Both the position numbers and the translations under genes were made by a program. From contig NZ_JACZEP010000015.1 of NCBI RefSeq assembly GCF_014863355.1, positions 1 through 64,000 of the forward strand: a stretch of 64,000 nucleotides of DNA. Direction: 5' to 3'. This document shows positions 1 through 64,000 of this stretch, piece by piece (position 1 is the first letter of the stretch; every line of letters starts with the position of its first letter). A model generated the notes under the pieces. It did no database searches. It was not told where the DNA came from and saw only the letters and a program-made list of their open reading frames with translations. The DNA is from Aminobacter carboxidus (GTDB lineage: Bacteria; Pseudomonadota; Alphaproteobacteria; Rhizobiales; Rhizobiaceae).

Positions 1-160
1 TGCGCACGCTCAGCTGGTCGCCTGGTTCGATGTCGATCAACACCGCACCCAAGCCCGGCACGTGGTAGCGCTCCATGCCGGGCAGCAAAAGCCCAGGCTG
101 AAGGATCAGGCTCGGACGCGGAGGGCCCGACACCACCTCAGGATAAACCGTCGCAACCAT
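1..160 (-). CDS. DUF1989-type protein, N-terminus only; candidate TMAO demethylase (partial)
   Basis: Only the first 53 codons lie in the window; the gene runs off the left edge. ATG at 160 is preferred over ATG at 163 because AGGAGG lies about 5 bases before it. The visible peptide contains LQPGLLLPGMERYHVPG and then DIEPGDQLSV, which resembles the beginning of DUF1989 domains, often fused to a GcvT-like folate-binding domain. TMAO demethylase (Tdm) is known to have that DUF1989 plus folate-domain architecture. The adjacent TorT/TorS/TorR genes and the nearby TmoX-like importer make Tdm the favoured identity, but this is inference from context. Alternatives are other DUF1989 aminomethyltransferase-like proteins. 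A 107-base gap with its own conserved motif separates it from torT, so it probably has its own promoter. Confidence 0.5.
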   Translation of the reverse strand, partial: MVATVYPEVVSGPPRPSLILQPGLLLPGMERYHVPGLGAVLIDIEPGDQLSVR

Positions 161-205
161 CATCGCCTCCTCGCAGCACAGCCATCGCTCAGCTTAACAG
201 CCGGC

Positions 206-264
206 TGTGAACCAGTCCGCCAAGCCAGGTGAAAATCCCCGCGCAGGATGTGAAAAATTGTAAC
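206..264 (+). promoter_or_regulatory. Putative response-regulator sites upstream of the demethylase-like gene
   Basis: TGTGAA at 206-211, GGTGAA at 228-233 and TGTGAA at 249-254 recur at 22- and 21-base intervals. The last copy is followed four bases later by TGTAAC (259-264), giving TGTGAA-N4-TGTAAC. The same arrangement occurs upstream of torR and of the tmoX-like gene. The block lies between the torT stop and the start of the demethylase-like gene, where its promoter should be. TorR binding is inferred. Confidence 0.45.
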
Positions 265-267
265 TGG

Positions 268-1347
268 CTACTGCACCTCGAAGGTCGGCTTGAACCACGC
301 CGGGGCGAGCGAGCGCTCGAGGTCGAGCGACTGGACATTGTTCCTGTCGATCACCTCGACCGGCGGCCCGACATGGCGGTAGCGCAGCGTACCTTCGATC
401 GCCCGGATGGCCTGGTCGATGGCGATACGCCCCTGCAGCGGCGGCGAGTCGGTCGGCGCCGCCACCACCTTGCCGCGGTTGATCTCGCGGAACGTGCCGT
501 GGGTGAAATAGTCGGCCAGCACCTGGACGTGGTTGGCGCGGCCCTGGGCCCTGAGGATGCTGACCGCGGCATCGGCCGTCGGCGCGCTGCCGACGATGTA
601 GTCGATGTCGGGCTGGGCCTCGAGCATCTCCTCGATCAAGAGCAACTGGATCTCGACGCCGGTGTCGCCCCATTTGACCGCCGCGATCTCGGCCGAGCTC
701 TGCTTCAGCGCGCGCTGGAAACCGGCCTCGACGAACTTCACCCAGCCGGCACCCTTCGGCCCGGGAAACCAGGCGACGCTGACCGGCATGGTGCCGGCCG
801 GATGCAGCCGCGCCAGATAGGCGCCGATGGAGTGGCCCATCTCTTCCCACGAGACGCCCGATTTCGCCGCAATGCCGGCGTCGTCGATGTCGTTGACCGC
901 GGCGATGACAGGGATGCGCCTGGCGATTTCCCTGATCGTCGGCGTCAGGCCCTCATAGGACACGGTGCCGACGATGAGCGCGTCGGCAGTGGCGCTGCAG
1001 GTACGGATCTGCTCGATCTGGCGGTCGAGATTGGGATAGCCGCCGGCCTCGACCACGGTCAGCTTGACGCCGGCCGTGCGCGCCTGCTCGACCATGCCGT
1101 AATTGACGCTGACCCAGTAGGAATCCTTGAGATGCGGATAAGATGCGCATATCCGCCACGGCTTGGCCGCCCTGGCGACCGGCTGGTAGTCGATCGTGAC
1201 AGGCTTTCGCGAATAGTCGAATGGCGGCTCCCAGGCGTTGAGCTTCCATGTCGTTTCCGCAGCAACGGCGGAATGGGCCAGGACGCACGCCACAAAGGTC
1301 GTGGCAACCAGGTTCAGGCTTCGGCTTGGGGCGGGGGCACGCATCAT
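268..1347 (-). CDS. torT: TorT-like periplasmic TMAO-sensing protein
   Basis: Periplasmic binding-protein-like sensor of 359 residues in the family of TorT, which in TorTSR systems binds TMAO in the periplasm and passes the signal to the sensor kinase TorS. The N-terminus is a signal peptide ending near the AVAAE site (about residue 29). The body shows the type I periplasmic-binding fold pattern, with SYWVSVNYGM, EAGGYPNLDRQ and DALIVGTVSYEGL, as in TorT proteins. The gene is divergent from torS at 1501. ATG-ATG at 1347/1344 are both possible starts; neither has a good Shine-Dalgarno sequence. Ligand specificity cannot be read from the sequence, but gene order torT-torS-torR supports the assignment. 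Confidence 0.8.
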   Translation of the reverse strand: MMRAPAPSRSLNLVATTFVACVLAHSAVAAETTWKLNAWEPPFDYSRKPVTIDYQPVARAAKPWRICASYPHLKDSYWVSVNYGMVEQARTAGVKLTVVEAGGYPNLDRQIEQIRTCSATADALIVGTVSYEGLTPTIREIARRIPVIAAVNDIDDAGIAAKSGVSWEEMGHSIGAYLARLHPAGTMPVSVAWFPGPKGAGWVKFVEAGFQRALKQSSAEIAAVKWGDTGVEIQLLLIEEMLEAQPDIDYIVGSAPTADAAVSILRAQGRANHVQVLADYFTHGTFREINRGKVVAAPTDSPPLQGRIAIDQAIRAIEGTLRYRHVGPPVEVIDRNNVQSLDLERSLAPAWFKPTFEVQ

Positions 1348-1360
1348 GTTACGCTAATGC

Positions 1361-1400
1361 ATGACCCCGAAAATCAAAATCGATTTTCGGGCAGGATCAT
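1361..1400. repeat. Rhizobial-type palindromic element
   Basis: Inverted repeat CCCGAAAATC (1366-1375) and GATTTTCGGG (1382-1391) with a 6-base loop, flanked by ATGA and TCAT. It resembles the short palindromic intergenic elements common in Rhizobiales genomes. It lies in the torT/torS divergent region. Confidence 0.6.
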
Positions 1401-1500
1401 GCCCCATGCAAAGTTCGACAGCGTCGCATTGCGCGTCCAATCGGACACGCAGCACTGGAGACAGCTTCCGCTTGCCGCGCAAACCATGGTTATATGAGCC

Positions 1501-4443
1501 ATGCTTCATAGGTTCGGCATCGGCGGGAGGCTGTTCCTCGCCTTCTTGTGCATCACCGCACTGTCCCTGACATCCGGCATCGTCAGCTGGCTGATCCTGC
1601 GCAACATTGCCGATGCGCAGGCGGTGGTGAACGCCCAGGCCCTGCCGGCGGTGGCAGCGACCCAGCGCACCGCCGAGCTCAGCGCCAAGCTGATCGCCAC
1701 CGCCCCGGCCCTTGCCGCCGTCACCTCGCGCGACGGTCTGCTTGCCGAACAGGCCAAGCTCGCCACGCTGTCGCAGGAGATCGTCAAGTCGCTCACCGAA
1801 GTCCGGCGCCTGTCGATCGACCCCGAACTGGTCGAGGCCTTCGCCGGCTCGGTCGAAAAGATGCTGGCCAATCTCAAGCTAAACAACGAGCTGGTGCGCC
1901 AGCGCCTCGATGAGGACAAGGCCTATCGCGACGGCGCCGAGGCGGCGACCTCGGCGGCGCAGTCGGTGCTGCTTTTGTCGGAAACGCTGATCTCCAACGC
2001 CTCGGCCGGCGCTTCGGCTGTGACGGCGAGCCTCTACGGCCTGATCGGCGAAGCGGGGCGCCGCGAGGACGCCTATATCGCCCTCGACCGGCTGATCGAG
2101 CACGACATCTACCTGATGGAGCGCATGTATGAACTGCGCCACCGCAGCGCCCAGATCAGCCTGCTGATCAACCGGCTCGGCCGCGCCGAAACCCGGGCCG
2201 AGATCAACGAGATCAGCGGCATCTTCCAGGACCACGTCAAGGTCATCCGGCGGCGCATCCTCAGCATCGACGACCCCGTCCGGCGCAAGCAGGGCATGGA
2301 GTTCTTCGGCGCCATCGAGGCGGCGGCCGGCGACGCGCCGGTGTCAGGCTCGATCTTCGGCCGCCGCCAGCGCGTCATCGACCTCGCCGGCAGCCTGGAC
2401 GCGATGGCCGAAGCCAACCGCGATCTCGCCGTGACGCAGAACCAGATCGCCCGCAACATTCTCGACCGCTCCGACGAGTTCGCCCGCACCACGGCCGAAC
2501 GTGCCGACAATGCGGTGCGCATCGGCGTCATCGTGCTTGTCGTCACGCTGCTTGGCGCCATCCTCGCTTCGGGCGCCATCGTCTGGTTCTATGTCGAGCG
2601 CAATCTCGTGCGCCGTCTCAGCGGCCTGTCGCGCGCCATGCAGCGCCTGACGGCGGGCGATCTCGACGTCACCGTCACCGACAGCGGCGACGACGAGCTG
2701 CGCACCATGGCGGTCGCCGTCAACCAGTTCCGCGACGAGTCGCGCCGCCGCCTCGAGCTGGAGCAGGAGCGCGCCCGCATCACCGACGAGCTCCGGCGCC
2801 ACCGCGAGGAGCTGCAGCAGCTCGTCGAGGAACAGACCGAGCAGATCAGGCTGGTCAACACCCGCCTGCGCCAGGAGGCGATCGACCATGACGAGGCGCG
2901 CGCCCGCGCCGAACAGGCAAGCAGCGCCAAGTCGGCCTTCCTGGCAACGATGAGCCACGAGATCCGCACGCCAATGACCGGCATGCTCGGCATGATGCGC
3001 CTGCTTGCCGACAGCAGGCTGGGGCCGAAGCAGCGCGAGCACCTGTCGGTCGCCGCCAGTTCGGGCGAAGCACTGCTCGGCATCCTCAACGCCATCCTCG
3101 ACTACTCCAAGGTCGAGTCGGGCAATGTCGGCGTCGACAAGATCGATTTCGACCTCGGCAAGCTGGTCGGCGGCGTTGTCGCCTTCATGCGCCCTATGGC
3201 CGCCGAAAAGGGCCTCGACCTCGGGCTGGTCCTCGACCGCAAGCTGGCGCAAGCCTTCACAGGCGATGCCGGCAAAATCCGCCAGATCCTGTTCAACCTC
3301 GTCAGCAATGCCATCAAGTTCACCGAGCACGGCCAGGTCCGTGTCGACGTCACGGTGGTCGCCAACCGCAAGGACATGCAGACCTTGCGCCTCGCCGTCA
3401 CCGACACCGGCATCGGCATCGCGCCGGAGCGCCAGCAGGACGTCTTCCAGCCCTTCACCCAGATGGATGCCTCGATCACCCGCCGCTTCGGCGGCACCGG
3501 GCTTGGCCTTGCCATCAGCCGCGAATTCGCCAGCCTGATCGGCGCCGAGCTGCAGGTCGCCTCCGAGCCCGGTGCGGGCAGCACCTTCTCGCTCGACATG
3601 TCGCTGCGCAAGGCCAAGGCCGCCGAGCTTTCGACTGAAAAGCAGCGCCGCTCGCGCAAGGCCAAGCCGCCATCCTGCAACATCCTGGTGGTCGAGGACG
3701 ACGACGCCACGCGGCTGGTCTCAACGACCGTGCTGGCCAATGCCGGCCACCGGGTCAAGGCGGTCAGCACAGGCTATCTCGCGCTCGAGGCGATCGCCGA
3801 CTTCCGGCCCGATCTCGTCGTCATGGACGTCAGCCTGCCCGGCATCGACGGCATCGAGACGATGAAGCGCATCAGGCAGGCGCTTGCGGCCCCCGACCTG
3901 CCTGTTGTGGCGATGTCGGCGCATGTTTTCAAGACCGACATCGCCCGTTATCTCGATGCCGGCGTCGACGCCTTCGTTGCCAAGCCGATCGTCCACGAGC
4001 AATTGCTCGACGCTGTCGCTTCGCTCGGTGGCCCCACCCTGCCGCCACAGCAGGCCCATGACGCAGCGGCGCTCGACGTCGCCGCCTTCAAGGCCGATAT
4101 CGATGCCCTGGGCTCCGAGACGGTGCGGCGGCTGCATCGCATCGCCCATGACAGCCTGCCCAGGCGCTTCCAGGCGATGCGCGACGCCGTCAAGGCGGAT
4201 GATCGCGAAGCCTTGCGCGACCTCGCCCATGCCACCCGCAGCACCGCCGGATCGCTCGGCTTCCCGCGCCTGCTGCAGGCAGCCGAGACGCTCGAAACAG
4301 CGGCGGCACAAAGGCCGGCAAGCGAGCTCAGGCAGATCGTCAGCGCCTGCGAAACGGCCTTTGGGGAAGGCTCGCGGCAATGGGAAGAAATGTTCGGGGA
4401 AAAGACGCTCGAAGGCAGTGCCGCCCCCGTCCACCCGGCTTAG
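1501..4443 (+). CDS. torS: TorS-like hybrid sensor histidine kinase
   Basis: Inner-membrane hybrid kinase of 980 residues, the normal length and layout for TorS. A transmembrane helix (about 11-33) is followed by a long helical periplasmic sensor region, a second helix (about 338-362), HAMP, a coiled coil, the HisKA box SHEIRTP with His486, the HATPase domain with N and G boxes (FNLVSNAIKFT, DTGIGI, GGTGLGLAI), a receiver with phospho-acceptor Asp776 in VVMDVSLPG, and a C-terminal HPt domain with His910 in DLAHATRSTAGS. This gives a four-step His-Asp-His-Asp relay ending on TorR. It is divergent from torT and convergent with torR, the two stops being 6 bases apart. Confidence 0.88.
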   Translation: MLHRFGIGGRLFLAFLCITALSLTSGIVSWLILRNIADAQAVVNAQALPAVAATQRTAELSAKLIATAPALAAVTSRDGLLAEQAKLATLSQEIVKSLTEVRRLSIDPELVEAFAGSVEKMLANLKLNNELVRQRLDEDKAYRDGAEAATSAAQSVLLLSETLISNASAGASAVTASLYGLIGEAGRREDAYIALDRLIEHDIYLMERMYELRHRSAQISLLINRLGRAETRAEINEISGIFQDHVKVIRRRILSIDDPVRRKQGMEFFGAIEAAAGDAPVSGSIFGRRQRVIDLAGSLDAMAEANRDLAVTQNQIARNILDRSDEFARTTAERADNAVRIGVIVLVVTLLGAILASGAIVWFYVERNLVRRLSGLSRAMQRLTAGDLDVTVTDSGDDELRTMAVAVNQFRDESRRRLELEQERARITDELRRHREELQQLVEEQTEQIRLVNTRLRQEAIDHDEARARAEQASSAKSAFLATMSHEIRTPMTGMLGMMRLLADSRLGPKQREHLSVAASSGEALLGILNAILDYSKVESGNVGVDKIDFDLGKLVGGVVAFMRPMAAEKGLDLGLVLDRKLAQAFTGDAGKIRQILFNLVSNAIKFTEHGQVRVDVTVVANRKDMQTLRLAVTDTGIGIAPERQQDVFQPFTQMDASITRRFGGTGLGLAISREFASLIGAELQVASEPGAGSTFSLDMSLRKAKAAELSTEKQRRSRKAKPPSCNILVVEDDDATRLVSTTVLANAGHRVKAVSTGYLALEAIADFRPDLVVMDVSLPGIDGIETMKRIRQALAAPDLPVVAMSAHVFKTDIARYLDAGVDAFVAKPIVHEQLLDAVASLGGPTLPPQQAHDAAALDVAAFKADIDALGSETVRRLHRIAHDSLPRRFQAMRDAVKADDREALRDLAHATRSTAGSLGFPRLLQAAETLETAAAQRPASELRQIVSACETAFGEGSRQWEEMFGEKTLEGSAAPVHPA

Positions 4444-4448
4444 GAGTC

Positions 4449-5183
4449 CTACGGGAGAGCCGTGGCGCGCCCGTGCGGAGCAGCGTCTGGTGCAAAGAAG
4501 TAACCCTCGCCATGGGCGGTGACGATGATGCGCGGGGTGCGCGGGTTGTCGCTCAGCTTCTGCCTGAGGCGCCTGACCAGCACGTCGACGGTGCGGTCGC
4601 TGGCATCCCATTCGCGCCTGGAAATCTCGTGCAGCAGCCGCTCCCGCGACAGCACCTGGCCGGGATTGGCCGTCAGCACCGACAAAAGCTTGAACTCGGC
4701 CCCGGTCAGCTCGACGAAGGTGCCGTCGGCGGCCTGCAGCGTGCGCCGCGCCACCTCCAGCGTCCAGCCATGGAACTGGCGCGAGCCTGAGGCGACAGGC
4801 GGCTGCCGGCCCTTGCCGACGCGGCGCAGCAGCCCCTTGACCCGGGCGAGCAGCTCGCGGTGCTCGACCGGCTTGGTGACATAGTCGTCCGCCCCGATCT
4901 CAAGCCCGACGATGCGATCGACGGTATCGGTGCGTCCGGTGACCAGGATGATGCCGACGTCGGATCGTTCGCGCTGCTCGCGCGTCAGCCTGAGGCCGTC
5001 CTCCCCCGGCAGGTTGATGTCGATCATCAGCAGATCGGCCGGATGCCTCGACATGATGGCACGCATCTGCTCGCCGTCGCCGGCCTCGCTGACCTTGTAG
5101 CCTTCGGCCAGGAAATAGCCGGCAAGCTTGGCCCGCGTGACCGGATCGTCCTCGACGATCACGATGTGATGTTGAACCCGCAT
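4449..5183 (-). CDS. torR: TorR-like OmpR-family response regulator
   Basis: A 244-residue response regulator. The receiver has the acidic pair EDD at 11-13 and phospho-acceptor Asp55 (LLMIDINLPG). The C-terminal winged helix has RRLRQKLSDNP and IITAHGEGYFF, typical of OmpR/TorR. The start at 5183 follows GGGAGG by about 10 bases; an upstream in-frame extension has no supporting site. It should be the final acceptor in the TorT/TorS relay and a DNA-binding regulator of the TMAO genes. Its own promoter carries the TGTGAA-N4-TGTCAA motif 24 bases before the start codon, which suggests autoregulation. Confidence 0.85.
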   Translation of the reverse strand: MRVQHHIVIVEDDPVTRAKLAGYFLAEGYKVSEAGDGEQMRAIMSRHPADLLMIDINLPGEDGLRLTREQRERSDVGIILVTGRTDTVDRIVGLEIGADDYVTKPVEHRELLARVKGLLRRVGKGRQPPVASGSRQFHGWTLEVARRTLQAADGTFVELTGAEFKLLSVLTANPGQVLSRERLLHEISRREWDASDRTVDVLVRRLRQKLSDNPRTPRIIVTAHGEGYFFAPDAAPHGRATALP

Positions 5184-5206
5184 GCCATCTTGTCCTCCCG
5201 ACTTTG

Positions 5207-5222
5207 TTGACATCATTTCACA
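5207..5222 (-). promoter_or_regulatory. TGTGAA-N4-TGTCAA motif upstream of torR
   Basis: Read on the minus strand this is TGTGAAATGATGTCAA: two TGTnAA half-sites 10 bases apart, as expected for tandem binding of OmpR-family regulators. A 22-base block covering most of it (5210-5231) is identical to 9046-9067 upstream of the tmoX-like gene. The function is inferred. Confidence 0.5.
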
Positions 5223-5377
5223 AGTCGGCCCGCACCGGCAACGAGCTTGCAGCGCTCGCATGTCCGAGGCAAAGCGGCAACGTCGCGAATGCTGCACTGC
5301 CTGAGGGATGAAACGAGCCGGCGGCGCAACTGTAATGCGACGCCGGCCTTCGCCATCACGGCCTGGATTCTGCCACG

Positions 5378-6445
5378 TCAGCCTTTCCTCGCCGAGAAGC
5401 AAGGCAGGACGTCTTCTGCGAAATATGGCTCCTGATTGACCCAGAACATGTAGCTGACCTTGAGGAAATCCTGGGCAAAGGCATGGAGGACCGGCACCCG
5501 GTTGGTGCGCTTGGCCACCACATTCGTCGAGCCCGTCTCGCCGACATAGTTGCCGTCCTGCACCGCAATGCCAAGCGGCACGGTGAACTTGCCTTCATGC
5601 ATCATTGCCAGGGCATGGTTGAGCTGACCCTTTTTCATATACATGAGATCGGGAGCCCCCATGCCGAGGCCGATCTTGTCGCCAAACTCATAGATTCCGC
5701 GGAGATATCCCTTGTCCTCCCAAGGCAGCCATTCGCCCGGCATGAAGTTGGCGTAGAGCATGGTGGTCGAGGTCGGGAACGCCGTTTTCATGGCACGCAT
5801 GTTGGATTTGAGCGCCGCAACATATTTGTCCGGGGTAAAGGACCTATCCGTCTCAGGCGAAACCCCGATTGCCGTTTCCTGCAGGTTGATGCCTTCGATC
5901 ACGCCGTCGAACTGCTTGCCAAGTGCGGAAAGAAGTGCCGCAAAACGCAGCTGGACCTTGGCGTTCCATCGCTTGGCGACCCAGCCTTCGACAGCCCCCC
6001 CGTCGGTGTATTGCGCGGTGACGCCGCCATCATAGTCGCCCGTCAACAGATAGTCGGGCACCGGCTTGTACTCGGGCGAGAAGGACGCTTCCTGCAACTG
6101 GATGAACAGCCGCTTGCCATGCCTGGCGAGATAGTCGACGTCGGACTGGATCAACGAGAAATCATACTGTCCTTCAGTCGGTTCGAGCTGGCGCCACGCA
6201 TACATGATCTGCGCGCCGACAAAGCGATCGCTGGTCAAGAAGGCATGGTCGCGGATCGCCTCGCGATCCCGGCTGAAATAGACGAAATGTTCGATCTTGT
6301 CCGCCGCCAGCGGGCATGCCGCGCCCGTATACTGCTTGTAGGCATTGGCATATCGATTGGCGGGATTATCCCCTGCCATGGCGGAGCTGGCGGCAATCGC
6401 GGCGCCAAGCGCCAAGACAAGACCGAGAGAACGTTTCAATTTCAT
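5378..6445 (-). CDS. Secreted TIM-barrel-like protein, possible glycoside hydrolase fold
   Basis: A 355-residue protein with a clear signal peptide (KRSLGLVLALGAAIAASS, cleavage near AMAGD). The mature part begins with CPLAADKIEHFVYFSRDRE and contains AQIMYAWRQLEPTEGQYDF, the pattern seen at the start of beta-galactosidase/cellulase-type TIM barrels, and later EGINLQETAIG and LYANFMPGEW. I do not recognise a specific family, substrate or catalytic pair with certainty. It is probably periplasmic or secreted. It lies between torR and a second two-component system on the same strand; neither relationship is proven. ATG at 6445 is preceded by a GGGGTAG site. Confidence 0.6.
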   Translation of the reverse strand: MKLKRSLGLVLALGAAIAASSAMAGDNPANRYANAYKQYTGAACPLAADKIEHFVYFSRDREAIRDHAFLTSDRFVGAQIMYAWRQLEPTEGQYDFSLIQSDVDYLARHGKRLFIQLQEASFSPEYKPVPDYLLTGDYDGGVTAQYTDGGAVEGWVAKRWNAKVQLRFAALLSALGKQFDGVIEGINLQETAIGVSPETDRSFTPDKYVAALKSNMRAMKTAFPTSTTMLYANFMPGEWLPWEDKGYLRGIYEFGDKIGLGMGAPDLMYMKKGQLNHALAMMHEGKFTVPLGIAVQDGNYVGETGSTNVVAKRTNRVPVLHAFAQDFLKVSYMFWVNQEPYFAEDVLPCFSARKG

Positions 6446-6569
6446 AGGTCTACCCCTAGTGGATCGAGGCCTGCAGGCCCGTTGCCCTCCATTGTCTAGT
6501 TTTCGGGCGAGCTGGTTTCGACCTCGAAGTGGTGCAACCCGCGTGCAGATTCTGTGCAGGCGACAGGAA

Positions 6570-8105
6570 CTAGTCGAACGCGATCTCGAAAACGGCGCCG
6601 CCGATATTCGCGACTGGCGTCAGGCGCGCTCCATAAAGGTCGAGGATGGCAACCACGATGGCCAGGCCGAGGCCGGTTCCACCCTCTTCCCGGCGCGTGG
6701 TGAAGAACGGCTCGGCCAGGCGGCCAAGGTCGATGTCGGCAAACCCCGTACCATTGTCTGAAAGCCTGAGGATCCGTCCAGCCCAGACCAGCTCGAGCCT
6801 GGTCGCCCCATGGTGGCGCGCATTCTGTGCCATATGCGAAAGCACCGTTTGTCCATGTGCAACCGACAGCGGCAGGACGGCATCCAGCGGAGCCAGGCTG
6901 ATATCGAGCTCGGCAATCTCGGGCAGCATCTCCCTGATCCGACCGGGCTTGCCGCGCAAGCTCTCGCGCGACCTCGTCATGTCGCGGAGCTGGTGCAGCA
7001 GCAAGTCCATCCGCTGCCCCTGGGCCTTGATGGTGCCGATCAGGCTGTGCTGCGCTTCATTGGACAGGTGGCCATCCTCGAGAAGCTCGGCAGCACCCAT
7101 GATCGAGGTAACCGGCGATTTGAGCTCATGGGTCACGTGGTTGGTGTAGATGCCGATTTCCTTGCTGCGCCGCGACAGCGTGCCCGCCATGGTGATGACG
7201 GCCTCGCCGAGTTCGGCAATCTCCCGCATGCCGTAATGGCCGAGCGGAGCAAGTTCAAAATGGCCGCCACCGGCGACAGCTCTCGACTGGTGGCGCAGGG
7301 CGCGGATCGGCCGGAGCATCGTCCGCACCAGCAAGGTTCCAACGACAGCGGCGCTCAGCAACGTCACCGCGACCAGGACGCTGAAGGCGATGCGCTCGCC
7401 GGCGAAATACTCCGTCAGCCCTGGCGCGGTCCTGGACAAGTAGACCGCGCCGATAACCCGATTCTGGCTGATGACAGGATAGGCAATCAGCACCCGGAAA
7501 CCTGTGCCTCCGCCAAGCGCTGCCAGGCGAAACCGCGTGCCCGCGTCACTGCGCCAGCGCAGTGCCGCCCCGACATCGCCTTGCAGCGCCTGCCGAACCT
7601 CCGGCACCGCGGCAAAACTCGCCGGCTCGCGGGCGAGCAAGTCGATCCCTTGATGGTCGAGGAAAACGACAGTCGAAAGCGTCGTACGGCTGGCATTGTC
7701 GGCCAGGGCACTCAGCCCCGGCGCAATCCTAAGATATCGCGGATCGAGCCGCTCCGTGGTGGGCACGGGATCGGGGCGGACAGGCTCGACCACATCCTGA
7801 CGCAGGTTCAGCAGCGGTCGAAAGGTTCGTGACGCCGCACTCCAGAATATGCGCTTGGACGGTGGCAGATAGTATCCAGGCAGGGACCCTTCTGCTTCGG
7901 GCGACCCGGCCTCGATAGCCACAACATAGGCCCCGGCATAGATCGCCGCCTGCTTGATCAGCGAAGCCTCCGTCTCGTTGACGAGCCGGTTCGTTCCGAT
8001 CTGCAACGCCAGCGTCGCCACGATCGGCACCGCAAGCAGGCTTGCGCAGACAAGCGCCACCACCAGCGACATTGACGGCCGCCATTTCCGGGCTATCTGG
8101 GTCAC
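6570..8105 (-). CDS. CreC-like sensor histidine kinase
   Basis: Membrane histidine kinase of about 511 residues. A transmembrane helix near the N-terminus (LVVALVCASLLAVPIVATLAL) is followed by a periplasmic sensor region, a second helix (VLVAVTLLSAAVVGTLLV), HAMP, the H box THELKSPVTSIMG (His about residue 326) and an HATPase domain with SHMAQNARHHG, LSDNGTGF and GGTGLGLAIV. The HELKSP box is like that of CreC. GTG at 8105 overlaps the TGA of the upstream regulator gene; TTG at 8129 or ATG at 8072 are alternatives. It is translationally coupled to its partner regulator. The signal it senses is unknown. Confidence 0.8.
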   Translation of the reverse strand: MTQIARKWRPSMSLVVALVCASLLAVPIVATLALQIGTNRLVNETEASLIKQAAIYAGAYVVAIEAGSPEAEGSLPGYYLPPSKRIFWSAASRTFRPLLNLRQDVVEPVRPDPVPTTERLDPRYLRIAPGLSALADNASRTTLSTVVFLDHQGIDLLAREPASFAAVPEVRQALQGDVGAALRWRSDAGTRFRLAALGGGTGFRVLIAYPVISQNRVIGAVYLSRTAPGLTEYFAGERIAFSVLVAVTLLSAAVVGTLLVRTMLRPIRALRHQSRAVAGGGHFELAPLGHYGMREIAELGEAVITMAGTLSRRSKEIGIYTNHVTHELKSPVTSIMGAAELLEDGHLSNEAQHSLIGTIKAQGQRMDLLLHQLRDMTRSRESLRGKPGRIREMLPEIAELDISLAPLDAVLPLSVAHGQTVLSHMAQNARHHGATRLELVWAGRILRLSDNGTGFADIDLGRLAEPFFTTRREEGGTGLGLAIVVAILDLYGARLTPVANIGGAVFEIAFD

Positions 8106-8794
8106 GCGGTACAAGGTCCAGCGATGCAATTGCCAAGCCGCAGCCCCACCCCTCTCACCGTTTCGATCACGTCGGCGTAACCAAGGGCCGCGGCCTTGGC
8201 GCGGATGTTGCGCACGTGACTGTCCACTGTACGCCCCGACAAGGTGTTGTTGCCGCCATAGGCCTTGTCGATCATCGCCCCACGGCCAACGACGATGCCG
8301 GGTCGGGCCGACAGGATTTCCAGCACCGAAAATTCCGTTGCCGTCAAAGCCAGATCCTTTCCGGCAAGGGCGCAGATGTGGCGTTCGCTATCGAGCGTGA
8401 GGTCGCCGTGCCTGGTGATGCCAACTGCCTGCTTGCCTCGTGCCAGTATGGCCTTGATCCGCAGCAGCAGTTCGCGCGGCGAGAACGGCTTGCTGACATA
8501 ATCGTCCGCCCCAAGCTCGAAGCCTACGATCCGGTCGACTTCGTCGTCATGCGCGGTCAGGAAGACGATCGGAACATGTGAGCTGGCGCGGATGGCCTTG
8601 CAGCATTCGACCCCGTCCATGACAGGCATTCCAATGTCCAGCACCACCAGGTCGGCTTGGTGTCGCCGCAACTGCTCCAGAGCCAGGCGCCCGTTGGCCG
8701 CCTGATGGACATGCATGCCCGCCCGTTCCAGCGCAATGCCGATCACGTTGCGGATATCCGGGTCGTCATCGACAACAAGAATGCTGGGGTTCAT
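8102..8794 (-). CDS. OmpR-family response regulator
   Basis: A 230-residue regulator starting MNPSILVVDDDPD. The receiver phospho-acceptor is Asp53 (LVVLDIGMPVMDG), with conserved Thr and Lys in FLTAHDD and VSKPFSP. The winged-helix DNA-binding domain has LTATEFSVLEIL, SGRTVDSHVRNIR and ETVRGVGLRL. ATG at 8794 fits the family start; an in-frame extension to 8911 would run into an 18-base tandem repeat and is less likely. It forms an operon with the kinase that follows. Its upstream region is shared with the divergent tmoX-like gene, so it may act on that gene or on the secreted protein at 5378-6445. Confidence 0.82.
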   Translation of the reverse strand: MNPSILVVDDDPDIRNVIGIALERAGMHVHQAANGRLALEQLRRHQADLVVLDIGMPVMDGVECCKAIRASSHVPIVFLTAHDDEVDRIVGFELGADDYVSKPFSPRELLLRIKAILARGKQAVGITRHGDLTLDSERHICALAGKDLALTATEFSVLEILSARPGIVVGRGAMIDKAYGGNNTLSGRTVDSHVRNIRAKAAALGYADVIETVRGVGLRLGNCIAGPCTA

Positions 8795-8860
8795 AGCGCG
8801 ATCACCACGGAGACATGCCACAAGATGGCCGAACCAGCTCCTTTTATCGGAGCGGGCGTC

Positions 8861-8932
8861 TGCAAGCCAAGACCTGGTTGCAGGCCAAGACATTGTTTCA
8901 GGCCAAGACATTGTTGCAGGTCAAGACCGGGG
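8861..8932. repeat. Four tandem copies of an 18-bp unit
   Basis: Units at 8861-8878, 8879-8896, 8897-8914 and 8915-8932, with consensus TGCAGGCCAAGACATTGT; the middle two differ by one base. They lie 67 bases upstream of the response-regulator start, in the 414-base divergent region before the tmoX-like gene. The period is not that of a protein-coding repeat in a convincing frame, so a regulatory array or a slippage product are both possible. Confidence 0.85.
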
Positions 8933-9042
8933 CGGTCCGGCAACCTCCGATACAAAAGCGCGAAGATGATGGCGCTTCTGCGCTGGCCTTGTGGCTCTCA
9001 ACCGGAAAACAGCCGGCGCGTTTGGTCGTGCGACCCGCCCCA

Positions 9043-9058
9043 TTAACATCATTTCACA
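9043..9058 (-). promoter_or_regulatory. TGTGAA-N4-TGTTAA motif upstream of the tmoX-like gene
   Basis: Minus-strand TGTGAAATGATGTTAA, 150 bases before the tmoX-like start codon. The block 9046-9067 is a perfect 22-base match to 5210-5231 upstream of torR. This suggests a common regulator, most simply TorR. The rest of 8795-9208 holds the 18-bp tandem repeat and presumably two divergent promoters. Confidence 0.5.
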
Positions 9059-9208
9059 AGTCGGCCCACGACTTTTACACCCCGACCGACACCGGTTCAC
9101 TTCTCACCGCTATGTTTGCCGGGCTGGAGCGGAAAAGGCATCGGCCCATAGAGGCCAACATCCAAAACTCCACGGGAACGATCGCAACTCAAAACAATGG
9201 GAGCTTCA

Positions 9209-10162
9209 ATGAGCAAGTTCACGAAGTCCGCAAGCATGGCCACGATCATGGCGTTTGCGGCCGGCACGGCGTTCGCCCAGGATTCCACCGACGTCATCAA
9301 GATCCCGACCCACAACTGGTCGAGCCAGATCGTCGGCGCCCACATCGTTGGCAAGCTGCTCGAAAAGGGCGGCGCCAAGGTCGAGTATGTCTCCGCCGAC
9401 AGCCAGGTCGTCTACACCGCTTTGTGCGAAGGCGACGTCAGCCTGGTGCATGAGGTCTGGGAAGGCGCCTTCGGCGTTGCGTTCCAGAAGGTGGTCAAGG
9501 AGGGCTGCGTCGTCGATGCCGCCACCCATGATGCCAAGACCCGCGAAGAATGGTGGTACCCGACCTATGTCGAGGAAGTCTGCCCCGGCCTGCCCGCCTG
9601 GGAGGCGCTGAACGCCTGCGCCGACAAGTTCGCCACGGCAGAGACCGCGCCCAAGGGGCGGTTCCTCGGCGGTCCGGTCGACTGGCTCAAGCATGACGCC
9701 GAGCGCGTCGAGGCCCTTGCCATGAACTTCGAGGTCGTCAATGCCGGCTCGTCGGCGGCACTGTGGGCCGAACTCGAATCCGCCTTCAAGCGCAAGGAGC
9801 CGATCGTCCTGTTCAACTGGACGCCGAACTTCGTCGAGGCGCTTTATGACGGCAAGTTCGTCGAATTCCCGGCCTTCGATCCCAAGTGCAAGGACGATCC
9901 GGCCTGGGGTTCGAACAAGGAACTGTCCTATGACTGCGGCAACCCGAAGGATGGCTATCTGAAGATCGCCGCCTGGAAGGAATTCCCGACCAAGTGGCCC
10001 AAGGCCTACGCCATCCTGCAGAAGATCAACTTCTCCAACATGGACATCGCCGTGCAGGCCAAGCTCGCCGACATCGACAACATGGAGCCCGAGGCGGCCG
10101 CCGACAAATGGCTGGCCGACAACGAGGCACGCTGGAAGGCCTGGCTGGGTTCCGCCAGCTAA
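9209..10162 (+). CDS. tmoX: TmoX/ProX-type periplasmic quaternary-amine or TMAO binding protein
   Basis: A 317-residue ABC substrate-binding protein of the OpuAC/ProX class. The signal peptide ends near AFAQD. Several Trp residues are placed as in aromatic-cage proteins for methylated amines: IPTHNWSSQ, VHEVWEGAFG, REEWWYPTY and VLFNWTPNF. ATG at 9209 follows GGGAGC at good spacing; the ATG at 9197 is less likely. It heads an operon with an ATPase and a double-length permease. Glycine betaine import is the general role of the family; TMAO is favoured here because torTSR and a possible demethylase lie just upstream and the gene shares a promoter motif with torR. Confidence 0.7.
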   Translation: MSKFTKSASMATIMAFAAGTAFAQDSTDVIKIPTHNWSSQIVGAHIVGKLLEKGGAKVEYVSADSQVVYTALCEGDVSLVHEVWEGAFGVAFQKVVKEGCVVDAATHDAKTREEWWYPTYVEEVCPGLPAWEALNACADKFATAETAPKGRFLGGPVDWLKHDAERVEALAMNFEVVNAGSSAALWAELESAFKRKEPIVLFNWTPNFVEALYDGKFVEFPAFDPKCKDDPAWGSNKELSYDCGNPKDGYLKIAAWKEFPTKWPKAYAILQKINFSNMDIAVQAKLADIDNMEPEAAADKWLADNEARWKAWLGSAS

Positions 10163-10268
10163 TCCCGGCATCCATCCGTCCCGTCATGGCGTCGTGACGC
10201 CCGCGCAAATGCGGGCGCCACCGCCGCGCATACGCAATCGGCCCCCTTTGGCGAGAGGCAGACCCGAC

Positions 10269-11297
10269 ATGTCCGAAGCAAAAATCGCATGCCGCAACCT
10301 TTGGAAGCTCTACGGCTCCGATCCCGCCGGCTTGCTGCGCCGCAACCACAACAACCCCTCCATCGAAACCATCAGGGCCGAAGGCTACGTCCCCGCCGTC
10401 CGCAACGTCTCGTTCGACGTGATGCCGGGCGAGATCCTCGTCGTCATGGGCCTGTCCGGCTCGGGCAAATCGACCCTGCTGCGCTGCCTGGCACGGCTGA
10501 TCGAGCCGACGTCGGGCGAGGTCATGTTCGAGGGCCGCGACATCCTCGCCGCCAGCGAGCGCGAACTGATCGAACTCAGGCGCCACAAGATGGGCATGGT
10601 GTTCCAGCATTTCGCGCTGCTGCCGCACCGCACCGTACTCGACAATGTCGCCTTCCCGCTCCAGGTCCGTGGCACCGACCGGCACAGCCGCGAGGCCCGC
10701 GCCCGCGAGGTCATCGAACTCGTCGGGCTGAAGGGCCGCGAGGCCTATTATCCGCGCGAACTCTCCGGCGGCCAGCAGCAGCGCGTCGGCATTGCCCGTT
10801 CGCTCGCCGTCGGCCCCGACGTCTGGTTCCTCGACGAGCCGTTTTCGGCACTCGACCCGCTGATCCGCCGCGAGATGCAGGACGAATTCCTGCGCCTGCA
10901 AAAGGTGCTCAACAAGACCATCGTCTTCATCACCCACGACTTCGACGAGGCGATTCGCGTCGCCGACCGCATCGCCATCATGAAGGACGGCGTCGTCGAA
11001 CAGCTCGGCACGGCGGAAGAACTGGTCACCTGCCCGGCCACGCCTTACGTCGCCGAGTTCACCCGCAACGTCGCGCATGACCGCCTGCTGTCGGTGCGAT
11101 CGATCATGGCGCCCGCATCCGCCCGCACCCCCGACGCGGCAGCCGTCCAGGCCCAGGCGCTGCTCGCCAGCGTCGCCCGCCAGGTGCTGTTGTCGGAACG
11201 CCCGGTCGACGTCGTCGACGATGGCGGCGTCCTTGTCGGCACGCTGGCCCGTAACGGCTTGATCGACGCCCTCTATGGCAAGGAGGCGTGTGCATGA
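10269..11297 (+). CDS. tmoV: TmoV/ProV-type ABC transporter ATPase
   Basis: A 342-residue cytoplasmic ATPase for the adjacent importer. Walker A is GLSGSGKST, the Q-loop region VFQHFALLPHRTV, the signature LSGGQQQR, Walker B VWFLDEPFSALD, and the H-loop ITHDFDEA. The RAEGYVPAVRNVSF insert before the P-loop is typical of ProV-type ATPases. The C-terminal region after about residue 265 ends in VVDDGGVLVGTLARNGLIDALYG, a single CBS-like remnant rather than a full pair. The start at 10269 follows GAGAGG. The stop overlaps the permease start (ATGA), indicating translational coupling. Confidence 0.8.
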   Translation: MSEAKIACRNLWKLYGSDPAGLLRRNHNNPSIETIRAEGYVPAVRNVSFDVMPGEILVVMGLSGSGKSTLLRCLARLIEPTSGEVMFEGRDILAASERELIELRRHKMGMVFQHFALLPHRTVLDNVAFPLQVRGTDRHSREARAREVIELVGLKGREAYYPRELSGGQQQRVGIARSLAVGPDVWFLDEPFSALDPLIRREMQDEFLRLQKVLNKTIVFITHDFDEAIRVADRIAIMKDGVVEQLGTAEELVTCPATPYVAEFTRNVAHDRLLSVRSIMAPASARTPDAAAVQAQALLASVARQVLLSERPVDVVDDGGVLVGTLARNGLIDALYGKEACA

Positions 11298-13282
11298 GCG
11301 CCGCGACACTGCCCCGCCAGGAGTCGATGGAACCGCAGACCCAGCTTGCGTCGATGACCAGGCCGCTGCTCGTCATATTGCCTTTCGCCATCCTGCTGCT
11401 GGCCGCCTCCGTGCTGCCCGACTGGGCGGTGCAGGTGCCCAAAGGCTGGACCATCCCCTTCGTCGACTGGGCCAACACGGTCATCGGGCACCTGCGCGAC
11501 GACGCCATCTTCGGGTTGTTTTCGTTCCGCGACCTGACGCGCGGCATTGCCGAGCTGATCACCTGGCCGCTGGCCTTCGTCGAAGGCCTGCTGGTCGCCG
11601 GTTTTCCCAAGCTCGGCATCGCCGCCATGCCCTGGGTGATGACCGCCGGCCTGTCGGGCGTGCTCGGCTGGTATCTGAAAGACTGGCGGCTTGGCGCCCT
11701 GGCGGCAGGCTGCGTCGCCTACATGGCGATCTTCGGCAAATGGGAGCTGTCGATGATCACCTTGTCGGTGGTGCTGGTCGCTGCCCCCATCGCTGGTCTC
11801 ATCGGTTTCGGCATCGGCATTCTCGCAGTCAAGAAACAGTGGTTCGAAGCGCTCATCGTGCCGCTGCTCAACGTGCTGCAGTCGCTGCCGCATTTTTCCT
11901 ACCTGATCCCGATCGCCGTGTTCATCGGCGTCGGCCACAAGGCCGGCACCATCGCCACCGTCATCTTCGCCATCCCGCCGATGGCCCGCCTCACCATACT
12001 CGGTCTCAAGGGTGTTGCCGAAGAGGTCCGCGAGGCCGGCAAGATGGCCGGCTGCACCCGCTTCCAGACCTTGTGGATGGTCGAGATCCCCGCCGCCCGA
12101 CAGCCGCTGCTGGTCGGTGTCAACCAGGTCATCATGCAGTGCCTGGCGATGGTGGTCATCGCCTCCTTCGTCGGCGCGCGTGGCCTTGGCCACGACCTTT
12201 TGTTTCGCCTGCAGGCGCTGAAGATCGGCCAGGCGCTGGAAAGCGGCGTCGCCATCGTGCTGATGGCAATCACGCTCGACCAGCTGAGCCGCGCCGCCGC
12301 CCATAAGCAACCCGCACATGCAGCAACCGACGCCACCTTGCTCGAACGTTTCCCGTTCCTCGCCGCAGCGCTGGCCGTCATTGCCGCCTCGCTGCTCTTG
12401 GCCGCAATCACGCCCTACGCCCAGGCCTGGCCTGCGGAGCTCGCGCTGAGCACCGCACCGTTCTGGGACGCGCTGGTCGACTGGATCACGCTGACGCTCT
12501 ATGACCCGCTGCAATATCTGCGCAACGCCATGCTGCTCTACGTGCTGATCCCGATCCGCGACCTGTTCCAGTCGATCCCGTGGACGGCGATGGTAGCACT
12601 TGTCGCCGCCGCCGGCTGGTCGCTCGGCGGCCTCAGGCTTTCGCTCACCGTCTCCGGCTTCGTACTGTTCATCGCCTTTGCCGGCTACTGGGAGCGCTCG
12701 CTGATCACCGCCTATATGGTGACGGTCGCGGTGCTGCTGTGCATCGCGATCGGCCTGCCGATCGGCATCTGGGCCTCGCGCAGCGAACGCCGCACCGGCA
12801 TCGCCAAGCTTTTGTGCGATACCTTCCAGACCTTTCCGTCCTTCATCTACCTGATCCCTGTCATCATGCTGTTCAAGGTCGGCGACGTCGCGGCGATCTC
12901 GGCCATCATCATCTATGCGATGATCCCGATCGTGCGTTACACCATCTTCGGCCTGCGCAACGTGCCGCAGGAAATCGTCGAGGCCGGCATCACTTCGGGC
13001 TGCACGCAAAGGCAGCTGCTGTGGAACATCCGCATGCCGCTGGCTTTCCCCGAGATCATGCTCGGCATCAACCAGACGATCATGTTTGCGCTGTTCATGG
13101 TCATCATCGCCGCCTTCATCGGCACCAAGGACATCGGCCAGGAGATCTTCCGCGCGCTGACCTTCAACGATGCCGGCAAGGGCCTCGTGCTTGGCCTCTG
13201 CGTCGCCTTCATGGGCCTGACCGCCGACCAGCTGATCACGGCGTGGGCGACGAAGCGCAAACAGCGGCTCGGTCTGGCGTAG
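11294..13282 (+). CDS. tmoW: Double-length ABC permease, TmoW/ProW type (two fused membrane units)
   Basis: A 662-residue inner-membrane protein holding two ProW-type permease units in tandem. Unit one carries the EAA-loop motif EEVREAGKMAGCTRFQTLW and unit two carries QEIVEAGITSGCTQRQLLW; each is flanked by several hydrophobic helices. A fusion means one chain can form the whole membrane channel, as in some TMAO and betaine importers. ATG at 11294 follows AGGAGG by seven bases and overlaps the ATPase stop in an ATGA junction; a GTG at 11288 is less likely. The AGLSG and PHFSYLIPI blocks agree with the family. Confidence 0.82.
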   Translation: MSAATLPRQESMEPQTQLASMTRPLLVILPFAILLLAASVLPDWAVQVPKGWTIPFVDWANTVIGHLRDDAIFGLFSFRDLTRGIAELITWPLAFVEGLLVAGFPKLGIAAMPWVMTAGLSGVLGWYLKDWRLGALAAGCVAYMAIFGKWELSMITLSVVLVAAPIAGLIGFGIGILAVKKQWFEALIVPLLNVLQSLPHFSYLIPIAVFIGVGHKAGTIATVIFAIPPMARLTILGLKGVAEEVREAGKMAGCTRFQTLWMVEIPAARQPLLVGVNQVIMQCLAMVVIASFVGARGLGHDLLFRLQALKIGQALESGVAIVLMAITLDQLSRAAAHKQPAHAATDATLLERFPFLAAALAVIAASLLLAAITPYAQAWPAELALSTAPFWDALVDWITLTLYDPLQYLRNAMLLYVLIPIRDLFQSIPWTAMVALVAAAGWSLGGLRLSLTVSGFVLFIAFAGYWERSLITAYMVTVAVLLCIAIGLPIGIWASRSERRTGIAKLLCDTFQTFPSFIYLIPVIMLFKVGDVAAISAIIIYAMIPIVRYTIFGLRNVPQEIVEAGITSGCTQRQLLWNIRMPLAFPEIMLGINQTIMFALFMVIIAAFIGTKDIGQEIFRALTFNDAGKGLVLGLCVAFMGLTADQLITAWATKRKQRLGLA

Positions 13283-13616
13283 CAACCATCAGTTGGCGAA
13301 CAAGCTGCGTCGGGGCCACCGGCGTATTTGCCTGGATCGTCGATGGCGCGGTCTCAACCAGTCGGCCCTGAGGCTCGTCAGTTCGACATGGCGCTTCTGC
13401 CGCCGTGATCGCGGCTGCGCTATGCGCAGCCGCGCCGGCACGAAGGCATCGTCACTGAAGATCAGTGCGGAAGCTGCATCGGTCACTGACAACCAGTGTG
13501 ATCTGATTATCATCCATGTTGTCCTTTTTTGTCCGGTCTTTGTCCGGTGAATGGCTGGAGTCCCCCGACACAAGGTCTAGGATTGCGGCACACCATGGCT
13601 CACGGAGTGTCCAGAA
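13283..13616. other. Intergenic region with three TTGTCC boxes
   Basis: A 334-base non-coding stretch between the importer operon and the cysteine hydrolase. TTGTCC occurs at 13519-13524, 13529-13534 and 13540-13545, that is at 10- and 11-base steps, so all three lie on one face of the helix; the last two extend to TTGTCCGG. This looks like a regulator array about 75 bases before the hydrolase start. Nothing else recognisable was seen. Confidence 0.4.
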
Positions 13617-14180
13617 ATGACCGATACCGCGCTACTTGTCATCGATGCCCAGGAAAGTTTCCGTCAACGCGCCAACTGGGCGGAGGTGGATAGCCCGACC
13701 TATCTCAGGAACCAGCAGGCGCTTATCGATGGTGCAATTCAAAAGGGCTGGAAGATCGTGCGCGTGTTCCATGCCGAGCCAGAAGGCATCTTCTCTCTCG
13801 CCTCGGGTTTCGTCAGGCCGCTTGCGGAACTCAAGCTCGACAAGCCCGACCTCGAGTTCTTCAAGTTCAGGCATTCCGCCTTCGTCGGCTCGCCGCTTGA
13901 AGTCTACCTGATCGAGAACGGCATCCGTCGCCTCGTCATTTCAGGCATTCGCAGCGAACAGTGCTGTGAGACGACCACCCGCCATGGGTCGGATCTCGGC
14001 TGGCAGGTCGACTACGTTACCGAGGCGACCCATACAATGCCGCTGACCGATGCGGCCGGAAAGACCTGGACGGCCGAAGAGATCAAGGCCCGCACGGCAG
14101 CCGTGCTCGATGGACGCTTCGCCCGCGTCTGCACGATTGCCGAAGCTCTGGCCGGCGAGACGATGGCTGCCGCGGCATGA
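13617..14180 (+). CDS. Isochorismatase-family cysteine hydrolase
   Basis: A 187-residue cytosolic hydrolase of the isochorismatase-like superfamily. The catalytic Asp lies in LLVIDAQESF near the N-terminus and the catalytic Cys in ISGIRSEQCCETTTRHG; between them KFRHSAFVGS supplies the usual substrate region. These enzymes cleave amides, ureas or enol ethers; the substrate is not evident. The gene overlaps the following regulator by four bases (ATGA), so the two are co-translated and the regulator probably controls this gene. Confidence 0.75.
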   Translation: MTDTALLVIDAQESFRQRANWAEVDSPTYLRNQQALIDGAIQKGWKIVRVFHAEPEGIFSLASGFVRPLAELKLDKPDLEFFKFRHSAFVGSPLEVYLIENGIRRLVISGIRSEQCCETTTRHGSDLGWQVDYVTEATHTMPLTDAAGKTWTAEEIKARTAAVLDGRFARVCTIAEALAGETMAAAA

Positions 14181-15190
14181 CAGTGCCGCGTCGGGTTCCG
14201 ACCTATGTGGTACTGCCGGCGCGGACCTTGCTGCTCGATGTCGCGGGGCCAATGGAGGCCCTGCGCTATGCCAATCGGCTGCAGCCCGACGTGCAGTTCG
14301 ACGTCACCTATGTCGGCGCATTGCCAGAGGTTACGACCTCGATCGGGCTGCGTGTCACCGGCATCTCGCCACTGCCCGAGACCATCGAGCCAGGTGCGAT
14401 GGTCGTGCTTGCAGGTGACACCGACGAGCCGATGGACGCGGGCCAGCCGTTCGAGGCAGCCGATGAAGGCTCCGACGAACTGGTCCAGTGGCTGCGGCGC
14501 AGCTTGAAGCCAGGCATTTTGCTCGTGTCGATCTGCTCGGGTGCTCTCCTGGCGGGGCGAGCGGGGCTGCTTGACGGGGTCAAATGCACCACGCATTTCA
14601 CCGACTGCGAACGTCTCGCCCGGATCGCGCCTTTGGCCAAGGTGCTGGAGAACCGGCTCTATGTCGAGGATGGCGAACGCTATACCAGCGCCGGCATCAC
14701 CGCCGGTATCGATCTGATGCTGCATATCATCGGCCGGCTCACCAACCAGGCGGTCTCCGCCGCCGTGGCAAAGTCGCTCGTCGTCTATTTCCGCCGCCTC
14801 GGAACTGACCCACAGCTTTCGCCATGGCTGGAAGGCAGGAACCACATCCACGCGGCCATCCATCGGGTACAAGATGCAATAACGGCCGATCCGGCGCGAG
14901 ACTGGTCGCTTACAGCATTGGCCGACATCGCCATAACCAGCCCCAGGCACCTCAGCCGACTGTTCAACGATCAAACCGGCATGAGCATCCCCAGTTATCT
15001 CAACCGGCTGCGCGTCGCACTGGCCCAGCAGCTTCTGAACGAGACGAGGCTCGACATGGAGCGGGTTGCAGAGCGCGTCGGCTACAGCTCGAGCCGGCAG
15101 TTGCGTCGCGCCTGGGGACGGTTCAATGCGACCCCGCCGAGTGCCCTTCGGCGGGAGGTCGCCTATCCACCTCACCTGCGCAAAAGCTGA
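14177..15190 (+). CDS. GlxA-family transcriptional regulator (DJ-1/PfpI plus AraC HTH)
   Basis: A 337-residue regulator. Residues about 1-180 form a class I glutamine amidotransferase-like (DJ-1/PfpI) domain, with VLPARTLLLDVAGPMEALR at the start and LVSICSGALLAGRAGLLDG around the nucleophile elbow (Cys in SICSGA). The C-terminal third is an AraC-type double helix-turn-helix, with LADIAITSPRHLSRLFNDQ and MERVAERVGYSSSRQLRRAW. The sensor domain usually does not act as an enzyme. It is coupled to the isochorismatase-family gene; the TTGTCC array upstream of that gene is a candidate binding site. Confidence 0.8.
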   Translation: MTVPRRVPTYVVLPARTLLLDVAGPMEALRYANRLQPDVQFDVTYVGALPEVTTSIGLRVTGISPLPETIEPGAMVVLAGDTDEPMDAGQPFEAADEGSDELVQWLRRSLKPGILLVSICSGALLAGRAGLLDGVKCTTHFTDCERLARIAPLAKVLENRLYVEDGERYTSAGITAGIDLMLHIIGRLTNQAVSAAVAKSLVVYFRRLGTDPQLSPWLEGRNHIHAAIHRVQDAITADPARDWSLTALADIAITSPRHLSRLFNDQTGMSIPSYLNRLRVALAQQLLNETRLDMERVAERVGYSSSRQLRRAWGRFNATPPSALRREVAYPPHLRKS

Positions 15191-15349
15191 GCCTCCGCGG
15201 CATGCAATCGGCAGTCCTGCCAATGGCACTGTTTTGGGCGCGCATTCCAGACCTCGCCATCTCAGCCATGCGAGAAGACAATCAGATCCTTTGCATGCGA
15301 CCGCCGGCGCGGCATGCGCAGCCCATCTGTTGTCATGTGGCTGATCGGA

Positions 15350-16009
15350 TCAGTCGCTCGTGGAAAAGCCGGTCTCACAGAAGCTGATGATGTCGTCTAT
15401 CAGGGCGCTGTTGCTGACGTGATCCTGGATATCCTCGAGCCCGGGCATGCGACGGGCATTCGGATCGAGGTCAGCAACGATGTGCAAGATGGCGCCGCGG
15501 ATATATTCATAGCGCAGCGCGATCTGCGCCTCACCGAGCTCAGGCGCCGCCCGCTGCAGCATTCGGCGGGATAAGCGATGGAGTTCGTCGAACTGCTCGG
15601 CGAAGATTTCATTGGTCAAGGCTCGCGGCAAAGCCTTGGTTTGCAGCATCAGGCGGATCGCCGCGCGCCCCCCGCGCTCGTCGAGGCTGAGCTCGACAAG
15701 CGGTGCCACGATCGCGCGGAGCACGGTGCGCAGGGTTGGCTGCGGGTCGCCCTCACATGCCTTCATTGCCCCCAGGCGCGCTGCGTTCAGCGGGCCGAGG
15801 CATTGCTCGAGCGTCAGGCGCAGCAATTCGTCTTTGGAGCGGAAGTGATAATTGACCGCCGCAATGTTCGCCCCCGCCGCCCGGGTGACTTCCCGCAGCG
15901 TGGCCGCATCGAACCCACGATCGGCGAACACGAAGGTCGCCGCATGCAGCAATGCACGACGCGTGTCGCGATCGTCGTGCCGGCCGGTTCTGTCTTCAGC
16001 TGCGTCCAT
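15350..16009 (-). CDS. TetR-family transcriptional regulator
   Basis: A 219-residue TetR regulator. The N-terminal HTH is TRRALLHAATFVFADRGFD followed by TLREVTRAAGANIAAVNYHF, which is the usual helix 2-3 pattern. The C-terminal part is helical and of the CerR/DUF1956-like type (LPRALTNEIFAEQ). ATG at 16009 follows GAGGTGG. It lies downstream of the DapA-family gene on the same strand, 128 bases apart; the palindromic operator upstream of that gene (17108-17139) is a likely target, which would make the regulator part of its own regulated unit. Confidence 0.78.
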   Translation of the reverse strand: MDAAEDRTGRHDDRDTRRALLHAATFVFADRGFDAATLREVTRAAGANIAAVNYHFRSKDELLRLTLEQCLGPLNAARLGAMKACEGDPQPTLRTVLRAIVAPLVELSLDERGGRAAIRLMLQTKALPRALTNEIFAEQFDELHRLSRRMLQRAAPELGEAQIALRYEYIRGAILHIVADLDPNARRMPGLEDIQDHVSNSALIDDIISFCETGFSTSD

Positions 16010-16137
16010 ACCACCTCATAGCCGAAAGCCGGTTTGCGTGCTGCTCTCATCGGCGTCAAATCTGAGGATATGTACCCGCGGAGCCTCGGCCACCGGTGCC
16101 GCGTTTCGATCTGGAAGTACGCAGCCGTGGCCACCAG

Positions 16138-17058
16138 TCAGCGCGCCAGCCGGTAGCCGTAGGCCCTGTCGAGCTCGAGTTCGCGCACGATACGGATGCC
16201 GTCTTCAAGCAAGCTGGGATCAGCGGCCCGGAGCGGCTTGCGCAGCGGTCCCGCCGGCAGGCCGACCGCTGCCATCAGCGACTTCATCGAAACCGGATTA
16301 ACGGCTGCATAGGCAAAATGCAGCATCGGCAAGTTGCGCAGCCAGGCCGAGCGGCAGGCGAATGCGTCTTCGCCTGAAACCCATGGCTTGGAGATGATCG
16401 CCATCTCGCGCGGGATGATGTTGCCAGTCATGTTGGCGGTGCCATGGCCGCCCAGCGCCATGGTCGGGATCACCAAGCCGAGATTCGGCGAGCAGCAGCA
16501 CATGACCGAGATGTCGAGATCGGCACGGCAGACCTGGGCTACCTGGCCGACGCGCGTGGTCGATTCCTTGAGCACGACCATGTTCGGATGGGCAGAGATG
16601 CGCTGGATGTCGGTCCAGTGCAGGTCCGTCTTGACGCGCGGAGGATTGTTGTAAAAGCCGATCGGGAAGTCGACCGCATCGCAGACCTCCAGAACATACT
16701 CGACGATCGATTCATTGTCGGCGCAGATGTAGGAAGGCGCTGCAATGATGGCGCCGTCGCCGCCTTGGTTCTTGGCATAGCGCACCAAATCGATCGTGCC
16801 CTGGGTGTTGGATCCCGTGCAGCCGAAGTAGAGGAGCATGTCGCCGCGCGGCATCTTTGCCGTTTCGGTGATGATCATGCGCCGCTCTTCGGGGGTCAGC
16901 ATCGAGACCTCCCCGGTCGAACCCATGATCAGGATCGCCTTTGTGTGGTTTTGCCGGTGAAAATCGAGCAGGCTGCCAAACCCGGCCAGATCTACCGAGC
17001 CGTCGGCGTTCATCGGCGTGATCAGCGCCACGAACGACCCATCTGGTTTTTTATGCAC
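16138..17058 (-). CDS. DapA/NanA-family lyase or synthase
   Basis: A 306-residue TIM-barrel enzyme of the dihydrodipicolinate synthase / N-acetylneuraminate lyase superfamily. The active-site Tyr lies in IGFYNNPPR (about Tyr136) and the Schiff-base Lys in MVVLKEST (about Lys164); MGSTGEVSMLTPEER is the GTTGE-type pyruvate-binding loop. Family members condense or cleave pyruvate with an aldehyde; the substrate here is unknown. GTG at 17058 is chosen because GGAGG lies five bases before it; the longer open frame to 17220 crosses the promoter and operator. A genuine lysine-pathway DapA is less likely given the accessory context. Confidence 0.78.
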   Translation of the reverse strand: MHKKPDGSFVALITPMNADGSVDLAGFGSLLDFHRQNHTKAILIMGSTGEVSMLTPEERRMIITETAKMPRGDMLLYFGCTGSNTQGTIDLVRYAKNQGGDGAIIAAPSYICADNESIVEYVLEVCDAVDFPIGFYNNPPRVKTDLHWTDIQRISAHPNMVVLKESTTRVGQVAQVCRADLDISVMCCCSPNLGLVIPTMALGGHGTANMTGNIIPREMAIISKPWVSGEDAFACRSAWLRNLPMLHFAYAAVNPVSMKSLMAAVGLPAGPLRKPLRAADPSLLEDGIRIVRELELDRAYGYRLAR

Positions 17059-17107
17059 GACAGCCTCCAGTGTCCGGGACACCCAGCCAAGCCGAGGTGA
17101 ACGCCCA

Positions 17108-17159
17108 TTTGAAATGCTTGTTTCAAACGTATGTTTGAATCTTGAGGACGCATTGTCAA
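17108..17159 (-). promoter_or_regulatory. Promoter with overlapping palindromic operator (TetR-type)
   Basis: TTTGAAA (17108-17114) pairs with TTTCAAA (17121-17127), and TTCAAAC (17122-17128) pairs perfectly with GTTTGAA (17133-17139) around GTAT. Three half-sites therefore overlap. On the minus strand a TTGACA box at 17159-17154 is followed 17 bases later by AAACAT, so the operator covers the -10 region of the DapA-family gene. The TetR protein at 15350-16009 is the natural candidate. Confidence 0.6.
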
Positions 17160-17271
17160 TGGCACGGGCACGTCGCGCTCGCCCATCACCAGTCGTTTGG
17201 GCTGTGACGCAAGGTTGCATGACATGACGAAGCTTAAACGGCGTTCGCCATGATGCGGCTGCTCCAGGGCG

Positions 17272-18141
17272 TCAGAGATTGGACAAAAGCTTCATCGCCT
17301 CGCGAAAGAGTATGCCATCCCGATCGGCCAATGTCTGACTGACCTCGAAATGATTCTGGCCCTGGACGAGGAGCAAGTCAGCTGGCTTGCCGGCTTCAAC
17401 CAGGCCGGCATGCAGCGCTCTTGCCTGCCGGCAGTATTCGTCAGTTTCGGCCTCACCATAGGCGACGGCAAGCGGGCAGCTGATGCGCTTGAGATGGCGC
17501 ATCGGGCTGAACATGTGCACCTCCTCATTGCTCAGCTTCAAATAGGCCCCACGCGCGCTCAGCATCGCCCCTTCCAGATCATAGGACCCGCTGGCACACA
17601 TCGCGGCCTTCACCATGCCGGGCGCAATCTGGCTATCCGTTTCGGCAGTCAGGGCAGATGCGACGAGATGAGCACCAGACGAATGACCGATGGCCAGCAG
17701 CTGGTTGGCATCACAGCCAAGCTCGGCCGCGTGATCCGACAGCCAGCCGATACCGCGCTGAACCTGCCGCACCATATCGGGCAGGCGCGCGTCGGGAATG
17801 CTGGCGAAGTCGAGCACCGCGAAATTCACCCCGGCGGCCACGAAAGCCTCGGCAGCGAAGGCGCTGTCGAGGCGGTCGAGCGTTCGCCATGCGCCGCCAT
17901 GGACATAGACCACCAGCGGCGCGCCCGGCTCATTGGCACAAAACAGGTCGATCCGGTCGAACCCGCCGCAGCCGTAAGTGAGGCTCCGGCACCCCAGTCG
18001 CTGATGCGCGGCCAGGCTCGCCGCACGATACCAGGCAATGATCTCGCTGGCGTTGGCCGCCCAGGCGCTCTGGTTGTAGTTCAGGTCGAGCCGTTCCTGA
18101 TCGTAGTCGAGAAAGACATGTTCGGCGTTCTGCTTGTTCAT
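17272..18141 (-). CDS. Alpha/beta hydrolase, arylformamidase (kynurenine formamidase)-like
   Basis: A 289-residue esterase/lipase-type alpha/beta hydrolase. The oxyanion-hole motif HGGAW is at 81-85, the nucleophile elbow GHSSG has Ser154, and the catalytic His is in GQNHFEV near residue 264. Eukaryote-type arylformamidases, which hydrolyse N-formylkynurenine to kynurenine, have this fold and motif set. The kynureninase gene at 20846-22111 in the same cluster supports that function; otherwise it would be called only a carboxylesterase-like protein. It is the last gene of a minus-strand unit behind the amidohydrolase, 44 bases away. Confidence 0.65.
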   Translation of the reverse strand: MNKQNAEHVFLDYDQERLDLNYNQSAWAANASEIIAWYRAASLAAHQRLGCRSLTYGCGGFDRIDLFCANEPGAPLVVYVHGGAWRTLDRLDSAFAAEAFVAAGVNFAVLDFASIPDARLPDMVRQVQRGIGWLSDHAAELGCDANQLLAIGHSSGAHLVASALTAETDSQIAPGMVKAAMCASGSYDLEGAMLSARGAYLKLSNEEVHMFSPMRHLKRISCPLAVAYGEAETDEYCRQARALHAGLVEAGKPADLLLVQGQNHFEVSQTLADRDGILFREAMKLLSNL

Positions 18142-18185
18142 GGCGGGCTTTCGGGACTGCTGGCTCTATCAGGCGGCTGGCCGGC

Positions 18186-19865
18186 TCACAGTTGGCGGTG
18201 GACGATGCGGCCGTCGACCACCGTCAATTCCGAGCCGATCTGCGAAACCATCTCGGCGGCACAGCTCAGCGGATCGGCCGACAACACGGCAAGATCGGCC
18301 AGTTTGCCAACCGTGATGCTGCCCTTTTCCGCCTCCTCGAAGGTTAGTGCCGCACCGCCAAGGGCTGCGCATTCAAGCGCTTCTTCGCGCGTCAGCGCCT
18401 GCTCGGGCGCGATCAGCGCGCCTAGCCGGTCGCGGCGGTTGACGGCATGCGCGATGGAATGAAACAGGCTGAGCGGGACGTTATCGCTGCCAAACGAGAT
18501 CGGCACCCCGGCATCGCGCAGCGCGCGCAAAGGCACGATCTCGCCGGCGCGCTCGCGCCCCAGTTTTTCGACCAGTTCGCTGCCGCGCTTGTAGAGATAG
18601 GCGCTGAGATGGGTGGTGACGGCGAGGCCGAGGCCGGCGACCTGCTTGACCTGGTCCGGCGTCAGGCTGACGATGTGGCCGAGCACCCATCGCTGACCGG
18701 AGATCGGTGCGATATCGTCGACCTCGGCAAACAGGTCGAGCATGTTCGGCAGGATGCCGACGGCGCGGATGCCATTGCGCGCCGCCTCGACAAGGACCGT
18801 CTTCAGCGCGTCGCGCGGCAACGACGAATTGTAGTGAAAGCCGGCCCAACCGGTCTGCGGGAAGGCCGCGCTGCGCAGCTCGCGCTCGACCGAATTGTCG
18901 ATCTCGCCATACAGGGCGGACATGGCGAGCCACTGGTCGCCAAGGCCACGGCCGGCCAGCCAATGGCCCCATGATTTCAGCAGTGCACGGCAGTCTTCCG
19001 GTGAGGTCGAACCCCATGCCGGGCTGAAGATCATCGCGGCGCGCACGGTCTGCCGGCCCGTCGCCCGAACATCGCGATAAGCGTCGAGCACCTCCGAGGC
19101 GACACCGTGCCCCTCGAACACGCTCGTCGTGCCGGCGCGGTTATAGGCCTGCATCGAGGCAGCGAGTGCCGTCACGCGCTCGGCCGGGCTGAAATGCGGC
19201 GCCTGCCGCATCAGCGACAGCTCGACGACAGGCATCTTGTTGGTCTCGATGAAAATGCCGTTCGGCTCGCCGGTCGCATCGTCGCGGCAGATCTCGATCG
19301 AACCGGTCGGCGCAACTGTCGCCGCGTCGATGCCGGCCAGCTTGAGCGCGGCGCTGTTGGCGATCGAGACCAGCGGCAAGGTCGAGCGCCAATAGCCCCA
19401 GATCGAGCGGATATAGACCGGATTGTCGGGGGCCGCGCGATCGAGATCCCAGCGATCGGGAAAGCGGCCTTCGGCAATGCCCGACAGCACATCCTCATAG
19501 CTTGGCGGCTCGCCGATCGGCATGGTCACAATCCACTCGCCCGGCTTTTTGGTAGCGGCTATTGCGGCGATCTTGTCGACGATGTCCTCGATCGACCGGC
19601 ACCCCGAAAGCGACGGCAGCGTGCTCTTGAGGCCTTCGCGATCCATATGGGCGTGGCCGTCGACAAATCCGGCAACGACGGTTCGTCCGGCCAGATCGAT
19701 GATCTCGGTATCAGTCGTTGCCAGCGCTGCAATTTCAGCCGATGTGCCAAGTGCGGCAATGCGCTGACCGGCAATCGCCACAGCAGCGTGAATGCCGTCG
19801 TCAGCGACGACCCTGCCGTTGAGCAGCACAAGCGTCGGGCTGCAATTGGAAGAAGCGGTGGCCAT
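18186..19865 (-). CDS. YtcJ-like metal-dependent amidohydrolase
   Basis: A 559-residue amidohydrolase superfamily member. VVAGFVDGHAHMDREGLK contains the HxH metal pair, and LGHIVSLTPDQVKQV and SFGSDNVPLSLF follow the later metal-ligand strands. The C-terminal beta-sandwich closes with EKGSITVGKLADLAVLSADPL, the usual end of this family. YtcJ-type enzymes often hydrolyse N-formyl or other amide bonds; the substrate is not known. ATG at 19865 follows GAGGA; the frame upstream to 19952 lacks a site. It sits between a GntR regulator and the arylformamidase-like hydrolase on the same strand, so a formylated aromatic amine is a reasonable guess. Confidence 0.72.
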   Translation of the reverse strand: MATASSNCSPTLVLLNGRVVADDGIHAAVAIAGQRIAALGTSAEIAALATTDTEIIDLAGRTVVAGFVDGHAHMDREGLKSTLPSLSGCRSIEDIVDKIAAIAATKKPGEWIVTMPIGEPPSYEDVLSGIAEGRFPDRWDLDRAAPDNPVYIRSIWGYWRSTLPLVSIANSAALKLAGIDAATVAPTGSIEICRDDATGEPNGIFIETNKMPVVELSLMRQAPHFSPAERVTALAASMQAYNRAGTTSVFEGHGVASEVLDAYRDVRATGRQTVRAAMIFSPAWGSTSPEDCRALLKSWGHWLAGRGLGDQWLAMSALYGEIDNSVERELRSAAFPQTGWAGFHYNSSLPRDALKTVLVEAARNGIRAVGILPNMLDLFAEVDDIAPISGQRWVLGHIVSLTPDQVKQVAGLGLAVTTHLSAYLYKRGSELVEKLGRERAGEIVPLRALRDAGVPISFGSDNVPLSLFHSIAHAVNRRDRLGALIAPEQALTREEALECAALGGAALTFEEAEKGSITVGKLADLAVLSADPLSCAAEMVSQIGSELTVVDGRIVHRQL

Positions 19866-19967
19866 GGGCGTCCTCGAAGAATGTATGCTTGTTGTCGTCA
19901 CAGTGTCGGTTTCGGGCGCGACAAAAGACGCGCACGCCAAGGTTTCAGCCAACTGCCGGCATCGGGA

Positions 19968-20693
19968 TCAGCCGGTGAAATCGACCGCCACGTAGACCTG
20001 CTTGGTCAGCTCGATATGGGCGCCGAGCAAGGAGACTGCGCGGTCGATATCGTGATCGAGCGCCGCGTTCATCAACTCGGTATGCGGCTCGAGCGCCAGC
20101 GCATCGCGCAGCGCCTGGTAGGTGGTGCTTTCGCGCCATTCCGGCCCTTTCGACGCAGCAAGGCCGGGCGTGATTGCCAGAATGCGATGATGCCGGCGCA
20201 GTTGATCCTTGATCTGCATGTAGAACCGCATCAGCCATTGCGACTTGCTTGCCGAAAGCAGTGCCAGGTGAAACGCTTCGTGACGCTCCTTCCAGTCGCT
20301 GATGACCTGCTCTTGCGGATTCTCGACCGGGGGCTTGCACCGCGACAGGCGGAAATGCGCCGCCACCAGCGCTGTCTCCCACGCCTCATCGCCATTGGCG
20401 ATGGAGTCCGCCAGCATGGGCAGTTCGATCAGCCGGCGTGCATTGGTCAGATCGGTCAGCTCTTCCAGCGAGACCGGCGCGACGGTGTAGCCCTTGTTGG
20501 CGCTCGAGATGACAAGATATTCGGCCTCCAGCCGCGACAGCGCCTCGCGCAGCGGCGTCCAGCCAATGCCGTAGGCGTCTCGCATCGCGCCGAGCTTCAG
20601 CGGCGTGCCCGGCATCAGTCGGGTTTCCAGAATCTCCTGGCGCAAGGTGCGATACGCGAATTCCGTCTTGGTGCCGACCTCGGTCTCGTCCAT
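19968..20693 (-). CDS. GntR-family regulator, FCD (FadR) subgroup
   Basis: A 241-residue regulator. The winged-helix N-terminus reads FAYRTLRQEILETRLMPG and GWTPLREALSRLEAEYLV; the all-helical FCD ligand-binding domain follows, with metal-ligand-like residues in HEAFHLALL and ELMNAALDHDIDRA. ATG at 20693 follows GAGGGGG. It is divergent from kynureninase, and a perfect 12-bp palindrome lies in the shared promoter region. It is therefore the likely regulator of the kynurenine-type genes, with an aromatic amino acid derivative as candidate effector (inference). Confidence 0.8.
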   Translation of the reverse strand: MDETEVGTKTEFAYRTLRQEILETRLMPGTPLKLGAMRDAYGIGWTPLREALSRLEAEYLVISSANKGYTVAPVSLEELTDLTNARRLIELPMLADSIANGDEAWETALVAAHFRLSRCKPPVENPQEQVISDWKERHEAFHLALLSASKSQWLMRFYMQIKDQLRRHHRILAITPGLAASKGPEWRESTTYQALRDALALEPHTELMNAALDHDIDRAVSLLGAHIELTKQVYVAVDFTG

Positions 20694-20718
20694 GCGTCCC
20701 CCTCATATAATCTGGATG

Positions 20719-20730
20719 GTTATATATAAC
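20719..20730. promoter_or_regulatory. Palindromic operator GTTATATATAAC
   Basis: A perfect 12-bp palindrome 26 bases upstream of the GntR start and 32 bases before the TTGACA box of the kynU promoter. A second AT-rich run (ATTATATATAT) follows at about 20749. FCD-type GntR proteins commonly bind short palindromes of this kind. Confidence 0.55.
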
Positions 20731-20761
20731 ACCGCAGCGGAAGTCGAATTATATATATCTG

Positions 20762-20790
20762 TTGACAGCTTCGATAATCAGAAGAATGAT
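20762..20790 (+). promoter_or_regulatory. Sigma-70-like promoter for kynU
   Basis: TTGACA (20762-20767) and AATGAT (20785-20790) are separated by 17 bases and lie 56 bases before the kynU start codon. A CTTCGAT/ATCGAAG inverted repeat overlaps the spacer and -10 box. Confidence 0.45.
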
Positions 20791-20845
20791 CGAAGCCGAT
20801 AGGTTTCGCATATACGAAGCCCATGGCGACGACAGCAGAGGCACG

Positions 20846-22111
20846 ATGAACCAGGCAGTATCCGTGAAGGTGGCAAGTGTGCCGCTTGAGATCGAGCAGC
20901 GCGACGCGGCCGACCCGCTGCGCCATTTGCAGGCGCGCTTCCATCTTCCGCAGGGCAAGGTCTATCTCGCCGGCAATTCGCTCGGACCAGCGCCCGTGGC
21001 CGCTTTCGACGACATCGAGGCTGCCGTGCGCAAGGAATGGGCCGAAGGTCTCGTCCAGAGCTGGAACGATGCCGACTGGTTCTCGCTTGTCGACACGCTG
21101 GGCGACCGCATCGGCGCGCTGGTCGGTGCAGCAGCAGGACAGACCGTTGCCTGCGACTCGGTTTCGATCAACGTGTACAAGGCGCTCCACGCTGGCCTGT
21201 CGCTGCGCCCGGGCCGCACCACCATCGTGGCGGAGGCCGGCAGCTTCCCGACCGATCTCTATGTCGCCGAAGGCGTCGTCGCCGGCCGCCCTGATATCAA
21301 GCTCCTGCTTGAAGGCGTCGATGCCGACAACATCGAGGAGCTGATCGACGAGCGCACCGCCGTCGTCCTGGTCAACCATGTCGACTACAAGTCCGGCGAA
21401 CTGCGCGACATGGCCGCCCTCACCAGCCGCATCCACGCCGCCGGCGCCATTGCGATCTGGGATCTTTGCCACAGCGCCGGTGTCATCGCCGTTGAGCTTG
21501 ACGCCTGCGATGTCGATCTGGCCATCGGCTGCACCTACAAGTACCTGAACTGCGGTCCTGGTGCGCCTGCCTTCATCTATGCCGCCAAACGCCACCAGGC
21601 GACGCTGCGCCAGCCGCTTTCGGGCTGGTGGGGCCATGCCGCGCCGTTTGCCTTCGAGGTCGGCTATCGCCCGGACAATGGCGCGCGGCGTCTGTTGTGC
21701 GGCACCCAGCCGATCCTGTCGCTGCGCGCGCTCAATACCGGTCTTGCCGCCATCGAGGACGTCGCCATGGCCGACATTCGCGCCAAGAGCCTGGCGATGT
21801 CGGACCTGTTCATCGACCTGGTCGAGCAAACCTGTCGCGACCACGGCGCCACACTGGTCACCCCCCGCGACCACGCCATCCGCGGCAGCCAGGTCTCGAT
21901 CACCTTCGAAAATGGCTACGCGGTCGTACAGGCACTGATGGCGCGCGGCATCGTCGGCGATTTCCGCGCGCCCGACATGATGCGTTTCGGCTTCGCGCCG
22001 GCCTATCTCAGCTTCGCCGACGTCTACCGCGCCGCCGATGCCTTCAACGACGTGATGACATCGGGCAGCTGGCGCGAAGAGCGCTTCAACAGGCGCCGCG
22101 CCGTCACCTGA
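20846..22111 (+). CDS. kynU: Kynureninase
   Basis: A 421-residue PLP enzyme that cleaves L-kynurenine to anthranilate and L-alanine. The signature VYLAGNSLGP near residue 40, the PLP lysine Lys232 in GCTYKYLNCGPG, and GWWGHAAPF are all kynureninase hallmarks; the length is normal. ATG at 20846 follows AGAGG; the open frame upstream to 20762 crosses the promoter. No tryptophan 2,3-dioxygenase gene lies nearby, so the cluster may use imported kynurenine or N-formylkynurenine. Divergent from the GntR regulator; followed by an amino-acid-type ABC importer on the same strand. Confidence 0.88.
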   Translation: MNQAVSVKVASVPLEIEQRDAADPLRHLQARFHLPQGKVYLAGNSLGPAPVAAFDDIEAAVRKEWAEGLVQSWNDADWFSLVDTLGDRIGALVGAAAGQTVACDSVSINVYKALHAGLSLRPGRTTIVAEAGSFPTDLYVAEGVVAGRPDIKLLLEGVDADNIEELIDERTAVVLVNHVDYKSGELRDMAALTSRIHAAGAIAIWDLCHSAGVIAVELDACDVDLAIGCTYKYLNCGPGAPAFIYAAKRHQATLRQPLSGWWGHAAPFAFEVGYRPDNGARRLLCGTQPILSLRALNTGLAAIEDVAMADIRAKSLAMSDLFIDLVEQTCRDHGATLVTPRDHAIRGSQVSITFENGYAVVQALMARGIVGDFRAPDMMRFGFAPAYLSFADVYRAADAFNDVMTSGSWREERFNRRRAVT

Positions 22112-22200
22112 AAGTCCGGCGCGCCCGGTCGAAGCGCGCCGTCTCATACCGGTCGAACCGGAGCACGCCGTCCAAGGGGGGCGGCGGCAACTCTCCGCAA

Positions 22201-22223
22201 CCCTTGGCCACAGTGACCAAGGG
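22201..22223. repeat. Inverted repeat before the AapJ-like gene
   Basis: CCCTTGG (22201-22207) and CCAAGGG (22217-22223) form a 7-bp stem with a 9-base loop, 30 bases before the start codon of the binding-protein gene. A separate GC-rich stem (GGCGCGC at 22118-22124, GCGCGCC at 22134-22140) follows the kynU stop. Neither has a T tract, so attenuation or regulator binding is possible. Confidence 0.45.
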
Positions 22224-22253
22224 CAAGCCGGAGTACCAAGGGAGGGAAATCCA

Positions 22254-23288
22254 ATGAACAACCTGCTCAACAACGGGCTGGCTGCTGCCATGCTTCTGGC
22301 GGCTGCTGCCGGCGCAAGCGCGCCGGCACAGGCAGGCGCCACCATCGACGCCATCCGCCAGCGCGGTGAAGTCGTTTGCGGTGTTTCCACCGGCATCGGC
22401 GGCTTCTCGATCGCCGACAGCTCGGGCCAGTGGACCGGCCTGACCACCGATTTCTGTCGCGCCGTCTCGGCGGCGGTGCTTGGCGACGCCGCCAAGGAAA
22501 AGTTCGTGCCGCTCAGCCCCCAGCAGCGCTTCACCGCCCTGCAATCGGGTGAAGTCGACATGCTGACAACCGTCGCCACCTGGACGCTGACCCGCGACGC
22601 TTCGCTCGGCCTGCTCTATGCCGGGGTCTATTTCTATGACGGCCAGGGCTTCCTGGTGCCTAAGTCGCTTGACCTCAAGGGCGCGCTCGACCTCGACGGC
22701 GCCTCCATCTGCACCGCCACCGGCACCACCAGCGAGCTCAACCTCGCCGACTACTTCCGTGCCAACGGCAAAAAGTTCACCCCTGTCGTCTTCGAATCCC
22801 AGAACGAGGCGCGCGCCGCCTTCTTCTCCGGCCGCTGCCAGGCGTTCTCCGCCGACATGTCCTACCTGTCGTCGGTTCGCGCGTCAGACGCGCCCAACCC
22901 CGACGAATGGGTAATCCTGCCCGAAATGATCTCCAAGGAACCGCTCGGTCCCGTCGTCGGCCGCAACGACCTCGAATGGTACACGGTTGCCAAGTGGACG
23001 CTGATGGCGCTGATCGAGGCCGAGGAGAAGGGCATCACCCAGGCCAATGTCGATCAGATGAAGGACAGCCAGGACCCGACCATCCAGCGCCTGCTCGGCA
23101 CCTCCGGCGACATGGGCGAAAAGCTCGGTCTCGACGCCGGCTGGGCCTATCGCGCCATCAAGCGTGGCGGCAACTACGGCGAGATCTTCGAACGCAATGT
23201 CGGCCCGAAGACGCCGCTGCGCATGGAGCGCAACGCCAACGCCCTGTGGACGCAGGGCGGCCAGATGTACGCCCTGCCCGTGCGATGA
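22254..23288 (+). CDS. AapJ-like amino-acid ABC substrate-binding protein
   Basis: A 344-residue periplasmic binding protein of the general L-amino-acid (AapJ/BztA) family. The signal peptide ends near APAQAGA. The mature start IDAIRQRGEVVCGVSTGIGGFS and the blocks GLTTDFCRAVSAAVLGD, FTALQSGEVDML and TLTRDASLG are typical. The usual length is about 340 residues. ATG at 22254 follows GGAGGG. It heads an operon with two permeases but no ATPase. Because it follows kynU, its ligand may be kynurenine, tryptophan or a related aromatic amino acid; that is inference. Confidence 0.83.
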   Translation: MNNLLNNGLAAAMLLAAAAGASAPAQAGATIDAIRQRGEVVCGVSTGIGGFSIADSSGQWTGLTTDFCRAVSAAVLGDAAKEKFVPLSPQQRFTALQSGEVDMLTTVATWTLTRDASLGLLYAGVYFYDGQGFLVPKSLDLKGALDLDGASICTATGTTSELNLADYFRANGKKFTPVVFESQNEARAAFFSGRCQAFSADMSYLSSVRASDAPNPDEWVILPEMISKEPLGPVVGRNDLEWYTVAKWTLMALIEAEEKGITQANVDQMKDSQDPTIQRLLGTSGDMGEKLGLDAGWAYRAIKRGGNYGEIFERNVGPKTPLRMERNANALWTQGGQMYALPVR

Positions 23289-23292
23289 GCCG

Positions 23293-24465
23293 ATGACCGG
23301 CGCATCTCATTTTATGCGTTTGGCGGGAGGCTGGAGCGATCCGGCCTTTCGCGCTGTCGCCACCCAGGCCATGGTGCTCGCGCTCGTCGCGGGCATCATC
23401 GCATTCCTTGCCATCAACCTGATCGGCAATCTCGAAGAGCGTTCGATCCGCACCGGCTTCGGCTTCCTCTGGCAGGCCTCCGGCTTTGAAATCGGCCAGA
23501 GTTTCATTGCCTACAGCGCCAGCTCCACCTTCGCCAAGGCTCTGCTCGTCGGCCTGCTCAACACGCTGGTCGTGGCTATCCTCGGCATCGTCTTGTCGAC
23601 CATCGTCGGCACCATCGTCGGTGTTGCCTCGCTGTCGCGCAATCCGCTCGTCAAGCCGCTGGCCACCACCTATGTCGAGCTCGTCCGCAATGTGCCGCTG
23701 CTGCTCCAGCTTTATGTCTGGTATGCGGTGCTGACCCAGATGCTGCCGGCCGCATCCGCTGCGCCGCAGCTTCTGCCGGGACTGTATCTCGCCAAAAGCG
23801 GCCTGCATTTTCCCATCCTGCATTCCGGCGCGGGCCTTGTCTTTGGCGCGTTGATCGCCGGTGCCGCTGCCGCCCTTGCCTATGTCGCCTGGTCGCGCCG
23901 CCGCGCCGACCTGACCGGTGCGCCCGCCTTGCTGTGGCCGCGCGCCGTGCTGCTGCTCGGCCCAGCGATAGCCGCGCTGCTGTTCCTCGCCGCCTCAACG
24001 CCTTTCGACGTGCCGGAGCCGACACGCTTCGGCTTTTCCGGCGGCGGACTGGTCACGCCTGAGTTGACCGCGCTGCTGATTGGCCTGTCGCTCTACAACT
24101 CTGCCTTCATCGCCGAAATCCTGCGCGCCGGCATCATGTCGGTCAGCCGCAGCCAGTCGGAGGCTGCAGCCTCGCTCGGCCTCAGCCGCGCCCACACGCT
24201 GCGCCTGGTGATCATGCCGCAGGCGCTCAAGGTCGCCGTGCCGCCGCTCGCCAGCCAGTATCTCAACCTGGCCAAGAACACCTCGCTGGCCATCGCCATC
24301 GGCTATCCCGACCTGATGTCGATCGGCAATACGATCATCAACCAGACCGGCCAGGCCATCGAGGTCATCGCCATCCTGATGGCGGTCTACCTGACCATGA
24401 GCCTGTCGATCTCGGCGTTCATGAACTGGTACAATGCGCGTGTCGCGCTGGTGGGGATGAAATGA
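23293..24465 (+). CDS. AapQ-like amino-acid ABC permease
   Basis: A 390-residue inner-membrane permease of the AapQ/BztB type: an N-terminal helix, a long periplasmic segment, and the HisM-type C-terminal core. The EAA loop is SEAAASLGLSRAHTLRLVIMPQAL, of which the central residues are conserved in this family. Start codon ATG at 23293 is five bases after the preceding stop. The stop overlaps the next permease in an ATGA junction. It would pair with the following AapM-like protein. Confidence 0.82.
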   Translation: MTGASHFMRLAGGWSDPAFRAVATQAMVLALVAGIIAFLAINLIGNLEERSIRTGFGFLWQASGFEIGQSFIAYSASSTFAKALLVGLLNTLVVAILGIVLSTIVGTIVGVASLSRNPLVKPLATTYVELVRNVPLLLQLYVWYAVLTQMLPAASAAPQLLPGLYLAKSGLHFPILHSGAGLVFGALIAGAAAALAYVAWSRRRADLTGAPALLWPRAVLLLGPAIAALLFLAASTPFDVPEPTRFGFSGGGLVTPELTALLIGLSLYNSAFIAEILRAGIMSVSRSQSEAAASLGLSRAHTLRLVIMPQALKVAVPPLASQYLNLAKNTSLAIAIGYPDLMSIGNTIINQTGQAIEVIAILMAVYLTMSLSISAFMNWYNARVALVGMK

Positions 24466-25508
24466 GCGCAGCCGTTCCGAAACTGCGCCAGCGCCTGTTC
24501 GGCTCCGTCGGCAACTCGCTGCTGACGCTGGCCATGGTCGCCGCATTCGTCATCTATGTCCCGCCGCTGCTGCGCTGGGCCTTCATCGATGCGACATGGG
24601 TCGCCGCCGCTCCCGATGTCTGCCGCGCCAATGGCGGTGCCTGCTGGTCGTTCGTCCACGAAAAATATCGGCTGATCCTGTTTGGCCGCTACCCCTATGC
24701 CGAGCAATGGCGCCCGCTCGCTGCCTTGGCACTCGCCATCATGCTGGTGCTTGCCAGTTGCTCGCTGCGCTTTGGCTGGCGCACCGTCGTCGCCGGCTGG
24801 GCCATCGGCGTCACCGCCATCATCGTGCTCATGCGTGGCGGCGCGCTTGGCCTCGAATATGTACCCACCGACCTGTGGGGTGGCCTGCCGCTGACCGTCT
24901 TCCTCGCGCTCAGTGGCATGGTCGGCGCATTCCCGCTCGCCGTCGTGCTGGCGCTTGGCCGGCGTTCTCGCCTGCGCGTCGTCAAGTCGATCTGCGTCGC
25001 CTTCATCGAGATGGTGCGCGGCGTCCCGCTCGTCACCGTGCTTTTCATGGCCTCGTTCATGATTCCGCTGTTCCTGCCCGGCAAGGTCCAGGTCGACGCC
25101 TTGTTGCGCGCGCTGGCCGCCATAACGCTGTTCAGCGCCGCCTATCTCGCAGAAGCCATTCGCGGCGGCCTCCAGGCCGTTCCCGAAGGCCAGGAACAGG
25201 CAGCCGAAGCGCTCGGCCTGACCTACTGGCAAACGTCGCTGCTCGTCGTCGTGCCGCAGGCGCTGCGCCATGCCATCCCGGCAATCGCCAACCTGTTCAT
25301 CGGCCTGTTCAAGGACACTTCGCTTGTCGGCATCGTCGGTCTCACCGACCTTCTGCTTGCCACCAAGCAGGCGCTGGGCGACCCACAATGGCGCAGCTTC
25401 GCGCTCGAGGGCTACATCTTCGTCGCCCTGATCTATGTCGCGTTCTGTTTTTTCATTTCGCGCTACAGCCGGTCTCTGGAACGAAGGCTGCAGCATGATC
25501 GAAGCTAG
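24462..25508 (+). CDS. AapM-like amino-acid ABC permease
   Basis: A 348-residue permease of the AapM/BztC type. The N-terminal helices and periplasmic segment are followed by the permease core, with AFIEMVRGVPLVTVLFMAS and an EAA loop starting EGQEQAAEALGLTYWQTSLL. In Aap systems the AapP ATPase gene follows immediately. Here the sequence after 25508 has no P-loop, signature or any ATPase motif, and the next gene is a convergent GntR regulator. The importer must borrow an ATPase from elsewhere or be non-functional. Confidence 0.82.
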   Translation: MSAAVPKLRQRLFGSVGNSLLTLAMVAAFVIYVPPLLRWAFIDATWVAAAPDVCRANGGACWSFVHEKYRLILFGRYPYAEQWRPLAALALAIMLVLASCSLRFGWRTVVAGWAIGVTAIIVLMRGGALGLEYVPTDLWGGLPLTVFLALSGMVGAFPLAVVLALGRRSRLRVVKSICVAFIEMVRGVPLVTVLFMASFMIPLFLPGKVQVDALLRALAAITLFSAAYLAEAIRGGLQAVPEGQEQAAEALGLTYWQTSLLVVVPQALRHAIPAIANLFIGLFKDTSLVGIVGLTDLLLATKQALGDPQWRSFALEGYIFVALIYVAFCFFISRYSRSLERRLQHDRS

Positions 25509-25558
25509 CGACTTCGAGCTCCGTTTCGCAGCTTGGCGCGCCCTTGGCCTGGCAGGCG

Positions 25559-26257
25559 TCAAAAGCGAAAGAGCGGTCCAAGCAGGATCGAATTGGAGTA
25601 TTCGGCCGGTCTTTTCGCGCATGCCACGATGCGCGTCACACGCATCACCGGCCGGCTCTCCTCGACGATGGCGAAGCTGGCTTCTCTTGCACTCGCCTCA
25701 GACGGCGAAAAATGCTCCTCGGTGACGAACAGCTGACCGACATCGCTGACGCGACGAACCAGATCGTAGAGCGAATGCCTGACAAGGTCAGCCGGCGCGA
25801 TCGACGCCAGTATATCGACTGGCAGCACCGACCGCTGCTGGACCATGGCCTTGCCGTCGAGAAGCCTCAGCCGCCAGAGTTCGGTGACTGGGGCACCAAG
25901 CGGCAGACCAAGCGCGCGCGCCTCGCTGAGCCCGGCCGGCACCTCGCCGATCTCCAAGACCCGTGTCGACAATCTGAGGCCTGCTCGTCGCGCCGCTGCT
26001 GGAAGGCCTGTCACCATGTCGTGTGACCAGTCGATGGTCTTGCCGCGAAAACGAGTTCGCCGCCCCTTGCCTTTTGTGATCAGGCCATCTTTTTCGACGA
26101 TGGCCAGAGCCTTGCGGATAGTGCGGCGGGTGACATTGAAATGGGCTGCGAGGTCCATCTCCGACGGCAGTTCGTCGCCGGCGCGCCACAGGCTGTCCGT
26201 CAGCTCGGTTGCGAGTGACTGCGCGACGCGATCATACGCGAAATGCGTGGCACTCAA
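25559..26257 (-). CDS. GntR-family regulator, HutC (UTRA) subgroup
   Basis: A 232-residue regulator. The winged helix has LPSEMDLAAHFNVTRRTIRKAL, and the UTRA effector domain follows with LWRLRLLDGKAMVQQRSVLP and SLYDLVRRVSDVGQ. The start appears to be TTG at 26257, overlapping the TGA of the upstream permease gene, with GGAGAG seven bases before it. It is the last gene of the sugar-importer operon and so is probably co-transcribed with and regulates it. The effector is probably a phosphorylated sugar made by the operon's kinase (inference). Confidence 0.78.
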   Translation of the reverse strand: MSATHFAYDRVAQSLATELTDSLWRAGDELPSEMDLAAHFNVTRRTIRKALAIVEKDGLITKGKGRRTRFRGKTIDWSHDMVTGLPAAARRAGLRLSTRVLEIGEVPAGLSEARALGLPLGAPVTELWRLRLLDGKAMVQQRSVLPVDILASIAPADLVRHSLYDLVRRVSDVGQLFVTEEHFSPSEASAREASFAIVEESRPVMRVTRIVACAKRPAEYSNSILLGPLFRF

Positions 26258-27183
26258 TCCGCTGCTCTCCCAAAATTGCGGACCATCACCGAGGCAATGA
26301 TGATCAGGCCGGTGAAAATGTCCTGCAGGTAATTGGGGACGCCGAGAATGGTCAGGCCGTTGGCGACAACCGCGATGATCGCTGCGCCCAACAGCGTGCC
26401 CGCGGCGTTTGGCTGCCCGTCACGAAAGGCGGTCATGCCGAGATAGGCGGCGGCATAGGCCTGGAGCAGAAAGCCGTTTCCGCCAGTCGGGTGGGCGCTG
26501 CCAAGCCTGGCCGTCAGCAGCAGGCCCGCCAACGCGGCCATGAGCGTGCAAAGACCAAAAGCCCAGACCGTCGCCGGGACCACGCCGACGCCTGCGAGGC
26601 GTGCGGCCTCGCGGTTGCCGCCAATGGCAAGGATGCGCCTTCCAAGCTCGGTCCAATCGAGGATGAAGGCGACAAACAGCGTGCCTGCCACCGCCCACAG
26701 CGTCAGCACCGGAATGCCGCCGACATAGCCGCGGCCGATGTCGCGGAAGCCAACGGGTATGTTGCTGAACAGCGTGGCGCCGCCGCTCACCCAGAACGTC
26801 ATGCCCCCGACGATCGTCCCCATGGCGAGCGTCATGATGAAGCTCGGAACGCGCCAGATCGCAACGAAGAAGCCGCTGATGCAGCCCACCGCAAAGCCTG
26901 CGCCGAGCGTTATGATGACGGTGGCAAGGATGCCCCAGCCCGATCCGAACAGGGTGACGGAAACGATACCGGCCATGGACACGACCGCGCCGATCGAAAG
27001 GTCGAATTCCGACAACGACATCACGAACGCAGCGCCAAGGGCGACAATTGCCAGCAAGGACATCTGCTGGGTGATGTTGATCAGGTTCGAGCCCTGCGCA
27101 AAGCCGTGTGGGGACAGCACGGAGAACACGGCGACGATTACGCCAAGCCCCAGAAGCGTGCCGAAGCGCGAAACCAGGGTCAT
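26254..27183 (-). CDS. RbsC-like sugar ABC permease
   Basis: A 309-residue inner-membrane permease of the ribose/xylose type. Multiple hydrophobic helices include LLAIVALGAAFVMSLSEFD, then LSIGAVVSMAG, the conserved DLS-type motif of RbsC proteins, and ILAIGGNREAARLAGVGV, the cytoplasmic loop that contacts the ATPase. It is coupled to the ATPase gene upstream and the GntR gene downstream by four-base overlaps (ATGA and TTGA). Confidence 0.83.
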   Translation of the reverse strand: MTLVSRFGTLLGLGVIVAVFSVLSPHGFAQGSNLINITQQMSLLAIVALGAAFVMSLSEFDLSIGAVVSMAGIVSVTLFGSGWGILATVIITLGAGFAVGCISGFFVAIWRVPSFIMTLAMGTIVGGMTFWVSGGATLFSNIPVGFRDIGRGYVGGIPVLTLWAVAGTLFVAFILDWTELGRRILAIGGNREAARLAGVGVVPATVWAFGLCTLMAALAGLLLTARLGSAHPTGGNGFLLQAYAAAYLGMTAFRDGQPNAAGTLLGAAIIAVVANGLTILGVPNYLQDIFTGLIIIASVMVRNFGRAAD

Positions 27184-28724
27184 GTCAGCTCCTTTGTCGT
27201 TTCGAAAGCGGCATGGACGATATCCTGGCGCGACAGATCGCGATTGGCCGCATCGAGCGTGATGCGCCCATGCGCCATCACCAGGATCCGCTGTGCCAGC
27301 ATGACGAGTTCCTCGATGTCGCTGGTGACGAACAGCACTGCCGTTCCTTCACCGGCGAGCCGACGGCATAAAGCATGGATCTCGGCCTTCGATCGCACGT
27401 CGACACCACGGGTAGGCTCGTCGAGCAGAAACAGGCGGCAGGAGGGCCCGACCCAACGTCCGATCATGATCTTCTGCTGATTGCCGCCGGACAGGGTCGA
27501 GATGCGATCGCCAAGCCGGCCGTATTTGACGCTGCGGTCGCCAAGGAGCTTTCGCACGCCACGCCGCGCCAGTTGCCAGGAAACGACGGGCAAGCGACGC
27601 ATCGCACGGTAAAGCGGCAGGCGGGGCAGCAGCACATTGTCGAGGATGGAGTGCTGCATGACCAGCCCGCGACCGCGGCGGTCTTCCGGCACATAAGCGA
27701 CACCTTCGCGGATGCGCCTGGAGATGCCGGCGGGGGGCAGTTGCTTGCGGTCGAGCGTCAGCCCGCCTCGTGCAAGCGGATTTGCGCCCCAGATCGATTT
27801 CAGCAGGCTGGAACGGCCGCTGCCGACCACGCCGTAAAGACCGACGATCTCGCCGGCGTGGACACTCAGGTCGAGCCCGTCGCGCACAGGCGACGGGCTG
27901 AAGCCGGACAATTGCAGCAAAGGCGGGTGCAGCAAAGGCGGGTGCAGCAAAGGCGGGTGCAGCAAGGGCGCGCCGGCCGCCGCCGGCGCAGCGACACGCT
28001 CCAGGTCGAATGCGCCGCCGGCCATCAATGCAACGACACCAGAGCGGTCGATGTCGCAGACCTGGCCGGAGCCGACCGTGCAGCCATTGCGCAGGACGGT
28101 GTAGTCGTCAGCAATGGCAAACACCTCGTCGAGGCGGTGCGATACGAGGATCACCACGCAGCCGTGGCTCGCCAGCTGCCGGATGATGCCATGCAGGGTC
28201 GCGGCTTCCCTTTCACTCAGCGATGCGGTCGGCTCGTCGAGGACGAGCACTCGGGCCTCGTCCATCAGGGCACGCAGGATCTCGACGATCTGGCACTTGG
28301 CGACAGACAGACGCGCCACCGGAACGTCGATGTCGAGGTCGAGGCCATGCCGATCCCGCACCGCCTTGAAGCGGGACCGCATCGTCGCCCAGTCAATCAC
28401 GCCACCGCGGCGCGGATAGGGACGGCCGACAAAAGCGTTCTCATAGGCGGTGAAGCCCGGCACCAGGTTCAGCTCCTGGTGCACGAAGCGGAGGCCCGCC
28501 TGTTCGGACTCGGTCGGGTTCGCCGGGGCAAAGCCCTGGCCTGAGAGCGCCATGCCGCCGCCATCCGGCCGATGGACGCCCGAAAGGCATTTGAGCAGCG
28601 TCGACTTTCCAGCGCCATTTTCGCCGAGCAGGGCATGGACCCGTCCTGCGGCAGCGCGCAGCGAGACACCGTCGAGCGCCACCACCCCGCCGAACCGTTT
28701 TGTCACCCCCTCGACTTCCAGCAT
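27180..28724 (-). CDS. RbsA-like double ABC ATPase with an LLHPP repeat in the linker
   Basis: A 514-residue sugar-importer ATPase with two nucleotide-binding domains. Domain one has Walker A LLGENGAGKST and Walker B ARVLVLDEPTASLSE, with signature LSVAKCQIVEI (degenerate). Domain two has GVVGSGRSSLLKS (degenerate P-loop, as in RbsA), LSGGNQQKIMIGRW and CRLFLLDEPTRGVDV. ATG at 28724 follows AGGCGG. Between the domains, near residue 255-270, three LLHPP pentapeptides are repeated in tandem, encoded by a 15-bp DNA repeat; this is not part of the normal family. Confidence 0.83.
   Translation of the reverse strand: MLEVEGVTKRFGGVVALDGVSLRAAAGRVHALLGENGAGKSTLLKCLSGVHRPDGGGMALSGQGFAPANPTESEQAGLRFVHQELNLVPGFTAYENAFVGRPYPRRGGVIDWATMRSRFKAVRDRHGLDLDIDVPVARLSVAKCQIVEILRALMDEARVLVLDEPTASLSEREAATLHGIIRQLASHGCVVILVSHRLDEVFAIADDYTVLRNGCTVGSGQVCDIDRSGVVALMAGGAFDLERVAAPAAAGAPLLHPPLLHPPLLHPPLLQLSGFSPSPVRDGLDLSVHAGEIVGLYGVVGSGRSSLLKSIWGANPLARGGLTLDRKQLPPAGISRRIREGVAYVPEDRRGRGLVMQHSILDNVLLPRLPLYRAMRRLPVVSWQLARRGVRKLLGDRSVKYGRLGDRISTLSGGNQQKIMIGRWVGPSCRLFLLDEPTRGVDVRSKAEIHALCRRLAGEGTAVLFVTSDIEELVMLAQRILVMAHGRITLDAANRDLSRQDIVHAAFETTKELT
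27914..27968. repeat. 15-bp tandem repeat inside the sugar ATPase gene
   Basis: Units at 27914-27928, 27929-27943 and 27944-27958 are identical (GCAGCAAAGGCGGGT) and a partial fourth follows. Because the unit is a multiple of three, the frame is kept and the minus strand encodes LLHPP three times. The length suggests a slippage-prone minisatellite. Confidence 0.9.
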
Positions 28725-28735
28725 GATGCCGCCTG

Positions 28736-28840
28736 CTAGAGCATTTCCGCTTTTCTTCGAATCGCGGAGTCGCTCTATCCCCTTGTTTTGCGCAATTCCG
28801 GACGGAAAACCGCTACGCACTTTTCCTGGAATTGCTCTAG
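28736..28840. repeat. Rhizobiales intergenic mosaic-type repeat
   Basis: A 105-bp non-coding element with terminal inverted repeat CTAGAGCA (28736-28743) and TGCTCTAG (28833-28840), and inner stretches AGAGCATTTCCGC and GGAATTGCTCT. This is a sequence type widely repeated between genes in Rhizobiales. Its right end supplies the TAG stop of the sugar-binding-protein gene. Confidence 0.7.
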
Positions 28841-29748
28841 TTGCAGCTCACACCGAGGCTGGCTCGGTCGATCACATTGGCGCTGACGAAGATTTCGGAT
28901 TTCTCCGGCTTCTTGCCTTCGATCACGGCTGCAATCTCCTTCACTGCCGTCCTGGCAATGCCGGGGAAGTCCTGCCGCACCGTGGCCACCAGATTGCTGC
29001 ATTGCTTGATCAGGTCGATTGCCTGCGGGTTGCCGTCGATGCCCGCGATCAGGGCCTTGGAATCGGGCTTGTCGCTCTGGATGGCCAGCAAGGCACCGAT
29101 CGCCGGCTCGTCCCAGGCCGCCCACACGCCGTTGATCTCGTCGCCATACTGGCGGACAAAAGTCTCCATGGCCTGGCGAGCGTTGTCGATCGGGCCGGGA
29201 ACCTGCACATAATGTTCGGCGATCACCTTGATGCCGGGATGTTCGCCGAGTGCCTTGTCGAGCGCCAGCTCACGCTGGCGCACACCGGGATGCGCCGAGT
29301 GGAAGAACTTCACGATGTTGCCCTTGTCGCCCATAGCCTTGAACAGATAATCCGAGAGCAGGCTGCCGAGCGCGAAATTGTCGGTCGTGATGTTGATTGC
29401 GACGCCCTTTGCCAGCGCGCCGTCCAGGACGATAACCGGGATGCCTTTGTCGGCGGCAGCGGCAACCTGGTCGCCGATCTGGTTGGGATCGACGCTGACC
29501 AGGACGATGGCCTTTACCCCGGCATTGGCGACATCCTCGACACGGCTTGCCAATTGCTGGAAGTCGCCGCGGGTGTCGACGACATTGACCGTCCAACCCT
29601 TTGCGGCCGACTCTGTCTTGAAGGTCTCGATCATTTCGTTGGTGGCGACCGAACTGAGATATGGCGTCAGCACCGCTATGTCTTCCGCATGCGCGGATGC
29701 TGCGAACTGAAAGATGCCGGCGGCCAGTAGTGTCGTAAGCGTTCTCAT
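28837..29748 (-). CDS. RbsB-like sugar ABC substrate-binding protein
   Basis: A 303-residue periplasmic binding protein of the ribose/galactose type. The signal peptide ends near ASAHAED. Typical blocks are VVDTRGDFQQLASRVEDVA, AIVLVSVDPNQIGDQV and IPVIVLDGAL, then GVWAAWDEPAIGALLAI and IAGIDGNPQAIDLI. The start at 29748 follows AAGGAGG; the long upstream extension is not supported. The protein ends at a stop codon lying within a mosaic repeat, so a few C-terminal residues may have been altered by the insertion. Order is kinase, binding protein, ATPase, permease, regulator. Confidence 0.82.
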   Translation of the reverse strand: MRTLTTLLAAGIFQFAASAHAEDIAVLTPYLSSVATNEMIETFKTESAAKGWTVNVVDTRGDFQQLASRVEDVANAGVKAIVLVSVDPNQIGDQVAAAADKGIPVIVLDGALAKGVAINITTDNFALGSLLSDYLFKAMGDKGNIVKFFHSAHPGVRQRELALDKALGEHPGIKVIAEHYVQVPGPIDNARQAMETFVRQYGDEINGVWAAWDEPAIGALLAIQSDKPDSKALIAGIDGNPQAIDLIKQCSNLVATVRQDFPGIARTAVKEIAAVIEGKKPEKSEIFVSANVIDRASLGVSCN

Positions 29749-29792
29749 GACTTCCTCCTTGTCGATTGAGCGCTCTAAAAGATGTGTCGGGT

Positions 29793-31238
29793 TCAGGCCA
29801 AAGAGTGCGACAGTTGCCGCGCGAATAAAGACGCGGCGAGATAGGCGGCGTATCGTTGCTCGTGGCAGGCTGCGCGTTCGGACCTCGGTTTTATGACCGT
29901 TGCCGGCGCGGCGGGGCAAAGCGTGATGCCGGCGGAAGCGGCGACCATCCTCAGGACACCCATTGCCGTCATGGTTTCGCTGTCACCGGGTATGGCGATG
30001 TCGCGACCAAGGGCATCAGCGAGAATTTGCCGCTGCTGGGCGTGACGGGCCGCGCCGCCGATCACCGTCAAGGTCGTGCGCGGCAAACCGGCAGCCTCCA
30101 GATTGTGCCGCACGGCAAACGCAACACCCTCCATCACTGCAAGAGCAAGCTCACCTGCATTGCTCGTGTGGCTAAGCCCGAGCAAGGCTCCGCGCACCTG
30201 GCTGTCTTCAAACGGGGCGCGCTCGCCGCCGAGATAGGGCAAAAACAGGGCAGCGCCCGGGCTGGCGAGCGCAGTATCGTCGAGCAGTTGTTCGATCGGC
30301 CGGCCTGTCGTCCTTGCCAGCCAGTCGAGGGCGGATCCCGCGGTCAGGAACGGCGAGATGATGATCACCCGGTCCGGCCGCATCGCGTCCGCCAGCGAAT
30401 AGGTGTCGCGCGGCGGTGCCGCTTGCGCATGGTCGAGTGTGGTTGCGACCCATCCGGTCGTGCCGAGGTAGCAATATGCCATGCCTGGGGTATCGGCTGA
30501 GGCGCCCCATGTCGCTGCACCGGCATCGCCCGATCCGTTGAACACCGGGATGCCGACCGGCAGCCCTGTCTGCCCGGCCGCTGCCGGCGTCACATGGCCG
30601 ACGACGGTGTCTGCCGGCTGAATCCGCGGCAGCGCGATTTCGTCGACACCCGCCACGGCAAGCAGATCGGCATCCCAGGAGCGCTGCGCGAAGTTCATCA
30701 GCCCGGTGGTCGATGCCGTCGTCGCATCGATGACGGCATTGCCTGTCAGCCGGAACGTCAGTGCATCCTTGGCGCCGAAGGTCCACAACACGGGCTGGTT
30801 GGCCGCATGCGGCGCAAAGCGCTGGCGCGCCATCAGCTTGAGGATCGTATGAGCCGGGTCGAGCCGGTTTCCGGTTCGTTGCGCATAGTCCGCAGGCAGC
30901 CGCGCGCTGAGCCGATCGATCTCGCTTCCTTCGAAGCGGCGGTCGGAATAAAGCACTGCCGGGCCAGTTGGACTGCCGTCGCTGCGCAAGGCGATGAGAT
31001 TCTGCATCGAGCCGGAAAATGCGATGGCAGAAATCGAATGGCTGTCGGCAAGCTGCCCTACCGCGGCACGCAGCGCAGACCACCAATCGTCGGGGTCCTG
31101 CTCATGCAATCCCTCGGCGGTGGAGCGCGTCGCGATCGGCCGGGCTGCCGATGCGATCATCTGCCCGCGCGCGCTAAACAGCACGGCTTTCAACGCCGAC
31201 GAACCCACGTCCACCACCAAAAGCGTATTGTCGCCCAA
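29793..31238 (-). CDS. FGGY-family carbohydrate kinase
   Basis: A 481-residue kinase of the xylulokinase/gluconokinase superfamily. The phosphate-1 motif VVDVGSSALKAVLF opens the protein; VLYSDRR, VLWTFGAKDALTFRLTG, NGSGDAGAATWG, LPYLGGERAP and VIGGAARHAQ follow in the FGGY order. The start is TTG at 31238, with GGAGGTG placed before it. The substrate is probably the sugar or polyol brought in by the importer encoded downstream; identity unknown. First gene of the five-gene operon. Confidence 0.8.
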   Translation of the reverse strand: MGDNTLLVVDVGSSALKAVLFSARGQMIASAARPIATRSTAEGLHEQDPDDWWSALRAAVGQLADSHSISAIAFSGSMQNLIALRSDGSPTGPAVLYSDRRFEGSEIDRLSARLPADYAQRTGNRLDPAHTILKLMARQRFAPHAANQPVLWTFGAKDALTFRLTGNAVIDATTASTTGLMNFAQRSWDADLLAVAGVDEIALPRIQPADTVVGHVTPAAAGQTGLPVGIPVFNGSGDAGAATWGASADTPGMAYCYLGTTGWVATTLDHAQAAPPRDTYSLADAMRPDRVIIISPFLTAGSALDWLARTTGRPIEQLLDDTALASPGAALFLPYLGGERAPFEDSQVRGALLGLSHTSNAGELALAVMEGVAFAVRHNLEAAGLPRTTLTVIGGAARHAQQRQILADALGRDIAIPGDSETMTAMGVLRMVAASAGITLCPAAPATVIKPRSERAACHEQRYAAYLAASLFARQLSHSLA

Positions 31239-31357
31239 TCTGCACCTCCATCCCTTGCGTCAGGTGCAGGCTTAGACAGGCGGCTTGTCAACGAGGTCCT
31301 GAGGTCAGGAGCCGTTTTGCTTCCCAGAACGGACAGCTGCTTCCGCAAATGTACGGA

Positions 31358-32365
31358 TCAACGGCTGTCGTGTTCGCACAACCGTGATGGATTGACGCCG
31401 CAATAGGCGCGGAAGGATGCGGCAAACCGTCCGGCATTTGCATAACCGACCCGCTCTGCCACCTGCATGATGGAAATGCCGCCCTGATCCAGCAACTTGC
31501 GGGCATGTTCCATGCGACGCATCGTCAGATAGTCATGCGGAGAGTAGCCCGTGAAGCGTCGCATGCCGGTGGTCAGCGTTCGCGTCGAGACGTCCAGTTC
31601 CGCCGCCAGCTCCGCAACTGTCAACGGCAGGTACGAAGGCGCGTCCAGCAACCTGCGAAAGTCCCTGACATAGGCCGGTACCGGCCCGGCTGCCACGGAT
31701 TCGACGGTGGCGACCGCTTTTACTGGAACATGTTCGAACAAGGTCGCGAGTACCGCATTCACCAGCGGCATCGGCGAGAGTGCGGCAGCACAACCAGCCT
31801 CGATCTTTTCTTCGACCATCATTCCGATCAGCCTTGCGATACGCCGGCCGGCCGAAGCCTCAAGGTCGAGCTCGGCCTGGAAGATCGGCGTGCGCCGCCT
31901 GGCCTCATTTGTGTGACGCTGCCAGGCCTGCTCGACGAAGTTCCGCTCCAGCCGCAGCATGACTTGCGTGGTGTCGGCGCGCCAGGTCGACCTGATATGA
32001 CTGCCCGGCGACAACACGAGACCGCTGCCCAGACGTGAGGATACGCGTCGGTCGCCATACTGGATGTCGACGCCACCGCTGAGCGGAAACTCCAGCATGT
32101 AGAAGGTGTCGAACGTACCGGCATCGACGACGAGTTCGGGACCATAACGGAGAAGGTTGAGGGAAGCGCCCTCGCAGACGATTGCGTGATGACGGAAATC
32201 AAGGCCTGCCTTGGTGTCGGCAAGCAAGAGCCGATGCGGACGGTAGCGCGTGGACAGGGCAGCCACAGCTTCGGGCGCGCTGCCGAACCAAAGGCCCGGC
32301 ACGCTGGCGAGCCGATTTGAAGCGTAAGTCAGGTCGGGCACCATCCTGGAAAAGAGGATAGGCAT
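31358..32365 (-). CDS. AraC-family transcriptional regulator
   Basis: A regulator of about 335 residues. The N-terminal half is the AraC-binding-like (cupin) domain, with TFDTFYMLEFPLSGGVDI and LSPGSHIRSTWRAD, as in AraC proteins of the FeaR/EthA-type group. The C-terminal half has the double HTH, with AELDVSTRTLTTGMRRFTG and MQVAERVGYANAGRFAASF. The start is uncertain: ATG at 32365, ATG at 32344 and GTG at 32413 are all possible and none has a good Shine-Dalgarno. It is divergent from trpB and on the same strand as the FGGY operon. Confidence 0.75.
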   Translation of the reverse strand: MPILFSRMVPDLTYASNRLASVPGLWFGSAPEAVAALSTRYRPHRLLLADTKAGLDFRHHAIVCEGASLNLLRYGPELVVDAGTFDTFYMLEFPLSGGVDIQYGDRRVSSRLGSGLVLSPGSHIRSTWRADTTQVMLRLERNFVEQAWQRHTNEARRRTPIFQAELDLEASAGRRIARLIGMMVEEKIEAGCAAALSPMPLVNAVLATLFEHVPVKAVATVESVAAGPVPAYVRDFRRLLDAPSYLPLTVAELAAELDVSTRTLTTGMRRFTGYSPHDYLTMRRMEHARKLLDQGGISIMQVAERVGYANAGRFAASFRAYCGVNPSRLCEHDSR

Positions 32366-32541
32366 GGCGACACTGGTTGTCCATCTGCACCGAGGGGACA
32401 GGTAGGGCAGCACATTATCCGCTCATTTCACCATAACGAGCTGTAATCATTGGCCTCTCAGCGCCCCGCAAGGACACCGATACGGTTTGACCTGTTCCCT
32501 TGTCGCAAGGTGACAATGCGCCACCAAACCAGGGAATAGCC

Positions 32542-33792
32542 ATGAACCAGCCGACTGAGCCCAATTCCTTCCGCACCGGGCCCGACGAACAGGGCATGTT
32601 CGGCATTTTCGGCGGCCGCTTCGTCGCCGAGACGCTGATGCCGCTGATCCTCGACCTGCAGCGCCACTGGGACGAGGCCAAGAACGATCCGTCTTTCAAG
32701 GCCGAGTTGAGTGACCTGTCGACCCATTATGCCGGCCGGCCCTCCAAGCTCTATTACGCCGAAGGCCTGACCCGCCATCTTCGTGACGTTTCCGCAGCGA
32801 AGGGCCTTGGCGGCGGCGCCAAGATCTATTTCAAGCGCGAGGACCTCAACCACACCGGCTCGCACAAGATCAACAACTGCCTCGGCCAGATCCTGCTTGC
32901 CAAGCGCATGGGCAAGACCCGCATCATCGCTGAAACAGGTGCCGGCCAGCATGGCGTGGCGTCGGCCACCGTTGCCGCCCGCTTCGGCTTCCCCTGCTTC
33001 GTCTATATGGGCGCCACTGACGTCGAGCGGCAAAAGCCCAACGTCTTCCGCATGAAGCTGCTCGGTGCCGAAGTGCGCCCGGTCAGTGCCGGCCACGGCA
33101 CGTTGAAGGACGCGATGAACGAGGCGCTGCGCGACTGGGTCACCAACGTCCACGACACCTACTATCTGATCGGCACCGCCGCCGGCCCGCACCCTTACCC
33201 GGAGCTCGTGCGTGACTTCCAGTCGGTGATCGGCACCGAGGCGCGCGCTCAGATCCTCGAACAGGAAGGGCGTTTGCCCGACATGATCGTCGCTGCCGTC
33301 GGTGGCGGCTCGAATGCGATTGGCCTGTTCCATCCCTTCCTCGACGACCGCAGCGTCAAGATCGTCGGCATCGAAGCCGGCGGCCGTGGTCTCGACGGCA
33401 TCGAGCATTGCGCTTCGATGAGCGCCGGCAAGCCCGGCGTGCTGCACGGCAACCGCACCTACCTGCTGCAGAACGACGATGGCCAGATCCTCGACGGTCA
33501 CTCGATCTCGGCCGGTCTCGACTATCCCGGCGTCGGCCCCGAGCATTCGTGGCTGCGCGACAGCGGCCGGGTCGACTATGTGCCGATCCTCGACGACGAG
33601 GCGCTCGAGGCGTTCCAGCTGACCACCAAGGTCGAAGGCATCATCCCGGCACTCGAATCCGCCCATGCGATTGCGCATGCGGTCAAGGTCGCGCCTGAGA
33701 TGGGCAAGGACAAGGTGATGATCGTCAACCTGTCGGGCCGCGGCGACAAGGACGTGCATACGGTGGCCAAGATGCTGGGCATGGAGATCTGA
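32542..33792 (+). CDS. trpB: Tryptophan synthase beta subunit
   Basis: A 416-residue PLP enzyme that makes tryptophan from indole and serine. [15 protein letters not shown] opens the domain, the PLP lysine is Lys109 in [10 protein letters not shown], and [21 protein letters not shown] and [11 protein letters not shown] are standard. ATG at 32542 follows AGGGAA. trpA follows two bases after its stop. In most Rhizobiales trpF precedes trpB and accD follows trpA; neither is present here, so the pair has been moved or duplicated. Confidence 0.9.
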
Positions 33793-33794
33793 TC

Positions 33795-34625
33795 ATGACG
33801 ACCACCCGCATCGACCGCCGCATGGCGAAGCTGAAGGCCGAGGGACGCCCCGCACTGGTGACCTACTTCATGGGCGGCGACCCCGACTACGAGACCTCGC
33901 TGTCGATCATGAAGGCGTTGCCCAAGGCCGGCAGCGACATCATCGAGCTCGGCATGCCGTTTTCCGACCCGATGGCCGACGGCCCGGCGATCCAGGCTGC
34001 CGGCCTGCGCGCGCTGAAGGCCGGCCAGACACTGGCCAGGACACTTGAGATGGCGCGCGAATTCCGCGCCGGCGACAACGACACGCCGATCGTCATGATG
34101 GGCTACTACAACCCGATCTACATCTACGGCGTCGACCGCTTCCTCACCGACGCGGTCGCTTCCGGCATCGATGGCCTTATCATCGTCGACCTGCCGCCGG
34201 AGATGGACGCCGAGCTGTGCATCCCCGCACTCAAGGCCGGCATCAACTTCATCCGCCTGATATCGTCGAATGCCAGCGATATCAGGCTCAAGCAACAGCT
34301 GGGTCAGGCGAGCGGCTTCGTCTATTGCGTCTCGACCCATGGGACTACCGGCCTCGCTACACCCGATCCGCAAAAGGTACGTCAACTCGTCAGGCGCATC
34401 CGAGCCTTTACCGCATTGCCCGTCTGTGTCGGGTTCGGCATCAAGTCCGCCGATGACGTGCAAACATTTGGAGCCATCGCTGACGGTGTCGTCGTCGGCA
34501 GTGAAATCGTGCACGCCATCGCCAGAGGAGTTGCGATGGGTTCAGCCGCCGCCAGCGTAGGCGCATTCGTCAGCGATCTCGGCAACGCCGTGCGCTCGGT
34601 ACCTCGAGCTCCCCGGATCGAATGA
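33795..34625 (+). CDS. trpA: Tryptophan synthase alpha subunit, C-terminal half atypical
   Basis: A 276-residue TIM-barrel subunit that cleaves indole-3-glycerol phosphate and channels indole to TrpB. Catalytic residues are Glu51 ([12 protein letters not shown]) and Asp62 (ADGP). Residues 1-153 look like an ordinary rhizobial TrpA ([29 protein letters not shown]). From about residue 154 the sequence changes: the usual loop VSMTGITG-type is [12 protein letters not shown], and codon use is less GC-rich. The phosphate-binding GFGIK and [10 protein letters not shown] remain, so it may work. The C-terminal half may have come from another source or diverged after duplication. Confidence 0.85.
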
Positions 34626-35354
34626 TGGGGAATGATACGGGCTTACCGTTTGGGCCCGGTGGCTGCCCTTTGAAACCTTCTGGACAATCCAGCGGTAGAC
34701 GTCTGCAGAGGCATTCCAGGTCGCCAAACAAATCGGCGGCTCTGGAGTAGCTTGGTGCCGCTGCAGCGAGCACGGCTGGCAGGCGCCTAGTGCAAATTGA
34801 CGGCCGACTTGCGGCGCGTTGCTGGTCGGCAGCATCGGGGCCGGGAACGGACAGGCAGCCTGGCAACTCAGGTTTTCAGCAGCGGACCTACAGGCCCCGA
34901 TATGAAATGGCCCGCTGGAGACTTTCGCCGTCACGTTGGCGAGGACGAGGAGCCTGTGTCATTGCAAGGGCGCTATGACCAACGATGCGACGACCAGCCC
35001 GGTGGCCACAAGCAGCAAGAACCATAATAATTCCTGTCTGTTCATCGGCTGCCAAGCTCATCTTCGCGGAGATTTGACGTCAGGGTCGTGCAATCGAGGT
35101 AGCGCTGCCTGTTGACGGGTTTCGACGGTGAGCCGGTCTCGGCTACGCCTAGATTTCATGACCGTCGCCATAGAGGGTCTTGCCGGCGGACCGTATCAAT
35201 GCGGACAGATAATCGCCAGACGCGCGGTACCGGCGATTCTTGATGTCTGCAACGCCATGATTTTCGGATCTGCATCGGTCGTGGCAACGTCGCCTCATGC
35301 GCGATGTGAACATTCGGTCGTGCCGGTGGATCTCATGACCGCTCAGCGATCAGA
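34626..35354. other. 729-base region without a convincing conventional gene
   Basis: Open frames here lack domain signatures, good starts or consistent codon use. A possible 28-codon membrane peptide on the minus strand (34959-35045) is listed separately. The stretch follows trpA, where accD would usually be found, and may be a rearrangement scar. No clear terminator or repeat was seen. Confidence 0.5.
34959..35045 (-). CDS. Possible 28-residue single-helix membrane peptide
   Basis: An ATG-to-TGA frame encodes MNRQELLWF, then a continuous hydrophobic run LLLVATGLVVASLVIAP and the end LQ. A charged short N-terminus followed by one transmembrane helix is typical of real small membrane proteins. 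The Shine-Dalgarno is weak. Such a frame can also arise by chance. Confidence 0.3.
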   Translation of the reverse strand: MNRQELLWFLLLVATGLVVASLVIAPLQ

Positions 35355-35672
35355 TCAGCCGCCTAAGGCCCGCATGATGTTAGGCACTGCAGGCAGCGTC
35401 AGAAGCGCTGCGCACCCAAGCCAGATCGACGCAACGACGACACTTTGGGGGCGCGCCGAAAGCCGTTCGTAAAGCGCAGCCGGAACGCCTGCCACCATAA
35501 GGGTCAGCGTCGACAGGATGAGTGCGCTCGCCATATAGACGAACTGGCTGGTCGGTGGCGCCCAGGATGGGTACCAGACCGGGTAAAGCACGAAAAGCAC
35601 AAGCACCCAGGGGGAGAATATACCGTTGACGATGGCGATCGCCATCACCGGAACCAGACCCGTTCGTTCCAT
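35355..35672 (-). CDS. Small multi-helix membrane protein of unknown function
   Basis: A 105-residue hydrophobic protein with about three predicted helices (IAIVNGIFSPWVLVLFVL, FVYMASALILSTLTLMVAGV and VVASIWLGCAALLTLP). No family recognised. It follows the next small membrane protein by three bases on the same strand, so the two are co-transcribed and may form a complex. It lies downstream of the symporter terminator, so it is probably expressed separately from it. Confidence 0.6.
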   Translation of the reverse strand: MERTGLVPVMAIAIVNGIFSPWVLVLFVLYPVWYPSWAPPTSQFVYMASALILSTLTLMVAGVPAALYERLSARPQSVVVASIWLGCAALLTLPAVPNIMRALGG

Positions 35673-35675
35673 GTC

Positions 35676-35984
35676 TCAGTTCCCCGCCGTTGCGCCGGGT
35701 GCCAGCCCGGCGTTGAAGAGCAACACGAAATAGCCAAGCCGTAGCGCCATCAGCCACAGTGCCGCAAAAATCAGCACGACCGGCTGGGCCAACACACCAG
35801 GCGTGACGTAGCGCACGGCGCGCACCACAAGGTCAGTGACGAAGCGGAAGCCGCGCCAGATGAAGTTGTCCCAGTTCTCGGGCACGAAAAAACCGAGAAC
35901 CAGCCGCCCGATCAAGGTGTACATCACTGCCGCCAACACGAAATTGGGCAGGTGGAAATACCAGTAGCTCCAGAATTCGTTCAT
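35676..35984 (-). CDS. Small membrane protein, YggT-like in character
   Basis: A 102-residue protein starting MNEFWSYWYFHLPNFVLA, with two hydrophobic helices (NFVLAAVMYTLIGRLVLGFF and LIFAALWLMALRLGYFVLL) separated by the amphipathic WRGFRFVTDLVVRAVRYV. The arrangement is like YggT-family proteins, but the match is by appearance only. It is the first gene of a two-gene unit. Confidence 0.6.
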   Translation of the reverse strand: MNEFWSYWYFHLPNFVLAAVMYTLIGRLVLGFFVPENWDNFIWRGFRFVTDLVVRAVRYVTPGVLAQPVVLIFAALWLMALRLGYFVLLFNAGLAPGATAGN

Positions 35985-36040
35985 GCGCGGGGTCCAATGG
36001 GGATCATTTGGCGATCATGCGAGCCATAGCGGCATCGCGC

Positions 36041-36073
36041 AAAAAAGAAAGAGGGGTCCTGTGCGGACCCCTC
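36041..36073 (-). terminator. Rho-independent terminator after the symporter gene
   Basis: On the minus strand a perfect 9-bp stem (GAGGGGTCC and GGACCCCTC, 36073-36051, loop of 5) is followed by TTTCTTTTTT (36050-36041). It begins 22 bases after the symporter stop codon. Confidence 0.9.
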
Positions 36074-36094
36074 CCTTGACGTCCGATGCGATGA

Positions 36095-38077
36095 TCAGGC
36101 CGTCTTTTCTTCCATGATCGTCTTGCCGCGAGGAATACGGATCTCCTCGATGAACTCCTGCAGCTCGTGTGACGGCTCCTTGGTCAGGCGCGAGACGACA
36201 TACATGACTGCGAAGCCGACAGGCAGGCCGAACGCCGCGGCCGACAGGTTCTTCACCCCGCCCCAGTTCGCGATGGTCTGCGCATGCTTGTCGAACGCAG
36301 CCCAGGCGGCTGCCTGAGCATCGGGAGCGGCGGCTGCAAAGGCGGCCTTGAGCTCCTCGAACTTGGCCAACTGCTCGGCCGTTGCCGTCGACAGGCCACT
36401 CCACATCTCCACGAAGCCGACCGCGCCGTAGCGGGTGCCCAGCAGATAGTAGAGGCAGATGCCGAAACCTGCGATCATGCCGGCAATCGCGCCTGCCGAG
36501 TTGGCACGCTTCCACCAGACGCCGAGAACCAGCGCCGGGAAGAGACCTGCCGCCGCAAGCGAGAACGCCCAGGACACCATTGCCAGGATGTCGGCCGGCT
36601 TGGTCGAGGCGACATAGGCCGCCGCGATCGCCACCACCACCAACAGGACGCGCGACACCACCAGACGGCGCGCCGTCGGCGCGTTCTGGTCGATCATCTT
36701 GTAGTAGATGTCGTGGCTGAGCGCGTTGGCGATGGCCAGAAGCAGGCCGTCGGCCGTCGACAGCGCGGCTGCGAGACCGCCGGCTGCGACAAGGCCCGAG
36801 ATGACATAGGGCATGCCCGCCATTTCGGGCGTGGCAAGCACGATCATGTCGGCATTGAGGTTGATGTTGGCAAAGCCGATATTGGTCACGCCCTGTTCCG
36901 CGCAGGCTGCGGCGATGGCGGCCGTGTCGATGGCAGCCTTGCCGCAAATCTGCACCAGCGCGTTGTCGGCTGCGGCCCAGCGCATCATCCATCCCGCCTT
37001 CTCGGCGATGTTGTCGGGTGTCAGGCCGGAAGCCACCAGGTCGAGCATGGTCCACTTGGCGAAGGCGGCATAGGCCGGCGCCGTGAAGTAGAGGATGAAG
37101 ATGAACAGCAGCGACCATGCCACCGAGACGCGCGCCTCACGCACCGAAGGCGTGGTGAAGTAGCGCATCAGGACATGCGGCAGCGAAGCGGTGCCGACCA
37201 TCAGGCACAAGATGAGCAGGAAGAAGTTGAGCGCGTTATAGCCGCCATGGACGAACGGCGTGATGTGGTTGACCGCAATGCCCTGGGCGGTTTCGAGCGC
37301 GGTGATGTTGGCCAGCGCCGTACCTTGCATGAGCTGCGGGATCGGGACGCCGGTCTTGACCGTGGACATCCAGATCGCCGGAATGAGGTAGGCGATGATC
37401 AGCACGATATATTGGGCAACCTGCGTCCAGGTGACTGCGCGCATGCCGCCAAGCATGGAGCAGACCAGAATGCCGGCAAGGCCGACATAAACCGCGACGT
37501 TGAAGTCGAGGCCGAGGAAGCGGGCCGAGATGATGCCGGTCGCATAGACCTGCGCGACGACATAGGTGAAAGAGCACGAAAACAGCACGACCACGCCGAT
37601 GAAGCGGGCCAGATTGCCGCCATAGCGCGCTGAAAGGAAGTCGGGCACCGTATAGGCGCCAAACTTGCGCAGATATGGCGCGACCAGGATCGCGACCAAA
37701 ACGTAGCCGCCAGTCCAGCCCAGGACGAAGGCAAGGCCATCATAGCCGAGCAGATAGAGCGTACCGGCCATGCCGACGAAAGAAGCGCCCGACATCCAGT
37801 CCGCACCTGTCGCCATGCCATTGTAGATCGCGGGCACGCGGCGGCCGGCGACATAATATTCGCCGACCTGCATGGTCCGCGAAAGAATGCCGATGACGGC
37901 ATAGATCAGGATGGTGAAGCCGACGAACATGTAGCCGATGATGACATTCGGCACGCCGGCGGCGCTCAGGATCGCCATGAGGATGACGAAGGCTATGAAG
38001 CCTCCGGTGTAGATTGTGTAGATGCGGCCTAGATTGGAGACGAAATCTCCGCCGCCGCTGGTTGTCGTCGTTGCCAT
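36095..38077 (-). CDS. Sodium:solute symporter (VC_2705-type, acetate-permease-like)
   Basis: A 660-residue inner-membrane symporter of the SSS family with 13 or more helices. VPAIYNGMATGADWMSGASF and FSCSFTYVVAQVYATG are family motifs, and GTASLPHVLMRYFTTPS is the conserved block with sodium-site residues. It is longer than ActP (about 550) because of a soluble insert near residues 380-415 and a late loop (about 570-610), as in the subfamily that pairs with DUF4212 proteins. ATG at 38077 follows GAGGGGGG. The substrate is probably a monocarboxylate such as acetate, lactate or pyruvate, inferred from relatives. Confidence 0.83.
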   Translation of the reverse strand: MATTTTSGGGDFVSNLGRIYTIYTGGFIAFVILMAILSAAGVPNVIIGYMFVGFTILIYAVIGILSRTMQVGEYYVAGRRVPAIYNGMATGADWMSGASFVGMAGTLYLLGYDGLAFVLGWTGGYVLVAILVAPYLRKFGAYTVPDFLSARYGGNLARFIGVVVLFSCSFTYVVAQVYATGIISARFLGLDFNVAVYVGLAGILVCSMLGGMRAVTWTQVAQYIVLIIAYLIPAIWMSTVKTGVPIPQLMQGTALANITALETAQGIAVNHITPFVHGGYNALNFFLLILCLMVGTASLPHVLMRYFTTPSVREARVSVAWSLLFIFILYFTAPAYAAFAKWTMLDLVASGLTPDNIAEKAGWMMRWAAADNALVQICGKAAIDTAAIAAACAEQGVTNIGFANINLNADMIVLATPEMAGMPYVISGLVAAGGLAAALSTADGLLLAIANALSHDIYYKMIDQNAPTARRLVVSRVLLVVVAIAAAYVASTKPADILAMVSWAFSLAAAGLFPALVLGVWWKRANSAGAIAGMIAGFGICLYYLLGTRYGAVGFVEMWSGLSTATAEQLAKFEELKAAFAAAAPDAQAAAWAAFDKHAQTIANWGGVKNLSAAAFGLPVGFAVMYVVSRLTKEPSHELQEFIEEIRIPRGKTIMEEKTA

Positions 38078-38087
38078 GGTTCCCCCC

Positions 38088-38342
38088 TCACTCTTCCGAC
38101 ACGCCGTGCTCTTCGTCGATGCTGTTCTGCTTGCGTGCAAACCAGAAAAGCATCACGACGAAAGCAATGAGCGAACCCTGCGCGGCCATGTAGAAGCCCA
38201 GCGGGAAGCCCAGAATGACGATATTGTTGAGTGGGCCGACGAAGAAATGGATGACATATCCGAAGAAAAACCACAGCCCAAGCATTAGAAACATGAGACT
38301 GCGGGTCTTATTCCAGTAGCTTACGCGGTCCGGCGTCGCCAT
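38088..38342 (-). CDS. DUF4212 small subunit of the sodium:solute symporter
   Basis: An 84-residue membrane protein with two helices (SLMFLMLGLWFFFGYVIHFF and YMAAQGSLIAFVVMLFWFA) joined by VGPLNNIVILGFPLGF. This is the DUF4212 pattern of small proteins encoded just before SSS symporters. ATG at 38342 follows GGGAGGG. Its stop is 10 bases before the symporter start, so the two are one operon. Confidence 0.8.
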   Translation of the reverse strand: MATPDRVSYWNKTRSLMFLMLGLWFFFGYVIHFFVGPLNNIVILGFPLGFYMAAQGSLIAFVVMLFWFARKQNSIDEEHGVSEE

Positions 38343-38599
38343 CGCGTTGATCCCTCCCTTGGTTGACAGCCTGTGCAGATTCTCCCCGACCAACCGGCCG
38401 TTCAGCAAGTCGCCAAGCTCCCCCAAAACGGGAATCTGGCAAGCGTTGGCGTCATGATGGACTCAGCCGACGCTGCGTGCACGATAGCTACATTTGCAAC
38501 CGCCCGTTATTCGACTTTAGAATCGGTTCGGCGGGCTGGCTAAGAGGTGTCGCGAAGGCTAACGCTTGGCAGCGCGCGGCAGACGAAGGGAAAATTGCA

Positions 38600-39232
38600 A
38601 TGGGCCTTCTCGATGGTCTTCTTCCGGGATTTCTCCGCAAGGCCACGCCGATCCACAGTACCGCCGATCTGGCAGATTTCATGGATGCGCGCGCCTCGTT
38701 CCTGGCGCAGAAGTGCATCGTCGAATTCTGTCGCGTGCGTGCGGGCGTGTTCTGGCAGAAGCTGTTCAGCGAAAAGGAGTTCCAGAGCGCGCTCGATCAG
38801 GCGCGCTGGCGTGCCTACCCGCCCTGCTACGCCATGGTCGCGGAGATGGTCGAAGGGTCGCTGCGCGAGGCTGCAGCCGGGCGCCAGCGTAGCCTCGAGA
38901 CAGCGATCGAGCGGGTCGCCCGCATCAGTTTTGCAAAACACCCGGTTCCCAACGGCTCGCCTGAGACCTTCTGGGAGGACGCGGCCGCGCTGGTGCGCGG
39001 CAGACTTGCGGCGGCCCAGGCCGGAGCGCCGCGGCCGGTGCGGGAGATCCCTGATCCGCTGGCGCGGATGGTGTTCGAGGCGGTGCCGATCCATCCCGAA
39101 TTGCTGACCAACGACTATGACTACATCTTCAACTTCCTGAGGATGAACATCCTGAGAGCGCATGAGGACCTGCTGGAACTGGCCGATCGCGCCGCAATCG
39201 TCGATGAACTTTTGGGCCCGCCCGGCGCTTGA
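38600..39232 (+). CDS. Conserved hypothetical protein
   Basis: A 210-residue soluble, helix-rich protein beginning MGLLDGLLPGFLRKATPIH. Recognisable features are a run of Trp/Tyr-rich helices (QARWRAYPPCYAMVAEM) and the late NDYDYIFNFLRMNILRAHE. No family recognised. ATG at 38600 follows AAGGGA. It lies between the symporter operon, which is divergent, and the exonuclease-CBS-nucleotidyltransferase gene, which is convergent with it and whose stop is 6 bases away. Confidence 0.65.
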   Translation: MGLLDGLLPGFLRKATPIHSTADLADFMDARASFLAQKCIVEFCRVRAGVFWQKLFSEKEFQSALDQARWRAYPPCYAMVAEMVEGSLREAAAGRQRSLETAIERVARISFAKHPVPNGSPETFWEDAAALVRGRLAAAQAGAPRPVREIPDPLARMVFEAVPIHPELLTNDYDYIFNFLRMNILRAHEDLLELADRAAIVDELLGPPGA

Positions 39233-39238
39233 CGGGTC

Positions 39239-41350
39239 TCAGGCGAACATCAGGTCGCGCACCAGCCCCGGCACAGACTGAAGACGCCTGACCAGCGTCT
39301 TCAACTCGCCTTGCTGCTCGCGCGGGATTGCGGCCAGATCGACGCGGTTGGAGACGGTTACGCCGGCATAGACGTCGCGAATCTGTTGATCGAGCAGCAG
39401 CCCGATCAGAAACGAATGGCCGGCCAGCATTGCCTTCATGTCCTGCTCGCCGCCGACATCGAGCGCGATCAACGCCTCGAGACGGTCGCGCGTGCTCAGT
39501 GCCCGGATGCCGTGGCGAATTGCCAGCGTCCGCGCCGCCGCGACGATCGGGAACAGGCCATGCATCTTGATATCGAGCCGGCCGTCGTGGAGCCGCAGGC
39601 CGCCCAGAAGCGTGAACGGGTTGTCCGAAACGATCTGTTCGCCGAGGAGCTTGGCAAAGACCGGCTCGGCATGGCCGCGTGCATAGGCATGGTCGAACAG
39701 CGCGTCGCTCAACGCCAGGTCGCCGTGCACGGGCTTCAGATCATAGACGATGTCGACGTTGAGCAGGTCGTCGGGCCGCGAGCGCCGGACCCATTCCTCG
39801 ACGCGGTTCTTCCACGTTTCGAGGCTGCCGCGGAACGCCGCGTTGCGGCCCATGACGCCGCCCTTGCAGTATGGCACGCCGGCAGCGTCGAGCGTATCGG
39901 CAAGCTTTTCGCCAAGCATCTTGAACCAGAGGTCTTGCCGACCATCGGGTTCGCCGCGCTCGAAGACGATGGCGTTGTCCTGATCGGGAGCCAGCAGGCT
40001 TTCGCCGCGTCCGCCGGAGCCGAGCACCAGCACGGCGTATCGACAGGGCGGCGCGCCGTGACCCTGCGCCTGCATGGCAAGCTCCGCCAGCACGGCGGCC
40101 CGGCGGGTCATGGCGCGCAACTCCTCGGAGATGATCTCGGCGACGACGCGCGGGTCGATCGTTTCGGCGAGCAGCGAGCGCACGACGCCGGCAAGCGTGG
40201 CCCATGCCGCCGCCAGTTCGGCGGCGCCCGTCGCATGTTCGATCTGGTCGTCGAGGTTGATCGCTTCGCTGGCACGCAGTCGCAGCAGGTCACGCGCCGA
40301 CAGCACGCCCACCAGCGTTCCGGCATCGTCACGCACGGCAAGGTGACGTATCTTCAGCCTGTCCATGCGCCCGATGGCGCGATAGGCAAAGGCTGTGGCG
40401 CGCACGGCGGCGAGCGGCCTGGAGGCGAAGGTGCCGACCGGCAGGTCCAGCGCATCGGCGCCACTGCCGGACAGTCGCCGCATCACGTCGCGCTCGGTGA
40501 CGATGCCGTAGTCGGCGACCGGTCGGTTCGGTTCTCCAGCATCGGACACCAGCAGGGAGCTGATCTTTCGCGTGACCATCAGCTCTATCGCCTGCCGCAT
40601 GGTTTGGCCCGATGTCACCACCACGGGGGGGTGGCTCATCAGGCTGCCGACGCGGTGGCGGTAAGCGTAGGGATCGACCGACTGGAAAACAGGAGTTTGA
40701 GGACGCGACACCGGTTCGCTCCAGCCGGCGCGATGGCCGGCTTCAAGATCGCGCGAAAGGGCAAGGCACGCCAGTTCGGCTTCGCCCAGCGTCCGGACGT
40801 TGCGCCTGCGCAATTCGGGCAGCAGCGAAACGAAGACCTTGCCTGCCGTGATCGCGTCCCCCAGAGCCGTGTGGCGGCCGGCAACCTCCACGCCCAGCCA
40901 GGCGGCGAGCGTGTCCAGCGAATGGTCCGCCAGGTTGGGATTGGCCACCGTCGCAAGAAGGCGCACGCACAGCGCGCGCGGTTTCGTCCAGGGCAGGTTC
41001 GCAAGCCGACATTCGCGCTCCATGACCGCCAGGTCGAAGCCGATGGAGTGGCCGACGAGAACACGCGGTCCGGTGAAATGCTGGAACCGGTCCCAGGCTG
41101 CGGTGAAATCCGGCTGGCCGACGAGCTGGTCGTCGGTAATGCCGTGGATGCGGGAAGCCGCAGGTGGCACAGCTTCGCCGGCATCGACGAGAAGTTCGAA
41201 GCGGCGTTCCGGTTTGATCTTGCCATGCCAGATGCCGACTGCGCCGATCTGCAGGATACGGGCCTTGGTGGCGTCGAGCCCGGTCGTTTCGGTGTCGAGC
41301 GCCGTCGCCGCCATTGAAATCAGGGGTGTCGCGCCGGTCGCCGGCTTCAT
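39239..41350 (-). CDS. DEDDh exonuclease, CBS pair and DUF294 nucleotidyltransferase fusion
   Basis: A 703-residue three-part protein. Residues about 15-190 are a DnaQ-like 3'-5' exonuclease with ALDTETTG (Asp19, Glu21), GHSIGFD and RHTALGD (the His and last Asp of the DEDDh set). Residues about 225-350 form a CBS-domain pair with ATERDVMRRLS-like IVTERDVMRRL and VGVLSARDLLRLR. Residues about 375-703 are a GlnD-like nucleotidyltransferase (DUF294) with LGSGGRGESLLAPDQDNAIV. In related genomes these parts occur as separate genes next to VC_2705-type symporters, so the fusion is probably a regulator of that transporter. ATG at 41350 follows GCAGGAG. Confidence 0.8.
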   Translation of the reverse strand: MKPATGATPLISMAATALDTETTGLDATKARILQIGAVGIWHGKIKPERRFELLVDAGEAVPPAASRIHGITDDQLVGQPDFTAAWDRFQHFTGPRVLVGHSIGFDLAVMERECRLANLPWTKPRALCVRLLATVANPNLADHSLDTLAAWLGVEVAGRHTALGDAITAGKVFVSLLPELRRRNVRTLGEAELACLALSRDLEAGHRAGWSEPVSRPQTPVFQSVDPYAYRHRVGSLMSHPPVVVTSGQTMRQAIELMVTRKISSLLVSDAGEPNRPVADYGIVTERDVMRRLSGSGADALDLPVGTFASRPLAAVRATAFAYRAIGRMDRLKIRHLAVRDDAGTLVGVLSARDLLRLRASEAINLDDQIEHATGAAELAAAWATLAGVVRSLLAETIDPRVVAEIISEELRAMTRRAAVLAELAMQAQGHGAPPCRYAVLVLGSGGRGESLLAPDQDNAIVFERGEPDGRQDLWFKMLGEKLADTLDAAGVPYCKGGVMGRNAAFRGSLETWKNRVEEWVRRSRPDDLLNVDIVYDLKPVHGDLALSDALFDHAYARGHAEPVFAKLLGEQIVSDNPFTLLGGLRLHDGRLDIKMHGLFPIVAAARTLAIRHGIRALSTRDRLEALIALDVGGEQDMKAMLAGHSFLIGLLLDQQIRDVYAGVTVSNRVDLAAIPREQQGELKTLVRRLQSVPGLVRDLMFA

Positions 41351-41624
41351 GTCCGCTCCTGCGAGTTTGCTGAATGCCCAGCTCGGATGTCCCGCTTGTC
41401 TCCCAGCGCCGACAATATCGGCCAATTTTCCACCGCGGCATAGGGCGACCGGCACGCCACGTCGAAGGCGGGTCCGACAGCCGCACCGAACATGTCGGCA
41501 AGCCGGCCCGTTTCGTGAAGCTCGATCCTTGAGGTGCTTTTCCGCGCGGCATTCGCCTTAATGTGATTTGCGCGCAGCCTGGGCGTCGGTCCACCTTGGG
41601 CGGGTTCATCGCCAGGATGTGTCA

Positions 41625-42017
41625 ATGCACGAGATCAGGCGGGTCGCTGTGGAGTGCGTCGGGCGCGCGGTCATGTTCGGATCGCTCGCGATCGGATGCG
41701 TCATGGTCGGCTTCTCCTTCAATCCGGTATCGGCATTCCGCAGCGGCGCTTTCCTCACACTGATGATGGCGCTGGTGTTGATGTGGAAAGCGATGACCGC
41801 CGGCACCAAGGCCCCCAGGCGCACCGAGATCTGGCTCTATCTCGACGAGAAGTCGCGCCCGCTCGATGATCCGGCGCGGCGGGTGTTCGGCACCGTCATG
41901 CGCGACGTCTATGGTAGTTTCGCGCGGATTGCGCTTTGCGTGGCGGTCGGTTTCTTCCTGCTGTCGATGGTGCTGACGGCGTTTGGCCTCAAGGCTTATG
42001 TGCCGCCGGTGGGATAG
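41625..42017 (+). CDS. Two-helix membrane protein of unknown function
   Basis: A 130-residue protein with an N-terminal helix pair (VMFGSLAIGCVMVGFSF and GAFLTLMMALVLMW), a cytoplasmic middle with the conserved-looking TEIWLYLDEKSRPLDDPARR, and a C-terminal helix (ALCVAVGFFLLSMVLTAF). No family recognised with certainty; similar proteins occur as hypotheticals in rhizobia. ATG at 41625 has a modest AGGA site. Convergent with the outer-membrane-protein gene downstream. Confidence 0.6.
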   Translation: MHEIRRVAVECVGRAVMFGSLAIGCVMVGFSFNPVSAFRSGAFLTLMMALVLMWKAMTAGTKAPRRTEIWLYLDEKSRPLDDPARRVFGTVMRDVYGSFARIALCVAVGFFLLSMVLTAFGLKAYVPPVG

Positions 42018-42066
42018 GTCAGCGGTCTATCGAGCAAGGACAGGCCCACCTTCAGGTCGTCGGCCC

Positions 42067-42106
42067 GGCGGAAGCGTGCTTCTCGCCGGCGGAAGTGCTT
42101 CTCGCC
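42067..42106. repeat. Imperfect tandem duplication
   Basis: A 21-base unit at 42067-42087 is repeated at 42088-42106 with two bases deleted (GGCGGAAG...TTCTCGCC). It lies between two convergent genes, before the outer-membrane-protein stop. Each unit can form a weak GGCG/CGCC stem, so it may help termination. Confidence 0.6.
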
Positions 42107-42132
42107 GGCGCAGCCAATCCCGTCAGGACGGA

Positions 42133-42795
42133 TCAGAACTTGTAGTTCAAGCCGACCTTGCCGCTTGAAAAGTTGAGGTCGTAGGTATCCCCATCGAACT
42201 CTTGCTCGCCAAGCCCGTAATAGGCGTACTCACCGAAAACCGACCAATTGGCATTGAGTTTCAAAGCGACGCCTGCGCCAGCCGTGTAGCCGGTGTATGT
42301 GGGGTCGGCGGATCCTCCCGGGTACTTTATTGTAGTATCCGCCACGGCCAGACCGGCCAGGCCGTAGAGCAACACGCTGTCAAAGGCGACACCGCCACGG
42401 GCGGTCAGGCTGGCCAGCCAGTTGACCTCCATGGAGATGTTGGGAAATGGCCCGAAGCCGAAGTCGTAGTTGCCGCTCAGGCCAGCCCCGGAGACATCGC
42501 CCTGCACACCGAGCACAAAGTGACCGAACTGCGCCAGAGCGCCGACCTGGCCGCCGGCGAGCAAGCCATCAAGCTCGAAGCCTGCCTCAAAACCAGGAAC
42601 CCATTGTTCCCCTTGCGTCGCGGCGCCGTCGGCGAAACCGACATGCAGGCCGGCGTAGATCCCACTCCAGTCCGTCGCGTCAGCATACGCCATGCCGGCG
42701 GGGGCGGTCTCGGTAGTCACGTTTTCCGCCCGCGCCGTCCCCGCGCTCATCGCAATCAACGCAGTGGTCATCAAAAGGGAAAAATGTATCTTCAA
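42133..42795 (-). CDS. Outer-membrane beta-barrel protein (Omp25/31-like)
   Basis: A 220-residue porin-like barrel of the rhizobial/Brucella Omp25/Omp31 type. The signal peptide ends at TARAEN. The mature part has DWSGIYAGLHVGF, the typical first strand, alternating strands throughout, and ends in GLNYKF with the C-terminal Phe recognised for barrel assembly. The start appears to be TTG at 42795 after AAGGA, which gives a normal signal peptide with an early Lys; the next ATG at 42771 removes that charge. No enzyme activity; probably a structural or minor diffusion role. Confidence 0.78.
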   Translation of the reverse strand: MKIHFSLLMTTALIAMSAGTARAENVTTETAPAGMAYADATDWSGIYAGLHVGFADGAATQGEQWVPGFEAGFELDGLLAGGQVGALAQFGHFVLGVQGDVSGAGLSGNYDFGFGPFPNISMEVNWLASLTARGGVAFDSVLLYGLAGLAVADTTIKYPGGSADPTYTGYTAGAGVALKLNANWSVFGEYAYYGLGEQEFDGDTYDLNFSSGKVGLNYKF

Positions 42796-43084
42796 GGGCC
42801 AATATCCTTCAATATAAATCGCTTCGGTTTCAATATATGTCGCTTCAGGAGCGTCGCCTGACAGGCGCCGCCGCCATCACAAAAAGTGTAGACAGTGTGC
42901 TGGGCAGTCAGGCCTTTTTGTTCCGGCATGTCAACCAAGCAAAGCGATATTCCCCCGTTGATCGAAATCATGGCCGCGCCGCAATCACGTTGACGGTAGT
43001 TCGCGGGATCTCGAGCAGGACGTCTCGACCATCCGACACTACACGATCAAGGAAGCCGACGAAGTCCGACCGACGGCCGCCCGC

Positions 43085-43185
43085 TTCATTCTGACACCTG
43101 GCGCAAAGCGCGGCGAGATCGAGCTACGCTGTATGGGGAACTGGGCACGATCCTGAACTGGACCGAGCGACAGGCTGCTGGGCAA
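43085..43185 (+). pseudogene. Remnant of a large serine recombinase C-terminus
   Basis: Two frames join into a recognisable end of a rhizobial recombinase-family protein: one frame gives LTPGAKRGEIELR and, after a frameshift near 43129, the next gives LYGELGTILNWTERQAAG. No N-terminal catalytic domain is present. The match is from memory of such C-termini. Confidence 0.45.
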
Positions 43186-43430
43186 GGCTCACGAGAGTGT
43201 CGTCATCAAGGTTTTTGTGCCAGGCTTTGCGCCTGTGACTTTGAGCTTATGGTCGGTGAAGACGATGAGCTACCAACGCCAGGGAAGCGGAGCTTGTTGC
43301 CGGCGATCGAACTTGGAGAGTTTGGAAGGATTGGTTTGGCACAGGACCTGGTTTTTTGTCCCGCTTTTTCGGCCGTCGCCTCCTTTGCAGGCGGGGCTGA
43401 GGCTTCAACGCGACCGTCACCAGCGTCCCA

Positions 43431-43469
43431 ATACCAAAACAGCCCAGACAAGCTGGGCTGTTTTGGTAT
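43431..43469. repeat. Perfect 17-bp inverted repeat
   Basis: ATACCAAAACAGCCCAG (43431-43447) pairs perfectly with CTGGGCTGTTTTGGTAT (43453-43469) with a 5-base loop. TGGTTGCGGGG follows at 43471-43481, which is the reverse complement of the 3' end of many initiator tRNA-Met genes. It may be a bidirectional terminator or an end of a mobile element. Confidence 0.75.
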
Positions 43470-43791
43470 CTGGTTGCGGGGACACGCAACTACCGAATCC
43501 GACATTTGCTTCAGATCGCAGTTTAAGAAGAGATAGCCCCAGGAAACATCCATATGGGGTAGACAGACGGCACCCAAAACGGTGCACGGAAGCGGCGACT
43601 GGAATGACCGACTTGGGGCCGGAAGCCGTTGGTCCGCTATCGGAGCGAGCTCGGCGGATAGCTGACATTCGCCAACGCCTCGGCGGCCGGGACATGGCCG
43701 CGCTCAACCTAGACGTCCAACCTGACTTGTCAGCCAAAGGAAGAAGTGCTGGTTTGTGGCGGAGGGCGTACTCACCTCCGGTAGCACGATG

Positions 43792-43911
43792 TCATCCAAG
43801 GTTGAGAACGACCCGAAGCTCGCCGGATTTCAACTCCTGCTCGATCAGGTGCCGTGAGAGCAGTGCATTACCCATGCCGGCAAGCGCCGCCTCGATGATT
43901 ATCGAGATTGA
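43792..43911 (-). pseudogene. C-terminal remnant of a LysR-type regulator
   Basis: On the minus strand the frame reads IIEAALAGMGNALLSRHLI, then EQELKSGELRVVLNLG and a stop. AALAGMGxALLPRHLIxxEL is a standard late block of the LysR substrate-binding domain. The upstream part of the gene and the N-terminal HTH are absent. Confidence 0.6.
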
Positions 43912-43963
43912 TCGAAGCGGTGCGCCAATCCCTGCGGGCCAGCTAGGTTGCAGACCTCGGTCG

Positions 43964-44365
43964 TTAGTCGTCGATCACCGCCATGGCGTCCAGTTCGACT
44001 AGGCAACGAGGATCGTGCAGCACTGCTTGCACGCGTGAGCGCACCGGCCAATTCGCCTTGAAATGCCGGGCATAGACCTCGTTGAATACGTTGCCGTGGC
44101 GGCAGTCGGCGTCGCCGTTGCGGGCATCCGACAGAAATGCCGTCAACTGTACCACATCGTCGAGGCTCGCACCGCCTGCCTCCAGCGTCCGGCGCAGGTT
44201 GGCAATGGCTCTGTCGAGCTGTTCGGCGAAACTTCCGCTCCAGTTGCCGTCGTCGCCGCGCCCCGCCTGCGCCGACACGAAGACGAACGTGCCTTCCGTT
44301 TTGACGATGTCGGAAAAGTAGGGATATTTGGCCGGATGATCGGGAAGAGTGATCGCTTGTTTCAT
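43964..44365 (-). CDS. RidA-family protein (first copy)
   Basis: A 133-residue RidA/YjgF-type protein. RidA proteins hydrolyse reactive enamines or imines made by PLP and other amine-metabolising enzymes. The start KQAITLPDHPAK is followed by FVFVSAQAG, LDRAIANLRRTLEAGGASLDDVVQLTAFL and the end CLVELDAMAVI. The usual active-site Arg position reads PVRSRVQAVL. It contains a short insertion (NGDADCRHGN) relative to its paralog at 50563-50937. Last gene of the imino-acid operon. Confidence 0.78.
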   Translation of the reverse strand: MKQAITLPDHPAKYPYFSDIVKTEGTFVFVSAQAGRGDDGNWSGSFAEQLDRAIANLRRTLEAGGASLDDVVQLTAFLSDARNGDADCRHGNVFNEVYARHFKANWPVRSRVQAVLHDPRCLVELDAMAVIDD

Positions 44366-44464
44366 GTATATGTCCCTGAATAATGCCTTTGCGAGCGAAT
44401 GCTCTGTTTGGCGATAAAGCGTTGCTGCGCTGCACGTGATGAAGGCGGCCGTGGTCTCACGCCT

Positions 44465-45499
44465 TCAGAAGTTTTTCGTTACCGGCCACGTATCGGAGAG
44501 CCGGTATCCTGTGGGAAACGGATCGCACGGGTCGAGCATGTGCTGGTGCGTGCCGGTTATCCAAGCGCGGCCTGAGATGATCGGAGAGATTGCACGCCGG
44601 CCGGCGAGATCAACTTCGCTGTCGATGACACAATCGAACTCCGTGCCGACGATCGAAATGCCCCTGAATCGGTCACCGACCTGCATTTCTCCCCTGGCGT
44701 GCATCACCGCCATGCGAGCCGAACAACCGGTGCCGCAAGGCGAGCGATCGATCTTTCCCGGCTGTATTGCAACGGCACTGGCACCGCTGAGCACACCCTC
44801 TCGGTAGTGGACGGGCTCCGTTACCTGGCAGAACGATATGTGGTTCCACCCGTTAACCGGATGCGAGAAGCCGATTTGCTCGTTCGCTGCGTTCGTCAGA
44901 CGAACCCCGAGTTCGGCGATGTCGCGCGCCTGATCGGGCTTGATCTCAAGCCCTAGAAGGGATGCATCGACGATAACGAAGCTGTCGCCGCCCCAGGCGG
45001 TATCAACCTTGATGGTGCCGATACCGGCAACTTCCAGCACGACGTCCAGCCTGTCGGCGAACGAGGCGTGGTTGCGGACACGGATGCGCTCGGCCTTGCC
45101 ATTGCGGCAGTCTGCCTCCACTTCGATCAGGCCGCCCGGGGGCTCGAGTACCAGCCGCGTGACCGGCTCCTGCATCGGAACGATGCCGCATTCCAGCAGC
45201 ACTGTCGAAACGCACATTGAATTCGAGCCGGACATCGGCGGCGTGTCGGCCGGTTCCATGATGATCCATCCCATGTGCGCACGCGGATCTTTCGGCGGTA
45301 CCAGCAGATTGACGTGACGAAAAACACCACCCCTCGGCTCGTTCAGGACGAAATTGCGAAGGCTTTCGTCTTTCGCAATGAACTGCGCCTGTTCCCAGAT
45401 TGAAGCCCCCGGCGGCGGCGCCACGCCACCGATTATAACATCTCCTGCCTCGCCCTCGGCGTGGCTGCTGACGATCTGAACAAGCCGATCGGAACGCAT
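44465..45499 (-). CDS. Proline racemase-family protein, Ser/Cys type; probable trans-3-hydroxy-L-proline dehydratase
   Basis: A 344-residue member of the proline racemase / hydroxyproline epimerase family. The first active-site position is Ser90 ([10 protein letters not shown]) where racemases and epimerases have Cys; the second is Cys255 ([11 protein letters not shown]). Two-cysteine enzymes epimerise; members with one Cys replaced by Ser or Thr are associated with dehydration of trans-3-hydroxy-L-proline to pyrroline-2-carboxylate. The ornithine-cyclodeaminase-family gene just upstream fits as the following reductase. ATG at 45499 follows AAGGTGA. Confidence 0.72.
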
Positions 45500-45564
45500 C
45501 AAGTCACCTTATCAATGGCTGGCCTGTCCGCACACAATTCATGCGTTGGCGACACGACCGGGTT

Positions 45565-46524
45565 TCATATGGACAACGAATGATAGATCAGCCGCGCAGC
45601 GATCAGATCGGCGAGCGAACTCCCAACCGCCTTGAAGAGCGTTATGGCCCTGTCATTGCTTCGGCCGACGACCGTGCCGCGGCACAGGTCGGCAATGGTG
45701 CCCCTTATGTGGTCGGCATCGATCGCTCCCGCCTCGATCGGCTGGATCAAGTCGCCGGTTTCATGGAGCGCGTCGAGCGTGTCGACATAGAGGGCCGCCT
45801 TGGCGATGAGCCTATCGTCGGCCTCTCGCATCTTTGGCGTGAAGGAGCCGATGAGATCGACATGTGTCCCAGGTCGAACCCAATCCCCGTCGAACAGCGG
45901 CTCGGTAGCGAGCGTAGCCGCCGAAATAATGTCTGCGGACGCCACGGCTGCCTGGACGTCGTCGACAATCGATGTCTCGAAACCCTGGCGCTCGAGCTCG
46001 TCAGCCAGGCTCGCCGCGCCATCGCGCCGGATATCCCATATCATCACCCGCTCGATCGGACGGACGGTCCGCATTGCCTCGGGCACAAGGCTTGCGACCC
46101 TTCCGGAACCGAACAGGAGCAGCGTACCCGCATCGACACGCGATAGGAAGCGCGCACCCAACGCGGCCGTGGCCGCGGTGCGCCTTGCCGTAATAACGTT
46201 GCCGTCGATTAGCGCGATCTCCTGGCCTGTCCCGGCATCGAAGAGCAAATAGGTGGATGCCAAGCCGGGAAGCCTTTTGGCAGTGTTGCCGGGATAAACG
46301 GTCACCAGCTTGACACCGAGCAGCCGGTCAGGTCCCGCGACGCTGTCCCAGGCTGGCATGAGCAGCAACGTCGAGTCCGGCTGCCCCGGACTTGCAATGA
46401 CGTGGTGGTGTCTAAGCGGCGCCTCGCAGCCGACGGGGAAGCCAGCCGCCAAAGCGTCGACCAGCTCGCGGAAGCCGAGCCCCGCCTTCGACTGAGCTTC
46501 GTCGATGAACCGTATATTCTTCAC
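45565..46524 (-). CDS. Ornithine cyclodeaminase/mu-crystallin-family protein; probable pyrroline-2-carboxylate reductase
   Basis: A 319-residue NAD(P)-binding protein. The substrate domain has LRHHHVIASPGQ and LLLMPAWD, LGVKLVTVYPGN, and ALIDGNVITARRTAATAALGARFLSR; the Rossmann part has LLLFGSGRVASLVPEA and later HVDLIGSFTPKMREAD. Members of this family reduce cyclic imines such as pyrroline-2-carboxylate to proline. Together with the Ser/Cys racemase-family protein this would convert trans-3-hydroxy-L-proline to L-proline. GTG at 46524 has AGGT seven bases upstream; GTG at 46530 is the alternative. Confidence 0.75.
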   Translation of the reverse strand: MKNIRFIDEAQSKAGLGFRELVDALAAGFPVGCEAPLRHHHVIASPGQPDSTLLLMPAWDSVAGPDRLLGVKLVTVYPGNTAKRLPGLASTYLLFDAGTGQEIALIDGNVITARRTAATAALGARFLSRVDAGTLLLFGSGRVASLVPEAMRTVRPIERVMIWDIRRDGAASLADELERQGFETSIVDDVQAAVASADIISAATLATEPLFDGDWVRPGTHVDLIGSFTPKMREADDRLIAKAALYVDTLDALHETGDLIQPIEAGAIDADHIRGTIADLCRGTVVGRSNDRAITLFKAVGSSLADLIAARLIYHSLSI

Positions 46525-46569
46525 ATTCACTACCTGAGTTTCAAGATAATCGGATCAGCGGCCGCGACA

Positions 46570-47352
46570 TCAACGTTTGACGGCGTTGAGGAAGGCTTTC
46601 GTGCGAATATTGTCCGGTGAGGCGAATAGCTTAGCCGGATTGCCCTCCTCCACGATCCTTCCCTTCTCCATGAAGATTACGCGGTCGGCGATATCGCGGG
46701 CAAAACCCATCTCGTGGGTGACGACCAGCATGGCCATCTTTGTCTCGTGCGCCAGGCTGTGGACCACATCGAGCACTTCTCCGATGACCTCAGGATCGAG
46801 CGCCGACGTGATCTCGTCAAAAAGCATGATCTGCGGCTTCATCGCCAGCGCCCTGGCAATGGCCACGCGCTGCTGTTGGCCGCCCGACAGCTCTGAAGGG
46901 TAGGATGCGCCCTTTTCCTTCAATCCAACTCGTTCGAGCAGGCTTTCGGCCAGCGCCTTGGCGTCGGGCTTCGGCATCCGCAAGACCTGGACCGGCGCCT
47001 CCATCACGTTGGCAAGCGCTGTCATGTGCGGGAAAAGATTGAACTGCTGGAAAACCATGCCGATCTTGGCGCGCAGCGGTGCGACTTCGCTTTCGCGCAA
47101 TCCACGGCCGCCGGCACTGAGCGCGCCGCCAAAGACCTTGATTGTCCCTTCGCTGGGCTTCTCCAGCGTCATCAGAAGCCGCAGGATGGTTGTCTTGCCA
47201 GATCCGCTCGGACCGATCAACGACACCCGTTCCGAACGCCTTATCCTCAGACTTAGATTGTCAATGACGCGCAGAGCGCCGAACGATTTGGATACATCTA
47301 CGAATTCGACCGCAGGCAGCTCGGATGCAGGGCTTTCAAACTTGTCCAACAC
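46570..47352 (-). CDS. EhuA/GlnQ-type ABC ATPase
   Basis: A 260-residue polar-amino-acid-type ATPase. Walker A is [12 protein letters not shown]-loop [15 protein letters not shown], signature LSGGQQQR, Walker [13 protein letters not shown] and H-loop VTHEMGFA. The [17 protein letters not shown] block is close to EhuA, the ectoine importer ATPase. GTG at 47352 has GGGAGG four bases before it; ATG at 47385 is also possible. It serves the two permeases upstream and probably all three EhuB-like binding proteins of the island. Confidence 0.82.
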
Positions 47353-47399
47353 GTGACCTCCCTTGGGGATGACGGCAATGCCCATGACCACACCTTTCC

Positions 47400-48050
47400 T
47401 CAGTACGCCAACTTAAGTTCGATATACTTGATAATTCTGGAGAACACATAGCCGATGATAAAATATATAACGCCAACAAGTGTAAGGACTTCAAGATATC
47501 TGAATGTCTCTCCGGCATAATTTAAAGCTGCACCAAGAAGTTCTACGACCGTTATCGTCGCCAATAGTGACGCATGCTTGTACATTGAGATCATGTAGTT
47601 GCCGATTTGTGGAAGAACAATCCGAAACGCCTGCGGAAGAATGATCCGGCACCAAGTTTTTGCTCGGGGCATCTGAAGGGCAACGGACGCCTCCCACTGG
47701 CCCTTCGGAACGGCGTCGATGCCGGCCCTGAAAACTTCCGAGAGGTAGCTGCTGTAGTGGACGCCGAGTCCCAAGACGCCGGTGACGAGCGGGCTGAGGG
47801 AAGGTCCGTAGAGCGGCAGCACGTAAAACAGCAGATAAAGCTGGATCAGCAGCGGCGTGCTGCGGATCACGGTAACGAACAGGTCGATGACCACGACGAT
47901 TGCGCGGTTGCTGCCGCGCCGTGCGATCGCAAGGAAAAGGCCGAGTGCGAGCGCCAGCAGGATTCCGGCGGCGGTGGCCTGCAGCGTGACCACGGTTCCC
48001 CGCAGCAAGGCTGGAAGCACGTCCAACATGGTTTGCAGACTGAAGGTCAT
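47400..48050 (-). CDS. EhuD-like amino-acid ABC permease
   Basis: A 216-residue HisM/GlnP-type permease with five or so helices. [21 protein letters not shown] and the EAA-type loop [23 protein letters not shown] are standard; the usual G in the EAA loop is Q here. ATG at 48050 overlaps the upstream permease stop (ATGA). It would pair with the 48047-48712 protein. Confidence 0.8.
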
Positions 48051-48712
48051 GTCGTTGGCACCCTTGCCTTCCATTTGCCACCCGCCCGCTTTTCGAGATT
48101 GCGGTTGAGAACAATGAAGGGGATGGCGAGGATCAGGTAGATGACGAAGATCGACAGGTAGATTTCCGTCGGGTGACCGTAGAACTGAACGAGCTGGGCC
48201 CCGGAGAAAGTGAGTTCGGTAATGGTAATCAGGGATACCAGCGACGTCGCCTTGAGCATTTCCAGGGCGTAGTTGCCGAATGCGGGAAGCATCACTGGAA
48301 TCGCCTGCGGAATGATGATGCGGCGATAGCGAAGCAGAACCGGCATATTGAGAGCGATCGCTGCGTGGTACTGCCCCTTGTCAACTGACAGGATCGATGA
48401 GCGGACAACTTCGGAGAGATAAGCTCCGAAGTTCAGCGCAAGCACGGCGCAACCTGTCGTGAATGCCTCAAACCTTATCCCCACCAGTGGCAGCACGAAG
48501 AAAAAGTAGAAGATCTGCACTAGCGAGGAGGTGTTCCTGAACACCTCGACGTAAATCGTGAGCGGGACGGACACCCATCGCGACGGAATGAGCCGGGCGA
48601 GTCCGACGGCAAAGCCCACCGCCAGCGCGGCGGCGCCTGACGTCAACGTGAGCAGCATGGTGACGAAGGCGCCCCGCAGCAATGCGGGATAGATTTGGAG
48701 CAGGAAATCCAT
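48047..48712 (-). CDS. EhuC-like amino-acid ABC permease
   Basis: A 221-residue HisQ-type permease. YVEVFRNTSSLVQIFYFFFVL is the conserved first block, and GQYHAAIALNMPVLLRYRRII the EAA loop region. ATG at 48712 is 17 bases after the binding-protein stop. Four-base overlap with the next permease gene. Confidence 0.8.
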   Translation of the reverse strand: MDFLLQIYPALLRGAFVTMLLTLTSGAAALAVGFAVGLARLIPSRWVSVPLTIYVEVFRNTSSLVQIFYFFFVLPLVGIRFEAFTTGCAVLALNFGAYLSEVVRSSILSVDKGQYHAAIALNMPVLLRYRRIIIPQAIPVMLPAFGNYALEMLKATSLVSLITITELTFSGAQLVQFYGHPTEIYLSIFVIYLILAIPFIVLNRNLEKRAGGKWKARVPTT

Positions 48713-48729
48713 GTCGATACTGCGCTCGC

Positions 48730-49617
48730 CTATTTCGGTTCACAAAGCTCGCCGGTCGTGACGTCTTCGGGCGCAAGGTCGTCCTTGGTGAAACCGAAAG
48801 GCTCGAGCAGCTTTAGCAATTCGCCTGATTGCTTCGCCTGCTTCAACCATCCGTTCCACGCGGCCAGGAGTTCGGGATCCGACTTGCGAAAACCGATCGC
48901 CCCGTACCCGACGACAGGTGCCCCGTTCTTGTCTAACGGCGGCTTGGACATAGCGACATATTGTAGTTCGGGATGCTCTCCCTTCGCCACCAATCCCCGC
49001 CCCGTGATCGACGTGAACATCAGGACGTCGACGCGTTCAGCCTTGAGCCCGGCGGTTGCTGTCGGCAGGTCGGGAAAGATGACCGTTTGCGCATCAGGAA
49101 CTCCATTGATGCTCGCATATTCCCTTTCAGTCCCGCCACCGACCACGCCAAGGCGCATCTTGGGATTGGCAATTATGTCGTCGAGGCTCGTGAGGTTCGA
49201 AGGATTGCCGGCGCGCGTCAGGAATGCCTGGGTGCTTTTCCACTCCGGTTCGCCGAACGCAATCTGTTCGCAGCGTGCCGGTCTGATCTGCATTCCCGCA
49301 GCGATGAAGTCGAACCGCTCTGCCTCCAGCGCCGGGATCATGGATACGAACTGGGTCAATACGCCGTCCATCGCCTCGACGCCGACGGAACTCAGGAAAG
49401 CCCTGACGACGGCAGGTTCGACACCGGATAGTTCGCCAGCATCCGACACGTAGCCCCATGGCTTGAAGTTCGAGAACCCGACCCGCGCGAAGCCATCTTG
49501 TTTGATCTTGGTGAGCGTGGTGGCACTCTCAGACTGCGCGAATGACAAACCAGGCGAGATGATGGTTGTCGTCGCGACGAATGCAGCGAGTATGCTGCGG
49601 CGTGAGATACCTTTCAT
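48730..49617 (-). CDS. EhuB-like ABC substrate-binding protein, copy 1
   Basis: A 295-residue periplasmic binding protein in the family of EhuB (ectoine/hydroxyectoine). A twin-arginine-like signal (KGISRRSILAAFVATTT) ends near SFAQSE. FARVGFSNFKPWGYVSDAG, LEAERFDFIAAGMQIRPARC and FGFTKDDLAPEDVTTGELC are family landmarks. ATG at 49617 follows AAGGAGCG; an ATG at 49650 overlaps the preceding stop and may couple translation. Shares general layout with copies 2 and 3 but differs in the pocket region (AGNPSNLTSL, VGGGTEREYA), so a different ligand is likely. Confidence 0.78.
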   Translation of the reverse strand: MKGISRRSILAAFVATTTIISPGLSFAQSESATTLTKIKQDGFARVGFSNFKPWGYVSDAGELSGVEPAVVRAFLSSVGVEAMDGVLTQFVSMIPALEAERFDFIAAGMQIRPARCEQIAFGEPEWKSTQAFLTRAGNPSNLTSLDDIIANPKMRLGVVGGGTEREYASINGVPDAQTVIFPDLPTATAGLKAERVDVLMFTSITGRGLVAKGEHPELQYVAMSKPPLDKNGAPVVGYGAIGFRKSDPELLAAWNGWLKQAKQSGELLKLLEPFGFTKDDLAPEDVTTGELCEPK

Positions 49618-49646
49618 AACGTCGCTCCTTGTAGCTTCGTTTATTG

Positions 49647-50540
49647 TCATTTCGCGGCGCAGGCGTCGTCAGCGGTGATGCCTTCGGGCGGAAGTGTCTC
49701 GGCACCGAAACCAAAGGGTTCGATGATCTTCGCGACTCTGCCGTTCTTGAGGTTTTCCGCTAACCAGGCGTTCCATGCCTCTCGCAGCGTCTTGTCCTCC
49801 TTGCGGAAGGCCATTCCTCCATATCCGACGACGGGTTTGCCTGTTTCGTCAGCCGGCTGCTCGGTCAGCGTTGCGAATTCCAACTGCGCGTCGTTCGCGC
49901 GCGCCAGCGCCTGGCGGATCGTCACTGTGGATGCGACCACCGCATCGACCCGGTCAGCCTGCAGCCCGGCAACCGCTGCAGACAGGTCCGGGAATAGAAC
50001 TTGCCTGTCCTTGGGAATACCAACGAGTTCCGCGAGGTGCAGTTCGCCTGCGCCGGTCAGCATTCCTAGCTTGGCGGCCGGATTCTTGGCGAGCGCGACG
50101 AAGCTGGTAAGCGCCTTCGGGTTGCCAGCTCTCACAGCGAAGGCCCGGTTCATCTGGTATTCCGGATTGCCGAAAGAGACGATCTTGCAACGCTCCGGCT
50201 GGATGAGCATGCCGGTGCTGACGATATCGAAACGCTGAGCGACAAGTCCGCCGATCAACGTGCCAAAGTCGGTGATGACCGGCTCTATGTCGGCGATGCC
50301 CATGTCCGCGAAGAAAGCCTTGGTCAATTCGGGAGACTGGCCAGTGATTTTGCCATCTGGCCCGACGTAGCCGTAGGGGTTGATGTTGGCGAAGCCGATC
50401 TTGACCTTCCCGGCTGCCTGGATTCTGGCGAGGCTGTCGTCCTGGGCCACAGCTGTGCCGATCGACAGGGAAATCGCGCCCAGAAAGCAACTACTAATGA
50501 GGACCCGCCGCGACATGCGGGAAAGCGAATTCGAGCTCAT
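49647..50540 (-). CDS. EhuB-like ABC substrate-binding protein, copy 2
   Basis: A 297-residue paralog of the neighbouring binding protein. The signal peptide ends near TAVAQDD. VKIGFANINPYGYVGPDG, LVAQRFDIVSTGMLIQPERC and MLTGAGELHLAELVGIPKD are followed by the family C-terminus GFGAETLPPEGITADDAC. ATG at 50540 follows GGAGGTGGG. It is closer to copy 3 than to copy 1 in the pocket region (both share the LTGAG and KDRQVLFPD blocks). Probably binds an imino acid or cyclic amine derivative. Confidence 0.78.
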   Translation of the reverse strand: MSSNSLSRMSRRVLISSCFLGAISLSIGTAVAQDDSLARIQAAGKVKIGFANINPYGYVGPDGKITGQSPELTKAFFADMGIADIEPVITDFGTLIGGLVAQRFDIVSTGMLIQPERCKIVSFGNPEYQMNRAFAVRAGNPKALTSFVALAKNPAAKLGMLTGAGELHLAELVGIPKDRQVLFPDLSAAVAGLQADRVDAVVASTVTIRQALARANDAQLEFATLTEQPADETGKPVVGYGGMAFRKEDKTLREAWNAWLAENLKNGRVAKIIEPFGFGAETLPPEGITADDACAAK

Positions 50541-50562
50541 ACCCACCTCCATCTTATGCGTT

Positions 50563-50937
50563 CTATGACGCAACCACTGCGATGACATCTATCTCGACCA
50601 AGCATTCGCGAGCCAGCAATCCTGTCTGGATGCGCGTCCGTACAGGTCGATCGGACTGGAAATATCGTGCGTAGATTTCATTGAAGACATCGCCGTATCG
50701 GGCGTCCGCCAGATAAACGGTGACCTTCGCCACTTGCTCTAGTGATGCGCCAGCAGCCGCCAGCGCCGCGTTCATGTTGTCGAGAGCAAGCTCAGTCTGG
50801 ATTTCGAAACTCTCGCCCCAGGAGCCGTCGCTTCTCCACCCTACTTGCCCGGCGAGAAACACGAGCGTTCCCTTCGCTTTGACAACATCCGAATAAAGCT
50901 TCGCCGGCTGTCCCGGCAACGTAATCGCTTGGCGCAT
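50563..50937 (-). CDS. RidA-family protein (second copy)
   Basis: A 124-residue RidA paralog. RQAITLPGQPAK, LVFLAGQVGWRSDGSWG, NMNAALAAAGASLEQVAKVTVYL and the end ECLVEIDVIAVVA match the first copy (43964-44365) without its short insertion. It is the first gene of the minus-strand operon (ridA, two binding proteins, two permeases, ATPase, reductase, dehydratase, ridA). Two RidA proteins at both ends of one operon fit a pathway that makes reactive imines. ATG at 50937 follows GGAGAGAAG. Confidence 0.78.
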   Translation of the reverse strand: MRQAITLPGQPAKLYSDVVKAKGTLVFLAGQVGWRSDGSWGESFEIQTELALDNMNAALAAAGASLEQVAKVTVYLADARYGDVFNEIYARYFQSDRPVRTRIQTGLLARECLVEIDVIAVVAS

Positions 50938-50967
50938 CGATCTTCTCTCTCCATTACCATATTATGT

Positions 50968-50979
50968 GTAACATATTAC
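50968..50979. promoter_or_regulatory. Shared operator GTAACATATTAC
   Basis: This 12-base sequence lies between the divergent ridA2 operon and the GntR gene at 51064. Its exact reverse complement occurs at 55468-55479 upstream of the third binding-protein gene. GTAA and TTAC arms make it nearly palindromic. It is a candidate site for one of the two FCD-GntR regulators. Confidence 0.6.
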
Positions 50980-51063
50980 GTGTTCCCGTCAACACTTTTC
51001 TCTCGACCGTTTTTCCGCTACCCTTTAAGAAGCTGCCGACAAATGTTGAAGCGAGGAAGCCAC

Positions 51064-51714
51064 ATGGACAACATCGCGATAACCCAAGCGCCGAGCCTGC
51101 GCGAACGTGTCAGGCAAATCCTGCTTGCTCAGATCATGTCGGGTGAACTGACGCCCGGAGAGGTATATTCGGTGGGTCAGTTTGCGGCGACTCTGAAGGT
51201 TTCCCCGACCCCGATCAGGGAGGCGGTGCTCGATCTCGCGCGGGATAACTTCCTTGAGATCCACAAGAACGTGGGCTTTTCCATCCCCGAGGTCACAGCC
51301 GAGGAACTCGAGGAACTGCACAAAATTCGCATGCTGCTCGAAGTACCAGCGACCGTCGAAGCCGGCATGCTGATGAACCAAGGGCACGTGAAGCATATGA
51401 CAACCATTGCCGAAGGAACAGTCGAGGCCGCGCACTCGAGCGACGTGGTCGCCTACATTGACGTCGACCGCAGGTTTCACGCGACCTTTCTGGAGCCATT
51501 GAGGATGCCGCACCTCAGCGAACTCATTATCAATTACAAGGACCGTGCGCGACTGCGCGGACTCCGCTCGAAGCTCGGCTCGCGGGAGATCGTCGCAGCG
51601 GCAAATCAGCATCTCGAGCTGGTTGCCGCCGCGTCGCGCAGGGACGAGAATGCGTTGAAGAAAATAATCACCGATCATATCGAATCGACGCGCTCTAGAT
51701 GGCAGGACGCTTGA
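51064..51714 (+). CDS. GntR-family regulator, FCD subgroup (first)
   Basis: A 216-residue regulator. The winged helix has LRERVRQILLAQIMSGEL and LKVSPTPIREAVLDLARD; the FCD domain contains RMLLEVPATVEAGML, DRRFHATFLEPL and ANQHLELVAAASRRD, with histidines placed as in metal-binding FCD proteins. ATG at 51064 follows GAGGAAG. Divergent from the ridA2 operon and convergent with the SDR gene. Confidence 0.8.
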   Translation: MDNIAITQAPSLRERVRQILLAQIMSGELTPGEVYSVGQFAATLKVSPTPIREAVLDLARDNFLEIHKNVGFSIPEVTAEELEELHKIRMLLEVPATVEAGMLMNQGHVKHMTTIAEGTVEAAHSSDVVAYIDVDRRFHATFLEPLRMPHLSELIINYKDRARLRGLRSKLGSREIVAAANQHLELVAAASRRDENALKKIITDHIESTRSRWQDA

Positions 51715-51738
51715 GGCTCTGCCAAGCGAGAAGTTGTT

Positions 51739-52491
51739 TTATCCTCGCCCGACAAACGGCATCTTCGTTGCCATCACGGTCATGAACAGTACATTGGAAT
51801 CCAGCGGCAAACTCGCCATATGGATGATCGAGCTCGCGACATGCTCGACGTCCATGACCGGCTCTTCGCTCGTGTAAGCGCCCCCTGCCCTCGAACGCTT
51901 TATCATGTCACGCGCTATTTCAGTGAGCGCATTGCCGACGTCGATCTGTCCGCAGGCGATATCGTATTTGCGACCATCGATGGAGGTCGTTTTCGTCAAA
52001 CCCGTAATGGCATGCTTTGTCGCCGTATATGGAGCTGATTCCGGACGCGGCACTTGCGCGGACAATGAGCCGTTGTTGATTATCCTGCCGCCACGCGGCA
52101 CCTGGCTCTTCATTAGGCGAAACGCCTCCTGCGTGCACAGGAAAGGACCCGTCAGATTCGTCGCCACGGTCGAGGTCCAGTCATCGAAAGAAATTTCTTC
52201 TATCGATCCTCCGCGCGTGACGCCTGCGTTGTTGAAAAGGACATCGAGCCGTCCGAACCTTTCGCGGCAGCGCTCAAAGAGCCTGCCGACCGATTCAGGA
52301 CTGGTGACGTCACAGGACACCACCAATACTTGGGCGGACTTCGCCCCGGAAATCGTCGCAGTCTCCTCCAAAGGTTCGGTCCGGCGGCCGGCCAAAACGA
52401 CTTTGTAGCCAGCCTTCAGGAACGCGATCGCCGTAGCGCGACCGATACCCGAACCCGCTCCGGTCACCAATGCAACATTTGACTTCGGCAT
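51739..52491 (-). CDS. Short-chain dehydrogenase/reductase
   Basis: A 250-residue SDR enzyme. The NAD(P) motif is [16 protein letters not shown] follows, and the catalytic set is Ser in NNGSLSAQ, Tyr and Lys in [11 protein letters not shown]. The C-terminus TKMPFVGRG is unremarkable. The substrate is unknown; it is the last gene of the binding protein 3 / GntR / M20-like / SDR operon. Its start is two bases after the M20-like stop. Confidence 0.8.
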
Positions 52492-52493
52492 GA

Positions 52494-53762
52494 CTACTCC
52501 TCCTGCGGGGACGACGCGTTCGCCGTCGAGGAGCGATTGACATAGTCATGAATCGTCAACGCCAGGATTTGGACCGTAGCTGCGAGCTCGTCGTCAGTCA
52601 CCGTGCGTTCGCTTCCGGTTACATGAACGTTTCCATGGTCAACTGTACCGGGTGCATAGGCAATTGCGGCGCTGCCCCAGGCGTCCGAAAAATAATGCAG
52701 ACCTAGATAATGCGACCAAATGAGTGATCGGGGCTCGCGCCCGATGGTGTTCCTGACGTTTTGCCGCAACGTGGCATGGAGCGCGTCTTCTGGCGGCGTG
52801 TAGGTCGGCTCCACCTTATGCGGAAAATGAATATTGATCGAGCAGCCCGTCTCACGGGCCGCCTCGGAAACCAGGTCCTCAAGATCTCGCATCGCCCGAC
52901 TCAGCGTCTCACCGGGGTTGAGCCGGCGGTCGATGCCGAGCGAGCATCTGTCCGGGATGAAAGTCGCCTCGAGGTTAGCCTCGATGCGGCACATGGCAAT
53001 GGTAGGGGCATTGGCATGTTCGGGGACTATGGGAAGAGGCGAGACGTTTGTCGCGAGTTCCGCCGCCAGACGTTTGATCTTCTCCTGGACCACCATCATG
53101 GCGTCGATGGCGTTCTTCCCCTCCATCGGGCGGGAGCCGTGAGTTGATTTCCCGTGGGTTGTGATTTTCGCCCAAAAATGTCCCTTGTAGCCCGCCGTTA
53201 TTATGTCGGGTCCACCGAGGCTGCCTGCCAGAACGGCCTTTGCGCGACCGATGTCATGCGCCACGAGGTAGCCTGCACCGCTTTCCCCGCCAATGTAGGC
53301 ATCCGGTGTTGCCGACAGGAAGACCGATCGGTTTAGGCGAACCCCACTCAGCATCAGAGCCTTGAGCGCTAGAATTTGTGCGACGGTTGCAGCACGTTCC
53401 TTACGCGCTCCCCAGTACAGGTCGTAATTGTTGGTCAGGTGGAGGGCGATCTCGTTACTCGCGCCGGCAGCTGTTGCGGTCACGATCGTCCGTGGGGCAA
53501 ATTGCGAGACGGGAAGGTACTCCCGGGCCAAAGCCAAATCTTTACCCCACAACGCTTCCAGGTAGCTGGTTGGGACATCGATCTTCTCGGCGCGCGTAAA
53601 TTCTGAAAGCGCCGTCGCGATGTAACCGACCGTTTCGGGATAGCCTTCGCCGGTTGTTCCATCTGCCGGAATGGCCGACATCTCGGCAAGCATCCTTACG
53701 GCTTCCCCGCGCAAGGACATTGCCGCCTCTGCGACTTTAGCGCGATTTCGGTCATTCGACAT
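52494..53762 (-). CDS. M20-like peptidase/amidohydrolase with degraded metal site
   Basis: A 422-residue member of the ArgE/DapE/ACY1 (M20) family. The dimerisation-domain block [19 protein letters not shown] is well conserved. The catalytic metal site is not: the GHxD motif reads NNYD, the segment between it and the GRGxxD region is deleted so that WGARKERAA follows directly, and DEExGG reads DAYIGGESG. The late [10 protein letters not shown] retains the last His. It may be an inactive homologue, a binding protein or an enzyme with altered chemistry. Confidence 0.72.
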
Positions 53763-53777
53763 AGCTGCTTACCTTAT

Positions 53778-54521
53778 TCACTGTGTTGGAGTGCGTTGAG
53801 CGGGTCCGAGGTCAGTCAGCCCACTATTGGGAGGGGCATTAAGATTAGCGTTTTGTGGATTGCTCCTAGCTTCGGCTGCCCAGATGCCGCGGGTGTGAAG
53901 CAGGTGCTTTCGCATCAAGCGCTTGGCGCCAAACGCTTGCCCTTCATCGATTAGGTCCAGCAACTGACGATGCTCTCTGGCGGTCGCCAGTAGATCGCGG
54001 GAACCACGAAGATGGACAAGGCCGTAGAGGCGAGTCTGGTCCCTCAGCGCTCCGACCATTCTAACCAGCCGCTGATTCCCCGAATTTGACAAAAGCAGAG
54101 CGTGAAACTCCCTGTCGGAAGCCAGGAAATCGGCCATGTCGCCAGCCTCCGCCGCAACTTCCGTCCGCCTGGCCAGCGACCTGAGCACTTCGAGATTCTT
54201 CAGCCTGCCACCGCGGGCAAGCTTTCCCGCCATCGGCACCTCAAGCATCAGGCGGCATTCAACCAGTTCCTCGAGATCGTGAGCGTCAAACTCCCGTACC
54301 GAGAACCCCCGATTGCGTACCATCAGGACCAATCCCTCGTCGGCGAGATGCAGGAGCGCCTCACGCACAGGTGTTGGTGAGACCTTCAACTGATCGGCAA
54401 CTTCGCCGACCGAATAGAGCCGACCTGCCTCGAGGGCTCCGATCAGGATTTGCGCCCGCAACACACTTATTGCCTGGTTGCGCAAGCTGATCGGAGACAG
54501 GCTTTCGATGGGGCTATCCAT
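53778..54521 (-). CDS. GntR-family regulator, FCD subgroup (second)
   Basis: A 247-residue regulator. LRNQAISVLRAQILIGALEAG and LKVSPTPVREALLHLADEGLV form the winged helix; the FCD domain has CRLMLEVPMAGKL and DREFHALLLSNSGNQRLV. The C-terminal tail (about residues 225-247) is Pro/Asn-rich and not part of the fold. Similar HTH to the 51064-51714 regulator, so the two may recognise related sites. Transcribed between binding protein 3 and the M20-like gene. Confidence 0.8.
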   Translation of the reverse strand: MDSPIESLSPISLRNQAISVLRAQILIGALEAGRLYSVGEVADQLKVSPTPVREALLHLADEGLVLMVRNRGFSVREFDAHDLEELVECRLMLEVPMAGKLARGGRLKNLEVLRSLARRTEVAAEAGDMADFLASDREFHALLLSNSGNQRLVRMVGALRDQTRLYGLVHLRGSRDLLATAREHRQLLDLIDEGQAFGAKRLMRKHLLHTRGIWAAEARSNPQNANLNAPPNSGLTDLGPAQRTPTQ

Positions 54522-54553
54522 TGTAAGCAGGAGCTGCCGTGATCGTGATGGGT

Positions 54554-55432
54554 TCAGGGACAGATCGAGGCTGCGGTGACGTCGAGGCCCGGAATATCAC
54601 TCTCTGCTATACCGAACGGTGTTACGATCTTTAGCGCCTCGCCGCTCTGCCGAGCCTGATGGAACCAGGCGTTCCAGGCTTCGCGCAAGTCATTATCGGC
54701 TTTGCGGAACCCCATTCCTGCAACAGCTATTACCGGCTTGCCGTTCTCGTCCGACGGCTGCACTTCGAGCTCAGCGAATTCGACATCCGGCTGGCCGAGG
54801 GTCAGGACGATATGCTTTAACGCGATGCCGGCCCCCGTCACCGCCTCAACCCTTCCCGCTTGAAGACCGGCCACCGCCTTCTCGAAATCTGGAAATAGAA
54901 CCTGTCGGTCTTTGCCGATTCCTGCGACGTCCGCGAACCGGATTTGCCCGGCTCCAGTGAGTAGCCCTAGGCGTGCGTTCGGGTTGGTCGCGATATCCTT
55001 GAAGCTCCGCAAATCGAGCGGATTGCCCGTTTTCACGACAAAGCCCTGCAGAAACTGCAGCTCTGGGTCGCCAAACGCGATCTGTTCGCAACGCTTGGGC
55101 TGAATCTGCATTGCGACGGCGATCATATCGAACCGTCCCGCTTCGAGCCCTCCAATAAGCGACCCAAATTCGCCGACGACACCTTCGACGTTGTCCGCGC
55201 CAACGCTTTTGAGAAACGCCTTCGCGAGTTCAGGGGACACGCCGGTAACCTCTCCGTCAGCGCCAACAAATGACGTCGGGGCGAAATTCGACAGTCCAAT
55301 TCGCGCCGTTTTTTGAGCCTTAATCCGCTCAAGGGCTTCTTGGGCTTGAGTAGGACCTAGGGAGGCGCCTGCAAGCAACGCGACCAATCCCCCAACTAGC
55401 AACGACTTCCAGACACCCCGAAGCTGAGACAC
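54554..55432 (-). CDS. EhuB-like ABC substrate-binding protein, copy 3
   Basis: A 292-residue periplasmic binding protein. The start is GTG at 55432, six bases after GGAGG; the signal peptide is LLVGGLVALLAGASLGPTQA. ARIGLSNFAPTSFVGADG, LEAGRFDMIAVAMQIQPKRC, LLTGAGQIRFADVAGIGKD and KIVTPFGIAESDIPGLDV follow the EhuB pattern. It heads its own operon but no permease or ATPase is encoded with it, so it probably uses the EhuACD-like core at 46570-48712. Confidence 0.78.
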   Translation of the reverse strand: MSQLRGVWKSLLVGGLVALLAGASLGPTQAQEALERIKAQKTARIGLSNFAPTSFVGADGEVTGVSPELAKAFLKSVGADNVEGVVGEFGSLIGGLEAGRFDMIAVAMQIQPKRCEQIAFGDPELQFLQGFVVKTGNPLDLRSFKDIATNPNARLGLLTGAGQIRFADVAGIGKDRQVLFPDFEKAVAGLQAGRVEAVTGAGIALKHIVLTLGQPDVEFAELEVQPSDENGKPVIAVAGMGFRKADNDLREAWNAWFHQARQSGEALKIVTPFGIAESDIPGLDVTAASICP

Positions 55433-55467
55433 GACATTCCTCCATGTCAAACGAGACGTTGTACGTA

Positions 55468-55479
55468 GTAATATGTTAC
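55468..55479. promoter_or_regulatory. Shared operator GTAATATGTTAC
   Basis: Reverse complement of the 50968-50979 site, 35 bases upstream of the GTG start of binding protein 3. A further GCGTAAC follows at about 55480. Both copies control transcription units of the same island, which supports common regulation. Confidence 0.6.
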
Positions 55480-56051
55480 GCGTAACGCTAGATAGACATG
55501 GGGTCAAGGCATTCTTTTGCCGCGGTCAAAATTAAGCACACCTCGTTGAGGTGAATTTCCTCGGCGCGCTTCTCTATGCCCAGCCGATCGTGGGTGTGAG
55601 CCCTTGCTGAGGTTGAAACCTGATCCGTGGCCTCGCCGGGGATCTCAGGACGGAACTTGTTCGGCAAGCTCGCCAAAGGACGACGCCGTGGGATAGAAGT
55701 GCTTTAGAACTCTGGCCGCCTGCGACACCAGCAGGCGGTCAGGCGAACCAGTCGGCTCAGTGTCATAGGTATTGAGATCAGATCTTTCGTCGCGTTCTGG
55801 GGTATCCGGTTGGTTGGTCCCAACCGGCTAGGCCCAAACAGCCTGGTTTCCGATTTCTGAATCAAAGCTGTCCGCGACACTGGCATCGCAGCAGGCGGTT
55901 CGGGAGTGGAGCTGCCGCGGGAACGATCATTCCAACGCCGTCTGTCTGGGCGTATCGGGCAACCTCGCGATGTTCTCCGCCAAGTCATCACCCGTGTGTC
56001 GCTGCCTTGGCGCATGCTCTGCATCGACCGAAGCATTGGGCGGTGCGAACA
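55480..56051. other. Intergenic region with no supported gene
   Basis: About 570 bases between the imino-acid island and the quinate/shikimate cluster. Open frames on the minus strand at 55488-55676 and 55704-56036 lack ribosome sites, domains or plausible composition. No tRNA or strong hairpin was seen. It is a likely junction between two accessory clusters. Confidence 0.5.
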
Positions 56052-56486
56052 TCAAGAACCGGGCAGTTCCAGCATCGCACGCACCGCGACTGCATAGCCA
56101 TTCGGTCCAAGACCGGCAATCACGGCTGTCGCAACCTTGGATACAAACGAACTGTGATAATACGCCTCGCGCCGGTGGATGTTGGATATGTGCAACTCGA
56201 TGATCGGTCGAGATGACATCTTCAGCGCGTCAAGGATGGCGATGGATGTGAAGGTAAAGGCAGCGGGATTGATGACGATGCCCGCCTCCTCGTCGATCGC
56301 CTCGTGGATCCAATTGACGATCTCGCCTTCGAAATTGGACTGATGGAAGCGAAGCTCGCGCTCCCCCGCTGCCTTGCGGCACATGGCCTCCACCTCGGCA
56401 AGCGTCGTGGTTCCGTAGATTTCCGGCTCGCGCTTGCCGAGCCGGTTGAGGTTCGGGCCGTTAATGACAAAGATCGGCTTGGACAT
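56052..56486 (-). CDS. aroQ: Type II 3-dehydroquinate dehydratase, substituted active site
   Basis: A 144-residue AroQ-family protein, the normal length. These enzymes interconvert 3-dehydroquinate and 3-dehydroshikimate. NGPNLNRLGKREPEIYG carries the early Arg and the catalytic Tyr24; His99 in IIELHISNIH is the catalytic base partner. Two normally conserved positions differ: the NPGxxTHTS motif is NPAAFTFTS (Phe79 in place of His) and the second Arg of the HAREEFRRHS block is Tyr110. Context with shikimate dehydrogenase, a QuiC-type enzyme and a TRAP importer points to catabolism of quinate or shikimate. ATG follows GGAGACC. Confidence 0.82.
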   Translation of the reverse strand: MSKPIFVINGPNLNRLGKREPEIYGTTTLAEVEAMCRKAAGERELRFHQSNFEGEIVNWIHEAIDEEAGIVINPAAFTFTSIAILDALKMSSRPIIELHISNIHRREAYYHSSFVSKVATAVIAGLGPNGYAVAVRAMLELPGS

Positions 56487-56505
56487 GTTGGTCTCCGTCG
56501 AAAAA

Positions 56506-57807
56506 TTAGCCCTGGTAGCCGAGCAACCTGGGCAGCCAAAGCACCAGCGAGGGGAAAAAGGTGATGAGCGCCAGCGACACGATCATTGCATAGAAGAAAG
56601 GCAGCACATCGCGGACGATGTGGCGTAGCGGCGCGTTGGCTATCTTGGTCATGATGAAAAGCAGAAGGCCATAAGGCGGCGTGACCAGGCCGAGCATGAT
56701 GTTGACCACACTCATCACGCCGAAATGCACCAGGTCGATACCGAGCGCGTTGGCGGTCGGGATGAACACCGGCAGGATGACGAGAATGATCGTCGTTCCC
56801 TCCAGCACGCAGCCCAGCACCAGAAGCACGATGTTGACCAGGATCAGGAATCCTGTCGGTGACAAATCCCAGCCCGTCAGCAGAACACTCAGCGAATGTG
56901 GGATGTTCTCGACCGTGACGACATAGTTGAAGACCATCGCGCCAGCGATCAGCATGCCGATCGAGGCGCTGGTCCGCGCGCTCGCCAGCACCGATCTGTA
57001 GAAGTCGCTCAAGCTGACGCTTCGATAAAGCACAACCGAGATGAGCAGTGCGTAGGCGGCGGCGATGGCAGCAGCTTCGGTCGGCGTCGTGATGCCCGAA
57101 TAGATGCCGCCGAGCAGGACGACCGGCATCAACAGGGCCGGCAGCGCCCGCCAGGTGATGAGCGGCAGTTCGCGGACAGGCGTCGGTGGTTCGACGGGGA
57201 AATTGCGGGTGCGGGCATGGACGGCAACGAGGATGATCTGGAACAGCGCCATCAACAGGCCGGGGATGACGCCACCGAGAAACAGGTAGCCGATCGAGGC
57301 ATCGGAGACGAGCGCATAGATGATCATCGGAATCGAGGGCGGGATGATCGGGCCGATCACCGCCGTTGCCGCGGTCAACGCCGCAGCATAGCTCGCCGGG
57401 TACTTGCCGTCGGCCGTCATCATGTTTTGCATGATCTTGCCCGAGCCGGCGGCGTCGGCGATGGCCGAGCCCGACATGCCGGCGAAGATGATCGACTGGA
57501 GCACGTTGACCTGGGCAAGCCCGCCCCGGAAACGGCCAACGAAGGCGTTGCAGAAGGTCATCAGCCGTTCTGTCATCGAGCCGATGTTCATCAACTCGGC
57601 AGCAAGGATGAAAAGCGGCACGGCGAGAATGATGTAGTTGGAATACATCCCGTTGAGAAACTGCTCCGCGGCCGTGCCCATATCGAGACCGGCCATGAAC
57701 AGGTAGAGGATCGAGCCCGCAATCATCGCGTGCCCTACGGGCAGGCCCAGCAGTGCCAGCGCCGTGATCGCGACGATCGCGAGGGAAAAGGGACTGGCGA
57801 GGTTCAT
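56506..57807 (-). CDS. dctM: TRAP transporter large membrane subunit (DctM)
   Basis: A 433-residue membrane protein with 12 or so helices. LLGLPVGHAMIAGSILYLF starts the fold; GMSGSAIADAAGSGKIMQNMM is the conserved DctM motif and ATAVIGPIIPPSIPMIIYA the second. It transports the dicarboxylate-type or cyclic-acid substrate delivered by DctP. Its ATG overlaps the DctQ stop by four bases. AroQ-like gene follows 19 bases after its stop. Confidence 0.88.
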   Translation of the reverse strand: MNLASPFSLAIVAITALALLGLPVGHAMIAGSILYLFMAGLDMGTAAEQFLNGMYSNYIILAVPLFILAAELMNIGSMTERLMTFCNAFVGRFRGGLAQVNVLQSIIFAGMSGSAIADAAGSGKIMQNMMTADGKYPASYAAALTAATAVIGPIIPPSIPMIIYALVSDASIGYLFLGGVIPGLLMALFQIILVAVHARTRNFPVEPPTPVRELPLITWRALPALLMPVVLLGGIYSGITTPTEAAAIAAAYALLISVVLYRSVSLSDFYRSVLASARTSASIGMLIAGAMVFNYVVTVENIPHSLSVLLTGWDLSPTGFLILVNIVLLVLGCVLEGTTIILVILPVFIPTANALGIDLVHFGVMSVVNIMLGLVTPPYGLLLFIMTKIANAPLRHIVRDVLPFFYAMIVSLALITFFPSLVLWLPRLLGYQG

Positions 57808-58322
57808 ACGCCGGATCCTGCCTTGGTTGGATCAAACTCCTCCGGCGCCGAGCCGCGCAGAACCTGCCACGAGAGCCAGAGGTAGCGCATGATGATGGCG
57901 ATGACGAAGACGACGTAGATGCAAAACACCCAGTCGAAGCGGATCTTCATGTAGGCGCTGCTTTCGACCTTCATGAAGCTGACGTAGTCGACGACAGCCG
58001 GTAAAGAGATGCCATAAAGCAAGATGATCGATGCCGCGCAGATCAGGAACATGGCACTTCGAACGCGCGGGCCGACGGAAGCGTAGATCAGGTCGAAACG
58101 CATCTCTTCCTGCTCAGTCAGCACGAACGCGGCGCCCCACAGCACGATCCATATCCAAAGGATGGCGCTCAGCTCGTTGGTCCAGCCGGTTGGCCAGTTC
58201 ATCACATAGCGAAAGAATATCTGGAGAAGAAAGGCGAAGAACATCACTGCCAGCATGGCGGCAAGAACGTCTTCCGCGCGGCGATAGAGCCAGCCGCCTA
58301 TTCGGTTCATCCTGGGATTCAT
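57804..58322 (-). CDS. dctQ: TRAP transporter small membrane subunit (DctQ)
   Basis: A 172-residue four-helix protein. NWPTGWTNELSAILWIWIV is the standard DctQ block following the first helix. The exact start is uncertain: ATG at 58322 is used, with ATG at 58328 and 58310 also in frame and none with a strong site. Coupled to dctM by an ATGA overlap; the DctP gene lies upstream on the same strand. Confidence 0.82.
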   Translation of the reverse strand: MNPRMNRIGGWLYRRAEDVLAAMLAVMFFAFLLQIFFRYVMNWPTGWTNELSAILWIWIVLWGAAFVLTEQEEMRFDLIYASVGPRVRSAMFLICAASIILLYGISLPAVVDYVSFMKVESSAYMKIRFDWVFCIYVVFVIAIIMRYLWLSWQVLRGSAPEEFDPTKAGSGV

Positions 58323-58401
58323 GATCATCAGTCCGGAAGGCACAGCCGCTGCGATGGAGGAAGGCGGGGCCGGCCGCCATGGCCAGCCCCGCAAGCCGCG
58401 T

Positions 58402-59388
58402 CTACAGCGCGTTGATCTTGTCGACCATTCCAGCCGGCCAGTCCTTGGCAAGTTCCGAGGCAAGGTATTGTTCCTGAACGTGCTTGCGGAATGCAGCGAC
58501 GTCAGGCTCGTAGATCTTCAGCCCCTTGCCCTTGAACGTCTCGACGAGTTCCTTCTCGTGGGTCAGGTGTTTTTCGGTGGAGAAGTCGATCGCCGCATCG
58601 GCGGCCGCCTGGACCTTCGCCTGCTTGTCGGCGCCCATGTCGTCCCACGTCTTCTTCGAGATGGTGAGCAGGTCGAAGCCGACGAGATGCGAGGTCAGCA
58701 CGATCTGCGACATCACTTCGTAGAACTTCATGTTCTCGACATTGGGCAGCGGATTGTCCTGGCCGTCGATCGCGCCGGTCTGGAGGCCGGTGTAGACCTC
58801 GGCATAGGCCATCGGCGTCGGGTTGGCGCCAAGGGCCGTACCCAGAAACTGCCAGGCATCGCCACCTGGCATACGCAGCTTGACGCCGGCCAGGTCGGCA
58901 GGGGTCTTGACCTCCTTGTCCGACTTCAGCCCGACCTGACGCACGCCGAAATAGGTTGGACCGAGCACCTTGATGCCAAGCTGGTCCTCGGTCAGCTTCT
59001 TCATCTCGGCGCCGGCCTCGCTGGCGAAGAAGGCCTTCAGGTGGGCGGCATCGCGGAAGAGATAGCCCGCAGTCAGGATCGACCAGGCAGGTATCTGCTT
59101 GGAGATGTCCTGTGGCGCGACGTTGCCCATCTCGAGATTGCCACGCTGGAGCGCGACGAGTTCGGTGCCCTGCTTGAACAGGTTGCCGCCATAGTAGCCT
59201 TCGAAAACGAAGTCGTCCTTGATGGCGTCGGCAAACATGCTCATCATTTCGGCGCGGATATCCTTCTCCGAGAACACCGCCGAAAAGCGCAGCTTGGGCT
59301 TGTCTTGGGCCAGCGCCGGCCACGGCATAGCCGTGGCGGCCAGCGCTGATCCAATCAGGAAATGTCTGCGTGTCACATTCAGTGTCAT
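58402..59388 (-). CDS. dctP: TRAP transporter substrate-binding protein (DctP)
   Basis: A 328-residue periplasmic binding protein. The N-terminus TRRHFLIGSALAATAMPW is a twin-arginine-type signal ending near ALAQDK. LRMPGGDAWQFLGTALGANP carries the Arg that binds carboxylates in most DctP proteins; GLQTGAIDGQDNPLPN follows. Given the cluster, shikimate, quinate or a related hydroxylated acid is the likely ligand (inference). ATG at 59388 follows AAGGGAGG. Confidence 0.86.
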   Translation of the reverse strand: MTLNVTRRHFLIGSALAATAMPWPALAQDKPKLRFSAVFSEKDIRAEMMSMFADAIKDDFVFEGYYGGNLFKQGTELVALQRGNLEMGNVAPQDISKQIPAWSILTAGYLFRDAAHLKAFFASEAGAEMKKLTEDQLGIKVLGPTYFGVRQVGLKSDKEVKTPADLAGVKLRMPGGDAWQFLGTALGANPTPMAYAEVYTGLQTGAIDGQDNPLPNVENMKFYEVMSQIVLTSHLVGFDLLTISKKTWDDMGADKQAKVQAAADAAIDFSTEKHLTHEKELVETFKGKGLKIYEPDVAAFRKHVQEQYLASELAKDWPAGMVDKINAL

Positions 59389-59454
59389 GGTTTTCCTCCC
59401 TTGAATTCCATTCCATTGCTCAAGCGCCTTCTAAGCGCGTTGATCTTTCGACCG

Positions 59455-59473
59455 CGCCGCCCTTATGGCGGCG
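59455..59473. repeat. GC-rich hairpin between shikimate dehydrogenase and dctP genes
   Basis: CGCCGCC (59455-59461) and GGCGGCG (59467-59473) form a perfect 7-bp stem with a 5-base loop, 37 bases past the shikimate dehydrogenase stop. There is no T tract, so it is at most a weak terminator or transcript-stability element. Confidence 0.45.
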
Positions 59474-59509
59474 ATCGTTCTTGTCCGGGCCAAATCCTTA
59501 TCAACCGCG

Positions 59510-60427
59510 TCATGGCGCCGCCTCGAAGTGGCCAGCCATTGCCGTGCGGTCCGGGGCCATGCCGGTGAACAACTCGAAGGCGCGAACCGCCTGGTAAACC
59601 GCCATTCCGGTTCCCGAGAGCGCCCGACAGCCCAATGCTCGTGCCCGCTTCAGCAATTCGGTTTCTTCGGGGAAATATATGATCTCAGCAACCCAGTGAT
59701 GGGCCCGAAGCAATACGGCCGGAAACGGCATGCCGGGATATTTGGCCATGCCAACGGGCGTTGTGTTGACGATACCGTCTGCGGCGGCGATCACACCGGC
59801 AACATCGGTCGCCGCCAGCACATGCTTGCCGAAACCCGCCGTCATCCGCTCTGCCAGACGATGCGCCCTCTCCTCGTTGCTGTCGATGATGCGCAGTTCG
59901 CCGGCACCGAGTTCAACAAGCGCACAAGCCACCGCTGCGCCAGCGCCGCCGGCGCCGAACTGCACTATGCGGCCCAGTGAACAACGCGCCATCGCTTCGC
60001 GGAAACTCTCGGCAAAGCCCCAGCTGTCGGTGTTGTGCCCCTGGCGCGCACCGTTCGAAAAAACCACGGTGTTGACAGCACCTATCGCCGAGGCTTCGGG
60101 TGCCAGCCAGTCGAGATGCCCGATCACGTTTTGCTTGAAGGGGTGGGTGATGTTCAGTCCGGCAAAGCCCATCTTCTCGGCAGCCGCAATGACGTTCCCC
60201 AACGCATTGTCTTCCAAGCCAAGTCGGTCGAAGTCGATCAGCACATAGCTGTAGCTGATGCCAAGCCGCGCTCCCTCGCGTTCATGCATGACCGGCGAGC
60301 GGGACAACTGGATACCGCGGCCCACCAAACCGACCTGCACGGAGCCTGACGAGCCTGCGTCCCCAGCCTTGGTCTTGGCCACCAGGCGCCCAAGCATGTC
60401 GGCGAACGAAGCGTCCGAAAGCTGCAA
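59510..60427 (-). CDS. Shikimate (or quinate) dehydrogenase
   Basis: A 305-residue AroE-family oxidoreductase, somewhat longer than E. coli AroE at the N-terminus. The substrate Ser pair is in IQLSRSPVMHE (Ser42, Ser44), the catalytic Lys98 in NITHPFKQN, and Asp134 in HNTDSWGF. The dinucleotide motif FGAGGAGAAVA follows, then NTTPVGM and LSGTGMAVYQA. The start is TTG at 60427 with GGAGG before it. Its placement with AroQ-like, QuiC-like and TRAP genes indicates a catabolic role (shikimate or quinate to dehydro-form) rather than biosynthesis. Confidence 0.82.
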   Translation of the reverse strand: MQLSDASFADMLGRLVAKTKAGDAGSSGSVQVGLVGRGIQLSRSPVMHEREGARLGISYSYVLIDFDRLGLEDNALGNVIAAAEKMGFAGLNITHPFKQNVIGHLDWLAPEASAIGAVNTVVFSNGARQGHNTDSWGFAESFREAMARCSLGRIVQFGAGGAGAAVACALVELGAGELRIIDSNEERAHRLAERMTAGFGKHVLAATDVAGVIAAADGIVNTTPVGMAKYPGMPFPAVLLRAHHWVAEIIYFPEETELLKRARALGCRALSGTGMAVYQAVRAFELFTGMAPDRTAMAGHFEAAP

Positions 60428-60534
60428 CCGTTCCTCCCTGGCCGCATGTGATACTGCTGGTCGGCAGCCTCAGCGCTGCTCTTGTGTTTGTTCGGGCTTG
60501 GCCGGTAAATGGCTGCGCCCGATTTGACGCACAA

Positions 60535-60552
60535 TGTACGAACTGGTTAGTT
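60535..60552. promoter_or_regulatory. TetR operator, divergent promoter
   Basis: TGTACGAACTGGTTAGTT lies between the shikimate dehydrogenase gene and the TetR gene. It closely matches, over a longer stretch, the reverse strand of the palindrome at 61312-61325. Confidence 0.55.
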
Positions 60553-60580
60553 TAGTCAACGACCAGGGCCGAGGAGCACG

Positions 60581-61258
60581 ATGGACAGTGAAGTAAAGGC
60601 GGACCAGGCCAGGAACCGACGAAGAGCCAAGGGGGCGACGACGCGCACGCAGGACCCGGAAGGGACGCGGCAGAATATTCTGGAAATCGCCTCGGAGGAG
60701 TTTGCGCTGAACGGTCTGTCGGGCGCCCGCATTGACGAGATCGCAGCGCGCACCCGTTCCAGCAAGCGCATGATCTACTATTACTTCGGAGACAAGGAAG
60801 GGCTTTACCTCAGCGCGCTGGAAAACGCATACCGTCTTGTGCGCGAGGGCGAGGCAAAACTCGACATCGAGGGGCTGCCCCCTGTTGCGGCACTGTCGCG
60901 ACTGGTCGAATTCACCTTCGACCATCATCACCAGCACGAGGAATTTATCCGTATGGTGATGATCGAAAACATTCATCACGGCCAGTTTCTGGAGCGCTCG
61001 GAGGCAATTCGCGAACTCAACGTCACCGCAATCGACCACATTGCGCGCATCTATGCGCGAGGCGTGTCCGAAGGCGTCTTTCGCGAGGGCATCGACCCGG
61101 TAGAACTGCACTGGCAGGTCAGTGCGCTGTGTTTCTTCAATGTTTCCAACCGAGCCACCTTCTCCAAGATATTTGGCCGCGACTTCGGCACCGAAGAACA
61201 GCTGGCGCGACTGAAGCGCAATTCCATCGACATGGTGCTGCGCTTCGCGATGCGCTGA
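60581..61258 (+). CDS. TetR-family regulator of the quinate/shikimate genes
   Basis: A 225-residue TetR regulator. The HTH reads LEIASEEFALNGLSGARIDE and AARTRSSKRMIYYYFGDKE, which is the QuiR/RutR-like pattern. The C-terminal TetR domain has FTFDHHHQHEEFIRMVMIEN and LHWQVSALCFFNVSN. It is flanked by two copies of a palindromic operator, one upstream of its own gene and shikimate dehydrogenase, and one upstream of the QuiC-like gene. Dehydroshikimate, protocatechuate or shikimate are candidate effectors (inference). Confidence 0.8.
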   Translation: MDSEVKADQARNRRRAKGATTRTQDPEGTRQNILEIASEEFALNGLSGARIDEIAARTRSSKRMIYYYFGDKEGLYLSALENAYRLVREGEAKLDIEGLPPVAALSRLVEFTFDHHHQHEEFIRMVMIENIHHGQFLERSEAIRELNVTAIDHIARIYARGVSEGVFREGIDPVELHWQVSALCFFNVSNRATFSKIFGRDFGTEEQLARLKRNSIDMVLRFAMR

Positions 61259-61311
61259 GCAGGAGCGGCACTGCGCGGCCTTGATCCATCAGACCCACAG
61301 GCATAGTGTAA

Positions 61312-61325
61312 ACGAACTAGTTCGT
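61312..61325. promoter_or_regulatory. Perfect palindrome ACGAACTAGTTCGT, TetR operator
   Basis: A perfect 14-bp palindrome, 27 bases before the GTG start of the QuiC-like gene; it overlaps the likely promoter. The wider sequence matches the 60535-60552 site. The TetR protein encoded between them is the natural ligand. Confidence 0.65.
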
Positions 61326-61351
61326 ACATTATGCGCATGCGGGAGGCACTG

Positions 61352-63244
61352 GTGAAGACTTCGATCGCTACGGTCTCGATCAGCGGCGGTTTTGCCGACA
61401 AGCTGGCGGCCATTGCTGAAGCGGGCTTTGACGGGATCGAAATCTTCGAGAATGACCTCGTCGCCTTCGACGGCTCGCCGGCGGATGCCGGCAAGATGGC
61501 GCGCGATGCCGGGTTGGCGATCACCTTGTTCCAGCCCTTTCGCGACTTCGAAGGCCTGCCTGAACCGCAGCGCAGTCGCGCATTCGACCGTGCCGAACGA
61601 AAATTCGATGTCATGCACGAGCTTGGCACCGAGCTGATGCTGGTTTGCTCGAGCGTGTCGCCCGTAGCACTGGGCGGCATCGACCGCGCCGCCGCAGACT
61701 TCCGCGAATTGGGCGAACGCGCAGCCAGGCGCGGACTTCGTGTCGGTTATGAAGCACTCGCCTGGGGCAAGCATGTCAACGACCATCGCGACGCATGGGA
61801 GATCGTGCGCCGCGCCGATCACCCCAACATTGGCTTGATCCTGGATTCTTTCCACACGCTGGCGCGCCGCATCGACGTCTCTTCGATACGCTCCATCCCC
61901 AAGGACAAGATTTTCATCGTCCAGCTCGCCGACGCACCGGCGATCGACATGGATCTGCTCTACTGGAGCCGCCACTTTCGCAACATGCCCGGCGAAGGTG
62001 ACTTGCCCGTCCGCGAATTCATGCAGGCGGTCTCAGCCACCGGCTACGACGGCTACCTTTCGCTCGAGATATTCAACGACGCGTTCCGCGGCGGGGCAGC
62101 CAGGGCGATTGCCATCGATGGCCGCCGGTCGCTGGTCAATCTGATGGACCAGGTACACCGAGCAGAGCCAGCACTGCAGGTCACTTTGCCTGAAATGCCG
62201 GATCGCGTTGCCGTTCATGGCGTCGAGTTTGTCGAATTCGCCACCGACCGGGCTGGCGCTGCCGAACTCGACCGCTTCCTGCATGGCCTCGGCTTTGGCC
62301 ATTGCGGTCTCCACGTCTCCAAGAGTGTCGCGCTCTACCGGCAGGGCAAGATCAATATAGTGGTCAACACCGAAAAGGAGGGCTTCGCTCACTCGTCCTT
62401 TCTTGTGCATGGTACGTCCGTCTGCGCTATCGGGCTCAAGGTGGAAGATGCACAGGCAACCGTAGAGCGCGCACGTCTGCTGGGTGCTGAGCCGTTCGAA
62501 CAGCCTGTCGGTTCGGGCGAACTCCTGATACCGGCGATCCGCGGCGTCGGCGGGAGCTTGCTCTACTTTATCGACGACAAGTCGGAGCTGTCGCGCGTCT
62601 GGGACGTCGAGTTCCGCCCCCTCAAAGGCAACGCGGCACTTCTTGCAGATGGACTAACCCGCGTTGATCACGTCGGGCAGACCATGGATCACGGCGAGAT
62701 GTTGACCTGGCTTTTGTTCTATACGTCGATCTTCCAGACCCGCAAAGCTCCCCTGGTCGACGTCATTGACCCCTCCGGCATCGTTCGAAGCCAGGCAATT
62801 GAAAATGACGATGGTTCGTTGCGCCTGACGCTCAATGGTGCCGGGAACCGCCGGACACTTGCCGGCCATTTCATCGCAGAGAGCTTCGGCTCGAACGTCC
62901 AACACCTCGCCTTTGCCTGCGATGACATTTTTTCAACCGCCGCCGCGCTGAAGGCACGGGGTTTTGAACCACTGCAGATGTCACCCAATTATTATGACGA
63001 TGTGGAAGCGAGATTTGGCCTTGAGCCGGAACTGGCCGACAGGTTGCGCGATCACAATATGCTCTACGACCGAGACGATTTCGGCGAATATTTCCAGCTC
63101 TACGCGCCGACCTGGGGCGAAGGCTTCATCTTCGAGATCGTCGAACGTCGCGGCAACTACACGGGATACGGCGCCTCGAATGCGCCGTTCCGCATCGCCG
63201 CTCAAAAACGGCATATGCGACCGGCGGGCATGCCACGCTTGTGA
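61352..63244 (+). CDS. quiC: 3-dehydroshikimate dehydratase, QuiC type (TIM barrel plus HPPD-like domain)
   Basis: A 630-residue fusion converting 3-dehydroshikimate to protocatechuate. The N-terminal TIM barrel (about 1-270) has FDGIEIFENDL, VGYEALAWGKHVN, ILDSFHTL and YLSLEIFND, which place the Glu/Asp/Gln/Glu metal ligands. The C-terminal half (about 285-610) is a 4-hydroxyphenylpyruvate dioxygenase-like domain with VEFATDRAGA and LAFACDDIFST. The start is GTG at 61352, five bases after GGGAGG; ATG at 61331 lies within the operator-proximal region. This is the committed step from shikimate catabolism to ring cleavage. Confidence 0.85.
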   Translation: MKTSIATVSISGGFADKLAAIAEAGFDGIEIFENDLVAFDGSPADAGKMARDAGLAITLFQPFRDFEGLPEPQRSRAFDRAERKFDVMHELGTELMLVCSSVSPVALGGIDRAAADFRELGERAARRGLRVGYEALAWGKHVNDHRDAWEIVRRADHPNIGLILDSFHTLARRIDVSSIRSIPKDKIFIVQLADAPAIDMDLLYWSRHFRNMPGEGDLPVREFMQAVSATGYDGYLSLEIFNDAFRGGAARAIAIDGRRSLVNLMDQVHRAEPALQVTLPEMPDRVAVHGVEFVEFATDRAGAAELDRFLHGLGFGHCGLHVSKSVALYRQGKINIVVNTEKEGFAHSSFLVHGTSVCAIGLKVEDAQATVERARLLGAEPFEQPVGSGELLIPAIRGVGGSLLYFIDDKSELSRVWDVEFRPLKGNAALLADGLTRVDHVGQTMDHGEMLTWLLFYTSIFQTRKAPLVDVIDPSGIVRSQAIENDDGSLRLTLNGAGNRRTLAGHFIAESFGSNVQHLAFACDDIFSTAAALKARGFEPLQMSPNYYDDVEARFGLEPELADRLRDHNMLYDRDDFGEYFQLYAPTWGEGFIFEIVERRGNYTGYGASNAPFRIAAQKRHMRPAGMPRL

Positions 63245-63461
63245 TTTGCTGCATCGAACGTGCCCCGGAAACGCGCCGGTTGCCGCAGCTTGGCCCGATC
63301 CTAGCCGCAGCAGGGTTGCGTCCCGGATGGCGAGCTATCCCCACAATAAGAAACTGATCTGAAGAAACTGTCCTGGCGACCCTTCTCCGCCAGCCATCGG
63401 CACCGCGGCTTGCAACGCGACGCGCAGCCGGCTGGTGCGACACGCATTTCGCTGCTTCGGA
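63245..63461. other. Intergenic region after quiC
   Basis: No gene, repeat or terminator with a T tract was seen in this stretch. Frames here have no domain signatures. Confidence 0.4.
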
Positions 63462-63882
63462 TTAACGGCATCGATGCCTTGTGAAGCTGTATCGGAGCGA
63501 TGCCATCGCGACCTCAAAGGTCAGCTTTGCGGCGGGCTTCACTGCCACTTGTTCGCCTGCCTTGCCTATGATGGCTCGGGATTTTCCAGCGGAAATGCCC
63601 CCGTTCACATGGATCTCGGCCCAGGACTCGAGGATTGGCGCCGCTGTCAAGCGCGGCAAACGATGCCGCCTTCACCTCCGTGACGTGGCAGGCCGGCTTC
63701 ATGGAGCGGCCATGATAGCTGACCACCAACGGCTTCTCCTTATGCTCGGCAAGCCCTGATCGTCTTGAATTGCAGGTCAACTGGCAATGCCAGTTCCGCA
63801 TTCGATCGACAGCGTTGACAGGGTCGCCCCCGCCAGCGAACCATTTCGCTTCCGCGAGCGTGGAAAGCCCTGTCAAACACAA
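63462..63882 (-). pseudogene. Frameshifted open frame of unknown function
   Basis: On the minus strand one frame carries SYHGRSMKPACHVTEVKAAS, then FAALDSGANP; skipping one base near 63627 joins it to ESWAEIHVNGGISAGKSRAI, then IGKAGEQVAVKPAAKLTFEV and a stop. The two pieces read as one continuous, plausible protein, which suggests a single-base indel in a conserved gene. The family is not recognised, and the N-terminus may lie further upstream. A chance join cannot be excluded. Confidence 0.4.
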
Positions 63883-63909
63883 TGGCGCGTAGCAGCCAAA
63901 AAGGCCTTG

Positions 63910-63937
63910 CGGTTATTCTAAGATACGGTTATTCTAA
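63910..63937. repeat. Direct repeat CGGTTATTCTAA
   Basis: Two perfect 12-base copies at 63910-63921 and 63926-63937, in an AT-rich patch at the right end of the window. They may belong to the promoter of a gene beyond the window edge. Confidence 0.5.
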
Positions 63938-64000
63938 TGATAGTAAGAATTGCCTTTGGCCGGGTTGCCCTGGCCTTGAGGGCGGGCAGCGCCGTTGTCA

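Follow-up and report, generated by a model that had tools for sequence, protein, structure and literature searches.

The best-described system with which the locus considered here can be compared is the torCAD/torR region of Escherichia coli, in which TorT, TorS and TorR are encoded alongside their target, a TMAO reductase, and serve anaerobic TMAO respiration. TorR autoregulation in E. coli reportedly gave its title to a study by Ansaldi and colleagues in 2000, and DorR of Rhodobacter is a relative of TorR. Tandem boxes of the pho box type, bound by OmpR/PhoB regulators, are direct repeats that replace the -35 element at a short fixed distance from the -10. The E. coli tor box is given as CTGTTCATAT in PMC9239176, and PMC10845959 places the torC -10 site within TTGCT-N4-AAGAT, a stretch that covers TAAGAT. 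In Ruegeria pomeroyi, according to PMC13390433, the AraC-type protein TmaR directly controls tdm and other methylamine genes and answers to a downstream catabolite, while TmoR is a repressor; "TorR" has no occurrence in that text. A literature search of open-licence papers, by titles and summaries, found none on TorR control of tmoX or tdm.

The window (the whole 64-kb stretch of Aminobacter carboxidus DNA that was analysed) carries a TMAO locus that, like the Ruegeria genes, includes tdm among its predicted regulated genes but would be governed by a periplasmic sensor and two-component relay, whereas Ruegeria relies on TmaR and TmoR. Its first gene, tdm (2-163, minus strand), is the N-terminal 54 codons of a TMAO demethylase-like gene cut by the contig end; DUF1989 and GCV_T domains were found on the full-length relative in locus L033, a combination that we take to define TMAO demethylase (Tdm). 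Next to it lies torT (268-1347, minus), for a predicted periplasmic TMAO sensor that scored 391 bits with NF008185 (cut-off 200) and 311.3 with TIGR02955 (cut-off 310). The hybrid sensor kinase gene torS (1501-4443, plus) encodes the PF21689 TorS sensor domain and reached 717.5 bits with TIGR02956 (cut-off 676.5), while falling below a second TorS model, NF008543 (395.5 versus 982 bits), and torR (4449-5183, minus), for an OmpR-family response regulator, reached 307.1 bits with NF008034 (cut-off 275). All three proteins thus pass a curated NCBIfam cut-off. TorR of the window is 56% identical to that of E. coli K-12, and 12 of 14 residues are common to the two in the stretch that we presume to be the recognition helix (RTVDVLVRRLRQKL against RTVDVLIRRLRHKL). 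Farther along, on the plus strand, are a tmoX-like gene for an OpuAC substrate-binding protein (9197-10162; PF04069) and, within 10269-13282, a tmoW-like ATPase gene (10269-11297) and a tmoV-like permease gene (11294-13282), which match betaine/choline-family transporter models.

A sequence-only reading had noted the motif TGTGAA-N4-TGTnAA at 249-264, 5207-5222 and 9043-9058, upstream of tdm, torR and tmoX, and all three positions are correct. A scan of the window with TGTGAAN4TGTNA returned these three sites only, where 0.03 matches are expected, and none of 100 shuffled windows held three. The strict form, TGTGAAN4TGTNAA, occurs twice in the 6.29-Mb genome, both times within the TMAO locus; the tdm site ends in AAC and so matches the relaxed form only. 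That reading took the two half-sites for the target of an OmpR-family dimer. The torR copy has boxes 1 and 2 only; at tmoX and tdm the unit comprises four boxes and a -10 hexamer instead. The motif is the reverse complement of tor boxes 1 and 2, and at tdm and tmoX it accounts for only the upstream portion of a promoter module of 74 bp.

At tmoX (plus strand), boxes 1 (TTAAC, 9043-9047) and 2 (TTCAC, 9053-9057) make up the site at 9043-9058. Box 3 (TTTAC, 9074-9078) stands in register 21 bp beyond box 2, box 4 (TTCAC within CGGTTCAC, 9096-9100) lies 22 bp beyond box 3, and the predicted -10 (TATGTT, 9111-9116) lies 15 bp past the start of box 4, its place at E. coli torC. At tdm (minus strand), the site at 249-264 holds boxes 1 (260-264) and 2 (250-254), and the array pattern continues with box 3 (TTCAC, 229-233), box 4 (TTCAC within TGGTTCAC, 207-211) and a predicted -10 (TAAGCT, 191-196). 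The start spacings are 10-21-22 at both genes, followed by the -10 15 bp past the start of box 4. Without gaps, the tmoX and tdm promoters align with TTnAC boxes at 0, 10, 31 and 53 (box 1 of tdm is weaker, NTNAC) and a TAnnnT hexamer at 68-73.

This layout recurs in a set of 29 alphaproteobacterial promoters, comprising every torR-divergent (or once divergent) tmoX (18) and every torT-adjacent tdm (7) among the alphaproteobacterial loci compared, plus four promoters of DUF3291 genes. The 10-21-22-15 spacing is satisfied, with at least 18 of 19 points, by all 18 tmoX, all seven tdm and the four DUF3291 promoters. When all box spacings in a set range were scanned, it fitted 29 of 29 at 18 points or more, against 15 for the runner-up spacing, and it ranked first within each promoter class. 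TAnnnT is found at the tmoX -10 place throughout the set, and the fifth base of the box is C in 115 of 116 boxes. The 29 promoters include close relatives and are not independent, and since pattern and score were derived from them, the perfect scores that they reach are in part a consequence of the method; the independent parts of the support are the match to E. coli, remote relatives and TorR-less controls. L044 and L045, titled Gammaproteobacteria and standing outside the set, score 17 and 18.

In the E. coli K-12 torR-torC region the boxes start at 0, 10, 31 and 53 and TAAGAT at 68, an identical layout: the same four direct repeats, with starts 10-21-22 apart and the -10 15 bp past the start of box 4. 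There, too, boxes 1 and 2 adjoin a divergent torR, with box 1 22 bp from the gene as compared with 24 bp in the window. Pho box-type activation likewise places direct repeats where a -35 would be, close to the -10 and at a set distance from it, but differs from the window in box sequence and in the 21/22 spacing of boxes 2-3-4. The letters of the boxes also differ from those of E. coli. Those of the window's tmoX and tdm promoters do not match CTGTTCATAT; their core is TTnAC(A), with C rather than T as the fifth base, compared with TTCAT, and we read TTnAC as a probably diverged box consensus. Because the letters of the E. coli box are not reproduced, the case for TorR draws on layout and linkage.

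Linkage was followed through several samples. TorR was found at E<=1e-75 in nine of 297 family genomes, and in eight of these the simple site adjoins torR, about 25 bp from where the TorR match starts; the site is absent from G052, whose TorR-like protein is 54% identical. Among TmoX-like loci (the best 30 of 86 matching genomes in the 297 searched), the array is present in nine of nine with TorR nearby (in two, the window and G207, torR lies past an insert and outside the retrieved stretch) and in none of 21 without. The 21 TorR-less proteins are 42-61% identical to TmoX of the window, and many of them may belong to other betaine/choline binding proteins. On the 19-point score, 1,794,384 positions gave two hits at 16, one at 17 and 60 (redundant) at 18-19. 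Over 2,203,980 positions, 17 points or more were reached by 37 distinct sequences, every one of them at a promoter beside torR (of tmoX, torC or torR alone), at a torT-adjacent tdm or at a DUF3291 gene of a TorR-bearing genome; the scored loci had been chosen as TorT, TorR, TmoX, Tdm, DUF3291, TorA or motif matches, so these counts tell where arrays fall within such loci and are not a genome-wide rate. Some genomes were reached twice (G051/L035, G143/L046, G261/L037 and G238/L039), hence the count of distinct strings as well. The 100 bp that follow box 2 were also resampled (first-order) for the window's tmoX and tdm and for E. coli torC; for each promoter, 0 of 300,000 trials reached 11 of 11 points.

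Stretches L050 and L052-L054 held no array at 17 or more, and TorR was not found beside TorT there. A phylum-wide search matched TorR in 40 of 398 genomes; loci were taken from 30, one of them the window's own, and the full array stood beside the regulator in one of the other 29 (L195). Many of these 29 TorR-like proteins may be ArcA-type paralogues. The array, then, tracks the TorR gene, with G052 and 28 of the 29 phylum-wide TorR-like loci as exceptions. As separate observations, L177 and L180 have box-3/box-4/-10-like sequence with poor boxes 1 and 2, at 15 of 19 points, and at L090, whose genome (G221) gave no TorR match at E<=1e-75, the array was spotted first and the adjoining TorR, 55% identical, afterwards.

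A composite of boxes 2-3-4 with up to three mismatches finds only tdm and tmoX in the window's own genome, both perfect. A slightly looser pattern, with up to two mismatches, gave 35 matches in the 297 family genomes, of which 12, including all eight perfect ones, fall in eight of the nine TorR genomes (E<=1e-75) and 23 in other genomes. The reversed-pattern control gave 33 matches (a manual count of columns), none of them in the nine TorR genomes, which puts the 23 at chance level. Twelve further genomes yielded 16 matches in nine genomes, all at the TMAO locus or DUF3291 genes, and two control matches in two others.

One could suppose that the conserved block is a mere core promoter, devoted to no specific regulator, which the regions upstream of tmoX and tdm share through duplication or common descent. 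The -10 does belong to the block (TAnnnT; in 27 of 29 promoters a G stands two bases ahead of it). Four phased boxes upstream of a -10 exceed a core promoter, however; the tmoX, tdm and DUF3291 promoters, compared by eye, share little outside the boxes, and TorR-less TmoX-like loci lack the block. We regard this explanation as very improbable.

The arrangement around torR bears on a second candidate regulator. The operator near torR (5207-5222, plus strand; TTGAC at 5207 and TTCAC at 5217) has its box 1 24 bp from the torR start codon; in the window, neither boxes 3-4 nor a -10 accompany this copy in register. It belongs to a segment (5207-5231) repeated directly beside tmoX (9043-9067), both on the plus strand: 25 nt with one mismatch, 22 nt of it perfect, the copies lying 3,836 bp apart. 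The 22-base match seen by the sequence-only reading is therefore real, but these two of its three sites represent one duplication and not independent occurrences. Between them lies a 3.8-kb insert (5232-9042) with three genes, all on the minus strand: GH-like (5378-6445), histidine kinase (6570-8129) and a CreB-like response regulator, RR2 (8102-8794). If the array belonged to RR2, TorR would not be involved; RR2 is likewise of the OmpR family and directly adjoins one site. Against this, RR2 (at least 45% identity), its kinase and the GH-like gene occur, among the loci compared, only in the window, in L032 (A. ciceronei) and in G207, and the array is present elsewhere without them. RR2 is, moreover, 33% identical to E. 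coli TorR, compared with 56% for TorR of the window, and E. coli torC shares the array layout. The chance that RR2 is responsible seems to us slighter still.

The insert and its flanks suggest how torR came by an operator of its own. Searching named genomes for TorT yielded 23 loci, including Aminobacter, Pseudaminobacter, Mesorhizobium, Aestuariivirga and gammaproteobacteria. In most alphaproteobacterial loci torR and tmoX lie next to each other and diverge, with 162-179 bp between the start codons that we chose, and they share a single site that is among the best-conserved parts of the intergenic alignment. The site flanks the insert on both sides in the window, L032 and G207. Since the 22-base match consists of these two flanking copies, the sites of torR and tmoX have to be treated as a single origin, and the match appears to reflect a duplication, the insert having split one shared site. 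As we infer the order of events, the insert would have parted torR from tmoX, with the segment bearing boxes 1-2 duplicated so that each gene kept a copy. A torR operator that is a separate duplicated copy in this lineage, and a second, detached array at tdm, distinguish the window from E. coli.

An AraC-type regulator resembling TmaR has been considered as well, since TmaR binds the tdm promoter according to PMC13390433. An AraC gene does lie at 14177-15190 of the window, FtrA/GbdR-like though below cut-off. In the other loci, which mostly reach about 1.7-2.2 kb past tmoV, nothing matches it above 40% identity, and the array tracks torR and has the tor-box layout of E. coli. We give this protein as scant a prospect as RR2. 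Half-palindromes of a CRP/FNR-type protein have the least chance of all: TGTGA, a CRP half-site, is in all three sites, but the TCACA arm is absent at the CRP spacing, and the conserved pattern is one of direct repeats in a single orientation at 10/21/22 spacing.

TorR is most likely the regulator of the array, being encoded beside it in nearly every array locus and resembling its E. coli counterpart in overall identity (56%) and in the presumed recognition helix (12 of 14 residues). We think it very probable that the motif of the sequence-only reading represents boxes 2 and 1 of a TorR-binding array, through which TorT-TorS-TorR drives tmoXWV and tdm and limits torR; the regulon of torR, tmoX and tdm proposed earlier is backed by the tracking of torR and the tor-box layout, so far as sequence comparison can tell. 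TorT would sense periplasmic TMAO, the signal suggested by its family membership, and TorS would phosphorylate TorR. At the promoters of tmoX and tdm, phosphorylated TorR would first occupy boxes 1-2 and afterwards 3-4. Box 4 lies approximately at the -35 place, its start 15 bp from the -10, so that TorR at this box would recruit RNA polymerase and turn on TMAO uptake (tmoXWV) and demethylation (tdm). With boxes 1-2 alone near torR, TorR would limit its own synthesis. Binding by TorR and the direction of regulation are proposed by analogy with E. coli.

The array is confined to certain tdm genes. Seven distinct torT-adjacent tdm promoters carry it, and 13 other distinct tdm upstream regions have no array (scores 10-13); those of L122, L140 and L141 were too short to score, and those of L127-L129, L131 and L132 were left unscored for a missing N-terminus. 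In both G151 and G089 one array-less tdm follows tmoX on the same strand, about 3.2 kb farther downstream, and we infer that it could be transcribed from the tmoX promoter. As for the E. coli target, TorA was found at the TIGR02164 cut-off (1465 bits) in none of 18 genome entries, two or more of which repeat a genome already counted, and the E. coli control passes. The best score in the window's own genome is 632.7 bits, on another contig (C12). The protein nearest to the cut-off is that of G052 (1032.9 bits), encoded about 5 kb away from the torR-like gene in a locus that may be respiratory.

A gene away from the TMAO locus may belong to the same regulon. In A. niigataensis (G261) an array match precedes a DUF3291 gene, and relatives in G306 and in G301 (where there are two, the second frame-split) have arrays of 18-19 points that begin 101-106 bp upstream of the start. 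The gene neighbourhoods differ between genomes, judged by eye. A G297 copy broken by stop codons scores 13, as does the homologue in G225, a genome that yielded no TorR at E<=1e-75; the four promoters in the set were selected by score from six homologue loci. The window's own genome has no DUF3291 match at the cut-offs used, no solved structure matched the protein at E up to 1, and none of the papers listed in a literature search mentions DUF3291. From the arrays, the dispersed DUF3291 gene is predicted to be a further TorR target in some relatives.

The window's predicted targets, TMAO uptake and demethylation, thus contrast with TMAO reductase and anaerobic respiration in E. coli. We hold it somewhat probable that in Aminobacter-type alphaproteobacteria TorT-TorS-TorR, with the 74-bp promoter geometry of E. 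coli, serves TMAO uptake and demethylation, that the 10-21-22-15 spacing can be used to read such regulons, and that DUF3291 takes part in TMAO metabolism. A respiratory regulator and its promoter geometry would appear to be conserved across proteobacterial classes while the output differs, here nutrient use. The fixed geometry would offer a sequence rule for locating TorR targets, and it names DUF3291, whose function is unassigned, as a candidate for TMAO metabolism. The torR-tmoX region would, in addition, illustrate how, upon an insert into a divergent control region, duplication can leave an operator beside each gene.

Between torR and tmoX lies an insert (window 5232-9042) with genes for a GH-like protein, for a histidine kinase and for the CreB-like response regulator RR2 (8102-8794, minus strand). 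The torR operator segment borders it on both sides as a 25-nt direct repeat. Among the loci compared, the insert is limited to the window and the loci of A. ciceronei (L032) and genome G207. Directly upstream of the RR2 gene an 18-nt unit occurs in four tandem copies (8861-8932; 78-100% identity to the first copy), which lie within a longer reading frame running on into RR2. Following the permease gene tmoV, the stretch 13617-15190 holds a putative isochorismatase-like gene and the gene of an FtrA/GbdR-like AraC regulator; in the remaining loci compared, neither has a counterpart exceeding 40% identity.

The TMAO demethylase-like gene, tdm, is truncated by the contig start (2-163), and a C-terminal tdm part is found at the edge of a different contig (G000:C9:3-1094), as if two near-identical copies had been collapsed in assembly. 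In Mesorhizobium sp. Root157 (L038) the tdm-type tor-box array, a predicted TorR target, persists after torT with one mismatch to the composite pattern of boxes 2-3-4; no tdm was found beside this array, and the tdm of that genome is located elsewhere (G303:C24).

Upstream of two TorR-like loci (L177, L180), box-3, box-4 and -10-like sequences are in register, and boxes 1-2 are poor. In relatives, complete tor-box arrays are present at DUF3291 genes (L146, L147, L148, L150); a structure search (E up to 1) found no solved structure related to the DUF3291 protein.
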